From NCBI GenBank assembly GCA_015654695.1, contig JAATGJ010000126.1, positions 1 through 39,741 of the forward strand: a DNA stretch of 39,741 nt, in the 5' to 3' direction. This DNA is from Chitinophagales bacterium. Its GTDB lineage: Bacteria; Bacteroidota; Bacteroidia; Chitinophagales; Chitinophagaceae. How positions within the stretch are numbered: position 1 is the first letter of the stretch; each line of letters opens with the position of its first letter. The notes beneath the pieces were generated by a model. It searched no databases. It saw only the letters and a list, made by a program, of their open reading frames with translations, and was not told where the DNA came from. The translations under genes were made by a program, and so were the position numbers. This document shows positions 1-39,741 of this stretch, piece after piece.

Positions 1-78
1 GCCTGTTTTGAGCTGTGCAAGAGCTTTGTTTTTTACCGATTCGTAATCGAACTCGAACGGTTTGTCTGTTTTTTTCAT
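1..78 (-). CDS. IS256-family transposase, N-terminal part only (runs off left edge)
   Basis: The start codon is at 76-78 on the minus strand, and 26 codons are visible before the window edge. The peptide begins MKKTDKPFEFDYESVKNK and is nearly identical to the N-terminus of the transposase at 5011-6243. Whether this copy is intact cannot be judged, because the catalytic DDE domain lies outside the window. The differences from the second copy include some that change amino acids (D/N, P/Q, S/T). Confidence 0.8.
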   Translation of the reverse strand, partial: MKKTDKPFEFDYESVKNKALAQLKTG

Positions 79-140
79 TTTACTGTGTTTTTAAAGTTCC
101 TCTTATTTAAGGACTTTGACACAGTTTAATTTACAGCCTC
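1..140 (-). mobile_element. IS256-family insertion sequence, right end only (cut by window edge)
   Basis: The first 140 bases match the right end of the complete element at 4930-6304 with scattered substitutions and one single-base indel, including the terminal inverted repeat and the terminal CAGCCTC at 134-140. The transposase reads leftwards out of the window. The base after the end is 141, and the flanking 8 bases are GTTAAGGT; the partner duplication would lie outside the window. The two copies lie in the same orientation but are visibly diverged, so they are not a very recent duplication of each other. Confidence 0.85.
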
Positions 141-149
141 GTTAAGGTT

Positions 150-1070
150 CTATAACTGGTTTATTAAACTTGTATAGTCCATAAACTTTTGCAAATATTC
201 GTCCTCTTCATAAAAAAACATACCATTTTTCTGATCAAATTCCTTGTCAAAAAAAGCTAACAATGAAGGATGTTTATCTGCATAGCGAATAAACTTATTT
301 CTTATGATAATCCTGGGAGGACTTCCATCCTTAACGGGAAGTAAATTGATAGTGTCTACTAAATTATATACAAATTCACAAAGCCTATTTGTAATTGTTT
401 TTGTCGCCTGAATGTCCTTAGTTGGACTATTATTTTTATAATCAGTTTTTGTATGTAGATATAAAACAAGATTAAATATTAAGTCATTTGCAAGGTTACG
501 GTTAAAATCTTCTAGGGTATCAGGTTCTAAGTCGGCATCAACTAATAATTGACGTGTTAACATTAAATGTCCTTTTATTTTATCTTTAAAAGCGTTCACT
601 ATAAGGTTAATTAATTCAGGATTATCAGTTGTAAAACCTTGTCCTTTAATATTTGTCTGTACTTTTATTAAGCTTATATTTTTATCCAGTATTTTTACTA
701 ATTCGGAAAAGGCTTTGTTAAAGCCCTTTCTTCTCTTACTTTTTTTTAAATTTATACTAATCAAAATTGAATTATAATATGTTTGTTTTAGTAAAGAGCA
801 GATATCTTCAAGTGCATATTCAATGCCTTCCTTTTTTAATAGAATTTTGGTCTTTTCATAGATGCCTTTATCAATAAACAAATAACAATCTTTTACTTGA
901 TTGGAGTGGCCTAAAAAGTATGATACAAATATTCTATTATTATAGTCAATTTGTATAATTTCCTTTTCCAATTTCAAGGTATCCAGTTCGTTTCTAAATT
1001 CCATTGAATCTTCATCAAGCAACACATTCATTTTTTTTAGAGTAGAAACCCAAGTTGGTTTTTTTTTCAT
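150..1070 (-). CDS. hypothetical protein next to the integrase
   Basis: A 306-residue protein that I do not recognise. It has no signal peptide and no obvious membrane segment, is rich in Lys, Asn and Ile, and looks helical and cytoplasmic. The N-terminus is basic (MKKKPTWVSTLKK). It lies 10 bp downstream of the integrase on the same strand, so the two are probably co-transcribed. Such integrase-linked genes often serve excision or transfer functions (RteC-like proteins, for example), but I see no clear RteC pattern here. Its stop lies only about 10 bases inside the end of the left IS copy, so the gene is complete but close to a break. Confidence 0.7.
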   Translation of the reverse strand: MKKKPTWVSTLKKMNVLLDEDSMEFRNELDTLKLEKEIIQIDYNNRIFVSYFLGHSNQVKDCYLFIDKGIYEKTKILLKKEGIEYALEDICSLLKQTYYNSILISINLKKSKRRKGFNKAFSELVKILDKNISLIKVQTNIKGQGFTTDNPELINLIVNAFKDKIKGHLMLTRQLLVDADLEPDTLEDFNRNLANDLIFNLVLYLHTKTDYKNNSPTKDIQATKTITNRLCEFVYNLVDTINLLPVKDGSPPRIIIRNKFIRYADKHPSLLAFFDKEFDQKNGMFFYEEDEYLQKFMDYTSLINQL

Positions 1071-1080
1071 GACAAATAAT

Positions 1081-2283
1081 TTATAGTGTAAGTTTATCTA
1101 TCTCCGCATCTACCTTCTGATTTAGCACTTTAGCATAAATCTGAGTTTCACGAATATTGCTGTGCTTCAATATGCTTTGCAAAACTTCGAGACTCATACC
1201 CTGTTGTAAAGCATTCGTAGCAAATGAATGCCTTAATAAATGAGTTGAAAGCCTTTTTTTAATCCCGCTAAATTCTGCAATCTTTTTAAGAGCCTTATTT
1301 ACCAATGCAGTTTTTGCTGAAATTTCAGAATCTACTTTCACTAAGTCTTCTAAATTGAAGCCATCAGGAAAATAGCCAAAAATGAATTGAGTATTGTTCA
1401 CCCTGTACTTTTCAATAATAGACAAAGCTTTTGGAGTTAATTTATGGCTTGTTTGCTTACCAGTTTTCTTAATGGTCAGGTAAATCCTTTCTCCAATTAC
1501 ATTTTCCCACCTGATTAGCAAAGCATCCGAAATCCTTAATCCTCCTGAGTAATACTGAAACAAAATAATGTCTTTTGCCCGTTGAATATAGGGAATGCCT
1601 GAGCAATCCGTCTTTTCAATTAGGCCTATTTCATCAGGAGTTAAAAAACCTCTTTCCGAATTGGTTTTTAAAAACTTAAATTTAAGAAAAGGATTAACAT
1701 CAAACGAAATATATTCCATTCGATGAGCATATCGGAATACAGTTTTAATGAATTTAATATCCCTATTTATACTCGACGGCTTGTTACCTAAAATGTCAAT
1801 TAAATAGGTTTGGTAGTTTAATAAAAGCCGAATATCAATGTCCTGAAAAGTAAAGACGTCAGACTGCATATACTTTTTAAATTTATTAGTAATAGAAACT
1901 GACCTATCATGGGACGATATTTTACCCTCCTGTTTATAGCTGGTGATTAGTTCGTTGGCAACCACCACAAAAAATGAGGCATCTTTACCTAATAATTTCT
2001 GCTTTATACCTCTCATCCCAACCTGAAGGTTTTTATTTTCAATTTCGATTACATCATTTTGATACTTCAGTTCCACCTGCTTCAGGTAAGCATTTAACCT
2101 CGCTGAATTGGGGTGACCAGGTCTGATCTTCCCCTTACCCTCATCCCATTCCTTAGCCTTTACAGAGACGTTTGTAGACACCCAGGAGCTTTTACGATTC
2201 TTTGTAAAGCGGATATAAATAGGAAACAAGCCATCCTTCTTTGCCCGATACTTCCAGAGCCTTAAATTAATTGTTGCAGACAT
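1081..2283 (-). CDS. site-specific tyrosine recombinase (Bacteroides-type integrase)
   Basis: A 400-residue tyrosine recombinase that catalyses strand exchange for integration or excision of a mobile element. The N-terminal 90 or so residues form the arm-DNA-binding domain (LRLWKYRAKKDGLFPIYIR). A SAM-like core-binding domain follows around residues 105-200, then the catalytic domain. Visible catalytic residues are the first Arg in GGLRISDAL, a Lys near KKTGKQTSHKL, the HLLRHSFATN box, a second His in LKHSN, and the nucleophilic Tyr in TQIYAKV close to the C-terminus. Length is normal and the gene looks intact. It is followed by the 306-residue gene. No attachment site or core direct repeat could be identified, so the element it belongs to cannot be delimited. 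Confidence 0.93.
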   Translation of the reverse strand: MSATINLRLWKYRAKKDGLFPIYIRFTKNRKSSWVSTNVSVKAKEWDEGKGKIRPGHPNSARLNAYLKQVELKYQNDVIEIENKNLQVGMRGIKQKLLGKDASFFVVVANELITSYKQEGKISSHDRSVSITNKFKKYMQSDVFTFQDIDIRLLLNYQTYLIDILGNKPSSINRDIKFIKTVFRYAHRMEYISFDVNPFLKFKFLKTNSERGFLTPDEIGLIEKTDCSGIPYIQRAKDIILFQYYSGGLRISDALLIRWENVIGERIYLTIKKTGKQTSHKLTPKALSIIEKYRVNNTQFIFGYFPDGFNLEDLVKVDSEISAKTALVNKALKKIAEFSGIKKRLSTHLLRHSFATNALQQGMSLEVLQSILKHSNIRETQIYAKVLNQKVDAEIDKLTL

Positions 2284-2957
2284 TTGTTATAAGTTTGACT
2301 GCAAATTACACCCCGCTAAAACGTTTGCTAAAACAATAATTACTTTTTACTTCTTTGAAAGACACTTTAAGTAATAGTGAAAAAATAAAACATGAAGGCT
2401 GTAAAGGGTTTGAGAGAATTAGGAAGTAATTGGAGGAAACGATGGTGTTTCCGCCGAGGCTACTTGTTAAAATTTCAATTTTTACAACATTGATTGAGCA
2501 GCTTAAAGATTACTTTTTTTTATTTATATACCGTAAAAAAAACCTTCTGAGGTATTTATTTTACCGTTTGCTTTTCCTTTTTTATAATACAAACTTCTAA
2601 TTAAAGTTCGATTCCCGACGTGAATTGCACTTATAATTAATAAACTGCGACACTACCTATTTGTCCAGTAGGTAATGCTTGCAACAGTTATCATCATTAT
2701 TATACTGAAATTAGCTGCGACTATCCAAGGGAAAATCGAGATAAAAGCCTTTTCATAGAGCTATCCTAAATGATGATAAGCTGCGAAAAGAGAGAAGGAT
2801 GGATACAAGCCAGTAATAATTGTCGGGAAGGTAATTCCTACCATTGCCCAGACTAACTATGCCCAGATCTGGCAAAGAATCATGAATGTCCTGGGATAAC
2901 TGGTACAGTGCTTAAAAGGGATAAAATACTTGGCGAATTAAATAGTTTTCATTTGCT
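2284..2957. other. 674-bp intergenic stretch with little coding content
   Basis: No convincing complete gene is present. There is a small hairpin at 2435-2452 (GGAAAC, six-base loop, GTTTCC). An open stretch at 2780-2899 on the plus strand would encode 39 residues ending KVIPTIAQTNYAQIWQRIMN plus a few more. It has protein-like composition but no start codon, so it may be the tail of a lost gene; I do not recognise it. The rest is AT-rich DNA upstream of the integrase. A piece resembling a tRNA T-loop around 2608-2625 does not fold as one. Confidence 0.5.
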
Positions 2958-3806
2958 TTGTACTACACATTCCGTAGTAAATCGCAAACGCCAATTTTGC
3001 CCAATTCTAACCCGTCATATAACTATCTGGAAGATTACCTGAATAAAATCAGATCTCAGGGCAGGTATGCATTTACCTGGATAGAACTAAAAGATCAATT
3101 TGACATCTCCGACAAAGCACTAAATCAAACTTTATATAGGTTAAAAATAAAGAAAAAAATTGCGCAAATTCGCAAGGGATTCTATGCCATTATCACTCCC
3201 GAATATTCACGCCAGGGTATGTTACCCGTGAATTTATTTATAGACGATTTGATGAAGTCACTGAACAAAAGATATTATGTTGGATTAATTTCTGCTGCAG
3301 CTTTGCATGGAGCTGCACACCAGCAACCGATGGAATTTTTTGTGATCACCGAAAAACCGGCTTTGCGGGGCATAAAGAATAAAAAACTTAAAATAAATTT
3401 TTATATCAAAAAAGATTGGTCAGAAGATGATATTATTCAGAAAAAAACCGATGCCGGCTATATTAATGTTTCATCTCCTGAATTTACAGCTCTTGATTTG
3501 TTTTTCTACAACAAAAGCGTAGGGTTTAACCAAACAGTTACAATATTGAAAGAACTGACAGATGAAATAAAACCGGCGGAGTTATCAAAAACAGCTAAAC
3601 GCTATCCACAAGTGGCCGCAATTCAAAGGTTAGGATATATCCTTGATAAAGAATTACAAAATGAAAAACTCAGTGACGTTTTATCAAAGACACTTCAAGA
3701 CAAAAAAACTTTCCCTGTTTCTCTCTCGAATGATAGAGACAAAAATGGAGAAATGGATGAAAAATGGAAAATAATTAAAAATATTCAAGTTGAAAGTGAT
3801 ATATGA
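2958..3806 (+). CDS. AbiEi-like antitoxin / transcriptional regulator (type IV TA)
   Basis: A 282-residue protein that fits the AbiEi antitoxin family. An N-terminal winged-helix segment (residues about 25-78, with DISDKALNQTLYRLKIKKK) is followed by the AbiEi core (YVGLISAAALHGAAHQQP, then SSPEFTALDLFF). AbiEi proteins repress their own operon and counteract the AbiEii nucleotidyltransferase without needing a direct complex. The start is TTG at 2958, and the next in-frame ATG would remove the winged helix, so TTG is preferred. A truncated N-terminus is the other possibility. The stop overlaps the next start by 4 bases (ATGA), which is typical of coupled toxin-antitoxin pairs. Confidence 0.85.
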   Translation: MYYTFRSKSQTPILPNSNPSYNYLEDYLNKIRSQGRYAFTWIELKDQFDISDKALNQTLYRLKIKKKIAQIRKGFYAIITPEYSRQGMLPVNLFIDDLMKSLNKRYYVGLISAAALHGAAHQQPMEFFVITEKPALRGIKNKKLKINFYIKKDWSEDDIIQKKTDAGYINVSSPEFTALDLFFYNKSVGFNQTVTILKELTDEIKPAELSKTAKRYPQVAAIQRLGYILDKELQNEKLSDVLSKTLQDKKTFPVSLSNDRDKNGEMDEKWKIIKNIQVESDI

Positions 3807-4594
3807 TACCCAGACGATATATTGAAGAGTGGAAAGAACATGCTCCCTGGCCGGATAACGCGCAGGTTGAGCAAGATTTAATTATTGAAAGGGCTTTGGT
3901 TGAAATATTTTCGGATGATTTATTACGATCTCATTTAGCTTTTCGGGGTGGTACTGCTTTTCATAAATTATACTTAAGCCCTCAAGCTCGATACTCCGAA
4001 GACATAGATCTCGTGCAGATAAAAGAAGGTCGGATTGGACCATTATTTGACCAAATACGAAAGCGTCTTTCTTTTATTGGACAAAAACCGAACATTGAGC
4101 AAAGCAAACATAACAATACTATTACTTATCAATTTGAATCAGAAATTCCTCCCGTAATAAAGATGAAGATTAAGATAGAGATAAATACAAGAGAGCATTT
4201 TAGTGTGCTCGGATTAAAACCAATGAATTTCAGGGTAAAAAATTCATGGTTTACGGGAGAATGTCAACTAACTACATATGAATTGGAAGAACTATTTGGC
4301 AGTAAACTACGAGCCCTCTACCAACGTAAAAAAAGCCGCGACCTATTCGATCTTTATTGGGCTTATTCTCATCACACAATAGATACAGATAAACTCCTAC
4401 GTTGCTATAAAGATTATATGAACTTCGTAGTTGATAAATTACCAACTAAAAAGGAGTTTTTATTAAATCTAGAAGAAAAAATGAGTGATAGCGAATTCAA
4501 TAGCGATATACACATGGTATTAAGACCTGGCATTGACTATGATAAGAATAAAGCATTTGAAATGATTAGAACGGAGTTAATAGAAAAGATGTGA
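3803..4594 (+). CDS. AbiEii/AbiGii-family nucleotidyltransferase toxin
   Basis: A 263-residue protein with the AbiEii/AbiGii nucleotidyltransferase signature: FRGGTAFHKLYL near residue 48, then RYSEDIDLV, which supplies the acidic metal-binding pair (D-I-D). A conserved C-terminal helical part contains SKLRALYQRKKSRDLFDLYW. In known AbiE systems the toxin transfers nucleotides to an RNA target and arrests growth on phage infection. It overlaps the antitoxin gene by 4 bp and is followed after 1 bp by the hsdS remnant, so the three were probably one transcription unit. The gene appears full length and active-site residues are present. Confidence 0.87.
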   Translation: MIPRRYIEEWKEHAPWPDNAQVEQDLIIERALVEIFSDDLLRSHLAFRGGTAFHKLYLSPQARYSEDIDLVQIKEGRIGPLFDQIRKRLSFIGQKPNIEQSKHNNTITYQFESEIPPVIKMKIKIEINTREHFSVLGLKPMNFRVKNSWFTGECQLTTYELEELFGSKLRALYQRKKSRDLFDLYWAYSHHTIDTDKLLRCYKDYMNFVVDKLPTKKEFLLNLEEKMSDSEFNSDIHMVLRPGIDYDKNKAFEMIRTELIEKM

Positions 4595-4595
4595 G

Positions 4596-4929
4596 ATGAA
4601 AAAAAATAAAAGGATATCAAAATTATGGAAAGATGTCAGAGTAAAAGATATTGCTCTGAAAATTCATTATGGCTATACAACAAGCGCTGTTTATGAAAAT
4701 ACTGGTATAAAATTCCTAAGAATTACTGACATACAAGACTATAAAGTAGCATGGAATAATGTGCCGTTTTGTGAAATCGATGAAAATGACATATCTAAAT
4801 ATTTACTTAAAGAAGAAGATATTGTCTTTGCTAGAACTGGAGCAACCTTAGGAAAAAATTTTCTGATTCAAGGTAAAATACCAAAAGCAATTTTTGCTTC
4901 CTATCTAATACGGATTCAGCTATCAAAAT
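4596..4929 (+). pseudogene. type I restriction specificity subunit (hsdS), 5' part, interrupted by IS
   Basis: About 111 codons resemble the first target-recognition domain of HsdS: the opening DVRVKDIALKIHYGYTTSA, the middle FLRITDIQDYKVAWNNVPF and the conserved KEEDIVFARTGATLGKNF followed by ASYLIRI. A type I S subunit chooses the DNA site for the HsdM/HsdR complex. The IS256-family element entered after 4929. Reading on into the IS gives about 18 foreign residues and a stop at 4983-4985. When the IS and one target duplication are removed, the frame continues at 6313 with LIFPKYVFFLLQ, a typical HsdS continuation. No hsdM or hsdR is in the window. Confidence 0.8.
4922..4929. repeat. 8-bp target-site duplication, left copy
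   Basis: ATCAAAAT lies directly outside the left end of the insertion sequence and is repeated exactly at 6305-6312. Eight base pairs is the usual duplication length for the IS256 family. Confidence 0.93.
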
Positions 4930-4962
4930 GGGAGTGTAATCTAAACTGTGTCAAAGTTCTTG

Positions 4963-5012
4963 TTTCCCTCTCTCTTCCGGCCTAGGCCGGAAGAGAGAGG
5001 GAAATTTTTTTT
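4963..5012 (+). terminator. perfect 42-bp palindrome plus T tract inside the IS left end
   Basis: Positions 4963-4983 and 4984-5004 are perfect 21-bp inverted arms centred on CCTAGG, followed by eight T residues at 5005-5012. This is a strong intrinsic-terminator shape for transcription running rightwards into the element, as from the abiE-hsdS operon. On the minus strand it sits just past the transposase stop but lacks a U tract after it. The likely role is to block read-through and antisense transcription over the transposase. Confidence 0.75.
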
Positions 5013-6243
5013 ATAAAATTTCGGTCAGCCTCCCTTCGAACAGGATACTCAATTGCTGCATGGTAAGCCCCCAGTTTTGTAAAGGCATTGTCCATTTTTC
5101 TGCTATGCGCTGAGATACCAGGTATACCAGTTTCAGTAATGCCATATCGTTGGTAAAAGCTCCCTTCGTTTTAGTTACTTTCCTGATCTGCCGGTGAAAG
5201 CCTTCTATCGTATTGGTGGTGTAAATCAATCTTCGTATATCAGCGGCATACTTAAAAAACGTACTTAGCTTATGCCAGTTATTGCGCCACGATTTTATAG
5301 CAATTGGATATTTTTTACCCCATTTATTTTCGAAGGTGTTAAGGTGCTCTTCAGCCAGTTCTTTATTGGCGGCCCTATAGATTAGTTGCATATCCGCTAT
5401 GACAGCCTTAACGTCTTTACTAGCCACGTATTTAATCGTGTTACGTACCTGGTGAACGATACAACTCTGCACTTCCGTTTTGGGATAAAGGCTTGCGATC
5501 GCTTCTTCAAAACCCCCTAAGTTATCAATACAGGCAATAAGGATATCCTTTACTCCTCTTTGTTGCAGATCGGTCAGCACGCTCAACCAAAACTTTGCAC
5601 CCTCACTTTCTGAGATATACATACCCAGCAAATGTTTGCGGCCTTCCATGTTAATACCTAATACATTGTACAAGCACCTTGTTACTACGTGACCACTCTC
5701 ATTTTTTACCTTGTAATACATCGCATCCAGCCATACAATCGTATAGACGTCTTCCAACTCATGAGCCTGCCATAAACGGATAGCGGGGATCACCCGGTCT
5801 GTCACCTCCGACAATACCGTATGACTGATGTCGGTATCATACATTTCTTTGATGTGTGCCGCTATATCCCGAAGGCTCATACCCAAGCCATATAGGCCAA
5901 TGATCTTACTCTCTAAATTGTCGGCTAATATGGTTTGTCATTTCTTAACGATCTCCGGCTCAAAGCTGCCCGTGCGGTCCCGTGGAGTGCTTAGATCCAT
6001 CGAGCCCTCACTGGTTCGCAATAGTTTGCTTCCATGACCATTGCGGCGGTTGGGTGCCTCTTGTTTATTTTCCTGTAAATGATCGGTGAGTTCTGCTTCC
6101 AAAGCAGCCTCTAAAAACGATTTGAATAACGGCGCAAGAGCCCCTTCTTTGCCTAATAACGGCTTGCCTGTTTTGAGCTGTGCAAGAGCTTTGTTTTTTA
6201 CCGTTTCGTAATCGAATTCGAACTGTTTGTTTGTTTTTTTCAT
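5011..6243 (-). pseudogene. IS256-family transposase with in-frame stop codon
   Basis: A DDE transposase of 410 codons that would move the element by a copy-out mechanism. The first part (5938-6243, 101 residues) ends EPEIVKK at a TGA (5938-5940). The frame then continues without a shift as QTILADNLESKIIGLYGLGM through to the normal C-terminus at 5011. The stop is most simply a CGA-to-TGA change, since Arg is expected there. Catalytic residues are visible: Asp in VWLDAMYYKV, Asp in ACIDNLGGF, Glu in TTNTIEGFHRQIRK. The internal ATG at 5884-5886 would give only the catalytic part without the N-terminal DNA-binding region. Confidence 0.9.
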
Positions 6244-6304
6244 TTACTGTGTTTTTAAAGTTCCTCTTATTTAAGGACTTTGACACAGTTCATTTTACAG
6301 CCTC

Positions 6305-6312
6305 ATCAAAAT
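6305..6312. repeat. 8-bp target-site duplication, right copy
   Basis: ATCAAAAT directly follows the right end of the insertion sequence at 6304 and matches 4922-4929 exactly. Confidence 0.93.
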
Positions 6313-6345
6313 TAATTTTCCCAAAGTATGTTTTTTTCCTTCTGC
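6313..6345 (+). pseudogene. hsdS fragment continuing past the insertion sequence
   Basis: Joined to the frame of the gene at 4596-4929, this piece reads LIFPKYVFFLLQY, which fits the end of an HsdS recognition-domain segment. The hsdS match stops around here. From about 6320 to 6470 the opposite strand encodes a serine hydrolase fragment, so hsdS was already truncated before the IS arrived. The exact junction cannot be placed to the base. Confidence 0.5.
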
Positions 6346-6475
6346 AATACCTGCTCTACCTTCTTACCGGTAATTCTTTCCACTACCATTTTCAGGTATT
6401 CGAAACCTTCCCTGGAATAGTTATAAACTGTTCCGGGTGTAAACCAGAGATTCAGTTTTCCATCAAAACAACATC
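6322..6475 (-). pseudogene. serine hydrolase (beta-lactamase-related) fragment
   Basis: On the minus strand this stretch encodes about 48 residues including FTPGTVYNYSREGFEYLKMV and then VERITGKKVEQVL. This is the PGxxxxYS-x-EGFEYL region of serine beta-lactamase-like hydrolases, around their Tyr-Ser motif. Both ends of the gene are missing: there is no SxxK motif, and a stop occurs just after the match, near 6319. It is a remnant squeezed between hsdS and AraC fragments. Confidence 0.6.
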
Positions 6476-6644
6476 GCGGATCATTGCTGAGCGCATTTTA
6501 CGGGAATCAAAAATCCTGTTAAAGCATAGTGCCTGGAATGTATCTGAAATCTCTTACGTATTGGGTTTTACTGAAACCACTCATTTCAACAATTTCTTCA
6601 AGAAGCATACACAATTAAGTACCCTTAAGTTCAGGAATATTTGA
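6474..6644 (+). pseudogene. AraC-family regulator, C-terminal remnant
   Basis: About 56 codons ending at a normal stop encode the second half of an AraC DNA-binding domain: RIIAERILRESKILLKHSAW, then NVSEISYVLGFTETTHFNNFF, then KKHTQLSTLKFRNI. The sensor domain and first helix-turn-helix are missing. A shorter, similar tail is found at 11827-11890, and a complete but different AraC gene lies next to this one at 6661-7557. Confidence 0.75.
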
Positions 6645-6660
6645 TGAAAGATTCGCATCG

Positions 6661-7557
6661 CTAATTCAGCATCCTGTATTCATTTGGAGAGTGTCCAACC
6701 TTTTGTTTAAACAAACGGGTAAAATGCTGAGGATATTTAAATCCCAATGCATAGGATATTTCACTTACTGATTTGCTTGGGTCAAATATCTTTTCTTTAG
6801 CCACATCAATTATTTTTGCCTGTATGTATTCCTGTGCTGTTTTGCCTGTTTCTTTTTTTACCAGGTCGCCAAAATAATTTGCGGATAAATTTAATTCGGT
6901 TGCACAGTAAGCCACAGAAGGTAAACCCATTGTTTGGGGTTTGTCCGACTGATAATACTCATTCAACAGATTTTCAAACCTTTCTAAAATGCCTTTATGC
7001 GGGTTATCACGGGTAATAAACTGGCGGTCGTAAAAACGAATGCAATAATTCAAAAACAGTTCAATATTTGATACGATTAGCTTTTTACTGTGCTGGTCAA
7101 TGGCACGTTCTAATTCATATTCAATTTTTGAAAAACAGTCCAGCACAATTTTTCTTTCACGTTCCGATAAATGAAGAGCTTCGCTTGATTGGTAACCGAA
7201 AAAAGAGTAGTCCTGAATGTGTTTTCCAAGTGACGTGCCATGAATCAAATCCGGGTGGAAAACTAACGCATACCCTTTAGGTTGATAAACTTCTCCGGTA
7301 CTTTTAATGCCCGCGATCTGCCCGGGTGCAATAAAAACCAGTGTCCCTTCCTGGTAATCGTACGTATGCCTGCCATACACCAAATCGCCACATTTTACAT
7401 CTTTTAAAAAGATGGTGTAAAAGCCAAAATACATGCCTGAACCCGTTCGCGGATTTGCCTTTGACAAATCAACAACACTCACCAGCGGATGAAGTGTTTC
7501 ATTATTGTTGAATGCATTGTAATCACTTATTGTCTCGAATCGCCGCATATTTTCCAT
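6661..7557 (-). CDS. AraC-family transcriptional regulator
   Basis: A 298-residue regulator with an N-terminal cupin-like sensor domain (residues about 30-180; YDYQEGTLVFIAPGQ is the typical turn) and a C-terminal pair of helix-turn-helix motifs (about 200-298: LNLSANYFGDLVKKETG, then SVSEISYALGFKYPQHFTRLF, ending SPNEYR). It is transcribed away from the exported-enzyme genes that begin at 7947. A role in their control, probably in response to a small organic ligand, is an inference from position. The start at 7557 is the first ATG; a second in-frame Met at 7548 (MRRFETISDY) is equally plausible. Confidence 0.9.
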   Translation of the reverse strand: MENMRRFETISDYNAFNNNETLHPLVSVVDLSKANPRTGSGMYFGFYTIFLKDVKCGDLVYGRHTYDYQEGTLVFIAPGQIAGIKSTGEVYQPKGYALVFHPDLIHGTSLGKHIQDYSFFGYQSSEALHLSERERKIVLDCFSKIEYELERAIDQHSKKLIVSNIELFLNYCIRFYDRQFITRDNPHKGILERFENLLNEYYQSDKPQTMGLPSVAYCATELNLSANYFGDLVKKETGKTAQEYIQAKIIDVAKEKIFDPSKSVSEISYALGFKYPQHFTRLFKQKVGHSPNEYRMLN

Positions 7558-7628
7558 ACGCTATTGTTTATCAAATACAAATTACCGATTTATTTACCGG
7601 ATTGGTTAATGATCCGCTTCAAATCAGG

Positions 7629-7707
7629 AATATTGGTATAAAAATCCGGAATCTGTATACCATTGAGGCCGAAAACTACAGGGACCTTCGCACTGTAAAA
7701 GAAAAAC
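7629..7707 (+). pseudogene. decayed upstream copy of a small secreted protein gene
   Basis: This stretch aligns without gaps to 7823-7901 at an offset of 194 bases; by hand count about 61 of 79 positions match. In the shared frame it reads ILV-stop-KSGICIPLRPKTTGTFAL-stop, against ILVDKSVICIPCKRKNGKTF in the downstream copy. Two stop codons make it non-functional. No signal peptide region could be matched upstream. Confidence 0.55.
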
Positions 7708-7732
7708 TACACTTCATTAAAATAAGCGTTAA

Positions 7733-7916
7733 ATGAAAAAATTAATAATACGGGGTTACATTCCTTATCGTATGTGGGCTGCATGCTCAACAAAAAAAAT
7801 CGGTGGCAACAGCAGCACCCCCAATATTGGTAGATAAATCCGTAATCTGTATACCATGCAAGAGGAAAAATGGAAAGACCTTTGTACTACAAAAGGAAAA
7901 CAAATGGAAAAAGTGA
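7733..7916 (+). pseudogene. small secreted protein gene with an early frameshift
   Basis: The frame begins ATGAAAAAATTAATA at 7733. After one apparent extra base near 7746-7749 it reads YGVTFLIVCGLHAQQKKS, continuing to a stop at 7914-7916. Corrected, this is a protein of about 60 residues with a clean Sec signal peptide (MKKLI-YGVTFLIVCGLHAQ) and a short basic mature part containing DKSVICIPCKRKNGKTFVLQ. I do not recognise the family. It lies between the AraC gene and the exported-enzyme genes, with a more decayed copy upstream. A single-base sequencing error would also explain the shift. Confidence 0.5.
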
Positions 7917-7946
7917 AACCGGAAGTAACATAACTTAAAAATTAAA

Positions 7947-8444
7947 ATGATGAAAAAAGTATTTATTGGAATGTTTTTATGCATCACCTTTGTACACCTG
8001 TCGAATGCCCAGGCTAAACTTCCAAACTCAGCAACAACGAGCAGTACAAAAGAGGAACAGGAAATATTTCAGCTTTCGAAAAATAAGTGGCGATGGATGT
8101 CGGATAAAAATGTGGATTCCTTAGATGGATTATTCTATGAAACATCTGTCTTTGTTCACATGGGAGGAAGCTGGGGAAAAAACCAGGAGATAAATGTTAT
8201 TAAAAGCGGTACGATATGGTATAAGAAAGCCGAGGTCTACTCAGCTTCAGTAAATATCATTGGTAACACAGCCATACTATTAAATGACATTGACTTGCTG
8301 GCAGTCGTCGGCGGTAACGAAGTCATCAACCCGTTTATGGTAACCGAGGTATATATCAAAGAAAATGGCAAATGGAAGATGGGATCACTTACTTTCTCAA
8401 GGCTGACCAGGCCAGTTAAAATGACTAACAATAATAACAACTAG
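7947..8444 (+). CDS. exported NTF2/SnoaL-like (DUF4440-type) protein
   Basis: A 165-residue protein with a Sec signal peptide (MKKVFIGMFLCITFVHLSNA, cleavage near AQA) and an NTF2-like fold: an N-terminal helix (EEQEIFQLSKNKWRWMSDKN), then LDGLFYETSVFVHMGGSWG and a strand-rich half ending NGKWKMGSLTFSRL. Proteins of this kind bind or convert small lipophilic molecules; the specific substrate is unknown. The start could be 7947 or the next codon (7950). It is followed after 11 bp by a lipoprotein hydrolase on the same strand. The AsnAsn-rich tail is low complexity. Confidence 0.8.
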   Translation: MMKKVFIGMFLCITFVHLSNAQAKLPNSATTSSTKEEQEIFQLSKNKWRWMSDKNVDSLDGLFYETSVFVHMGGSWGKNQEINVIKSGTIWYKKAEVYSASVNIIGNTAILLNDIDLLAVVGGNEVINPFMVTEVYIKENGKWKMGSLTFSRLTRPVKMTNNNNN

Positions 8445-8455
8445 CAGCATCATTC

Positions 8456-9553
8456 ATGAAAAACGAAAAAGAAATAAATCGGATAATACAGGTTACTCTT
8501 TTATCATTTACTGTCTCCATTCTTTTTGTTGCATGTGCTTCAAGCAAGGGTAGTACAAGTAATGGACAATTAATTATACAGGAACAAGGCAGCTTTGTGG
8601 CCGGTGGCACCACGATTACTAATCCGGGAACATTCGATCCTTACAAGCCGACACCGGAAGGACAAACATTTCGTGGTGATCATGCGTATGTTTTTTATCA
8701 GGTTCCGGCTAATGCCCGCAAATATCCGCTCGTGATGTGGCATGGTATAGGACAGTTTTCCAAAACGTGGGAAACAACACCGGATGGACGGGAAGGGTAT
8801 CAAAATATTTTTCTTCGCCGGCGTTTCGGTGTTTACATCCTTGATCAGCCGAGAAGAGGGGATGCTGGTCGTAGTACGGTTGCAGGCACTATAAATCCTA
8901 CACCCGATGAACAGCAGTGGTTTGGTGTTTTTCGTCTTGGTGTCTGGCCCAACTTTTTTGAAGGTGTACAATTTGCAAGGGATACTAATTCGCTGAACCA
9001 GTATTTCCGGCAAATGGCGCCGAACATTGGACCGATTGACATAAATGTTACATCGGATGCGACTTCAGCGCTGTTAAAAAAAATCGGCCCGGCCATTCTG
9101 GTTACGCATTCACATGCCGGCGGCATGGGTTGGCTTACTGCTATTAAAAATCAGAACGTAAAAGCGATTGTTTCTTATGAACCCGGCAGCGGCTTTCTGT
9201 TTCCTGATGGTGAAGTACCGGCAGCAATGGAAAGTGCGGGTGGTACACTCACTGCTTCAGCAGTCCCCATGTCAGACTTTATGAAGCTCACAAAAATTCC
9301 GATCATTATCTATTATGGCGATAACATACCTGGTAAACCATCAAACAATCCCGGTGCAGATGGATGGAGGGTGCGACTTGCAATGGCGAGATTGTGGAGA
9401 GATGCCGTTAATAAACATGGCGGTGATGTAACAGTAGTTCATCTTCCGGAAGCAGGTATCAAAGGCAACACCCATTTCCCGTTTTCTGATTTGAACAATA
9501 TTGAAATTGCCGGCCTGATGTCACAATGGTTGAAAGATAAAAAGCTGGATTAG
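8456..9553 (+). CDS. lipoprotein alpha/beta-hydrolase (esterase-like)
   Basis: A 365-residue exported hydrolase. The N-terminus is a lipoprotein signal with lipobox FVAC (Cys27), so the mature protein is probably membrane-anchored. The alpha/beta-hydrolase fold is shown by the oxyanion segment MWHGIGQF (residue 94 on), the nucleophile elbow VTHSHAGGMGW (Ser219), and a late catalytic His in GNTHFPFSD. The elbow is H-S-H-A-G rather than classical G-x-S-x-G. The preferred substrate is unknown; esters or lactones are likely. It lies in the same run as the NTF2-like gene upstream and a second hydrolase downstream. Confidence 0.85.
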   Translation: MKNEKEINRIIQVTLLSFTVSILFVACASSKGSTSNGQLIIQEQGSFVAGGTTITNPGTFDPYKPTPEGQTFRGDHAYVFYQVPANARKYPLVMWHGIGQFSKTWETTPDGREGYQNIFLRRRFGVYILDQPRRGDAGRSTVAGTINPTPDEQQWFGVFRLGVWPNFFEGVQFARDTNSLNQYFRQMAPNIGPIDINVTSDATSALLKKIGPAILVTHSHAGGMGWLTAIKNQNVKAIVSYEPGSGFLFPDGEVPAAMESAGGTLTASAVPMSDFMKLTKIPIIIYYGDNIPGKPSNNPGADGWRVRLAMARLWRDAVNKHGGDVTVVHLPEAGIKGNTHFPFSDLNNIEIAGLMSQWLKDKKLD

Positions 9554-9595
9554 GGATAGTGTAATAACTCTTTTATAAACTAATAATAGTGTAAA

Positions 9596-10648
9596 ATGAA
9601 AAATAGTATTAAAAAATATTTATTAATAAATGTAATCATGGCAATAACTATTATGTCTTACGCTCAAACAAAACAGAACAATCCATTTGGTCTTGTTTAC
9701 GAAGATGCCATTAAAGAGAATGTGCCGGGCAAAGTAAATATTCATCCGGTAACCTATAAACTAAATGGTATTGCTATCGCTGCTAATGTTTATACTCCGG
9801 CTAACTTCAATTCATCAAAGAGCTATCCGGCTGTGGTAGTAGCACATCCAAATGGCGGCGTCAAGGAACAAACAGCAGGATTATATGCCCAGCGTTTGGC
9901 GGAGGTTGGCTATATAACCATTGTCGCTGACGCAGCCTACCAGGGAGCTAGTGGTGGAATGCCACGTCATACAGATAAACCTGTAAGCCGTGTAGAAGAT
10001 ATTCACGGTATGGCTGACTTTATTATGCAACATGAAGGAGTAGATACGGGCCGTTTGGGTGTTTTAGGTATTTGTGGAGGGGGAGGTTATACTTTAAAAG
10101 CAGCCCAATCAGACAAAAGATTTAAAGCCGTTGCAACATTAAGCATGTTCAATTCAGGTGAGGTAAGGCGTAATGGCTTTCAGAATTCTCAATTAAACAC
10201 TATCCAGGAACGCTTAAAAAAAGCTTCGGATGCCCGTACCCAGGAAGCCGCAGGCGGTAAAATAATGTATGCAGGGGTGGCAAGCATAACAGATGAAGAA
10301 ATTGCTAAAATCCCAACCGATCTATATCGTGAAGGATATGTGTACTACTATAGAACCCACGCACATCCCAATTCCACTTTTCTATATACCATGAGCAGCC
10401 TGCTCGACTTAATGACCTGGGATGCCGCTACGAATATGGATTTAATCAACCAGCCTTTGCTGATGATAGCCGGAAGCAAATCTGATACAAAATATATGAC
10501 GGATGAAGCATTTCCCAAAGCTATACATGCAAAAAATAAGGAATTGTTTTTAATTGATGGAGCTACCCATATTAAAACTTACTATGTGCCTGAATACGTG
10601 GACCAGGCAATAAATAAACTGGCATCTTTTTTTGAAAAAAATTTGTAG
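9596..10648 (+). CDS. exported alpha/beta-hydrolase, dienelactone-hydrolase/YcjY-like
   Basis: A 350-residue hydrolase with a Sec signal peptide (cleavage near SYAQ, residue 24). The fold is shown by VVVAHPNGG (oxyanion region), the nucleophile elbow GICGGGGY with Cys160 where most hydrolases have Ser, the acid in AGSKSDTKYM and the His in IDGATHIKTYY. A Cys nucleophile is known in dienelactone hydrolases, which open lactone rings; YcjY/DltD-like relatives also vary here. It follows the lipoprotein hydrolase by 42 bp and precedes a carboxymuconolactone-decarboxylase fusion, which fits a lactone or aromatic-acid pathway, though that remains inference. Confidence 0.85.
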   Translation: MKNSIKKYLLINVIMAITIMSYAQTKQNNPFGLVYEDAIKENVPGKVNIHPVTYKLNGIAIAANVYTPANFNSSKSYPAVVVAHPNGGVKEQTAGLYAQRLAEVGYITIVADAAYQGASGGMPRHTDKPVSRVEDIHGMADFIMQHEGVDTGRLGVLGICGGGGYTLKAAQSDKRFKAVATLSMFNSGEVRRNGFQNSQLNTIQERLKKASDARTQEAAGGKIMYAGVASITDEEIAKIPTDLYREGYVYYYRTHAHPNSTFLYTMSSLLDLMTWDAATNMDLINQPLLMIAGSKSDTKYMTDEAFPKAIHAKNKELFLIDGATHIKTYYVPEYVDQAINKLASFFEKNL

Positions 10649-10690
10649 GCACTCCTTTTTGCAGCGAAATCACTTATAAACACCCCGAAA

Positions 10691-11806
10691 ATGGTAAAGA
10701 ATAAAATGCTATTTAGTTTTTTGATAGTGATAAATAATATTTTGTTTGCACAAACAAAAACAGATAGCGCTATGTCATTAAATCCAAAGGAACGCAGTAT
10801 CGTCGCTATTTCAGCATACGCGGCGCAGGGAAATGTGCCCAGGCTCCAAAACGCTTTGAATGATGGTTTGCAGGCGGGGATATCCATTAGTGAAGTAAAA
10901 GAAACGCTGGTACAATTGTACGCGTATGCAGGTTTTCCACGAAGCCTTAATGCATTAAATAATTTAATGTCGGTCTTGCAGGAAAGAAAGAAAAAAGGCT
11001 TTAATGATTTGCCAGGAAAGGAGCCGTCGCCTTATCCTGCCGGTAAAACCATGCTGCAAACAGGAACAGAAAATCAAACGAAACTTACAGGAATAAAAAT
11101 TGGCGGTGGCGTTTACGAATTTGCTCCGGCTATTGATTTGTTTTTAAAGGAACATTTATTTGGTTGTATTTTTGGCCGAAATAATCTTGATTGGAAAACC
11201 CGTGAGATAATTACAATTTCTGCATTGGCCGCTATGGAAGGAGTAGAGCCACAATTACGTTCTCATTATGGTGTAGGCATACATAATGGCCTTACCACCG
11301 ATCAATTATCAGAAATAGTAACGATCATTGAAACTAATATCAATAAACAGCGCGGAAATGTTGCACGGCAGGTGCTCCAATCTGTAATTGATCAAAAGCC
11401 TTATAGTGCAGAAACTCCACCCGATGAGGAAATATTCCCTACAGGACAAAAAATTGATACCGATAATTTTATTGGAACTGCATGGTTAAATCAATTAATC
11501 CAGAGCGATAGCAGCAATAAAATACAGGTAGGCAATGTTACTTTTGAGCCTGGTGCAAGGACTAAGTGGCATTATCACCCGGGCGGGCAAATCTTACTGG
11601 CTTTAGATGGCACCGGTTATTACCAGGAAAAAGGCAGCCCAAAACGGCTGCTTCGTAAAGGCGATGTGGTGAAATGTCCGGCAAATGTTCCGCATTGGCA
11701 CGGTGCAAGCCCTGACCAACCGTTTATACAGATTGCTATAACGAATGCACAAAACGGTGCGACAGTATGGTTGGAAAAAGTAACGGATGAAGAGTATAAT
11801 AAATAA
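10691..11806 (+). CDS. exported carboxymuconolactone decarboxylase (two domains) fused to a cupin
   Basis: A 371-residue protein starting with a Sec signal (MLFSFLIVINNILFAQ). Two carboxymuconolactone-decarboxylase-like helical domains follow, at residues about 30-100 (RSIVAISAYAAQGNVPRL) and 150-235 (REIITISALAAMEGVEPQL). A C-terminal cupin sits at about 275-365, with metal-ligand candidates in KWHYHPGGQ and VPHWHG. The CxxC redox pair of AhpD-type members is absent, so a peroxidase role is unlikely. CMD plus cupin fusions are known among cytoplasmic aromatic-catabolism relatives, whereas a secreted version is less usual. It is 42 bp downstream of the second hydrolase. Confidence 0.87.
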   Translation: MVKNKMLFSFLIVINNILFAQTKTDSAMSLNPKERSIVAISAYAAQGNVPRLQNALNDGLQAGISISEVKETLVQLYAYAGFPRSLNALNNLMSVLQERKKKGFNDLPGKEPSPYPAGKTMLQTGTENQTKLTGIKIGGGVYEFAPAIDLFLKEHLFGCIFGRNNLDWKTREIITISALAAMEGVEPQLRSHYGVGIHNGLTTDQLSEIVTIIETNINKQRGNVARQVLQSVIDQKPYSAETPPDEEIFPTGQKIDTDNFIGTAWLNQLIQSDSSNKIQVGNVTFEPGARTKWHYHPGGQILLALDGTGYYQEKGSPKRLLRKGDVVKCPANVPHWHGASPDQPFIQIAITNAQNGATVWLEKVTDEEYNK

Positions 11807-11826
11807 GTAAAAACAATCAGAACCGA

Positions 11827-11892
11827 TCATTTCAAGAATTTCTTAAAAAAGCATGTACAGCTAGGTCCGCTGAAATTCAGGAATATTTGAAT
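11827..11892 (+). pseudogene. second AraC-family C-terminal remnant
   Basis: About 20 codons ending in a stop encode HFKNFLKKHVQLGPLKFRNI. This matches the last 20 residues of the fragment at 6474-6644 (HFNNFFKKHTQLSTLKFRNI) at most positions. No upstream part of an AraC gene remains. It marks a former AraC gene, or a recombination scar, between the CMD-cupin gene and the aldo/keto reductase. Confidence 0.6.
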
Positions 11893-11941
11893 TACGTAAT
11901 TACCTGTTTCCTTTTTGTTATTTCCACTCCTTACACCAGTT

Positions 11942-11949
11942 TAACTTTG
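11942..11949 (+). promoter_or_regulatory. candidate Bacteroidota -7 promoter element
   Basis: TAACTTTG fits the TAnnTTTG consensus of the Bacteroidota primary sigma factor and lies 24 bp upstream of the aldo/keto reductase start. A TTTG at 11914-11917 could be the -33 element, but the spacing is slightly long. This would give the reductase its own promoter. Confidence 0.35.
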
Positions 11950-11961
11950 TTCTATAATTAA

Positions 11962-12972
<1,011 letters not shown>

Positions 12973-13021
12973 TAAGATTTAGTGTTAAGATCTGCTACAC
13001 AACCAATATCATTAAATTAAG

Positions 13022-13092
13022 GAACCGGCTAAAGCCGTTCAGAGATTCTTTGCTTTTTTATAGTCCACGGTTTTAAACCGTGGACTATAAAA
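13022..13092. repeat. REP-like double hairpin
   Basis: Two hairpins stand close together. The first (13022-13040) has GAA-CGGCT against AGCCG-TTC, with one bulged C and loop AA. The second (13056-13092) is a nearly perfect palindrome with 18-bp arms centred on TTTTAAA, containing ATAGTCCACGG and its complement. Both have a TAAA centre with GG and CC sides. The paired, variant design resembles repetitive extragenic palindromes rather than a single terminator, although the second hairpin could also end the reductase transcript. Confidence 0.55.
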
Positions 13093-13241
13093 GGAACAAT
13101 CAAACAATAATTCGTTTTAACGATTTACCGTCACTTAATTACATTGCATTCCGCGACCAAACAAAGTATTGAGTACATAATAATTATCTTTCAAAAGCCT
13201 GAAGCCGGGCTTTCATTATTTTTACAGTCAACAGTCACTTC

Positions 13242-14864
13242 ATGCAAAGCCTTTTTATCGAATACGTTTATCTTGTCTTTATCATTGTAGCATTGGTCAT
13301 GCTGGCAAATAAATTAAAGCTGGCTTACCCGATTGTGCTGGTGCTAGGAGGATTGGCGCTGAGTTTTACAAAGACATTTTCTAACATCATCATTGACCCG
13401 GAGCTGATCTTTTTTATTTTTCTTCCGCCATTGCTTTACGAAGCTGCATGGCAAACATCCTGGAAGGAGTTTTGGAAATGGAGGCGCGTGATCATGAGTT
13501 TTGCATTTCCTATAGTGATTTTAACTTCCTGCGTGGTGGCGTTGGCATCCTATGCTCTTATTCCGGGGTTCACGCTGGCACTTGGTTTTTTGTTAGGTGG
13601 GATTGTATCTCCGCCCGATGCTATTTCAGCCACCACTATTTTGCGGCAGGTAAAAGCGCCAAAGAGGCTGGTTAGTATTGCTGAAGGTGAAAGCCTGCTG
13701 AACGATGCCTCTTCACTTATCGTGTTTCGTTTTGCCCTGGCTGCAGTTATTACCGGGCAATTTCATTTCGCACAGGCGGCAGGCAGTTTTTTCCTGGTGA
13801 TCATTATGGGAACATTGGTTGGATTACTGATCGGCTTTATTTTTTACGGTATCCACCGGTGGCTTCCGACAACCCCCAGCATTGAAATAGTACTGAGTTT
13901 GCTGGCGCCTTACTGCATGTACTACTTCGCGGAACGTTTCCATTTTTCAGGAGTACTGGCGGTAGTGGCAGGTGGACTTTTGTTGTCTAATAAACGTCAA
14001 ACTATGCTCAGTTACCAGGGACGTGTGCAGGGATCCAATGTATGGTCAACTATTGGTTTTGTTCTAAATGGTATCGTGTTTTTATTAATCGGACTTCAGT
14101 TGCCATTAATGACCAGGAAGGTGGAAAGGGTAAGTTTGATGCAGGCAATAGGATATGGGTTAGTGATTTCTTTGGTCTTAATAAAAGCCAGGTTGCTCAG
14201 CACACTGGGAGCATCAGCTTTTACCATGTTCATGTCACGTTTCATTACCGTGGCGGATGCCAACCCGGGATGGAAAATTCCGGTGATTTTTGGATGGGCC
14301 GGTATGCGTGGAGTGGTTTCGCTGGCTGCTGCATTATCTATCCCTGTTCTTATCAATGGCGAAGAACCTTTCCCTTACCGCAACCTTATACTCATTATTA
14401 CTTTTATAGTTATCCTGGTAACGCTGGTATTCCAGGGACTCACACTTCCGTGGGTTATCCGGAAATTAAATCCAACCATTAAACCGGATACTATTCCGGA
14501 ACATGAACAGGAAATGATCATTCAAAAGAAACTGGCCCTTTATTCCCTGCAATATGCAGAAGAAAAATATGGGAAGAACTGGTTAAAAAATGAACATTTA
14601 CAAATCCTGCAATCAAGGTTAAAGGCAGAACTAAATTTTTTTAACCGGCAACTTGAAACAACGGGCAGTGAAGAAGATAATTCACTAAAAGATTTTCAAC
14701 GCATTTACCTGGAAATATTAGAGGAACAGCGAAGATTGCTGGATAAGATGAATCATCGTTTTGAATTTGATGAAGATTTGATCAGGAAATATCTTTCATT
14801 GGTAGACCTTGAAGAATTCAAACTTCGGGAAAAGTTAATTCAGCAGGCTGATCCGGCTAAATGA
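13242..14864 (+). CDS. Na+/H+ antiporter, CPA1 (NhaP) family
   Basis: A 540-residue antiporter that exchanges protons for sodium or potassium across the inner membrane. The N-terminal 415 or so residues form about a dozen membrane helices. Family motifs are LPPLLYEAAW (61-70), GGIVSPPDAISATTILRQ (119 on), and EGESLLNDASSLIVF, with the ion-binding Asn154-Asp155 pair. GWAGMRGVVSLAAALSIP is also typical. A hydrophilic C-terminal domain of about 125 residues, with charged helices, is presumably cytoplasmic and regulatory. The stop is 11 bp from the stop of the convergent gene. Confidence 0.93.
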   Translation: MQSLFIEYVYLVFIIVALVMLANKLKLAYPIVLVLGGLALSFTKTFSNIIIDPELIFFIFLPPLLYEAAWQTSWKEFWKWRRVIMSFAFPIVILTSCVVALASYALIPGFTLALGFLLGGIVSPPDAISATTILRQVKAPKRLVSIAEGESLLNDASSLIVFRFALAAVITGQFHFAQAAGSFFLVIIMGTLVGLLIGFIFYGIHRWLPTTPSIEIVLSLLAPYCMYYFAERFHFSGVLAVVAGGLLLSNKRQTMLSYQGRVQGSNVWSTIGFVLNGIVFLLIGLQLPLMTRKVERVSLMQAIGYGLVISLVLIKARLLSTLGASAFTMFMSRFITVADANPGWKIPVIFGWAGMRGVVSLAAALSIPVLINGEEPFPYRNLILIITFIVILVTLVFQGLTLPWVIRKLNPTIKPDTIPEHEQEMIIQKKLALYSLQYAEEKYGKNWLKNEHLQILQSRLKAELNFFNRQLETTGSEEDNSLKDFQRIYLEILEEQRRLLDKMNHRFEFDEDLIRKYLSLVDLEEFKLREKLIQQADPAK

Positions 14865-14875
14865 ACCTGTCCTTT

Positions 14876-15586
14876 TTAAACTTCTTTCAATGGCTTTTTC
14901 AAAAGAAACACACCTATTGCCATCGCCCAGATAATAGCCAGGAACAAATAGATATTTAATGCCAGTTCGTGCAGCCATGCGAGTTGAAATATACCTGCTG
15001 CGCCATCTGCCAAACAAAAAACTCCTGTTGTGATGGTAAGTAAACCTATGAACAAAAATTTGTTCCGGTAAAGAATAACACCTGCCGAAAGCCACCAGGT
15101 GGCTGCAAAAAACATTTCCAATAAATTCCACATCCCGCCATATACCATATCATTCACCAACTGAAAATTGGCTTTGAGTATTTCCTGCTTAGCTGTTGTG
15201 GCATCGGGGTATGCTGTGATAATATATGGCCATACCACCGCTAAGATGGCAGCGCCAATAGCGCCTGTCAATACATAAGCCAGGCCATTAAAAGTTATGA
15301 GCCTGCTCCAGGCTGATTGATTTTTCAGCCAGTCGTGCAACAGGTAAATGACAGGCAGCAGCAACAAATAATACCCAAACATATCAAAGATCATGGACCA
15401 TCTTGCTGCGTGGACGTTTACTCCTGCTGTGGTCAGGATCAGTAAAGGATGGGAGAATGCGTCGAAATTATAGTTCACCCCTATTAAACCGGTAATCATA
15501 CAAGCTAATGCCAGCAAAGCTGAAATAACAGTGATAATGCCAACCGTTTTTTGATAATTAAGTAGCCCCATTTTAATAAAAACCAA
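14876..15586 (-). CDS. polytopic membrane protein of unknown function
   Basis: A 236-residue protein with about seven hydrophobic segments: VGIITVISALLALACMITGL, YYLLLLPVIYLL, LTGAIGAAILAVVWPYIIT, FFAATWWLSAGVILY, FLFIGLLTITTGVFCL and LNIYLFLAIIWAMAIGVFLL among them. It resembles in layout the DUF4386-type membrane proteins, but I am not sure of the family. It is convergent with the antiporter gene, and the two stops are 11 bp apart. The start at 15586 gives MVFIKMGLLNYQ; the internal Met (MGLLNYQK) at 15571 is an alternative. Confidence 0.7.
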   Translation of the reverse strand: MVFIKMGLLNYQKTVGIITVISALLALACMITGLIGVNYNFDAFSHPLLILTTAGVNVHAARWSMIFDMFGYYLLLLPVIYLLHDWLKNQSAWSRLITFNGLAYVLTGAIGAAILAVVWPYIITAYPDATTAKQEILKANFQLVNDMVYGGMWNLLEMFFAATWWLSAGVILYRNKFLFIGLLTITTGVFCLADGAAGIFQLAWLHELALNIYLFLAIIWAMAIGVFLLKKPLKEV

Positions 15587-15851
15587 AGCTTTTAAGAAAT
15601 TGCAGTATCTATTTTTGGTTTATACGCCACAAAAATCTATCTGCTGAAAGAATTATGCAATCAACTCTGTCATGAACTGTTGATGGAACTGAATGAATCG
15701 CCTGTTATACGTATATTCAACTGGCGTACCAGTTATGAAAAGCTGGCTTTAGCTCCGTATTTTTATTGCGTATCTTCCTTATTTTCGGATATTCTGACTA
15801 AATTCATTTTGCATATACTATACATGCCTGGTCATACCGGGAAATAATAAA

Positions 15852-16667
15852 ATGATAAAACCCAAAACTTCTGAAAGTCAGCTTGCATCAGTTGCTATGC
15901 GGAAAGGCAGCGCTACACTCCGTTTCCTGTTACCTGTTATCGTTATCCTTTGTGTTTTGCTGCTATGGTTTTTTATCTCTTATATAAATCTGTTTCCGGC
16001 GTATGCATTGCCTTCACCGGTAGCTGTATTGAAAAGTTTTAAAGAAGAAATGTTAGCCGGGCGGTTAGTCAACGATATAATAGCTTCATTGTGGAGGGTC
16101 GCTGTAGGTTTTGTGATAGCTGCCACCTTCGGTATTCCTGTTGGCTTATGGCTGGGGCAACACCTTTATGCAAAACAAGCTTTTGTACCTATGCTTAATT
16201 TCTTTCGTTTTCTCTCACCGCTGGCATGGATACCCTTTGCCATACTCTGGTTTCATATCGGAGATAAGCCGGCCATCTTCCTCCTGTTTATGGCTACTTT
16301 TTTTCCGCTCGCATTGGCAACCATGTCGGCCGTGGCTACTATACCAAGCATCTATTTTCGCGTAGCAAAAGATTATAATTATAAGGGCATTGAGTTACTC
16401 ACCAAAGTCACTTTCCCTGCCGTACTGCCGCAGGTGATCACAGCTTTGCGTGTCAGCTATGGTATTGCGTGGGTGGTAATTGTAGCTGCAGAAATGGTAG
16501 GTTGCCAGGATGGATTGGGTTATGGTATCTGGGAGGCACGTAATGGTTTGCGTCTTGATTCTGCTGTTTGTTATATGATCGTTATTGGTGTGCTGGGCAT
16601 GGGCATTGACCGCCTGCTGGCTCAATTAACTAAACTACCTAATGTACGCTGGGGTTATGAAAGATAA
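15852..16667 (+). CDS. ABC transporter permease (nitrate/sulfonate/taurine type)
   Basis: A 271-residue inner-membrane permease of the SsuC/TauC/NrtB family, with about six membrane helices. The first is at FLLPVIVILCVLLLWFFISY. YALPSPVAVLKSF is the usual periplasmic motif after it. The EAA-like coupling loop toward the ATPase is at GIELLTKVTFPAVLPQVI. It is the first gene of a three-gene import system. The end overlaps the ATPase gene. Confidence 0.92.
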   Translation: MIKPKTSESQLASVAMRKGSATLRFLLPVIVILCVLLLWFFISYINLFPAYALPSPVAVLKSFKEEMLAGRLVNDIIASLWRVAVGFVIAATFGIPVGLWLGQHLYAKQAFVPMLNFFRFLSPLAWIPFAILWFHIGDKPAIFLLFMATFFPLALATMSAVATIPSIYFRVAKDYNYKGIELLTKVTFPAVLPQVITALRVSYGIAWVVIVAAEMVGCQDGLGYGIWEARNGLRLDSAVCYMIVIGVLGMGIDRLLAQLTKLPNVRWGYER

Positions 16668-17403
16668 AAGTTCTGTTAACCGGCTTGTACTCGAAAATGT
16701 TTCGCATAGTTACGGGGCAGTAGCTGTTCTTAATCATCTGAGCCTGGTAGTGAATCCCGGTGAGATAGTGGTATTGGTAGGTCCTTCCGGTTGTGGCAAA
16801 ACAACCATATTGAATTTATTATCCGGTCATATCGAACCTATGTCAGGTTCCATACAAAGAGAAGGCGTCATCCGCACGGTATATCAGCATGACGGTCTTT
16901 TTCCCTGGCTTACTGTTCTGGAAAATATTTCTATTGGATTACGTTCGCTAAAGGATGCAACGCAACGTGAAAAGGAGTTGCGTGAATTGCTTGAGCTGAT
17001 CCACCTCGAAGGTTTTGAACATCATTATCCGCACCAGTTGTCAGGAGGCATGAAGCAGCGGGTGGAACTGGCACGGGTGCTTGCCGGTGATTCAGACATA
17101 TTATTGATGGACGAACCATTCTCCGCACTGGATTACCAGACAAGGCTTCGTATGCGGCATGAGTTGGTTCGTTTGCTTAAAGAACGCCCCCGCACTGTTG
17201 TCTTTGTTACACATGATATAGAAGAAGCCGCGCAATTAGCCGATCGTGTGTTGGTATTATCCAATCGCCCTGCAACGATCAGCCACGAATTGCAAATAAA
17301 TGCACAACGCCCAAGGGACCTTACTGACAATGCCGTCATCGAAGCTATGACAGCGATACTGAAGGAACTTGGATTGCAAACATCTGATCGCAATGATGTA
17401 TAA
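16657..17403 (+). CDS. ABC transporter ATP-binding protein (nitrate/sulfonate/taurine type)
   Basis: An ATPase of about 248 residues, the energy-coupling subunit of the importer. Walker A is GPSGCGKTT, the signature LSGGMKQRVELAR, Walker B ILLMDEPFSALD, with the H-loop at VFVTHDIEEA. An in-frame ATG exists at 16642, but the one at 16657 (MKDKSSVNRLVLENV) overlaps the permease stop by 11 bp in the usual coupled way and keeps a normal N-terminus, so it is preferred. The binding-protein gene follows 64 bp downstream. Confidence 0.92.
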   Translation: MKDKSSVNRLVLENVSHSYGAVAVLNHLSLVVNPGEIVVLVGPSGCGKTTILNLLSGHIEPMSGSIQREGVIRTVYQHDGLFPWLTVLENISIGLRSLKDATQREKELRELLELIHLEGFEHHYPHQLSGGMKQRVELARVLAGDSDILLMDEPFSALDYQTRLRMRHELVRLLKERPRTVVFVTHDIEEAAQLADRVLVLSNRPATISHELQINAQRPRDLTDNAVIEAMTAILKELGLQTSDRNDV

Positions 17404-17467
17404 ATCTTTTGACGATGATCTTTTATTATCCCAACCTGAATTAAACTAATTTTGGAATACGACTATC

Positions 17468-18547
17468 ATGAAACTCTCCATCACCGGTATTATTATAGGT
17501 GTTATTCTCACCCTCACGGTGCTGGGCCTGCTCCGCTATCGCCCCTGGAATAGCAATGGCGCTATCAATGCCCGCGATGTGATACATGAGGGATCAAATA
17601 AAAAAGCGCAGCGTGAACTGACGGTAGGTTATCTGCCGGTTACCTGTCACCTTACTTGCCCGGTTACCGATTTTGCATCTAAGACAACCGAGACCAATAC
17701 AAATTTCAATTCCCGTGTATTCTCCGATTTCCCGACAGTGGTAAGCGCTTTGGAAGCAAAACAGGTGCAGGCCACTTTTATGATCGTGCCATTAGCCATG
17801 AAGTTGCGTGAGCAAGGCGTACCAGTTAAGATCTGTTATCTCGGTCATCGCGATGGTTCTGAAATTGTGGTAGGCAAGAACAGCCGGATCAGGAGCCTGG
17901 TGGATCTTAAAGGTAAAAAAGTAGCTATACCAAGCCTGTACAGCAACCAGCATTTTGTTATTCACAAACTCATGGAAGATCACGGCATGAAGCCGGAAGA
18001 CATCACCTTCATTGTATTGCCGCCGCCGGATATGCCGACCTCGCTGGCAGCAGGCGCTATTGACGGTTACTTTGTCGGCGAACCCTTTTGTGCGAAGGCA
18101 GAACTTGATGGTATAGGGCGTATTCTTTATTATGCCAGGGATGTATGGCCCAATTTTATTTCCTGCGCACTGGTAGTGCATGAGGATCTGATACGTGATA
18201 ACCCGGAGATTGTACAGGACCTGGTTAGGGGTATTGCGGAGTCTGGCAAATGGGCGGAAACGCACCGCGCAGAAGCTGCAAAATTAGCCGCACCCTATTA
18301 TCGCCAGGACCAGAAAGTACTAAACTATGTATTAACTGCCGATCCGAAACGTGTGAGCTACCTGAAGCTGACACCCATCGACGAAGACCTGCAGCAGATA
18401 CAGGACCAGGGAATAAAAATGGGACTTCTTACAAAGAGAATCCCTATGAATGAACTCATTGATCGTGATTTCGTACCGAAAGTAATAACGACTGCTCCCA
18501 TTGATGCGGCGAAAATACCGGAACCCAAAGAAGTGAAAACCCATTAA
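17468..18547 (+). CDS. ABC transporter substrate-binding protein with N-terminal membrane anchor
   Basis: A 359-residue binding protein of the NMT1/SsuA-like class. The N-terminus (ITGIIIGVILTLTVLGLL) has no lipobox or clear cleavage site, so it is probably an uncleaved anchor. The ligand domain begins LTVGYLPVTCHLTCPVTDFA, with Cys60 and Cys64 (CxxxC) at the place where the first ligand-binding loop lies. GEPFCAK carries a further Cys in the second lobe, and LVDLKGKKVAIPS is the usual linker motif. The substrate is unknown; nitrate, sulfonate, taurine and thiamine-precursor carriers are relatives. The cysteines suggest a ligand or mode of binding unlike sulfonate carriers. Confidence 0.88.
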   Translation: MKLSITGIIIGVILTLTVLGLLRYRPWNSNGAINARDVIHEGSNKKAQRELTVGYLPVTCHLTCPVTDFASKTTETNTNFNSRVFSDFPTVVSALEAKQVQATFMIVPLAMKLREQGVPVKICYLGHRDGSEIVVGKNSRIRSLVDLKGKKVAIPSLYSNQHFVIHKLMEDHGMKPEDITFIVLPPPDMPTSLAAGAIDGYFVGEPFCAKAELDGIGRILYYARDVWPNFISCALVVHEDLIRDNPEIVQDLVRGIAESGKWAETHRAEAAKLAAPYYRQDQKVLNYVLTADPKRVSYLKLTPIDEDLQQIQDQGIKMGLLTKRIPMNELIDRDFVPKVITTAPIDAAKIPEPKEVKTH

Positions 18548-18733
18548 TAATAAATCAGCCTACTATTTTTTTGCTGGCTTTACTGGTAGTATATCATGCC
18601 AAATGTTTGCCGGGCGATAAGAAAAGTATCTTGAAAATGTATATTTACCTTCTTCCAGCCTTACCGGCTATGTATGAAATTCCATATCTTTAAATTATTC
18701 AAAATCTATTTCTTACTATTAAAAACTACTACA

Positions 18734-19087
18734 ATGGATGACAATCAAAACATCGAACTCATCGTCAATAACCAGGAAACGATCAAAAGTAACCAGGGGG
18801 TAATTACGGGTAACCAGGGAGTGATCAAAGGCAACCAGGGAACAATTCTTAAAAACCAGGGCATCATCAAAACAAACCAGGGTACACTTCTTAAAAACCA
18901 GGGAGTGATCAAAGGCAATCAAAAAGTAATTGTTGATAACCAGAAATCCTTAAAAGGAAACCAGGGCACCATCATTTCCAACCAGAAGACAATCATCAAT
19001 AATCAAAAGGTGATCCTGAAGAATCAAAAAACCCTTGACCTGATCCTTAAAAACCAGCAAACGATCCTGAAGCTGCTAAAAAAATAA
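18734..19087 (+). CDS. small NQ-heptad coiled-coil protein
   Basis: A protein of 117 residues that I do not recognise from any named family. After a short start (MDDNQNIELIVN) it consists of twelve consecutive seven-residue units of the form NQ-x-(V/T/I)-I/L-x-x (residues 13-96), then a ten-residue variant unit, another NQ unit and LLKK. Aligned as a coiled coil, I/L falls at a and Asn at d, the pattern of the N-at-d layers known from trimeric coiled coils. An upstream in-frame ATG at 18674 would add a hydrophobic stretch (FKLFKIYFLLLK), but 18734 is chosen because the upstream part is not repeat-like. A terminator follows at 19139-19167. Confidence 0.7.
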   Translation: MDDNQNIELIVNNQETIKSNQGVITGNQGVIKGNQGTILKNQGIIKTNQGTLLKNQGVIKGNQKVIVDNQKSLKGNQGTIISNQKTIINNQKVILKNQKTLDLILKNQQTILKLLKK

Positions 19088-19138
19088 TTGGGAATGATTT
19101 CTTAAAAGCGCTGTAACCGGGTGATATGCTTTATTATG

Positions 19139-19167
19139 AAATGGGATGAAAACGATCCCATTTTTTT
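19139..19167 (+). terminator. intrinsic terminator after the NQ-repeat gene
   Basis: Nine-base arms AAATGGGAT (19139-19147) and ATCCCATTT (19155-19163) enclose a seven-base loop and are followed by T residues through 19167. It may work in both directions, since the next gene converges from the right and ends at 19170. Confidence 0.8.
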
Positions 19168-19169
19168 AT

Positions 19170-19400
19170 TTAGTCAATAAACTTCAATTTTCTTGTCAGC
19201 TTATTGGCCACGGGAAAAATGATCAATGCGGCACAGTAGGCCACCGGGAACATGATGATCCATGTCTTCATGTATTGCACCGTCCAACCATCATGAAATC
19301 CATAGTTCCAGATGATTCCTATAAGTGTCATCAGCAATGTCATCGGAACAATGATGAAAGCAGTATGAATGTACTTCCTGAATTTGTTTTTAACAGTCAT
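19170..19400 (-). CDS. small DUF2798-like membrane protein
   Basis: A 76-residue protein with two membrane helices (AFIIVPMTLLMTLIGIIWNY and WIIMFPVAYCAALIIFPVA) and basic ends (KNKFRKY at the start, NKLTRKLKF at the end). This matches the two-helix layout and the FPxAY...FPxANKLTRK pattern of DUF2798 proteins, whose function is not known. It stands alone, converging on the NQ-repeat gene. Confidence 0.75.
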   Translation of the reverse strand: MTVKNKFRKYIHTAFIIVPMTLLMTLIGIIWNYGFHDGWTVQYMKTWIIMFPVAYCAALIIFPVANKLTRKLKFID

Positions 19401-19590
19401 AAAAATGGCAATTACAATCGTTTAATAAAATCCGCTGAAGCAGGTTCACTAAAGATATAAAGTTGATGGTATAATTTAAAAAAAATTATGGCTCCATGTT
19501 TTGAAAAGAGTTACGAAGTTCCGGGTGCAGGTTCGATATCTGCCGGAACTACTTTCTTTCTCCAATCAGGAGATTCATATCCTGCAATAT

Positions 19591-19623
19591 AAAAAAGTGC
19601 TGCCAGTTATTTACCGGCAGCAC
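19591..19623 (-). terminator. intrinsic terminator after the GMC-DUF1080 gene
   Basis: Read on the minus strand, GTGCTGCC and GGCAGCAC arms (19597-19604 and 19616-19623) form a hairpin with a short AT loop. It is followed by six T residues (the A run at 19591-19596), 22 bp past the stop at 19646. Confidence 0.85.
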
Positions 19624-19645
19624 CATCATCAAAGTTCGAATGTTA

Positions 19646-21997
19646 CTATAACTCTTTTACCACGATATTCCGGAATGCCACCCGTTTGCCCGGAAAAGCC
19701 TGTAAACCCATAAAAGTGGGCATTGACTGCGTTGTCGGCAATCCCTTATTGGGATTCTCACTTACAAAATTGGTAACCAACTGACCGTTTAAGTTTACAT
19801 TATACTTATTGCCGGTTACTTCAATTTCAAACAAGTTCCATTCGCCTGCGGGCTTAGCCGCTACTGGTTTTGTGTCCTGTACCGGTTCATTGTAGATAGC
19901 TCCTGTTTGATGAATGGGAGATCCGTCCGGTGCGCCGTTTTCATCTATCTGTACTTCATAACCAAAGTCAACGCCTACATAAGCGCCGTTTACATATCCT
20001 TTCGTTTCAGGATCAGGGAAACGTAAAAATATCCCGGAGTTATCATCATCCCTGTACCGTTTCCATTCCAATGATAATTTAAAATCTTTGGGTAACGGTG
20101 ATGTACACATCAGCAATCCCATGTCCTGCCCCGGCAATGTTTCCAGCGCGCCATCATTTAAAATAAAATCTCCGGCGCCTACCATCTTCCAGCCTTCTAT
20201 ATGCAGATCATCAAACAACACTTTTGTCTTGGGTGCATTAACAGTAAAGGGTACCGCATCCGGGATAATATATTTCGCCGTTCTTCTTACCAATGCAATA
20301 CCTGTCAGCATCGGGTTAGGAGAACCAATGGTTGGGAATAAGGCGGCAGACGCTACAAAACAATTGGCAACATGATGAAACCTTCCCTCCGTATTGGTAA
20401 CAGATGCAGCAGGATCATCACCCATCCATAACGTTCCGGCTTCATGATGTGTAGCGCCTGATCCATCCCGCATCCTTGCCAGTTCTTTAACCGGCAGGCC
20501 GTTGGCAAAAACTTTGATAATATTATCGGCAGTTTTATCCATCGCATCCCAGACAGCCATATCTTTTTCAGAAGCGGCGATATTTACAAATGCACGCTGT
20601 ACCCCGAACTCATCAGGCTCACTATCCAACTGTACAAAGTTTTGCGGGTTCATAGTCTCCATCTCTCCTATCCCGCGGATAGTAATCACTACATGAGAAT
20701 CCGTAGCTGCTTTTAATTTATCAAACCCATCTATGTCCGGAACAATTTTAAACAATTCCGCTTCTGAGTTACTATCTGCTTCACCCAGCCCCGCTGCGGT
20801 GATCTGGTGATGATAATAGCTGGTGGTACCATCAGCATGTGTATGCCTGCTTTTTACGAATAGCGCAGATGCCTGTAATTCTTTAACTGCATTGGAAAGA
20901 TGTGTCAGCGCTTTTCTTGGAATACGAACAGTAAGATTAGAGCGTAAATGCGCCATCAGGTTCTTTCCAAACAGGTGATAGTTGGGTACTCCCTGGAATG
21001 AATTTAATGCAAGGCGTGTACTTTCTACCGTAGCCAACGCAACAATTACCTGGCCGTTTGCCGGTAATGGGATAATACCCTGGTTGGTTTCCACCCCGGT
21101 TACTTTTGTACCATCGAATACCAGCCTGTTGACATGACATACCGGAACTACCATTAACCGTTTTTTAAAATCATCTCCTTTGCTTTCAACAGCAGCCGTT
21201 CTTACAGCTTTGATCAGCAAAGGCACTGAGCTGAATTTATTATTACAGAAAAATCCCCTGCGGGCTTCTGTTTCCACTGCGAGTGGTGCTTCCAGCTTAT
21301 TGATGTCTTCCCTTGAAGGATCTATATCATCCAGGTGCAGCTCCAGTTCATCCAGCGGGATGGCGCCCTGTATTTTTCCATTATTAATACCATCAAATAA
21401 CTGTTGCCGCATTGCATCGTGCATATCGCTTTTGATAAAATCGTTGGTTTGTGTAACACCCATTTGCGCTGCCGCTTCCCTGAAATAGATATCGTTCAGA
21501 TCATTGACCACATCATCCGGCCACCTGTCAGCAGGCATTTCCTCATCTAATAATTGCGGGGACCATCCTCCCCAGAATACAGAACGTCCACCGATACAAT
21601 AGGCCAGGCCCGGAAACTTTGTTGCGGAATGCCAGGGCAATCCCCATACTTCATTGCGTGGTGTAAGGGCTTGTCCCGTCATCCGCAGTTCAGCAATGCT
21701 GGTGGGCGATGGCAGATTGATACCCATTAAAGGAATGTTCTGTACGTGAGTAGGCAGCAACATCGGGCCGCCTTCCAAAACGAGAATGCGATGGTTTCTT
21801 GCTTTGTCCTGGTCAAAGAGGCGCTGTGCAATGGCTGCACCAAAAGAACCTGCGCCAATGACAATAATATCAAATGCTTTAGCATCAGGCCGCAGGGTTT
21901 TATCCGTTGTCTGAAGCGCTTCGTCTAACCCGTTACAAACATAACGGCCAATGACATCTTTGGTGAAATTTGTGGACTGGGTTGTTTTCGGAGTCAT
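19646..21997 (-). CDS. GMC-family FAD oxidoreductase fused to a DUF1080 (3-keto-glycoside hydrolase-like) domain
   Basis: A 783-residue fusion. Residues about 42-585 are a GMC-type flavoprotein: the FAD Rossmann motif VIGAGSFGAAIA (GxGxxG at 48-53), LVLEGGP, and the C-terminal catalytic part with THHEAGTLWMG (His517/518) and IGSPNPMLTG (Asn561). Residues about 595-783 form a DUF1080 jelly-roll domain (FDDLHIEGWKMV, then GIFLRFPDPETKGYVNGAYV, GYEVQIDENG, GEWNLFEIEVTG). DUF1080 proteins include enzymes that cleave 3-keto-glycosides, while some GMC flavoenzymes oxidise sugars, so the fusion may couple sugar oxidation to cleavage. No signal peptide is seen, which is unusual for DUF1080 proteins. 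It has its own terminator. Confidence 0.88.
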   Translation of the reverse strand: MTPKTTQSTNFTKDVIGRYVCNGLDEALQTTDKTLRPDAKAFDIIVIGAGSFGAAIAQRLFDQDKARNHRILVLEGGPMLLPTHVQNIPLMGINLPSPTSIAELRMTGQALTPRNEVWGLPWHSATKFPGLAYCIGGRSVFWGGWSPQLLDEEMPADRWPDDVVNDLNDIYFREAAAQMGVTQTNDFIKSDMHDAMRQQLFDGINNGKIQGAIPLDELELHLDDIDPSREDINKLEAPLAVETEARRGFFCNNKFSSVPLLIKAVRTAAVESKGDDFKKRLMVVPVCHVNRLVFDGTKVTGVETNQGIIPLPANGQVIVALATVESTRLALNSFQGVPNYHLFGKNLMAHLRSNLTVRIPRKALTHLSNAVKELQASALFVKSRHTHADGTTSYYHHQITAAGLGEADSNSEAELFKIVPDIDGFDKLKAATDSHVVITIRGIGEMETMNPQNFVQLDSEPDEFGVQRAFVNIAASEKDMAVWDAMDKTADNIIKVFANGLPVKELARMRDGSGATHHEAGTLWMGDDPAASVTNTEGRFHHVANCFVASAALFPTIGSPNPMLTGIALVRRTAKYIIPDAVPFTVNAPKTKVLFDDLHIEGWKMVGAGDFILNDGALETLPGQDMGLLMCTSPLPKDFKLSLEWKRYRDDDNSGIFLRFPDPETKGYVNGAYVGVDFGYEVQIDENGAPDGSPIHQTGAIYNEPVQDTKPVAAKPAGEWNLFEIEVTGNKYNVNLNGQLVTNFVSENPNKGLPTTQSMPTFMGLQAFPGKRVAFRNIVVKEL

Positions 21998-22279
21998 AGT
22001 AAAAGATTTTGAGTGAAGAAATAAATAGTAATGCTTGTCTATTTAATCAAAGCTTTCACAAGGCTCCTGTATATATAAGACCAGTGTACACAACCTGGAA
22101 ATAAGAGCAGAAAAATGCCGTGACAGATTACAGGTGATATGAAGTTACAATACCCTTTTTCCCGTTCCCAGAAAAATTTCTTCACAAGGGTTAATATCTG
22201 CCAGCCGCCATGTTTGGTTTTAAAACGGGAAATCACTTCTCAAAAAAAATATCTAATTTCCTATTCTAAACAACTCACC

Positions 22280-22714
22280 ATGGCTACACCAACCAAACCT
22301 TCTACATTTCTTTTATTTCCCTGGGGTCTCATGTCTATCGTGCTGGTACTGCTGCTGAACTTAACGCTTAACAATGCCTGGTTCAGCAAAAACTGGAGCT
22401 GGATCGCACTGGTATTAATTATCCCCGCAGCTATACTGGAGAATTTTAAAGTAGGCTACTCTACGATGCGGATCATGTTCCTGAAAGTCGTTTTTTCACT
22501 GATCTCCTTCTTACTTGTGGGAATGGCTTTCGGTTCGGCCCTTACCGGCTGGCATATTGACCGGTTTCAAAAAATCGAAGGCGTTAAATCCATTAGCCTT
22601 CCCTGGTATGTAATGCTTGCCCTGGCTGTTTTACTGCTGATACAGGTAGCTCAACTTTTCAGTATGCTCAAAGCGGTGAAGAGGGAGTTTATGCAGCTCG
22701 ATCCTGATCAGTAA
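22280..22714 (+). CDS. small membrane protein of unknown function
   Basis: A protein of 144 residues with four hydrophobic helices, not recognised. Segments are LFPWGLMSIVLVLLLNLTL, WIALVLIIPAAILENF, VVFSLISFLLVGMAFGSAL and WYVMLALAVLLLIQVAQLF, with a charged tail (KAVKREFMQLDPDQ). The open frame extends up to 22139, but the upstream part is basic and not protein-like, so ATG 22280 (MATPTKPSTFLLFPW) is chosen. It converges on the last carotenoid gene with a 32-bp gap. Confidence 0.65.
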   Translation: MATPTKPSTFLLFPWGLMSIVLVLLLNLTLNNAWFSKNWSWIALVLIIPAAILENFKVGYSTMRIMFLKVVFSLISFLLVGMAFGSALTGWHIDRFQKIEGVKSISLPWYVMLALAVLLLIQVAQLFSMLKAVKREFMQLDPDQ

Positions 22715-22746
22715 TATATCCGGATCGTAACGGATGTTTAGAAAAT

Positions 22747-23898
22747 TTACAATTGCCGTAACGCTGCTTTAAGAAAAGGAAGAGTGGGAAGCGAAGAAAT
22801 AATTTTCAATTCATCTTTTACTGAACTTTCATTGTCCAAAAACCTCAGCACCTGCCGGGGTTTATTTTTTTTGAATAACTGAGTAAATATTTTATCGCCA
22901 GCCAGTTTATTGTGATAAAGAATGTAGAGCAATGTATTGTCATAAAACCGGAATCGTTTGGGGGCAGCCGGAAGATAGTTTAAGTTTTTACCGGTTATTA
23001 AATAGTCCACTACCTGCTGGCTTTGTTTTTGAATAAACTGGAAAGTATAGCCGCTAGAAGCTTTTGTTTGCCCACCCGCTGTACCGATCTGCCAGCCATT
23101 TCCTGCAAAGGAAAATTTTTCATTTGTCATGGGAATTACGCCAAACTCCTGTTCCTGCACAGTATATTCATCTATACCAAGAAAAGAATGAATATAGTTT
23201 CCTAATTCTTTATCATATTCTTCCGGGGGCAACAGTTCTTTGGTAAACAACGTGTATTCAACCAACGCGGAAGTAGCGCTGAATGGTAACACATAGGCAA
23301 AGGTGGTTCCATGTTGCTGGTGCATCCGGAAGTCCATTATAGTTGCCTGCGCCGGATCAAATGATGGTTTTGCTGTTTCAATAAGCCATCCTTTAAAATG
23401 CTGCAAAAGCCTGATGCTTTTTTTATTTTGTTCGCCCGGTTTATAAATAGAATTAAAAATGTGTGTGCCTGTAGCAAATAACCTGAATTCACGATCATTC
23501 AACCTGAGTAGCAGGTCATCTTTTTCATACTCCCATTTTTTCACATCTGCATACACCATTTCAATACTATTCTGTTTGGCTATTTCAGTAAAACAATACT
23601 GGTAAAAATCAATTCCCCGTATCATCTTATACTGGTAAGGGGTAATGTTCATGGCAGAAGAAAATTCATTACTTAAAAAGGAAACCCTGTCCCATTTCCT
23701 GTAAACCACCTCGTCAAAAAAACCATTTTCTTTTTCCCAGAAACACCAGGTGCGGTCATTTTTTGTTTTAGGTTCTTTATCGAGCAATAAAATTTTCTTA
23801 CCGGTGAATTTACCACTACGGATCATCCGCATCAGCAGGCTAAGGCTGGCGCAACCGGCCCCTATAAAAATATAATCGTATGAAGTTGATGTAAGCAG
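22747..23898 (-). CDS. crtY: lycopene beta-cyclase
   Basis: A flavoprotein that closes the two ends of lycopene to make beta-carotene. The first ATG (23832) would give 361 residues but omit the nucleotide-binding loop. The frame extends upstream and encodes SYDYIFIGAGCASLSLL (GxGxxS) before that ATG, so the real start is upstream. No ATG is available there: candidates are CTG at 23896-23898 (383 residues, the family's usual length) or ATT at 23905-23907. Other motifs are KNDRTWCFWE, RGIDFYQYCF and GTAGGQTKASSGYTFQFI, all typical of CrtY. It is the last gene of the carotenoid operon. Confidence 0.9.
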   Translation of the reverse strand: MLTSTSYDYIFIGAGCASLSLLMRMIRSGKFTGKKILLLDKEPKTKNDRTWCFWEKENGFFDEVVYRKWDRVSFLSNEFSSAMNITPYQYKMIRGIDFYQYCFTEIAKQNSIEMVYADVKKWEYEKDDLLLRLNDREFRLFATGTHIFNSIYKPGEQNKKSIRLLQHFKGWLIETAKPSFDPAQATIMDFRMHQQHGTTFAYVLPFSATSALVEYTLFTKELLPPEEYDKELGNYIHSFLGIDEYTVQEQEFGVIPMTNEKFSFAGNGWQIGTAGGQTKASSGYTFQFIQKQSQQVVDYLITGKNLNYLPAAPKRFRFYDNTLLYILYHNKLAGDKIFTQLFKKNKPRQVLRFLDNESSVKDELKIISSLPTLPFLKAALRQL

Positions 23899-23940
23899 AT
23901 GAAGAATTATTGGCTAAAGATAGGAAGATGAACAGGCATG

Positions 23941-24447
23941 CTATGCTTCCGGGGCATACTCTACTTTCTTATTCCCTGCCATCAGCTTTTTATCCCGGCG
24001 GATTTTATCCCAGTACTTTTTAGCGACATATAACATACCGAAACTTTCGCCCTGGTGGCGATCAAGATGCTTGTGATGCATTTTGTGCGCCCAGCGGATT
24101 GCCCTTACATACGTATTATTGCTCCGGGTGAACCATTTGAACCGCTGATGAATGATGACATCATGTACCATGAAATAAGCAAACCCATACGCCATAACAC
24201 CAAAACCTATGGATTGCATCCACCATACATGATTAAATGAACCAAATCCTATGAGCAAGATACTCGGCACGGCGAATATGATAAAGAAAGCGTCATTCTT
24301 TTCGAAAAAACCCGGCTCTGTCTGGTGATGGTCCCTGTGGAGGTACCAGAGAAATCCATGCATGACAAATCTGTGCGTAAGCCAGCTTACACCTTCCATA
24401 GCTATGAATGTTCCCAATAAGATCAATATATAATAAACTGCTGTCAT
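23941..24447 (-). CDS. crtZ: beta-carotene hydroxylase
   Basis: A 168-residue membrane di-iron hydroxylase that adds hydroxyls at C3 and C3' of beta-carotene, giving zeaxanthin. The His clusters of the fatty-acid-hydroxylase superfamily are all visible: HRFVMHGFLWYLHRDHH, FMVHDVIIHQRF and RWAHKMHHKHLDRHQGESFG. Membrane helices are at residues 2-15 and about 50-85. It starts 9 bp after the idi stop. Length and motifs are standard for CrtZ. Confidence 0.95.
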   Translation of the reverse strand: MTAVYYILILLGTFIAMEGVSWLTHRFVMHGFLWYLHRDHHQTEPGFFEKNDAFFIIFAVPSILLIGFGSFNHVWWMQSIGFGVMAYGFAYFMVHDVIIHQRFKWFTRSNNTYVRAIRWAHKMHHKHLDRHQGESFGMLYVAKKYWDKIRRDKKLMAGNKKVEYAPEA

Positions 24448-24456
24448 CTGCTATTT

Positions 24457-24996
24457 TTAAGCGGCTATGATCTTATAATGCCGGTTCCACCATTCTTCCA
24501 TTTTTGGAAAAGCCAGGTGAAACCATGCCGTGAATTTATGGGGTTGTTGCTGCAAACAGGACCGCACTTCTTCCAGGTTTTTGTAACAATAATCCATTAC
24601 TTCCCCCTTGTTGAAATCAACTGGTCCATCATATTTACCTGCAAATACATGATCAAATTCATGCTCCGTCAATCCATTGTCAAAATTTGCCTGGTAAAGA
24701 AAGTCAAAAATCTTTTCAAGCTGAGCGGTAAATCCCATTTCTTCCTTTAACCTCCTCTGTGCAGCTTCATGTACTTCTTCACCCGGCTGCGGATGGCTGC
24801 AACAACTGTTTGTCCATAATCCCGCGCTATGATATTTATTCATCGCCCTGCGTTGCAACAATATTTCGCCTTTCGTATTGAAAATAAAAACACTGAATGC
24901 ACGATGAAGCAGCCCTTTCCGGTGTGCTTCCATTTTTTCTATCGTGCCGGTAGCTTCGTCCTTTTCATTTACCAATATTACTTCCTGTATCTCCAT
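24457..24996 (-). CDS. idi: isopentenyl-diphosphate delta-isomerase, type 1
   Basis: A 179-residue Nudix-fold enzyme that interconverts isopentenyl and dimethylallyl diphosphate, supplying precursors to the carotenoid pathway. The catalytic Cys lies in TNSCCSHPQPGE, and the metal and acid residues in EHEFDHVFAG, plus LLQRRAMNKYHSAGLW. Its start codon directly follows the crtB stop with no gap, which indicates translational coupling. Its presence within the crt genes suggests that precursor supply is induced together with the pigment enzymes. Confidence 0.95.
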   Translation of the reverse strand: MEIQEVILVNEKDEATGTIEKMEAHRKGLLHRAFSVFIFNTKGEILLQRRAMNKYHSAGLWTNSCCSHPQPGEEVHEAAQRRLKEEMGFTAQLEKIFDFLYQANFDNGLTEHEFDHVFAGKYDGPVDFNKGEVMDYCYKNLEEVRSCLQQQPHKFTAWFHLAFPKMEEWWNRHYKIIAA

Positions 24997-25833
24997 TTAT
25001 ATCAGATTTAGCTGGTGTTTCAACCCTGCCCTTACAACGATCATCAGCTTGTAATGATGAGGTATCCGTATCCTTTTTTGCATTATCTGGCAGGGATGAG
25101 TTCTTTTTATTTTTTTGAAAAGGGATACGTAATATTTATACGCTACATATACACCAAACCTGGCCCTAACCGGCAGTTGAAGTATTCCTTCATATGCCTG
25201 GCTGAAGTCATGCTCAATATCAATTTCGATTCCCTTTTTATCTTTTTCCAGGAAATTATTGAAATCGCAACCGGGGAAATACATTCTTGACAGATCATTG
25301 TTATCCGCTTTCAGGTCACGCAGGAAATTGATTTTTTGAAAAGCGGCCCCTAAAGCCCTGGCATATTGCGCAAGCTCCCTGTATAATTTTTTATCTCCTT
25401 CGGAAAATACATGCAGGCACATCAACCCTACAACTTCCGCGGAACCATAGATATATTGGCCATACTCTTCCGGGCTATAGAATTTTTTAGAGAGATCCAA
25501 TTCCATGCTTTTAAAAAAAGCATCTACCAGTTCACGGTCAATTTTATAAGCATTAACAGTTAACTGGAAACTATTGAGTATGGGGTTCAAACTAATTTGT
25601 TGATCAATGGCTTCATGAGTCGCCGCTTTGAACTGCTGCAACAAAGACTTCTTATCATGTTCATGAAATGTATCCACTATCTCATCGGCAAACCGTACAA
25701 AGCCATAAATATTGCAAACAGGCGCCCGGAGATCTTTATGCAGTAGCCGGATAGCAGAATAAAAGGAAGTGCTGTATCGTTCAGCAACAATACGGCTGCA
25801 ATCTTCACTGACGGTATGAAACAACTGAAGCAT
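24997..25833 (-). CDS. crtB: phytoene synthase
   Basis: A 278-residue enzyme that condenses two geranylgeranyl diphosphates to phytoene. The first aspartate-rich motif is FVRFADEIVDTF (DExxD near residue 50), and the second NFLRDLKADNNDLSRMYFPG (near 170), both metal-diphosphate sites. SFYSAIRLL near the start is also usual. Length is slightly short but normal for Bacteroidota. It starts 18 bp after the crtI stop. Confidence 0.95.
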   Translation of the reverse strand: MLQLFHTVSEDCSRIVAERYSTSFYSAIRLLHKDLRAPVCNIYGFVRFADEIVDTFHEHDKKSLLQQFKAATHEAIDQQISLNPILNSFQLTVNAYKIDRELVDAFFKSMELDLSKKFYSPEEYGQYIYGSAEVVGLMCLHVFSEGDKKLYRELAQYARALGAAFQKINFLRDLKADNNDLSRMYFPGCDFNNFLEKDKKGIEIDIEHDFSQAYEGILQLPVRARFGVYVAYKYYVSLFKKIKRTHPCQIMQKRIRIPHHYKLMIVVRAGLKHQLNLI

Positions 25834-25851
25834 GTACTGTAATTTATAGAA

Positions 25852-27324
25852 TTAACTAATTAGTTTGATCACTTGTTTTGCCACTACTTCACCACTGATC
25901 AGGCTTGGCGGCACCCCCGGCCCAGGCACCGTTAACTGCCCGGTATAAAAAAGATTCTTCACTTTTTTACTCCTGCAGGATGGACGGAATATGGCTGTTT
26001 GCTTTAATGTATTGGCCAATCCATACGCATTCCCCCTGAAAGAGTTATAATCATTTACGAAATCGCTGACTGAATAAGATTTTTTATAGACAACAAATCC
26101 AAGTATGTCTTCGCCAATATGCTGCTCCATTCTTTTTACTATCAGTTGAAAATACTTTTCCCGCAATTCTTCCGTATCGTCTTCCAGTCCCGCAGCTACC
26201 GGAACAAGAAAAACAATGTTTTCACAACCTGACGGGGCTACAGACAAATCTGTAACGGATGAAACACTGACATAGAACAATGGAGCGGAAGGCCACTTCG
26301 GATCTTTATATATTTCTTTTCCATGCTGCTCAAAAGAAACATCAAAAAAAAGAGAATGATGTATTCCCCTCTTCAATTTTTTATTCAACCCCACATAGTA
26401 CAAAAGACAGGAGGGAGCCATTACCCTTTTTTGCCAGTAGCCTGCTGAATAGCTCCTGTATTTTTCAGGCAGCAGGTTTGATTCCGTAAATTCATAATCA
26501 GCTCCACTGATCACCACATCCGCTTCGTAATTATTTTTGTCCGTAATTATTTTTTTGGCGACCCCTTCTTCTACTACGATCTCTTTTACATTTTCTTCAA
26601 ACCTGAACTGAACACCAAGTTCCTTCGCCAGGTTGTACATTCCTTCCACTACCATATACATTCCGCCCTGCGGATACCATGTTCCCCCTTTTATGTCTGC
26701 ATAGTTCATCAGGCTGTACAGTGCCGGTGTATCTTCCGGCAATGCACCAAGAAATAAAACCGGGAACTCCATCAATTGCCGGAGTTTTATATGCTGAAAA
26801 TATTTTTGAATATGTTTTTTTATAGACGTAAGGATATCCAGTTTGAAAACCCCTTTGATGACTGACCAGCCAAGAAATTCTGAAAAAGAAAGTCCCGGTT
26901 TATAAACCAGGTTATTGATACCCACTTCATATTTATAAGCGGCTTCATGGAGGTACTTTTCTAATTTTTCCCCGCTGCCTTTCTCAAAAGATTCAAATAC
27001 TTTTTTTAATTCTTCAAATGAAGCGGGTATATCAGTAAAACCATCGTTCCAGTAAATGCGGTAAGAAGGATCAAGGCGCTGCAGTGTGTAATAATCGGAA
27101 ACTTTTTTTCCAAACTGGCTAAAATATCTTTCAAATACACCAGGCATCCAGTAAAAACTCGGACCCATATCAAAGGTAAACCCGGCTTCTTTTAATTGGC
27201 GGGCACGGCCACCTGCCATATTATTTTTCTCCAATACTGTTACCTGCCAACCACTCTTTGCCATAAATGATGCAGCAGATAAACCTGCAAACCCGCTACC
27301 AATAACAATAACTGATTTAGACAC
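25852..27324 (-). CDS. crtI: phytoene desaturase
   Basis: A 490-residue FAD enzyme that converts phytoene to lycopene in successive desaturations. The N-terminal FAD loop is VIGSGFAGLSAASFMAKSG, followed by GGRARQLKEAGFTFDMGPSFYW. The C-terminal signature LFYTGQLTVPGPGVPPSLISGE is diagnostic of CrtI-type desaturases. It lies 55 bp downstream of the sigma factor gene and heads the biosynthetic run crtI-crtB-idi-crtZ-crtY. Confidence 0.95.
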   Translation of the reverse strand: MSKSVIVIGSGFAGLSAASFMAKSGWQVTVLEKNNMAGGRARQLKEAGFTFDMGPSFYWMPGVFERYFSQFGKKVSDYYTLQRLDPSYRIYWNDGFTDIPASFEELKKVFESFEKGSGEKLEKYLHEAAYKYEVGINNLVYKPGLSFSEFLGWSVIKGVFKLDILTSIKKHIQKYFQHIKLRQLMEFPVLFLGALPEDTPALYSLMNYADIKGGTWYPQGGMYMVVEGMYNLAKELGVQFRFEENVKEIVVEEGVAKKIITDKNNYEADVVISGADYEFTESNLLPEKYRSYSAGYWQKRVMAPSCLLYYVGLNKKLKRGIHHSLFFDVSFEQHGKEIYKDPKWPSAPLFYVSVSSVTDLSVAPSGCENIVFLVPVAAGLEDDTEELREKYFQLIVKRMEQHIGEDILGFVVYKKSYSVSDFVNDYNSFRGNAYGLANTLKQTAIFRPSCRSKKVKNLFYTGQLTVPGPGVPPSLISGEVVAKQVIKLIS

Positions 27325-27379
27325 TTTACTAAGTGATTAATACAATATCGCTGAAACAATGAAAAACTTAACCGAATCA

Positions 27380-27880
27380 TTAAAACCTGCTGATCTGTTC
27401 TTTCAGCAATTTCCTGGCAAAGTGTATCCTGCTTTTAATAGTACCAAGAGGTTCATGCAGGTAATCTGAAATTTCCTGGTATTTATAACCGTCAATGTAG
27501 AGCAGGAATGGCATCTTGAATATTTCCGGTAAACGATCAATAGATGTTTTAATTTCTTTTATCCTAAGGCCACTTTCAGCCGCATTGGATACAGCCGATT
27601 GTTTCAGGTTGATCAGGTAATCTTCCGGCGTATTGTCAAAAATGGTTTTTTGTTTAGCTTTCCTGCGGTAGTTATTAATAAAAATATTCCGCATGATGGT
27701 AAAGAGCCATGCCTTGATATTCGTTCCGGTATTGTACTTATCATGATTAGCTAAAGCCTTATATAAAGTTTCCTGGTACAGATCGTTTGCAGCTTCTGTA
27801 TCCTTGGTGAGGTTAACAGCAAAAGGTTTTAAAAAACTGGCATTGTCCAGCAGCATTTCATTGAATTCTGTAGTCGCCAT
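27380..27880 (-). CDS. ECF-type RNA polymerase sigma factor
   Basis: A 166-residue extracytoplasmic-function sigma factor. Region 2 is at AANDLYQETLYKALANHDKY followed by IKAWLFTIMRNIFINNYRRK, and region 4 at LPEIFKMPFLLYIDGYKYQE with SRIHFARKLL. No anti-sigma gene adjoins it; instead it sits between a CarH-like repressor and crtI. It probably directs transcription of the carotenoid genes, as the ECF factor CarQ does in Myxococcus, but this is inference from position. Confidence 0.93.
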   Translation of the reverse strand: MATTEFNEMLLDNASFLKPFAVNLTKDTEAANDLYQETLYKALANHDKYNTGTNIKAWLFTIMRNIFINNYRRKAKQKTIFDNTPEDYLINLKQSAVSNAAESGLRIKEIKTSIDRLPEIFKMPFLLYIDGYKYQEISDYLHEPLGTIKSRIHFARKLLKEQISRF

Positions 27881-27966
27881 TAATTTGTTTAATTTTTATA
27901 TAGGCAAAGCTAAACAAAATAATATTCCGAAAAAAACTTTATTTCTCAGAGATAAAGGCTTGAAAA

Positions 27967-28842
27967 TCAAATACCGTCCACAAACTCCATCACTTCAGTA
28001 AACGATTTTTTAAATTGGATAGAGTCAGGAATGTCTTTATGATAATGCTGGGTAGGGAACCCGGATATGATAGTAGTGACGTTCACTGCTTTTTCGCGAA
28101 TACATTTCAGGAGCTTGTCGAAATTGAAATTAGGACAGGTACTTGTAAGATGGATAAAAGCCAGTTCAGGTTTTAATGCGATCACCATACTTCCTACATC
28201 ACACATAGGTATATTCGCCCCGGCATATATCACATTGGCTCCGCGGCTTTTGAGAATGTAGCATAAAAACAATAATCCTAATTCATGATGTTCGCCTTCC
28301 GGTAAAAACAACAGGCAGATTTTTCCATCAGCACGGGTGGGCGTTTGGTCAATAGCAACAATCAGTTTCTGCCGTATAACATTGCTGACAAAATGCTCCT
28401 GCGCCGGCATGATATGGCCCGTTTGCCAGAGTATGCCGATTTTTTCTAAAAAAGGAAAGATGATCTCTTTTACCGTTGCCTCAATACCATTTGCTTTTAT
28501 ATGATCATTGAGCGTACATTCAAATTCATATATTTCCAGGTCAATCATAGACCTGACTAATTCATTTACGATCCGCTCATTAATAGCTTCTGCATCCCGC
28601 AGTTCCAGTATCTTGCTGCATATCTCACCCGGCTGCATCTTATCAATATGAGATATTTTAAATCCATATTTATTCAGCAGGGCAATATTGAGGATCGTTT
28701 TTAATTCTTCATTACAATAATAGCGAATGTTAGTATCGCTGCGGCAGGGTTTTAGAAAATTGTACCGTTGTTCCCAGATGCGGATGGTATGGGCTTTTAT
28801 GCCTGAAATGTTTTCGAGATCCTTTATAGTAAATGCATCCAT
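27967..28842 (-). CDS. CarH/LitR-like MerR regulator with B12-binding domain (light-responsive)
   Basis: A 291-residue regulator. Residues 1-75 are a MerR DNA-binding domain (IKAHTIRIWEQRYNFLKP), about 85-160 a four-helix cobalamin cap, and 170-291 the B12-binding Rossmann domain. The photoreceptor signature is complete: Trp139, then Glu149-His150 (W-x9-EH), and the ExHxxG motif at 184-189 with His186 as expected cobalt ligand. In characterised CarH proteins, AdoCbl-bound tetramers repress in the dark and light breaks them apart. It is the first gene of the carotenoid run on this strand, 86 bp before the sigma gene. Confidence 0.93.
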   Translation of the reverse strand: MDAFTIKDLENISGIKAHTIRIWEQRYNFLKPCRSDTNIRYYCNEELKTILNIALLNKYGFKISHIDKMQPGEICSKILELRDAEAINERIVNELVRSMIDLEIYEFECTLNDHIKANGIEATVKEIIFPFLEKIGILWQTGHIMPAQEHFVSNVIRQKLIVAIDQTPTRADGKICLLFLPEGEHHELGLLFLCYILKSRGANVIYAGANIPMCDVGSMVIALKPELAFIHLTSTCPNFNFDKLLKCIREKAVNVTTIISGFPTQHYHKDIPDSIQFKKSFTEVMEFVDGI

Positions 28843-28913
28843 AGCTCCTGATTAGACAACCTGGCTGTAAAAAAGTTCGGACTGGTTATGTTTATTTTGA
28901 AATTGTAAGATAT

Positions 28914-29657
28914 CTACAATTGATTATTAAGTATTTTCCCTTCCTCCATCATTTTTTTAAGTGCCGCAGGTATTTCAAACCGTTGCAATCCTTCCAGGTG
29001 GCCGCCATGATGGAGATCGGTTCCTACAAGATTGTAGAACCCGTTCTTAAGTAAATATTCTGACAATTGCGTTACAGAACGTCCGTAGTGCCCGCTCAAG
29101 GAAAGCAGGTTAAGCTGAAACATACAGCCGGTATCTTTCAACTCCGTATAAAAATCTTTATTCCGCTCAAGATAAATATATCGTTCAGGATGGGCGATGA
29201 TAGGCTGGTATCCCTGCATTTGCATTTCAAATAAAATGCCTTTAATATTCATGGAGGGAAAGGCCATGGAAAATTCTGTTAACACCATATTACCACTGAC
29301 AGTTAACAATGGTTCTTTGTTGCGAAGCAACTCTTCCACATGTTCATCTAGGAAATATTCCGCGGCTGCATGTATCTCAACATCAATACCTGCATCTTTT
29401 ACAGCGGTTTTCACCAATGCCAGCTTTTCCAAAATAACTTCATGGGTATTTTTATACATATCCCACATGACATGGGGAGTAGTGATCAATTTTTTATAGC
29501 CCAGTTCTCTCATACCTTTTATCAACTCTAATGATTGCTCTATATTTTCAGCTCCATCATCAATACCGGGCAGCAGGTGAGAATGCATATCTGTATTCAG
29601 TATGGAAAAATCGAAACGATTACTGTGCGGCCTGGACCTCGAAAAGAATTTTAGCAT
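28914..29657 (-). CDS. CpsB/YwqE-like PHP-family protein-tyrosine phosphatase
   Basis: A 247-residue metal-dependent phosphatase of the PHP fold, which in capsule systems dephosphorylates the tyrosine kinase that controls chain length. Metal ligands are seen in DMHSHLLPGIDDG, TPHVMWDMYKN, AAAEYFLDEH, AHPERYIY and GTDLHHGGH. No tyrosine kinase is in the window. It lies 60 bp downstream of the phosphosugar transferase and is the last gene of the glycan cluster. Its stop is 71 bp upstream of the CarH start. Confidence 0.9.
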   Translation of the reverse strand: MLKFFSRSRPHSNRFDFSILNTDMHSHLLPGIDDGAENIEQSLELIKGMRELGYKKLITTPHVMWDMYKNTHEVILEKLALVKTAVKDAGIDVEIHAAAEYFLDEHVEELLRNKEPLLTVSGNMVLTEFSMAFPSMNIKGILFEMQMQGYQPIIAHPERYIYLERNKDFYTELKDTGCMFQLNLLSLSGHYGRSVTQLSEYLLKNGFYNLVGTDLHHGGHLEGLQRFEIPAALKKMMEEGKILNNQL

Positions 29658-29717
29658 AATCAGAACTATAACTAACCGAAATTACTTATTATTTGTTTGG
29701 TAAAATAAAGGAAATAC

Positions 29718-30380
29718 TCAAAATTCACGTTTGGGTAAAGAAGGGAATACTTTGCTGATCAAGTTAGTGTTGGAGGAAATAACTGACCACGCAGTAAGAA
29801 ACAGCAACATAAAATCGGTGTAGAAAGAAACATGCTGCTGGTACCATACCTCTACCGCGCCTTTATAAGGAAGGATTACCTGGCGGTAACATTCATGCGG
29901 GGGCAAACTGCTTTTAGTAATGATCAACTCTTCATCCCGGAATACAATACTGCCGATACCTGTTAATCCCGGCTTGACCCGGTAAACTTTTGATTTCATA
30001 TCATCGGTATATCGGTCAAACCCTACTTTCATCAGTGGCCGCGGGCCAACGAAAGACATATCGCCGGTAAGTATATTAACCAGTTGCGGCAATTCATTTA
30101 ACTTACTGATGCGAAGAAATCTTCCCATCGCCGTTACTCTCGGGTCTTTCCGCGTAGTTACATCGCCGCTTCCCATGTTGGGGCTGTTCTTCAGCATGGT
30201 AGCAAACTTCCAGATACGGAATATTTTATTCTGGTAACCCACCCTGTCCTGCCTGAAAAAAACTTCATGTTCTCCCGTCAGCAGCAACAATATAATGATA
30301 GGAATAAATAAAGGCAACAATATGATAATGGCTACCAACGAAAAAATAATATCAAAAATCCTTTTGATGAATGAATACAT
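29718..30380 (-). CDS. phosphosugar transferase (PglC/WcaJ-type, short form)
   Basis: A 220-residue enzyme that transfers a phosphosugar from a UDP-sugar to undecaprenyl phosphate, starting glycan assembly at the membrane. It has one N-terminal re-entrant or membrane helix (IFDIIFSLVAIIILLPLFIP), then the conserved core FFRQDRVGYQNKIFRIWKF, RFLRISKLNELPQLVNIL, GDMSFVGPRPL and VKPGLTGIGS. The lack of the four extra N-terminal helices of WcaJ makes it the monotopic PglC-like type. It begins 3 bp after the aminotransferase stop. Confidence 0.93.
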   Translation of the reverse strand: MYSFIKRIFDIIFSLVAIIILLPLFIPIIILLLLTGEHEVFFRQDRVGYQNKIFRIWKFATMLKNSPNMGSGDVTTRKDPRVTAMGRFLRISKLNELPQLVNILTGDMSFVGPRPLMKVGFDRYTDDMKSKVYRVKPGLTGIGSIVFRDEELIITKSSLPPHECYRQVILPYKGAVEVWYQQHVSFYTDFMLLFLTAWSVISSNTNLISKVFPSLPKREF

Positions 30381-30383
30381 AAA

Positions 30384-31532
30384 TCAGGTTAATGCCGCTT
30401 TTACTTCCCTGGCTACTATTTCCAGTTGCTGGTCGGTGATGCCTGTTGAACAGGGAATACTCAGGCAGGTATTGTAAATATAATCAGCATTGTCTTTTTT
30501 TTGTATATAAGGGCAATCTTTATACATCGGCAATTTATTCATCGGCATCCAGAAACGGCGGCTCATGATTTTATTGGCATTCAGGCGATCCAGTAGCTTT
30601 TGCTGATGATCAGTTTGTATGGTAAACAACCAGCCATTGGTTTGCACGGCTGGCAATTCTTTTTGAAAACGAATATCCGCTATTCCTTCAAAAGCCTTTT
30701 TGTAAAAAGCTACTGCTTCTTTTTTCCTTTTGATAAAAGAAGGAAGCAATTCCATTTGTCCCACACCTACAGCTGCCAGTATATTTACGAGCCGGTAATT
30801 GTATCCCACTTCATCATGATAATATTCATCCGAACTGGCTTTGGCCGTTGTCGTTAAATGTTTAGCATGTTTGGCCAATTTCTCATCATCGGTAACAATA
30901 ACTCCACCTCCTCCTGTTGAAATAATTTTATTCCCATTAAAACTAAAACAACCCATCGGGCTGAAAGTACCGGCATGTTTCCCTTTATACAAAGTGCCCA
31001 ATGCTTCGGTAGCGTCTTCTACAATGGGCAATGGGTATTTTTTTACAATAGATAGAAAGCGGTCCATGTCGCACATATTACCAAGTATATGCACCGGCAT
31101 GATAGCGCCGATACGACGTCCATCTTCCACATAGATCAAATGCCCATCTCTTTCATCGGTTTCGTTTTCCAAAAATTCCTCCAGCAGGTCAAGGTCCATC
31201 TGCCATAGATCCGGATCGGCATCAATCAGCAATGGGTCTGCGCCAAGATATTTTATTGCATTAGCGGAGGCAACAAAGGTCAGGTTCGGTAGTATCACAT
31301 AATCATCCTGCTTTACACCGGACATCAGTAAAGCGATATGCAATGCAGCAGTTCCATTTACTGCAGCTATACCATACTTCGCACCTGCGAAATCAGCCAC
31401 CATTTGTTCAAACTGGGTGACATAAGAACCAACTGAAGATACCCACCCGGTATCCAGGCAATCTTTTACATACTTCCATTCATTGCCTGCTATGTTCGGT
31501 AAACTCAGTGGTATGAACTGATCGTTACTCAT
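30384..31532 (-). CDS. PLP-dependent sugar aminotransferase (DegT/LegC/PglE-like)
   Basis: A 382-residue aminotransferase of the DegT/DnrJ/EryC1/StrS family, which places an amino group on a keto nucleotide sugar. Motifs are the opening PLSLPNIAGNEWKYVKDCLD, the substrate loop AVNGTAALHIALL, the Asp of IVEDATEALG that holds PLP, and the Schiff-base Lys in SFNGNKIISTGGGG. The sequence is closest in feel to LegC-type enzymes, so a 4-amino sugar is likely. It overlaps the epimerase gene by 8 bp. Confidence 0.92.
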   Translation of the reverse strand: MSNDQFIPLSLPNIAGNEWKYVKDCLDTGWVSSVGSYVTQFEQMVADFAGAKYGIAAVNGTAALHIALLMSGVKQDDYVILPNLTFVASANAIKYLGADPLLIDADPDLWQMDLDLLEEFLENETDERDGHLIYVEDGRRIGAIMPVHILGNMCDMDRFLSIVKKYPLPIVEDATEALGTLYKGKHAGTFSPMGCFSFNGNKIISTGGGGVIVTDDEKLAKHAKHLTTTAKASSDEYYHDEVGYNYRLVNILAAVGVGQMELLPSFIKRKKEAVAFYKKAFEGIADIRFQKELPAVQTNGWLFTIQTDHQQKLLDRLNANKIMSRRFWMPMNKLPMYKDCPYIQKKDNADYIYNTCLSIPCSTGITDQQLEIVAREVKAALT

Positions 31533-32520
31533 ATACTTTATTTCCTTCTTCTAAATAGTTATTGTACCATGCTACTGTTTGTTTCAACCCTTCTTTCCAG
31601 TTTACTTTCGGTTCAAAAGATAGTTGTGTTTTTGCTTTGGTAATATCAGGACAGCGACGGGACACCGAACCGGGATACGTAGGCGCATTCTCAAATGTTC
31701 CTTTAAAGTTCATCAGTTCACCCGCATAATGGATTAATTCGCCAATGGATATTTCTTCCTGTGTGCCTATATGGTATATCTGCCCGTTGGTACTGGGTTT
31801 TTCCATTGCCAGCACCGTTCCTTCTACTGCATCAGTGATATAACAAAATGCTCTTGTCTGGTCATGTCCATATACTTTGAAAGGTTCTTCACCTTTTCTA
31901 TAGCGTACTACCAGGTGGGGTATCACATGCTTGAAACCCATACGAGGGCCATATACATTATGATAGCGTACTATCGTGGCTTCAAATCCAAGTATGCGGG
32001 AATAGTTGAGAAAGCCTGATTCACCCAGCATTTTAGTAACAGCATACGTAAACCTGGGATGGCTGATATCTTCAATGCAAAGCGGCACTTCTTCCGGTGT
32101 GGGTGTTTTATACCCGAACGCGTCCACGGAACCAGCATAACATTCACTGGTAGATGTAAACAACACTTTACCAATTGTAGCATAACGCACCCATTCCAGT
32201 GTATTATAAATTAAAGCCGTATTGATGCGGATGATCTCGTGCGGGATGGAGTTTGCGTTATCAACTCCAACTACAGAGGCCAGCATATATACCTGGTCGT
32301 AACTTTTGTCAAGAAGGTCAAATGTTTTGGGATCAGTATAATCCCCGGCAACAACTTTAATGTTATGTTTTTTGACTAATTCAGTAAACAGTGCATCTTC
32401 TTTACCTCTTGCGAAATTGTCGGCGATGGTCAGCTGGTAGTCACGATTTTCTGAAAGATATTTTGCAATATTAAAGCCGATGAAACCGGCGCCACCTAAC
32501 AATAAAACATTTTTACTCAT
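31525..32520 (-). CDS. NAD-dependent nucleotide-sugar epimerase/dehydratase
   Basis: A 331-residue extended short-chain dehydrogenase. The NAD loop is LLGGAGFIGFNIAKYL (GxxGxxG), the catalytic Tyr-x-x-x-Lys is YAVTKMLGE, and the active-site Ser/Thr lies in VLFTSTSECYAG. HNVYGPRM is typical of the family. It could be a 4,6-dehydratase, a 4-epimerase or a UDP-glucuronate decarboxylase; the sequence does not settle which. Its overlap with the aminotransferase suggests that it makes that enzyme's keto substrate. Confidence 0.9.
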   Translation of the reverse strand: MSKNVLLLGGAGFIGFNIAKYLSENRDYQLTIADNFARGKEDALFTELVKKHNIKVVAGDYTDPKTFDLLDKSYDQVYMLASVVGVDNANSIPHEIIRINTALIYNTLEWVRYATIGKVLFTSTSECYAGSVDAFGYKTPTPEEVPLCIEDISHPRFTYAVTKMLGESGFLNYSRILGFEATIVRYHNVYGPRMGFKHVIPHLVVRYRKGEEPFKVYGHDQTRAFCYITDAVEGTVLAMEKPSTNGQIYHIGTQEEISIGELIHYAGELMNFKGTFENAPTYPGSVSRRCPDITKAKTQLSFEPKVNWKEGLKQTVAWYNNYLEEGNKVYE

Positions 32521-32616
32521 AATAATTTATAACTATTTTTTTACCGGCTATATCACCTGATCAACTTTGTTGCAAGTTAAAATACATACATAGGATTCTA
32601 TGTGAGTCCTATGTAT

Positions 32617-32633
32617 CTATGTGTCTATGTGGT
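32617..32633 (+). repeat. short CTATGTG-type repeat unit, copy 1
   Basis: CTATGTGTCTATGTGGT lies in a stretch of repeated TATGTG and ATAGG words (about 32589-32634) in the 168-bp gap between the epimerase and dehydrogenase genes. A related 17-mer occurs at 37130-37146 (CTTTGCGACTTTGTGGT). Both fit CTWTGYGWCTWTGTGGT, suggesting a dispersed intergenic element. Confidence 0.35.
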
Positions 32634-32688
32634 TCAAACTTAAAATACATTATACTTGTTTTTGCACTTTACTCAACTAACTCATAGC

Positions 32689-34203
32689 CTAAAGGTCTCC
32701 CCTTCCAATTACCTTCACAATATGTTTCGTTTTCAGCTCTTTTATTTCTTCATTGGTCAATACTCCAATAGTGTCATATACAAATGATGCCGGGTGACCA
32801 AGTAATGTCTTAATCAACGCCGGGCTGTTACGATATTCCTTATGTCCCGTACTGATGATTACTATATCATAAGGTTGTTGCAGTAATTCAGTAAGATTAT
32901 TGTTAACCCTTAACTCCTTTTCTTCCCAATAAGCAATATGCGGGTCATGCAGGGTAACTTCGCTGCCGGCCTCCACTAATCTTTCAAACAAACCCTGCAC
33001 CGGTGTAAAACGGGTATCGCCTACATCATTCAGGTAGCTGACACCAAGTAGCAATACTTTTTTATCCTTCAACGATCCTTCATATTGCGATTGTAAATAT
33101 TGAAAAGCGAAAAGCGGCATCTGGTCATTGATATGCACACCTTTTTCACTTTGCGTCAAAGGCTCTTCACTTCCAAACAAATTCATTTTAGCCCAGCTGG
33201 CCAGCAAGGGATCTTTCGTAAGGCAGTAACCACCTACTCCAAGTCCCGGCAACATCAGGTTTTTATGAGTAGGCCGCATACGGATAGCATTCACTACTTC
33301 ATAGATATTGACGCCTGCTTCTTCCGCAAAGCGGCTCCATTCTACCATAAAAGCGATATTCATCGCCCGGTAAGAATTCTCCAGCACTTTCGCCATTTCT
33401 GTTGCCTGTGTATTGCCAAGCTTAGTCAGTGGATATTCATTTGTACTGATAACAGTGCGAAGGAATTTTTCTGTTGCATCGGCGCTGGCTTCATCCGTAC
33501 CTGAAAAAACACGGTAAAAGTTTTGGATAGAGTCAATATACTTTGGCCCGGGCATTACTCTTTCATAAGAATGTCCCGTCTTTAACTGATCGGCTGATAA
33601 TCCTCTTTTTTGCAGGCACTCTTCTAAAATCGGCCGCACTATTTTTTGAGAAGTTCCCGGTGGCACAGTCGTTTCTACCAGTACCAACACATCAGGTTTA
33701 CAATATGTGCCGATGCTGGTGATCGCTTTCTTAAATGGAGCCAGGTCAACACTGTAATCTTCCAGGTGGCCATCATCATTTGATTGCTTTTTTACATCCA
33801 GGTTGATGTCAACAATGATTATATCCGCTTTGCTGTATGCATAAGGATCGCAGGTAGCGTAAAGGTTATTTTTTCGTCTCGCTTCTTTATAAAAAAGTTC
33901 AATCTTGGGATCATCGGCTATTACAGGAAAAACGCCTTCGTTGATAGACTGAATTTTCCAGTAAGAAAAAGGAGTAGGCAGGTCAATACCGATCACCGCA
34001 TATTCTTCCGTCAGCGCATTGGCTACCACCAATGCCATTACCGATCCTACAAAACCAAGACCCTGTACCACTACCACTTTTTTTTCGGGATGCTGCGCTA
34101 CAAAACTGTCAATACCCTCCTTATCATCCACTGCGTCAGGTATAACATATTCTTTCCCTGTCAGGGGACTGATAGATTGTTGCTTGATCTTTTCCTTCAC
34201 CAT
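32689..34203 (-). CDS. nucleotide-sugar dehydrogenase (UDP-glucose / UDP-ManNAc dehydrogenase family)
   Basis: A 504-residue enzyme that oxidises the C6 of a UDP-hexose to a uronic acid in two NAD-dependent steps. The NAD loop is VQGLGFVGSVMA (48-53), the middle domain carries QATEMAKVLENSYRAMNIAF, and the catalytic Cys327 is in GVGGYCLTKDP. About 40 extra residues precede the Rossmann domain (starting MVKEKIKQQSISPLTGKEYV), longer than usual. Which sugar it oxidises is not clear. It implies an acidic sugar in the glycan. Confidence 0.92.
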   Translation of the reverse strand: MVKEKIKQQSISPLTGKEYVIPDAVDDKEGIDSFVAQHPEKKVVVVQGLGFVGSVMALVVANALTEEYAVIGIDLPTPFSYWKIQSINEGVFPVIADDPKIELFYKEARRKNNLYATCDPYAYSKADIIIVDINLDVKKQSNDDGHLEDYSVDLAPFKKAITSIGTYCKPDVLVLVETTVPPGTSQKIVRPILEECLQKRGLSADQLKTGHSYERVMPGPKYIDSIQNFYRVFSGTDEASADATEKFLRTVISTNEYPLTKLGNTQATEMAKVLENSYRAMNIAFMVEWSRFAEEAGVNIYEVVNAIRMRPTHKNLMLPGLGVGGYCLTKDPLLASWAKMNLFGSEEPLTQSEKGVHINDQMPLFAFQYLQSQYEGSLKDKKVLLLGVSYLNDVGDTRFTPVQGLFERLVEAGSEVTLHDPHIAYWEEKELRVNNNLTELLQQPYDIVIISTGHKEYRNSPALIKTLLGHPASFVYDTIGVLTNEEIKELKTKHIVKVIGRGDL

Positions 34204-34214
34204 AAGTATTATAA

Positions 34215-34889
34215 TTAGGGTTGGAGCTTAAATATTTTACTGCCGATTTTGGTATAAGCCCAGGGGCCTTTATACGTTGTCGCTTTTATCCTTCTTTCAA
34301 TTTCATCTTCCGTCATACCCGGTTTTATACAACAGAGTTCATCCAGTTGTTTTCTTGTATAGGGTTTCCTTTTCCATTGCTCCGGAGACGATGGTAAAGA
34401 ACGCCCCTGCAAGATACCATCCATTATTTCATAAAACAGTTCTTCGATCAGGCCGTAGCAATGCTGCGTTACGCTATACACCGTATCTTCTTGTTGTAAG
34501 GAAAACCTTTTTACAGCAATAATATTACCTGTATCCACTGTCGCTTTCATATAATGGCAGGTGACACCGTATTCCGTCTCGCCGTTATAGATAGCAAAGT
34601 TAGTACAACCTGTGCCCGGATACTCAGGGCTGCCGGGATGAAAATTAATAGCGGCATACGATGCATGGTGTAATAAAGTTTCCGGGATGATCCATGAGCT
34701 GATAAAAGAAATAAGCAGGTCACCCTCCCAGTTCAGCACTTCGGCGGGTAATTTATCATGGCGGGTGCCAAAAAATATGACCGGGTGACGAAAATGCCGG
34801 CTAATAAAATCAGCCGCCCTTTCTGCAAAGAGATTATCTTTTTTACCCAAAAATAATACACGAAATTCCTGCGGGTGCTTCATCATCAA
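34215..34889 (-). CDS. sugar N-formyltransferase (methionyl-tRNA formyltransferase fold)
   Basis: A 224-residue enzyme of the formyltransferase fold, which moves a formyl group from N10-formyl-tetrahydrofolate to an amino group. The catalytic region shows AAINFHPGSPEYPGTGCTNF (Asn and His) and the Asp in KATVDTGNIIAV. It is far shorter than methionyl-tRNA formyltransferase and lacks its C-terminal domain, like the nucleotide-sugar N-formyltransferases (for example those making Qui4NFo). Its neighbours, an aminotransferase and a dehydrogenase, support a formylated amino sugar. Confidence 0.85.
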   Translation of the reverse strand: MMMKHPQEFRVLFLGKKDNLFAERAADFISRHFRHPVIFFGTRHDKLPAEVLNWEGDLLISFISSWIIPETLLHHASYAAINFHPGSPEYPGTGCTNFAIYNGETEYGVTCHYMKATVDTGNIIAVKRFSLQQEDTVYSVTQHCYGLIEELFYEIMDGILQGRSLPSSPEQWKRKPYTRKQLDELCCIKPGMTEDEIERRIKATTYKGPWAYTKIGSKIFKLQP

Positions 34890-35065
34890 AAGGGGTTGAA
34901 TCCGGCTTGTTTTTAAAGAACTGCAAATGTATTATCATTTGGCCATAAAAGCATTTTTGCCGGGAAGTCGGGAAGACGAAAAGAAACCAGCGTATTAGTT
35001 TCAGTACTTACCGCCTTACCATCTTCCCGGCTATTTTCCATTCATGACTTTTGAAATAACCTCAA

Positions 35066-35099
35066 AATAAAAACGGCATTTGAAAATTCAAATGCCGTT
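35066..35099 (-). terminator. intrinsic terminator after the acyltransferase gene
   Basis: Arms of 13 bases (35072-35084 and 35087-35099, AACGGCATTTGAA and its complement) enclose a two-base centre. On the minus strand they are followed by a T-rich run. It lies 40 bp past the acyltransferase stop, so the formyltransferase gene downstream needs its own promoter in 34890-35060. Confidence 0.75.
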
Positions 35100-35138
35100 C
35101 AAAAACAAATACATAAATGAAGCAACCAAAAACGATCA

Positions 35139-35798
35139 TTACGCGGCTGCCAGGCGGTTGGCCTGTCTCTTTACCAACTTTCTCGCCGGGTTACCAATCA
35201 CTGCAGAATTATCCGGTATATCTTTTACGACCACGGTGCCCGCACCAATGATCACATTATTGCCTATTTTTATTCCCTGACGTATAACAGAGTTAGCGCC
35301 GATAAAACTGCTCCTGCCTACTATCACGTTACCACAAAGTACTGCGCCTGGAGCTATATGTGTAAACTCGCCAATGATACACTCATGATCAATACTGGTG
35401 GAAGTATTGCAAATAACACCTCTTCCTATTTCGGCCATTGGGTTGATAGTTGCATTGGCCGCTATCATTACCCCATCGCCCATTCTTACTGAGGCGGAAA
35501 TTACCGCACTCGGATGGATGGCATTGATAGGGTTCCCAAGGAACTGGCTCAACTGGGTATGAATTTTTTCCCTGATACCATTATGACCGACACAGGCGAA
35601 ATAATCAAACTTTTTCAGTTTGCTGATCACTTCTGCTTCTTTGCCGAGATAATTTAGATGATAAGGGTTGAGCGATTTTTCTTCAGCATCGCAGTAAGCC
35701 GTTACAAGGCGGCCTGCATTAAGGAAGATGTCTATTATGACATACGCATGGCCTGAATAGCCTACGATAGCCACTGGTTTCTTTAGGGTGGTTTTCAT
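35139..35798 (-). CDS. NeuD/PglD-type sugar O- or N-acyltransferase
   Basis: An acetyl-CoA-dependent transferase of 219 residues from the chosen start. The N-terminal PglD_N Rossmann-like domain begins KPVAIVGYSGHAYVIIDIF. The left-handed beta-helix of hexapeptide repeats runs from about residue 95 (NAIHPSAVISASVRMGDGVM) to GAGTVVVKDIPDNSAVIGNP. The open frame extends to 35849, but the extra residues (MNFKGMLLLLCQSKSVQ) are not conserved in the family, so ATG 35798 (MKTTLKKP) is preferred. It may acetylate the amino sugar made by the aminotransferase. Confidence 0.9.
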   Translation of the reverse strand: MKTTLKKPVAIVGYSGHAYVIIDIFLNAGRLVTAYCDAEEKSLNPYHLNYLGKEAEVISKLKKFDYFACVGHNGIREKIHTQLSQFLGNPINAIHPSAVISASVRMGDGVMIAANATINPMAEIGRGVICNTSTSIDHECIIGEFTHIAPGAVLCGNVIVGRSSFIGANSVIRQGIKIGNNVIIGAGTVVVKDIPDNSAVIGNPARKLVKRQANRLAAA

Positions 35799-35919
35799 CT
35801 GGACGGATTTGGATTGACATAAAAGTAATAGCATGCCCTTAAAGTTCAAAGCAATTTGAAAACCAAAAAAGAAAAAAAGGTAGTACTACCGTAAGCGTTT
35901 TCGTAGAACTTCGAATGGC

Positions 35920-37080
35920 TTATGTCTTTTGTCCCAATATGTCCCTGTACTTGTTACGTAAATAAAGGTGAACGATTGGCTGATCGTACTGTTGCTCAAT
36001 TACTGAACGAAGGGCCCTGGCATATTGCTGCAACATAAGGGGATCGGTCAACGCCTGTTCTAACCGCTCCTGCAACCGGGCCTGGTTCTTTACTTCAAAA
36101 ATTAATCCTGTTCTCCCCTGTTCAACTATATCCACATTACCCCCGATCCCGGAACAAATAACCGGGCAAAGCATAGCCCCGGCCTGTAATAAAACGTTTG
36201 GAAAACCTTCCCTGTGTGAGGGATGCACTAACGCATATGAAAACTCCATGAAATATTCTACAGCGTCACTCCATCCCGCCATGATAATCCCCGGGTGTGC
36301 CTTCAAAATTGCTTTTGTTTCATCACTCACAGGATCCACTTCATCCTCAAATGCACCCACGAGTATCAAACGAACCAGGTTGTTTTTTGCATGAATAGCA
36401 ATAAATGCATGTACCAGCTCATCTATACCTTTATCATGCACCAGGCGGCCAACGGAAAGAAAATAAATCAGCTTCTCATCATAGTTAATCAATTTCTTTA
36501 TCTCCTGCAATTTGTCCTGCTTTAAAGAAGACAAAGAATACCGTGAAAGATCAATGCCATTACTTGATCCCATTCCTATTATTTCCAGTTTACCCGGCTT
36601 CACCAATTTATTTTCCTTTATATAATTCATCAAAGAAAAACTATTGGGCCATACATGCGTAGCAAAACGGGCTGTTAATTTTTCCATGGTCACCAGTACT
36701 TTACGGGTAAACCCGGTGGATGTCATAAAACGAAGACCGGCAATAGTATGAATGCGGATTTTAACTCCTGCCAATTTTGCCGCCAGCATAGCCAGCAATC
36801 CCGCTTTGGGAGTATGAGAGTGCACAATATCCGGTTTTTCTTTTCTGAAAAACCAGTACAGCAGCCATAAAGATCTCAAATCAGCGAAAGGCGTCATCTT
36901 TCTTGTCATAGGAATGACCTGGTGGCGGCAACCTTCGTTACGCTTTACCAGTTCAAGTTCTTTACCATCGCTGCTTACCATCACTACTTCAAAACCATTT
37001 GCCTGCATATAACGCATCTGGCCACTTAGTAAAACGTTCAGCGATAAAGGTGCAGTAGTGATCCGGATGAGCTTGGGCAT
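35920..37080 (-). CDS. glycosyltransferase family 4 (GT-B)
   Basis: A 386-residue retaining glycosyltransferase that adds one sugar to the lipid-linked glycan on the cytoplasmic face. The N-terminal domain contains IVHSHTPKAGLLAMLAAKLA, the C-terminal domain FLSVGRLVHDKGIDELVHAF and the nucleotide-sugar region HREGFPNVLLQAGAMLCPVI. In the usual E-x7-E motif the second Glu is Gln here. Domain order and length are normal. It is 121 bp upstream of the acyltransferase start, on the same strand. Confidence 0.92.
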   Translation of the reverse strand: MPKLIRITTAPLSLNVLLSGQMRYMQANGFEVVMVSSDGKELELVKRNEGCRHQVIPMTRKMTPFADLRSLWLLYWFFRKEKPDIVHSHTPKAGLLAMLAAKLAGVKIRIHTIAGLRFMTSTGFTRKVLVTMEKLTARFATHVWPNSFSLMNYIKENKLVKPGKLEIIGMGSSNGIDLSRYSLSSLKQDKLQEIKKLINYDEKLIYFLSVGRLVHDKGIDELVHAFIAIHAKNNLVRLILVGAFEDEVDPVSDETKAILKAHPGIIMAGWSDAVEYFMEFSYALVHPSHREGFPNVLLQAGAMLCPVICSGIGGNVDIVEQGRTGLIFEVKNQARLQERLEQALTDPLMLQQYARALRSVIEQQYDQPIVHLYLRNKYRDILGQKT

Positions 37081-37129
37081 TCTTAAATTATTAAATGGCT
37101 ATTTGGCTCTTGCAAGTTATCGGGAAACG

Positions 37130-37146
37130 CTTTGCGACTTTGTGGT
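37130..37146 (+). repeat. short CTTTGCG-type repeat unit, copy 2
   Basis: CTTTGCGACTTTGTGGT lies in the 208-bp gap between the asparagine-synthase-like gene and the glycosyltransferase gene. It is related to the unit at 32617-32633. Confidence 0.35.
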
Positions 37147-37231
37147 AAAAAATACTTGCCCTCAAAGGATACGAAGAGAAAATACGCAAACATGTTACGT
37201 GATTGTATTAAGAGGTAAGTCATTAAATATT

Positions 37232-37282
37232 AAAACCAATAAACCCTGCTTATCATCAACTATAGCAATGCTTATTGGTTTT
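37232..37282 (-). terminator. inverted repeat after the asparagine-synthase-like gene
   Basis: AAAACCAATAA (37232-37242) and its complement TTATTGGTTTT (37272-37282) form 11-bp arms with a 29-base loop, just past the stop at 37289. On the minus strand an AT-rich tail follows. It could end the transcript, but the loop is long, so the call is tentative. Confidence 0.4.
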
Positions 37283-37288
37283 GTAGAA

Positions 37289-39124
37289 CTATTTCAGGTA
37301 ACATTTCTTATACCATACTTCCAGTGCAAACAATGTCCATAGCATCTTGGCCCTTTTTTCATCGCCTGTCTTTACTTTCCGGTGCCAGAGGTCTTCTATA
37401 AACGACGGCTTTACAAAATTCCGGCACCAGGCGTTGGGTGATAAAATGTAGGAAGCGATGATGTCTTTCAGTTCGTTATCCACCCATTTTTTTAAGGGTA
37501 TTTCAAAGCCGCGTTTCGGCTGATGGATCAATTCACCCGGCAAATACTTTTCTGCCAGTTTGCGCAGCAGGTATTTTGTTTGCTGACCTTTTATCTTGTA
37601 TTTATCACAGATGGAGGGGATATATTCCAGCAAGCCTTTACTCAGCAAAGGGCTGCGGCCTTCCAGCGAATGAGCCATGGTGGCAATATCCATTTTTACC
37701 AGCAGGTTGCCGGCAAGTATATTGTCAAAATCCAGGTTCATTATTTTTTGCAACCCTGACAGGGAGGAACTGGTAATATCGGCAAACTCTTCATTGAGTT
37801 CTCCCATGACCGAGTCATTTCCTGCGAGGTATTTTTCAAAGCCATCAAAAATATCAAGGGTGGAAGAAAAATAAACATGTACCCCTTTTTTACGGGCAAA
37901 ATCAACCAACCTGTAGAAATAATTATACTTACTCATTTTATTATGAGTGGCCGGCAAAAATTTATATAGTAAAGCGGCGCTGTTCCTGATGAAAGGAGCG
38001 GAATGGAAAAAATCATACTTTGCAAAAGGCACATATCGCCTGTATCCGCCGAAGATTTCATCACCCCCATCACCATTCAGTATAACCGTCAGGTGCTTTT
38101 TGGCTTCCTTGCTGACATAAAAACTTGGAATGACAGAGCTGTCAAAAAAAGGTTCACCGTAGTTGGCCAATATATGCTCAATGTCATTGATAAGAGGGGT
38201 AAACGATAGTTTTATCTCCGTATGGCTGGTCTTATAGCGATCGGCTACCAATTTCGCCAATGGCGCCTCATCAAAATCACCTTCAAATGAAACAGTAAAT
38301 GTTTTCAGCGATGGATTATATTCTTTCGCAATAGCCGTAACAAGGCCACTGTCTATGCCACCGCTTAAAAAAGAACCGACTTCCAGGTCAGATGAATTTA
38401 CCCTTCTTTTGACAGCTTCGTGGATCAGCTGATCAGTTTTATGCAAAGCGGTTTCAAAATCATCTTTACTTTCCTGAAGATAAAAAGGATGGATATCCCA
38501 CCACCTGGTCACTTTTATTTCCAGGCCTGGTAGGGGAACTATTGCATAACTCCCTGCAGGCAATTCCGATACACCTATGTACGGGGTGGTTGACCGGAAA
38601 AAATAACCGGCCCGGATATACTGTTGAATAGCATTGTCATTTACTGACAGGGAAAGCTGGTTGCTCAAAGCATTTAATTCACTGGCAAAAACAAATCGCC
38701 GCCCGTCTGAAAAATAATACAATGGCTTTTTACCCGCCCTGTCCCTGGCCAGGAATAGCTCATTCTTTTTCCTGTCATAGATAGCAAAAGCAAACATGCC
38801 ATCAAAATCATCCAGGCATTTAGCACCCAGTAGTGCATACGCATGAAGGATCGTTTCTGTATCAGACCGTGTGATGCAGTTGAACCCGTACTTGTCTCTT
38901 ACCTCCAGGTGATTGTATATCTCACCATTGAAAATGATTGTAAGGTGTTCAAAATGCATCGGCTGCTTCCCTCCCGCGATATCCAGGATAGAAAGACGGT
39001 GATGATGAAATTGCACGCAGTTCTCTTCAAAAGTTGTCTGCTCATCCGGCCCCCTGTGATACAGGTCTTTTGTAAGACGGGGAATGTCAAGTGAAAAATT
39101 AATAGAGCCTGCAATACCACACAT
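37289..39124 (-). CDS. asnB: glutamine-dependent asparagine synthase-like amidotransferase
   Basis: A 611-residue enzyme with an N-terminal glutaminase domain (MCGIAGSINF; Cys2 is the nucleophile after Met removal) and a C-terminal ATP-pyrophosphatase synthetase domain (GSFLSGGIDSGLVTAIAKEY, the PP loop; LNGDGGDEIFGGYRRY). It makes asparagine, or, within polysaccharide clusters, amidates a uronic acid or similar sugar carboxylate. The neighbouring dehydrogenase, which would make a uronic acid, favours the second role, though sequence alone cannot decide. Length is full. Confidence 0.9.
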   Translation of the reverse strand: MCGIAGSINFSLDIPRLTKDLYHRGPDEQTTFEENCVQFHHHRLSILDIAGGKQPMHFEHLTIIFNGEIYNHLEVRDKYGFNCITRSDTETILHAYALLGAKCLDDFDGMFAFAIYDRKKNELFLARDRAGKKPLYYFSDGRRFVFASELNALSNQLSLSVNDNAIQQYIRAGYFFRSTTPYIGVSELPAGSYAIVPLPGLEIKVTRWWDIHPFYLQESKDDFETALHKTDQLIHEAVKRRVNSSDLEVGSFLSGGIDSGLVTAIAKEYNPSLKTFTVSFEGDFDEAPLAKLVADRYKTSHTEIKLSFTPLINDIEHILANYGEPFFDSSVIPSFYVSKEAKKHLTVILNGDGGDEIFGGYRRYVPFAKYDFFHSAPFIRNSAALLYKFLPATHNKMSKYNYFYRLVDFARKKGVHVYFSSTLDIFDGFEKYLAGNDSVMGELNEEFADITSSSLSGLQKIMNLDFDNILAGNLLVKMDIATMAHSLEGRSPLLSKGLLEYIPSICDKYKIKGQQTKYLLRKLAEKYLPGELIHQPKRGFEIPLKKWVDNELKDIIASYILSPNAWCRNFVKPSFIEDLWHRKVKTGDEKRAKMLWTLFALEVWYKKCYLK

Positions 39125-39127
39125 TTG

Positions 39128-39741
39128 TCAAAAAAGTTTTTTACTGAATATATACTTGTTGGAAAACTTACCGGATTTATCCATCACCAGTATGAATGCA
39201 AGGGCATAAAAAGGGATACAGGGAAGCTTATACCTTACCAATGCCCCAAAGTTAGTGGTGGTAGCGCCAATAATACCCCCGAATAATACCGCGAATACAA
39301 AACAAAAAGCGATAACCGGGTCGGAAAAAATAGTTTTAAATGTTTGTCCTACCCCCACCCGCCGGAAACACATAATGGTAAGCGCCAGGAAAGCAAAGGA
39401 TTCCAGCGCTGAGAGGATCATCAGCGGCGACCGGATTTCCCAGATAAAAGGACGAAAAAAAGTACTGACCACACCCACCGGGAAAAGTGCCATAGTACCC
39501 AGCAATGAATTGTCGCTGCTACCGACAGTGAAATTAGAACCGCCTCCTTCTCTTGCACCAATATTCCTGGAAAAAGTGGACTGTTGTTTTTCCACTGTTT
39601 TTAATAACTGATCGGTTGAAAACTGGGCGGTGGTTTCTGATTGCGACAAGCCTTCGGTAACAAAGTAACCTCCTACTACAGCTAAGAGTACAAATAAAAT
39701 GGTGGAAACACTACGGAGAGTTCTGTCTTCTATCTTATCCC
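39128..39741 (-). CDS. polysaccharide-cluster membrane protein, C-terminal part (runs off right edge)
   Basis: The frame is open to the window edge: upstream of the TTG at 39649 it reads RTLRSVSTILFVLLAVVGGY, a membrane helix, so the start lies outside. The visible 203 residues have about four helices (LLGTMALFPVGVVSTFF, LESFAFLALTIMCFRRVG, VIAFCFVFAVLFGGIIGAT, YKLPCIPFYALAFILVMDK) and a hydrophilic stretch with STDQLLKTVEKQQSTF. It may be a polymerase-, ligase- or transport-type protein of the glycan pathway; I cannot name the family. Its stop is 3 bp upstream of the asnB start, so the two are one operon. Confidence 0.75.
   Translation of the reverse strand, partial: DKIEDRTLRSVSTILFVLLAVVGGYFVTEGLSQSETTAQFSTDQLLKTVEKQQSTFSRNIGAREGGGSNFTVGSSDNSLLGTMALFPVGVVSTFFRPFIWEIRSPLMILSALESFAFLALTIMCFRRVGVGQTFKTIFSDPVIAFCFVFAVLFGGIIGATTTNFGALVRYKLPCIPFYALAFILVMDKSGKFSNKYIFSKKLF

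Follow-up and report, generated by a model that had tools for sequence, protein, structure and literature searches.

Routes that oxidise a glycoside and then cleave it have been described, in the available portions of the literature that we found, as the work of two or more proteins. A separate pair, the LacABC dehydrogenase and a DUF1080 protein, provides one precedent: the accessible text links it genetically to lactose use and terms the DUF1080 protein BT2157 a 3-ketotrehalose hydrolase (PMC9007349). In one study, as far as its accessible sections go, deletion of BT2157 caused no growth defect on raffinose-family sugars (PMC11501099), while DUF1080 proteins have been proposed for xanthan backbone cleavage in a report that, in its available part, also describes overlap between CBM66 and DUF1080 annotations (PMC5673643). 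On the oxidase side, excerpts of the relevant papers assign pyranose oxidases to AA3_4 (PMC9659204) and name H440 and N484 as catalytic in PsG3Ox (PMC10646112). No published account of a fusion between the two kinds of protein, and no paper on a GMC oxidoreductase together with chromate resistance, was found in the literature searched, which largely excludes subscription journals.

The stretch of DNA analysed here (the window) comprises 39,741 nt from a Chitinophagales bacterium (Bacteroidota; Chitinophagaceae; assembly GCA_015654695.1, contig JAATGJ010000126.1). On its reverse strand, positions 19646..21997 encode a GMC oxidoreductase–DUF1080 (PF06439) fusion of 783 amino acids, with an ATG start and without an internal stop. 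The family PF06439 (3keto-disac_hyd) is at present named 3-keto-disaccharide hydrolase, DUF1080 being its old name. Comparison with Pfam using hmmscan matched it to residues 591–781 (E 6.8e-32; 111.5 bits against a curated cut-off of 26.8), covering the whole domain (profile positions 2–187 of 187), and matched PF05199 (GMC_oxred_C) to residues 451–569 (E 2.1e-15; 57.9 bits against a cut-off of 24.6). The initial annotation had proposed a GMC oxidoreductase joined in one polypeptide to a complete C-terminal DUF1080 domain, and these matches bear it out. PF00732 (GMC_oxred_N) failed to match the window protein at E 0.01 and was absent among the families matched at E 0.001 by the 56 aligned fusions described below; the N-terminal half carries a GxGxxG start and a sub-cut-off DAO match. 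In an NCBIfam scan of the window protein every match fell far below cut-off, that to TIGR02462 (pyranose_ox; 37.7 bits against 544.9) included; the latter places the protein as a fold relative of pyranose oxidases outside that equivalog. An AlphaFold2 model of the whole protein, built with the 56-fusion alignment, reached a mean pLDDT of 87.0 and a pTM of 0.88.

Relatives were sought in 84,980 bacterial and archaeal species, each represented by a single genome, in a scan that started from a three-sequence alignment and matched 113 stretches, 88 of them encoding a relative and 80 of which were kept. As the scan used two short patterns, it guarantees conservation of the pattern residues and misses any copy that lacks the patterns; H518, N561 and the DUF1080 invariants listed below lie outside both. 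With the window and six plasmid loci added, 87 loci were examined: 58 single-ORF fusions, 14 GMC-only ORFs and 15 partial, broken or weak relatives that were left out of the counts (L050–L053, L077, L098, L100, L120, L122, L125–L128, L130, L132). The 57 fusions besides the window copy include 55 from the genome scan, one of which (L078) has its C-terminal end cut by a contig end, and two on plasmids; the plasmid copies holding most of the query come from Rhizobium leguminosarum (46%) and Nostoc sp. UHCC 0302 (33%). Residue conservation was counted in an alignment of 56 fusions and the two plasmid copies were checked separately by hmmscan; both Pfam families are present in all 56 and in both plasmid copies. 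As to the check for both domains that had been suggested earlier, the scan and the plasmid hits gave 57 further PF05199 + PF06439 fusions in 12 labelled phyla; the suggested PF00732 went unmatched. An assembly or frameshift artefact is excluded because the same domains occur in the same order in 57 other ORFs, which also rule out a chance or artefact ORF and an oddity of one strain. Three of the 14 GMC-only ORFs (L101, L102, L123) lie at a contig end and are possibly cut fusions; in the remaining 11 the ORF stops after the GMC part while the contig runs on, which shows that the oxidase does not need the fused domain.

Fusion hosts in the tree belong to the Pseudomonadota, Actinomycetota, Acidobacteriota, Bacteroidota, Myxococcota, Nitrospirota, Planctomycetota, Verrucomicrobiota, Gemmatimonadota, Chloroflexota, Cyanobacteriota and Ca. 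Rokuibacteriota; L070 and both plasmid copies carry no phylum label. Branching departs from the phyla, which suggests that the fusion spread by transfer between lineages. The window protein groups with acidobacterial, Cytophagales and Nitrosospira copies (support 96, unresolved fork). No full-length match was obtained in 295 other sampled genomes of its phylum, where the best match (E 5.7e-31) covered the DUF1080 part only and about three candidates at most were scored per genome, nor in six other genomes of its genus (best E 5.8e-10). Foreign base composition was unconvincing as proof of transfer: GC (0.458) and GC3 (0.423) of the gene fall inside the range of 25 other window ORFs measured. 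A viral origin was also considered and set aside, one viral scan with a single-protein query, which reaches close relatives only, having returned no relatives. As a separate observation, the T9SS sorting tail matched 61 times in the window genome, which would fit a Bacteroidota host; it was matched in two of 14 control genomes as well, in one of them over cut-off.

The GMC flavo-oxidoreductase part (residues about 1–580; 20258..21997, reverse strand) was delimited with Pfam and Foldseek, and has the features expected of its superfamily: PF05199 over cut-off, a GxGxxG motif and a His + Asn pair. The GxGxxG FAD-binding start (residues 48–53; 21839..21856, reverse strand) was recognised by conservation in the aligned fusions, where G48 and G50 are kept in 56/56 and G53 in 53/56. 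In a phmmer alignment, H518 and N561 of the window protein align with residues 440 and 484 of 7qf8 (PsG3Ox), as counted along the printed alignment; both are invariant in the 56 aligned fusions and are predicted to be the catalytic His518 (20444..20446) and Asn561 (20315..20317), both on the reverse strand.

A Foldseek search of the whole model against the PDB returned, at ranks 1–7, 9fl2 (pyranose oxidase), 8qve (the C-glucosyl oxidoreductase DaCGO1) and 7qva/7qfd (PsG3Ox), followed by membrane fructose dehydrogenase and fungal pyranose 2-oxidases, with 7qf8 and 7dve (a C-glycoside oxidase) at ranks 18 and 26. These matches span the whole GMC part despite the lack of a PF00732 match. Identity among the 50 matches listed is 14–20%, and the fold matches take in C2 oxidases and dehydrogenases such as fructose and cellobiose dehydrogenases. 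The best sequence matches of the window protein are oxidases, as in the fold search. On the predicted structure, the GMC half thus falls with sugar oxidases, C-glycoside 3-oxidases among them, and the earlier suggestion of a sugar-oxidising GMC enzyme agrees with its nearest folds, the pyranose and C-glycoside 3-oxidases, and with the aligned His/Asn pair.

The DUF1080 part, a 3-keto-glycoside eliminase/hydratase-like domain (residues about 589–783; 19649..20233, reverse strand), was delimited with Pfam, AlphaFold2 and Foldseek. Modelled separately it had a pLDDT of 91.6, and its first 17 Foldseek chains (E 6.8e-12 to 4.0e-9) all belong to PF06439, comprising putative glycosyl or sugar hydrolases or named enzymes; with the Pfam match they settle that the C-terminal part really is DUF1080. 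Among them are 9fbe and 8rr2 (titled 3-keto-glycoside eliminase/hydratase), 8v31 and 8tda (titled 3-keto-2-hydroxy-glucal-hydratase) and 3osd (BT2157), with TMq values of 0.72–0.75. The residues W603, G655, E681, Q683, D685, T698, Y702 and W720 are invariant in 56/56 aligned fusions, and five of them form the conserved core E681-x-Q683-I-D685 ... T698-G-A-I-Y702 (19892..19957, reverse strand). Both the PF06439 fold and a conserved core are present, and on alignment neither half has lost its predicted catalytic (GMC) or core (DUF1080) residues. E-x-Q, Y and W are all common to four of the five other solved PF06439 chains listed (3imm, 3h3l, 3nmb, 3s5q), 4jqt being without some of them; D685 and T698 have no obvious counterpart in the five.

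PF06439 also occurs in other long proteins, six of which were scanned in other genomes of the phylum. It stands with ThuA ('Trehalose utilisation') in L010 and L012, with HEAT repeats in L023, L027 and L030, and with a xylose-isomerase-like barrel in L024. ThuA fits 3-keto-sugar metabolism. The barrel fits it too, given the barrel-type eliminase described in the available text of PMC10628242.

The reading towards which we lean is that of a cytoplasmic enzyme with two activities that together cleave glycosides oxidatively. Its N-terminal GMC flavoprotein would bind a glucoside and, by means of His518/Asn561 and FAD, oxidise one of the ring hydroxyls, that at C3 being the likeliest; O2 or some other acceptor would then re-oxidise the flavin. 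The PF06439 domain would then take the 3-keto-glycoside, eliminate the aglycone or second sugar via 2-hydroxy-3-keto-glucal and hydrate that intermediate to the 3-keto sugar, and fusion may serve to keep the unstable intermediate local. From these comparisons we infer FAD binding, C3 specificity, elimination and hydration here, oxygen as acceptor, the substrate and channelling. 

The link between DUF1080 and 3-keto-glycoside cleavage drawn in the initial annotation is strengthened by the eliminase/hydratase titles of the nearest folds and by the partially accessible precedent of LacABC with DUF1080. Its 'oxidise then cleave' proposal likewise gains from the domains, folds, conserved residues and recurrence; for the second step, elimination plus hydration appears more likely than plain hydrolysis because of the titles of 9fbe, 8rr2, 8v31 and 8tda. 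Recurrence of the same fusion across many distant bacteria makes a two-step sugar-cutting machine more probable than an accident. The enzyme is probably located in the cytoplasm: judged by hydropathy alone (15-residue Kyte–Doolittle mean within the first 45 residues), the highest value in the window protein is 0.28 and the maximum stays below 1.5 in 55/58 fusions (exceptions L055, L084 and L092), so that, as had been remarked from the sequence, no export signal is visible by this simple measure in those 55, the window protein included.

Several observations count against the oxidise-then-cleave reading: the 14–20% identity of the 50 GMC fold matches listed, C2 oxidases included; the TIGR02462 match far below cut-off; the 11 GMC relatives without a fused domain; the partially accessible report of BT2157 deletion without a growth defect on raffinose-family sugars (PMC11501099); and a DUF1080 fold common to CBM66 and lectins. 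The last of these underlies a rival in which the DUF1080 part cleaves nothing and serves as a carbohydrate-binding module, keeping a glycan in place for the GMC oxidase. CBM66 and lectins do appear among the Foldseek matches of the DUF1080 model, and the overlapping CBM66/DUF1080 annotation mentioned above, from the available part of PMC5673643, points the same way. We nevertheless judge this rival unlikely, since the first 17 matches are PF06439 chains, some titled eliminase/hydratase, with CBM66 entering from rank 21, and since five invariant polar residues (E681, Q683, D685, T698 and Y702; 56/56) would seem to exceed what a divergent binding module needs.

The window fusion gene stands alone. 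Directly after its stop codon, a terminator search found an intrinsic terminator-like hairpin (19596..19624, reverse strand; 12 pairs, then a T run), which has the longest stem and clearest T tail of the three such sites in the stretch (2.5 expected in shuffles) and implies that the gene probably ends its own transcript. Upstream lies a divergent ORF without a family (22139–22714), and beyond it carotenoid genes for lycopene cyclase, a Nudix-type protein, phytoene synthase and an amine-oxidase-like desaturase; on the other side is an ABC transporter set with an NMT1-like binding protein. Among the scanned window ORFs (ABC transporter parts, lycopene cyclase, a repeat protein and a family-less protein) there is no sugar-catabolic neighbour, which also counts against the oxidise-then-cleave reading. 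Nor is there a LacB/LacC-type gene among the scanned neighbours (the small ORF at 19146–19460 lay outside the scan), and the combination of export signal and LacB/LacC-type partners beside the gene that characterises LacABC-type systems is absent.

In related loci, neighbour families were defined as BLAST clusters with one representative each checked with Pfam. Recurrent partners of the fusion within 10 kb are GH13, DyP peroxidase and chromate-resistance-type genes. GH13 lies near 11/58 fusions within 10 kb and 8/58 within 300 bp, five of those eight overlapping as called, although such overlaps depend on ORF calling from the first start codon; in L081 GH13 is upstream, not downstream. Two GH13 neighbours that were scanned had TreZ as their best NCBIfam match, far below cut-off. 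For one clade these neighbours may point to alpha-glucans or trehalose, and a neighbouring GH13 would fit a glucoside substrate. DyP peroxidase, found on either side near 6/58 fusions within 10 kb and 5/58 within 300 bp, may hint at H2O2 release. Among the 14 GMC-only ORFs, L123, which a contig end truncates, has such a neighbour too, a further point against the oxidise-then-cleave reading.

Two side observations concern single loci. In a look for a cleaving partner beside the GMC-only relatives, two neighbours were scanned, both of L104: one has no family and the other a molybdopterin oxidoreductase domain. In the weaker, disrupted relative L051, a gene annotated sugar phosphate isomerase/epimerase lies about 0.9 kb downstream, a label that AtOGE-type eliminases can carry.

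Within 10 kb of the fusions we found ChrA in 12/58, ChrB in 13/58, DUF1259 (presumably the LppY/LpqO family) in 16/58, and a propeller protein and a separate PF06439 protein in 10/58 each; the propeller protein, whose representative had a Pfam match far below cut-off, we take to be YncE/YVTN. At least one of ChrA, ChrB or DUF1259 occurs near 21/58 fusions, which a purely catabolic role leaves unexplained and which thus counts against the preferred reading; GH13, ChrA, ChrB and DUF1259 are near none of the 14 GMC-only ORFs. In a control on 36 of the 58 loci, hand-chosen and not random, whole genomes were searched and ChrA lay near 9/36 fusions against 0.19 expected, given 130 ChrA domain hits (about 65 genes, assuming two domains per ChrA gene) in 252 Mb and 0.76 Mb of locus DNA, with loci treated as independent, which related strains are not. 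ChrA is also near three of the 22 loci left out of this control (L048, L085, L089).

One way to accommodate this setting is that a widespread single-chain oxidase-eliminase channels a cytoplasmic 3-keto sugar and has been repeatedly recruited into chromate-resistance-type clusters, where the sugar chemistry would protect against Cr(VI) or the oxidants that it makes. We regard that as quite unlikely; if true, 3-keto-glycoside chemistry would serve in stress defence as well as in catabolism.

Less likely still is a redox accessory of such clusters, in which the flavoprotein would handle Cr(VI) or by-products and a sugar would serve only as electron donor. It draws on the 21/58 against 0/14 contrast, on the ChrA excess, and on Arthrobacter FB24, in which, according to the available text, chrK (YVTN propeller), chrL (LppY/LpqO lipoprotein) and chrJ contribute to high chromate resistance (PMC2751784). 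The same accessible text, however, describes chrJ as an oxidoreductase annotated malate:quinone oxidoreductase and thought unlikely to be a Cr(VI) reductase. Moreover, 37/58 fusion loci, some shortened by contig ends, have no ChrA, ChrB or DUF1259, and the conserved second domain is left unexplained. ChrA or ChrB with accessory genes alongside, found in part for 21/58 fusions, is lacking at the window copy; because its genome has ChrA on another contig only and no match to DUF1259, the chromate setting does not apply there.

A LacA-kind dehydrogenase that has a hydrolase fused to it and hands its electrons to a cytochrome instead of oxygen would suit the bacterial pairing of LacABC with DUF1080 (PMC9007349, accessible part) and the fructose and cellobiose dehydrogenases among the fold matches, but is highly improbable given that 55/58 fusions have no visible export signal, that the scanned window neighbours include no LacB/LacC-type gene and that the best sequence and fold matches are oxidases.

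Under the oxidise-then-cleave reading, this conserved multi-phylum fusion is a compact unit that would allow direct measurement of 3-keto-glycoside channelling, and it ties PF06439 independently to a function, while its recurrent nearness to chromate-resistance-type, DyP peroxidase and GH13 genes raises questions about the purpose of the pathway. Like the glycoside 3-oxidases, C-glycoside oxidases and pyranose oxidases (PsG3Ox, 7qf8/7qva; 7dve; DaCGO1, 8qve; OPOx, 9fl2), it has a GMC fold and a catalytic His/Asn pair, the latter predicted here; unlike them, at 14–20% identity among the matches listed, it has a DUF1080 part, which their chains of 495–539 residues lack, and in the 12 fusions, out of 56, whose rows are listed, the His position of the GIHW stretch of 9fl2 is F or Y. 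It shares its second fold with the PF06439 3-keto-glycoside eliminase/hydratases (BT2157, 3osd; 8tda; 8v31; 8rr2; 9fbe), but those are 265–281-residue chains with one such domain, some named secreted, whereas the fusion carries its domain at the C-terminal end of an oxidase that shows no visible export signal. Sugar 3-oxidation is likewise paired with DUF1080 in the LacABC lactose 3-dehydrogenase system of Caulobacter, where, in the accessible text, the partners are separate periplasmic proteins and not, as here, one chain without a visible export signal (PMC9007349). The oxidise-then-eliminate logic is common also to C/O-glycoside 3-oxidation with beta-elimination, by PsG3Ox with a C-deglycosylating enzyme or by AtOGE, which, according to the available part of the report, differs in that it forms a chain of its own, a Mn-dependent TIM barrel and not a PF06439 protein (PMC10628242).

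Among the loci carrying relatives of the fusion of a GMC oxidoreductase with a C-terminal PF06439 (DUF1080) domain, five rhizobial ones have an ORF for a GH13 family enzyme (L063:12436-14337 and relatives) that shares 15–30 bases with the fusion when its first start codon is taken; the top NCBIfam match of the two such enzymes scanned is TreZ, far below the cut-off. In a cyanobacterium, the fusion is directly adjoined by a DyP-type peroxidase (L131:9107-11041) that carries a LysM domain at its C-terminus and in which no signal peptide is visible.

Four loci (L098, L125, L126 and L127) have two ORFs sharing what is elsewhere one fusion or one GMC part, and these split ORFs are likely to be decayed copies or assembly errors. 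A fusion remnant on an Azospirillum plasmid (L050:8031-8834) retains just PF06439 and the final stretch of the GMC part and is adjoined by an M4 peptidase; the Nostoc copy of the fusion likewise has an M4 peptidase nearby. A Bradyrhizobium elkanii plasmid bears a weaker GMC relative (L051) that is disrupted by a transposase; downstream of this relative is a gene annotated as sugar phosphate isomerase/epimerase (L051:8616-9119).

Within the window, a carotenoid cluster on the reverse strand (22747-27324) encodes a lycopene cyclase, a CrtZ-like protein without a Pfam match, a Nudix-type protein, a phytoene synthase and a desaturase-like amine oxidase; the cluster would include CrtZ and isopentenyl-isomerase roles. 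On the forward strand, a 137-aa ORF (18674-19087) is composed of short NQGxIxxNQ-like repeats; the sole family match given by Pfam was a weak, sub-cut-off one to the antifreeze beta-roll PF21300.

Elsewhere in the window's phylum, PF06439 has other partners: genomes other than the window's combine it with ThuA at two loci (L010 and L012) and with a xylose-isomerase-like barrel at another (L024).
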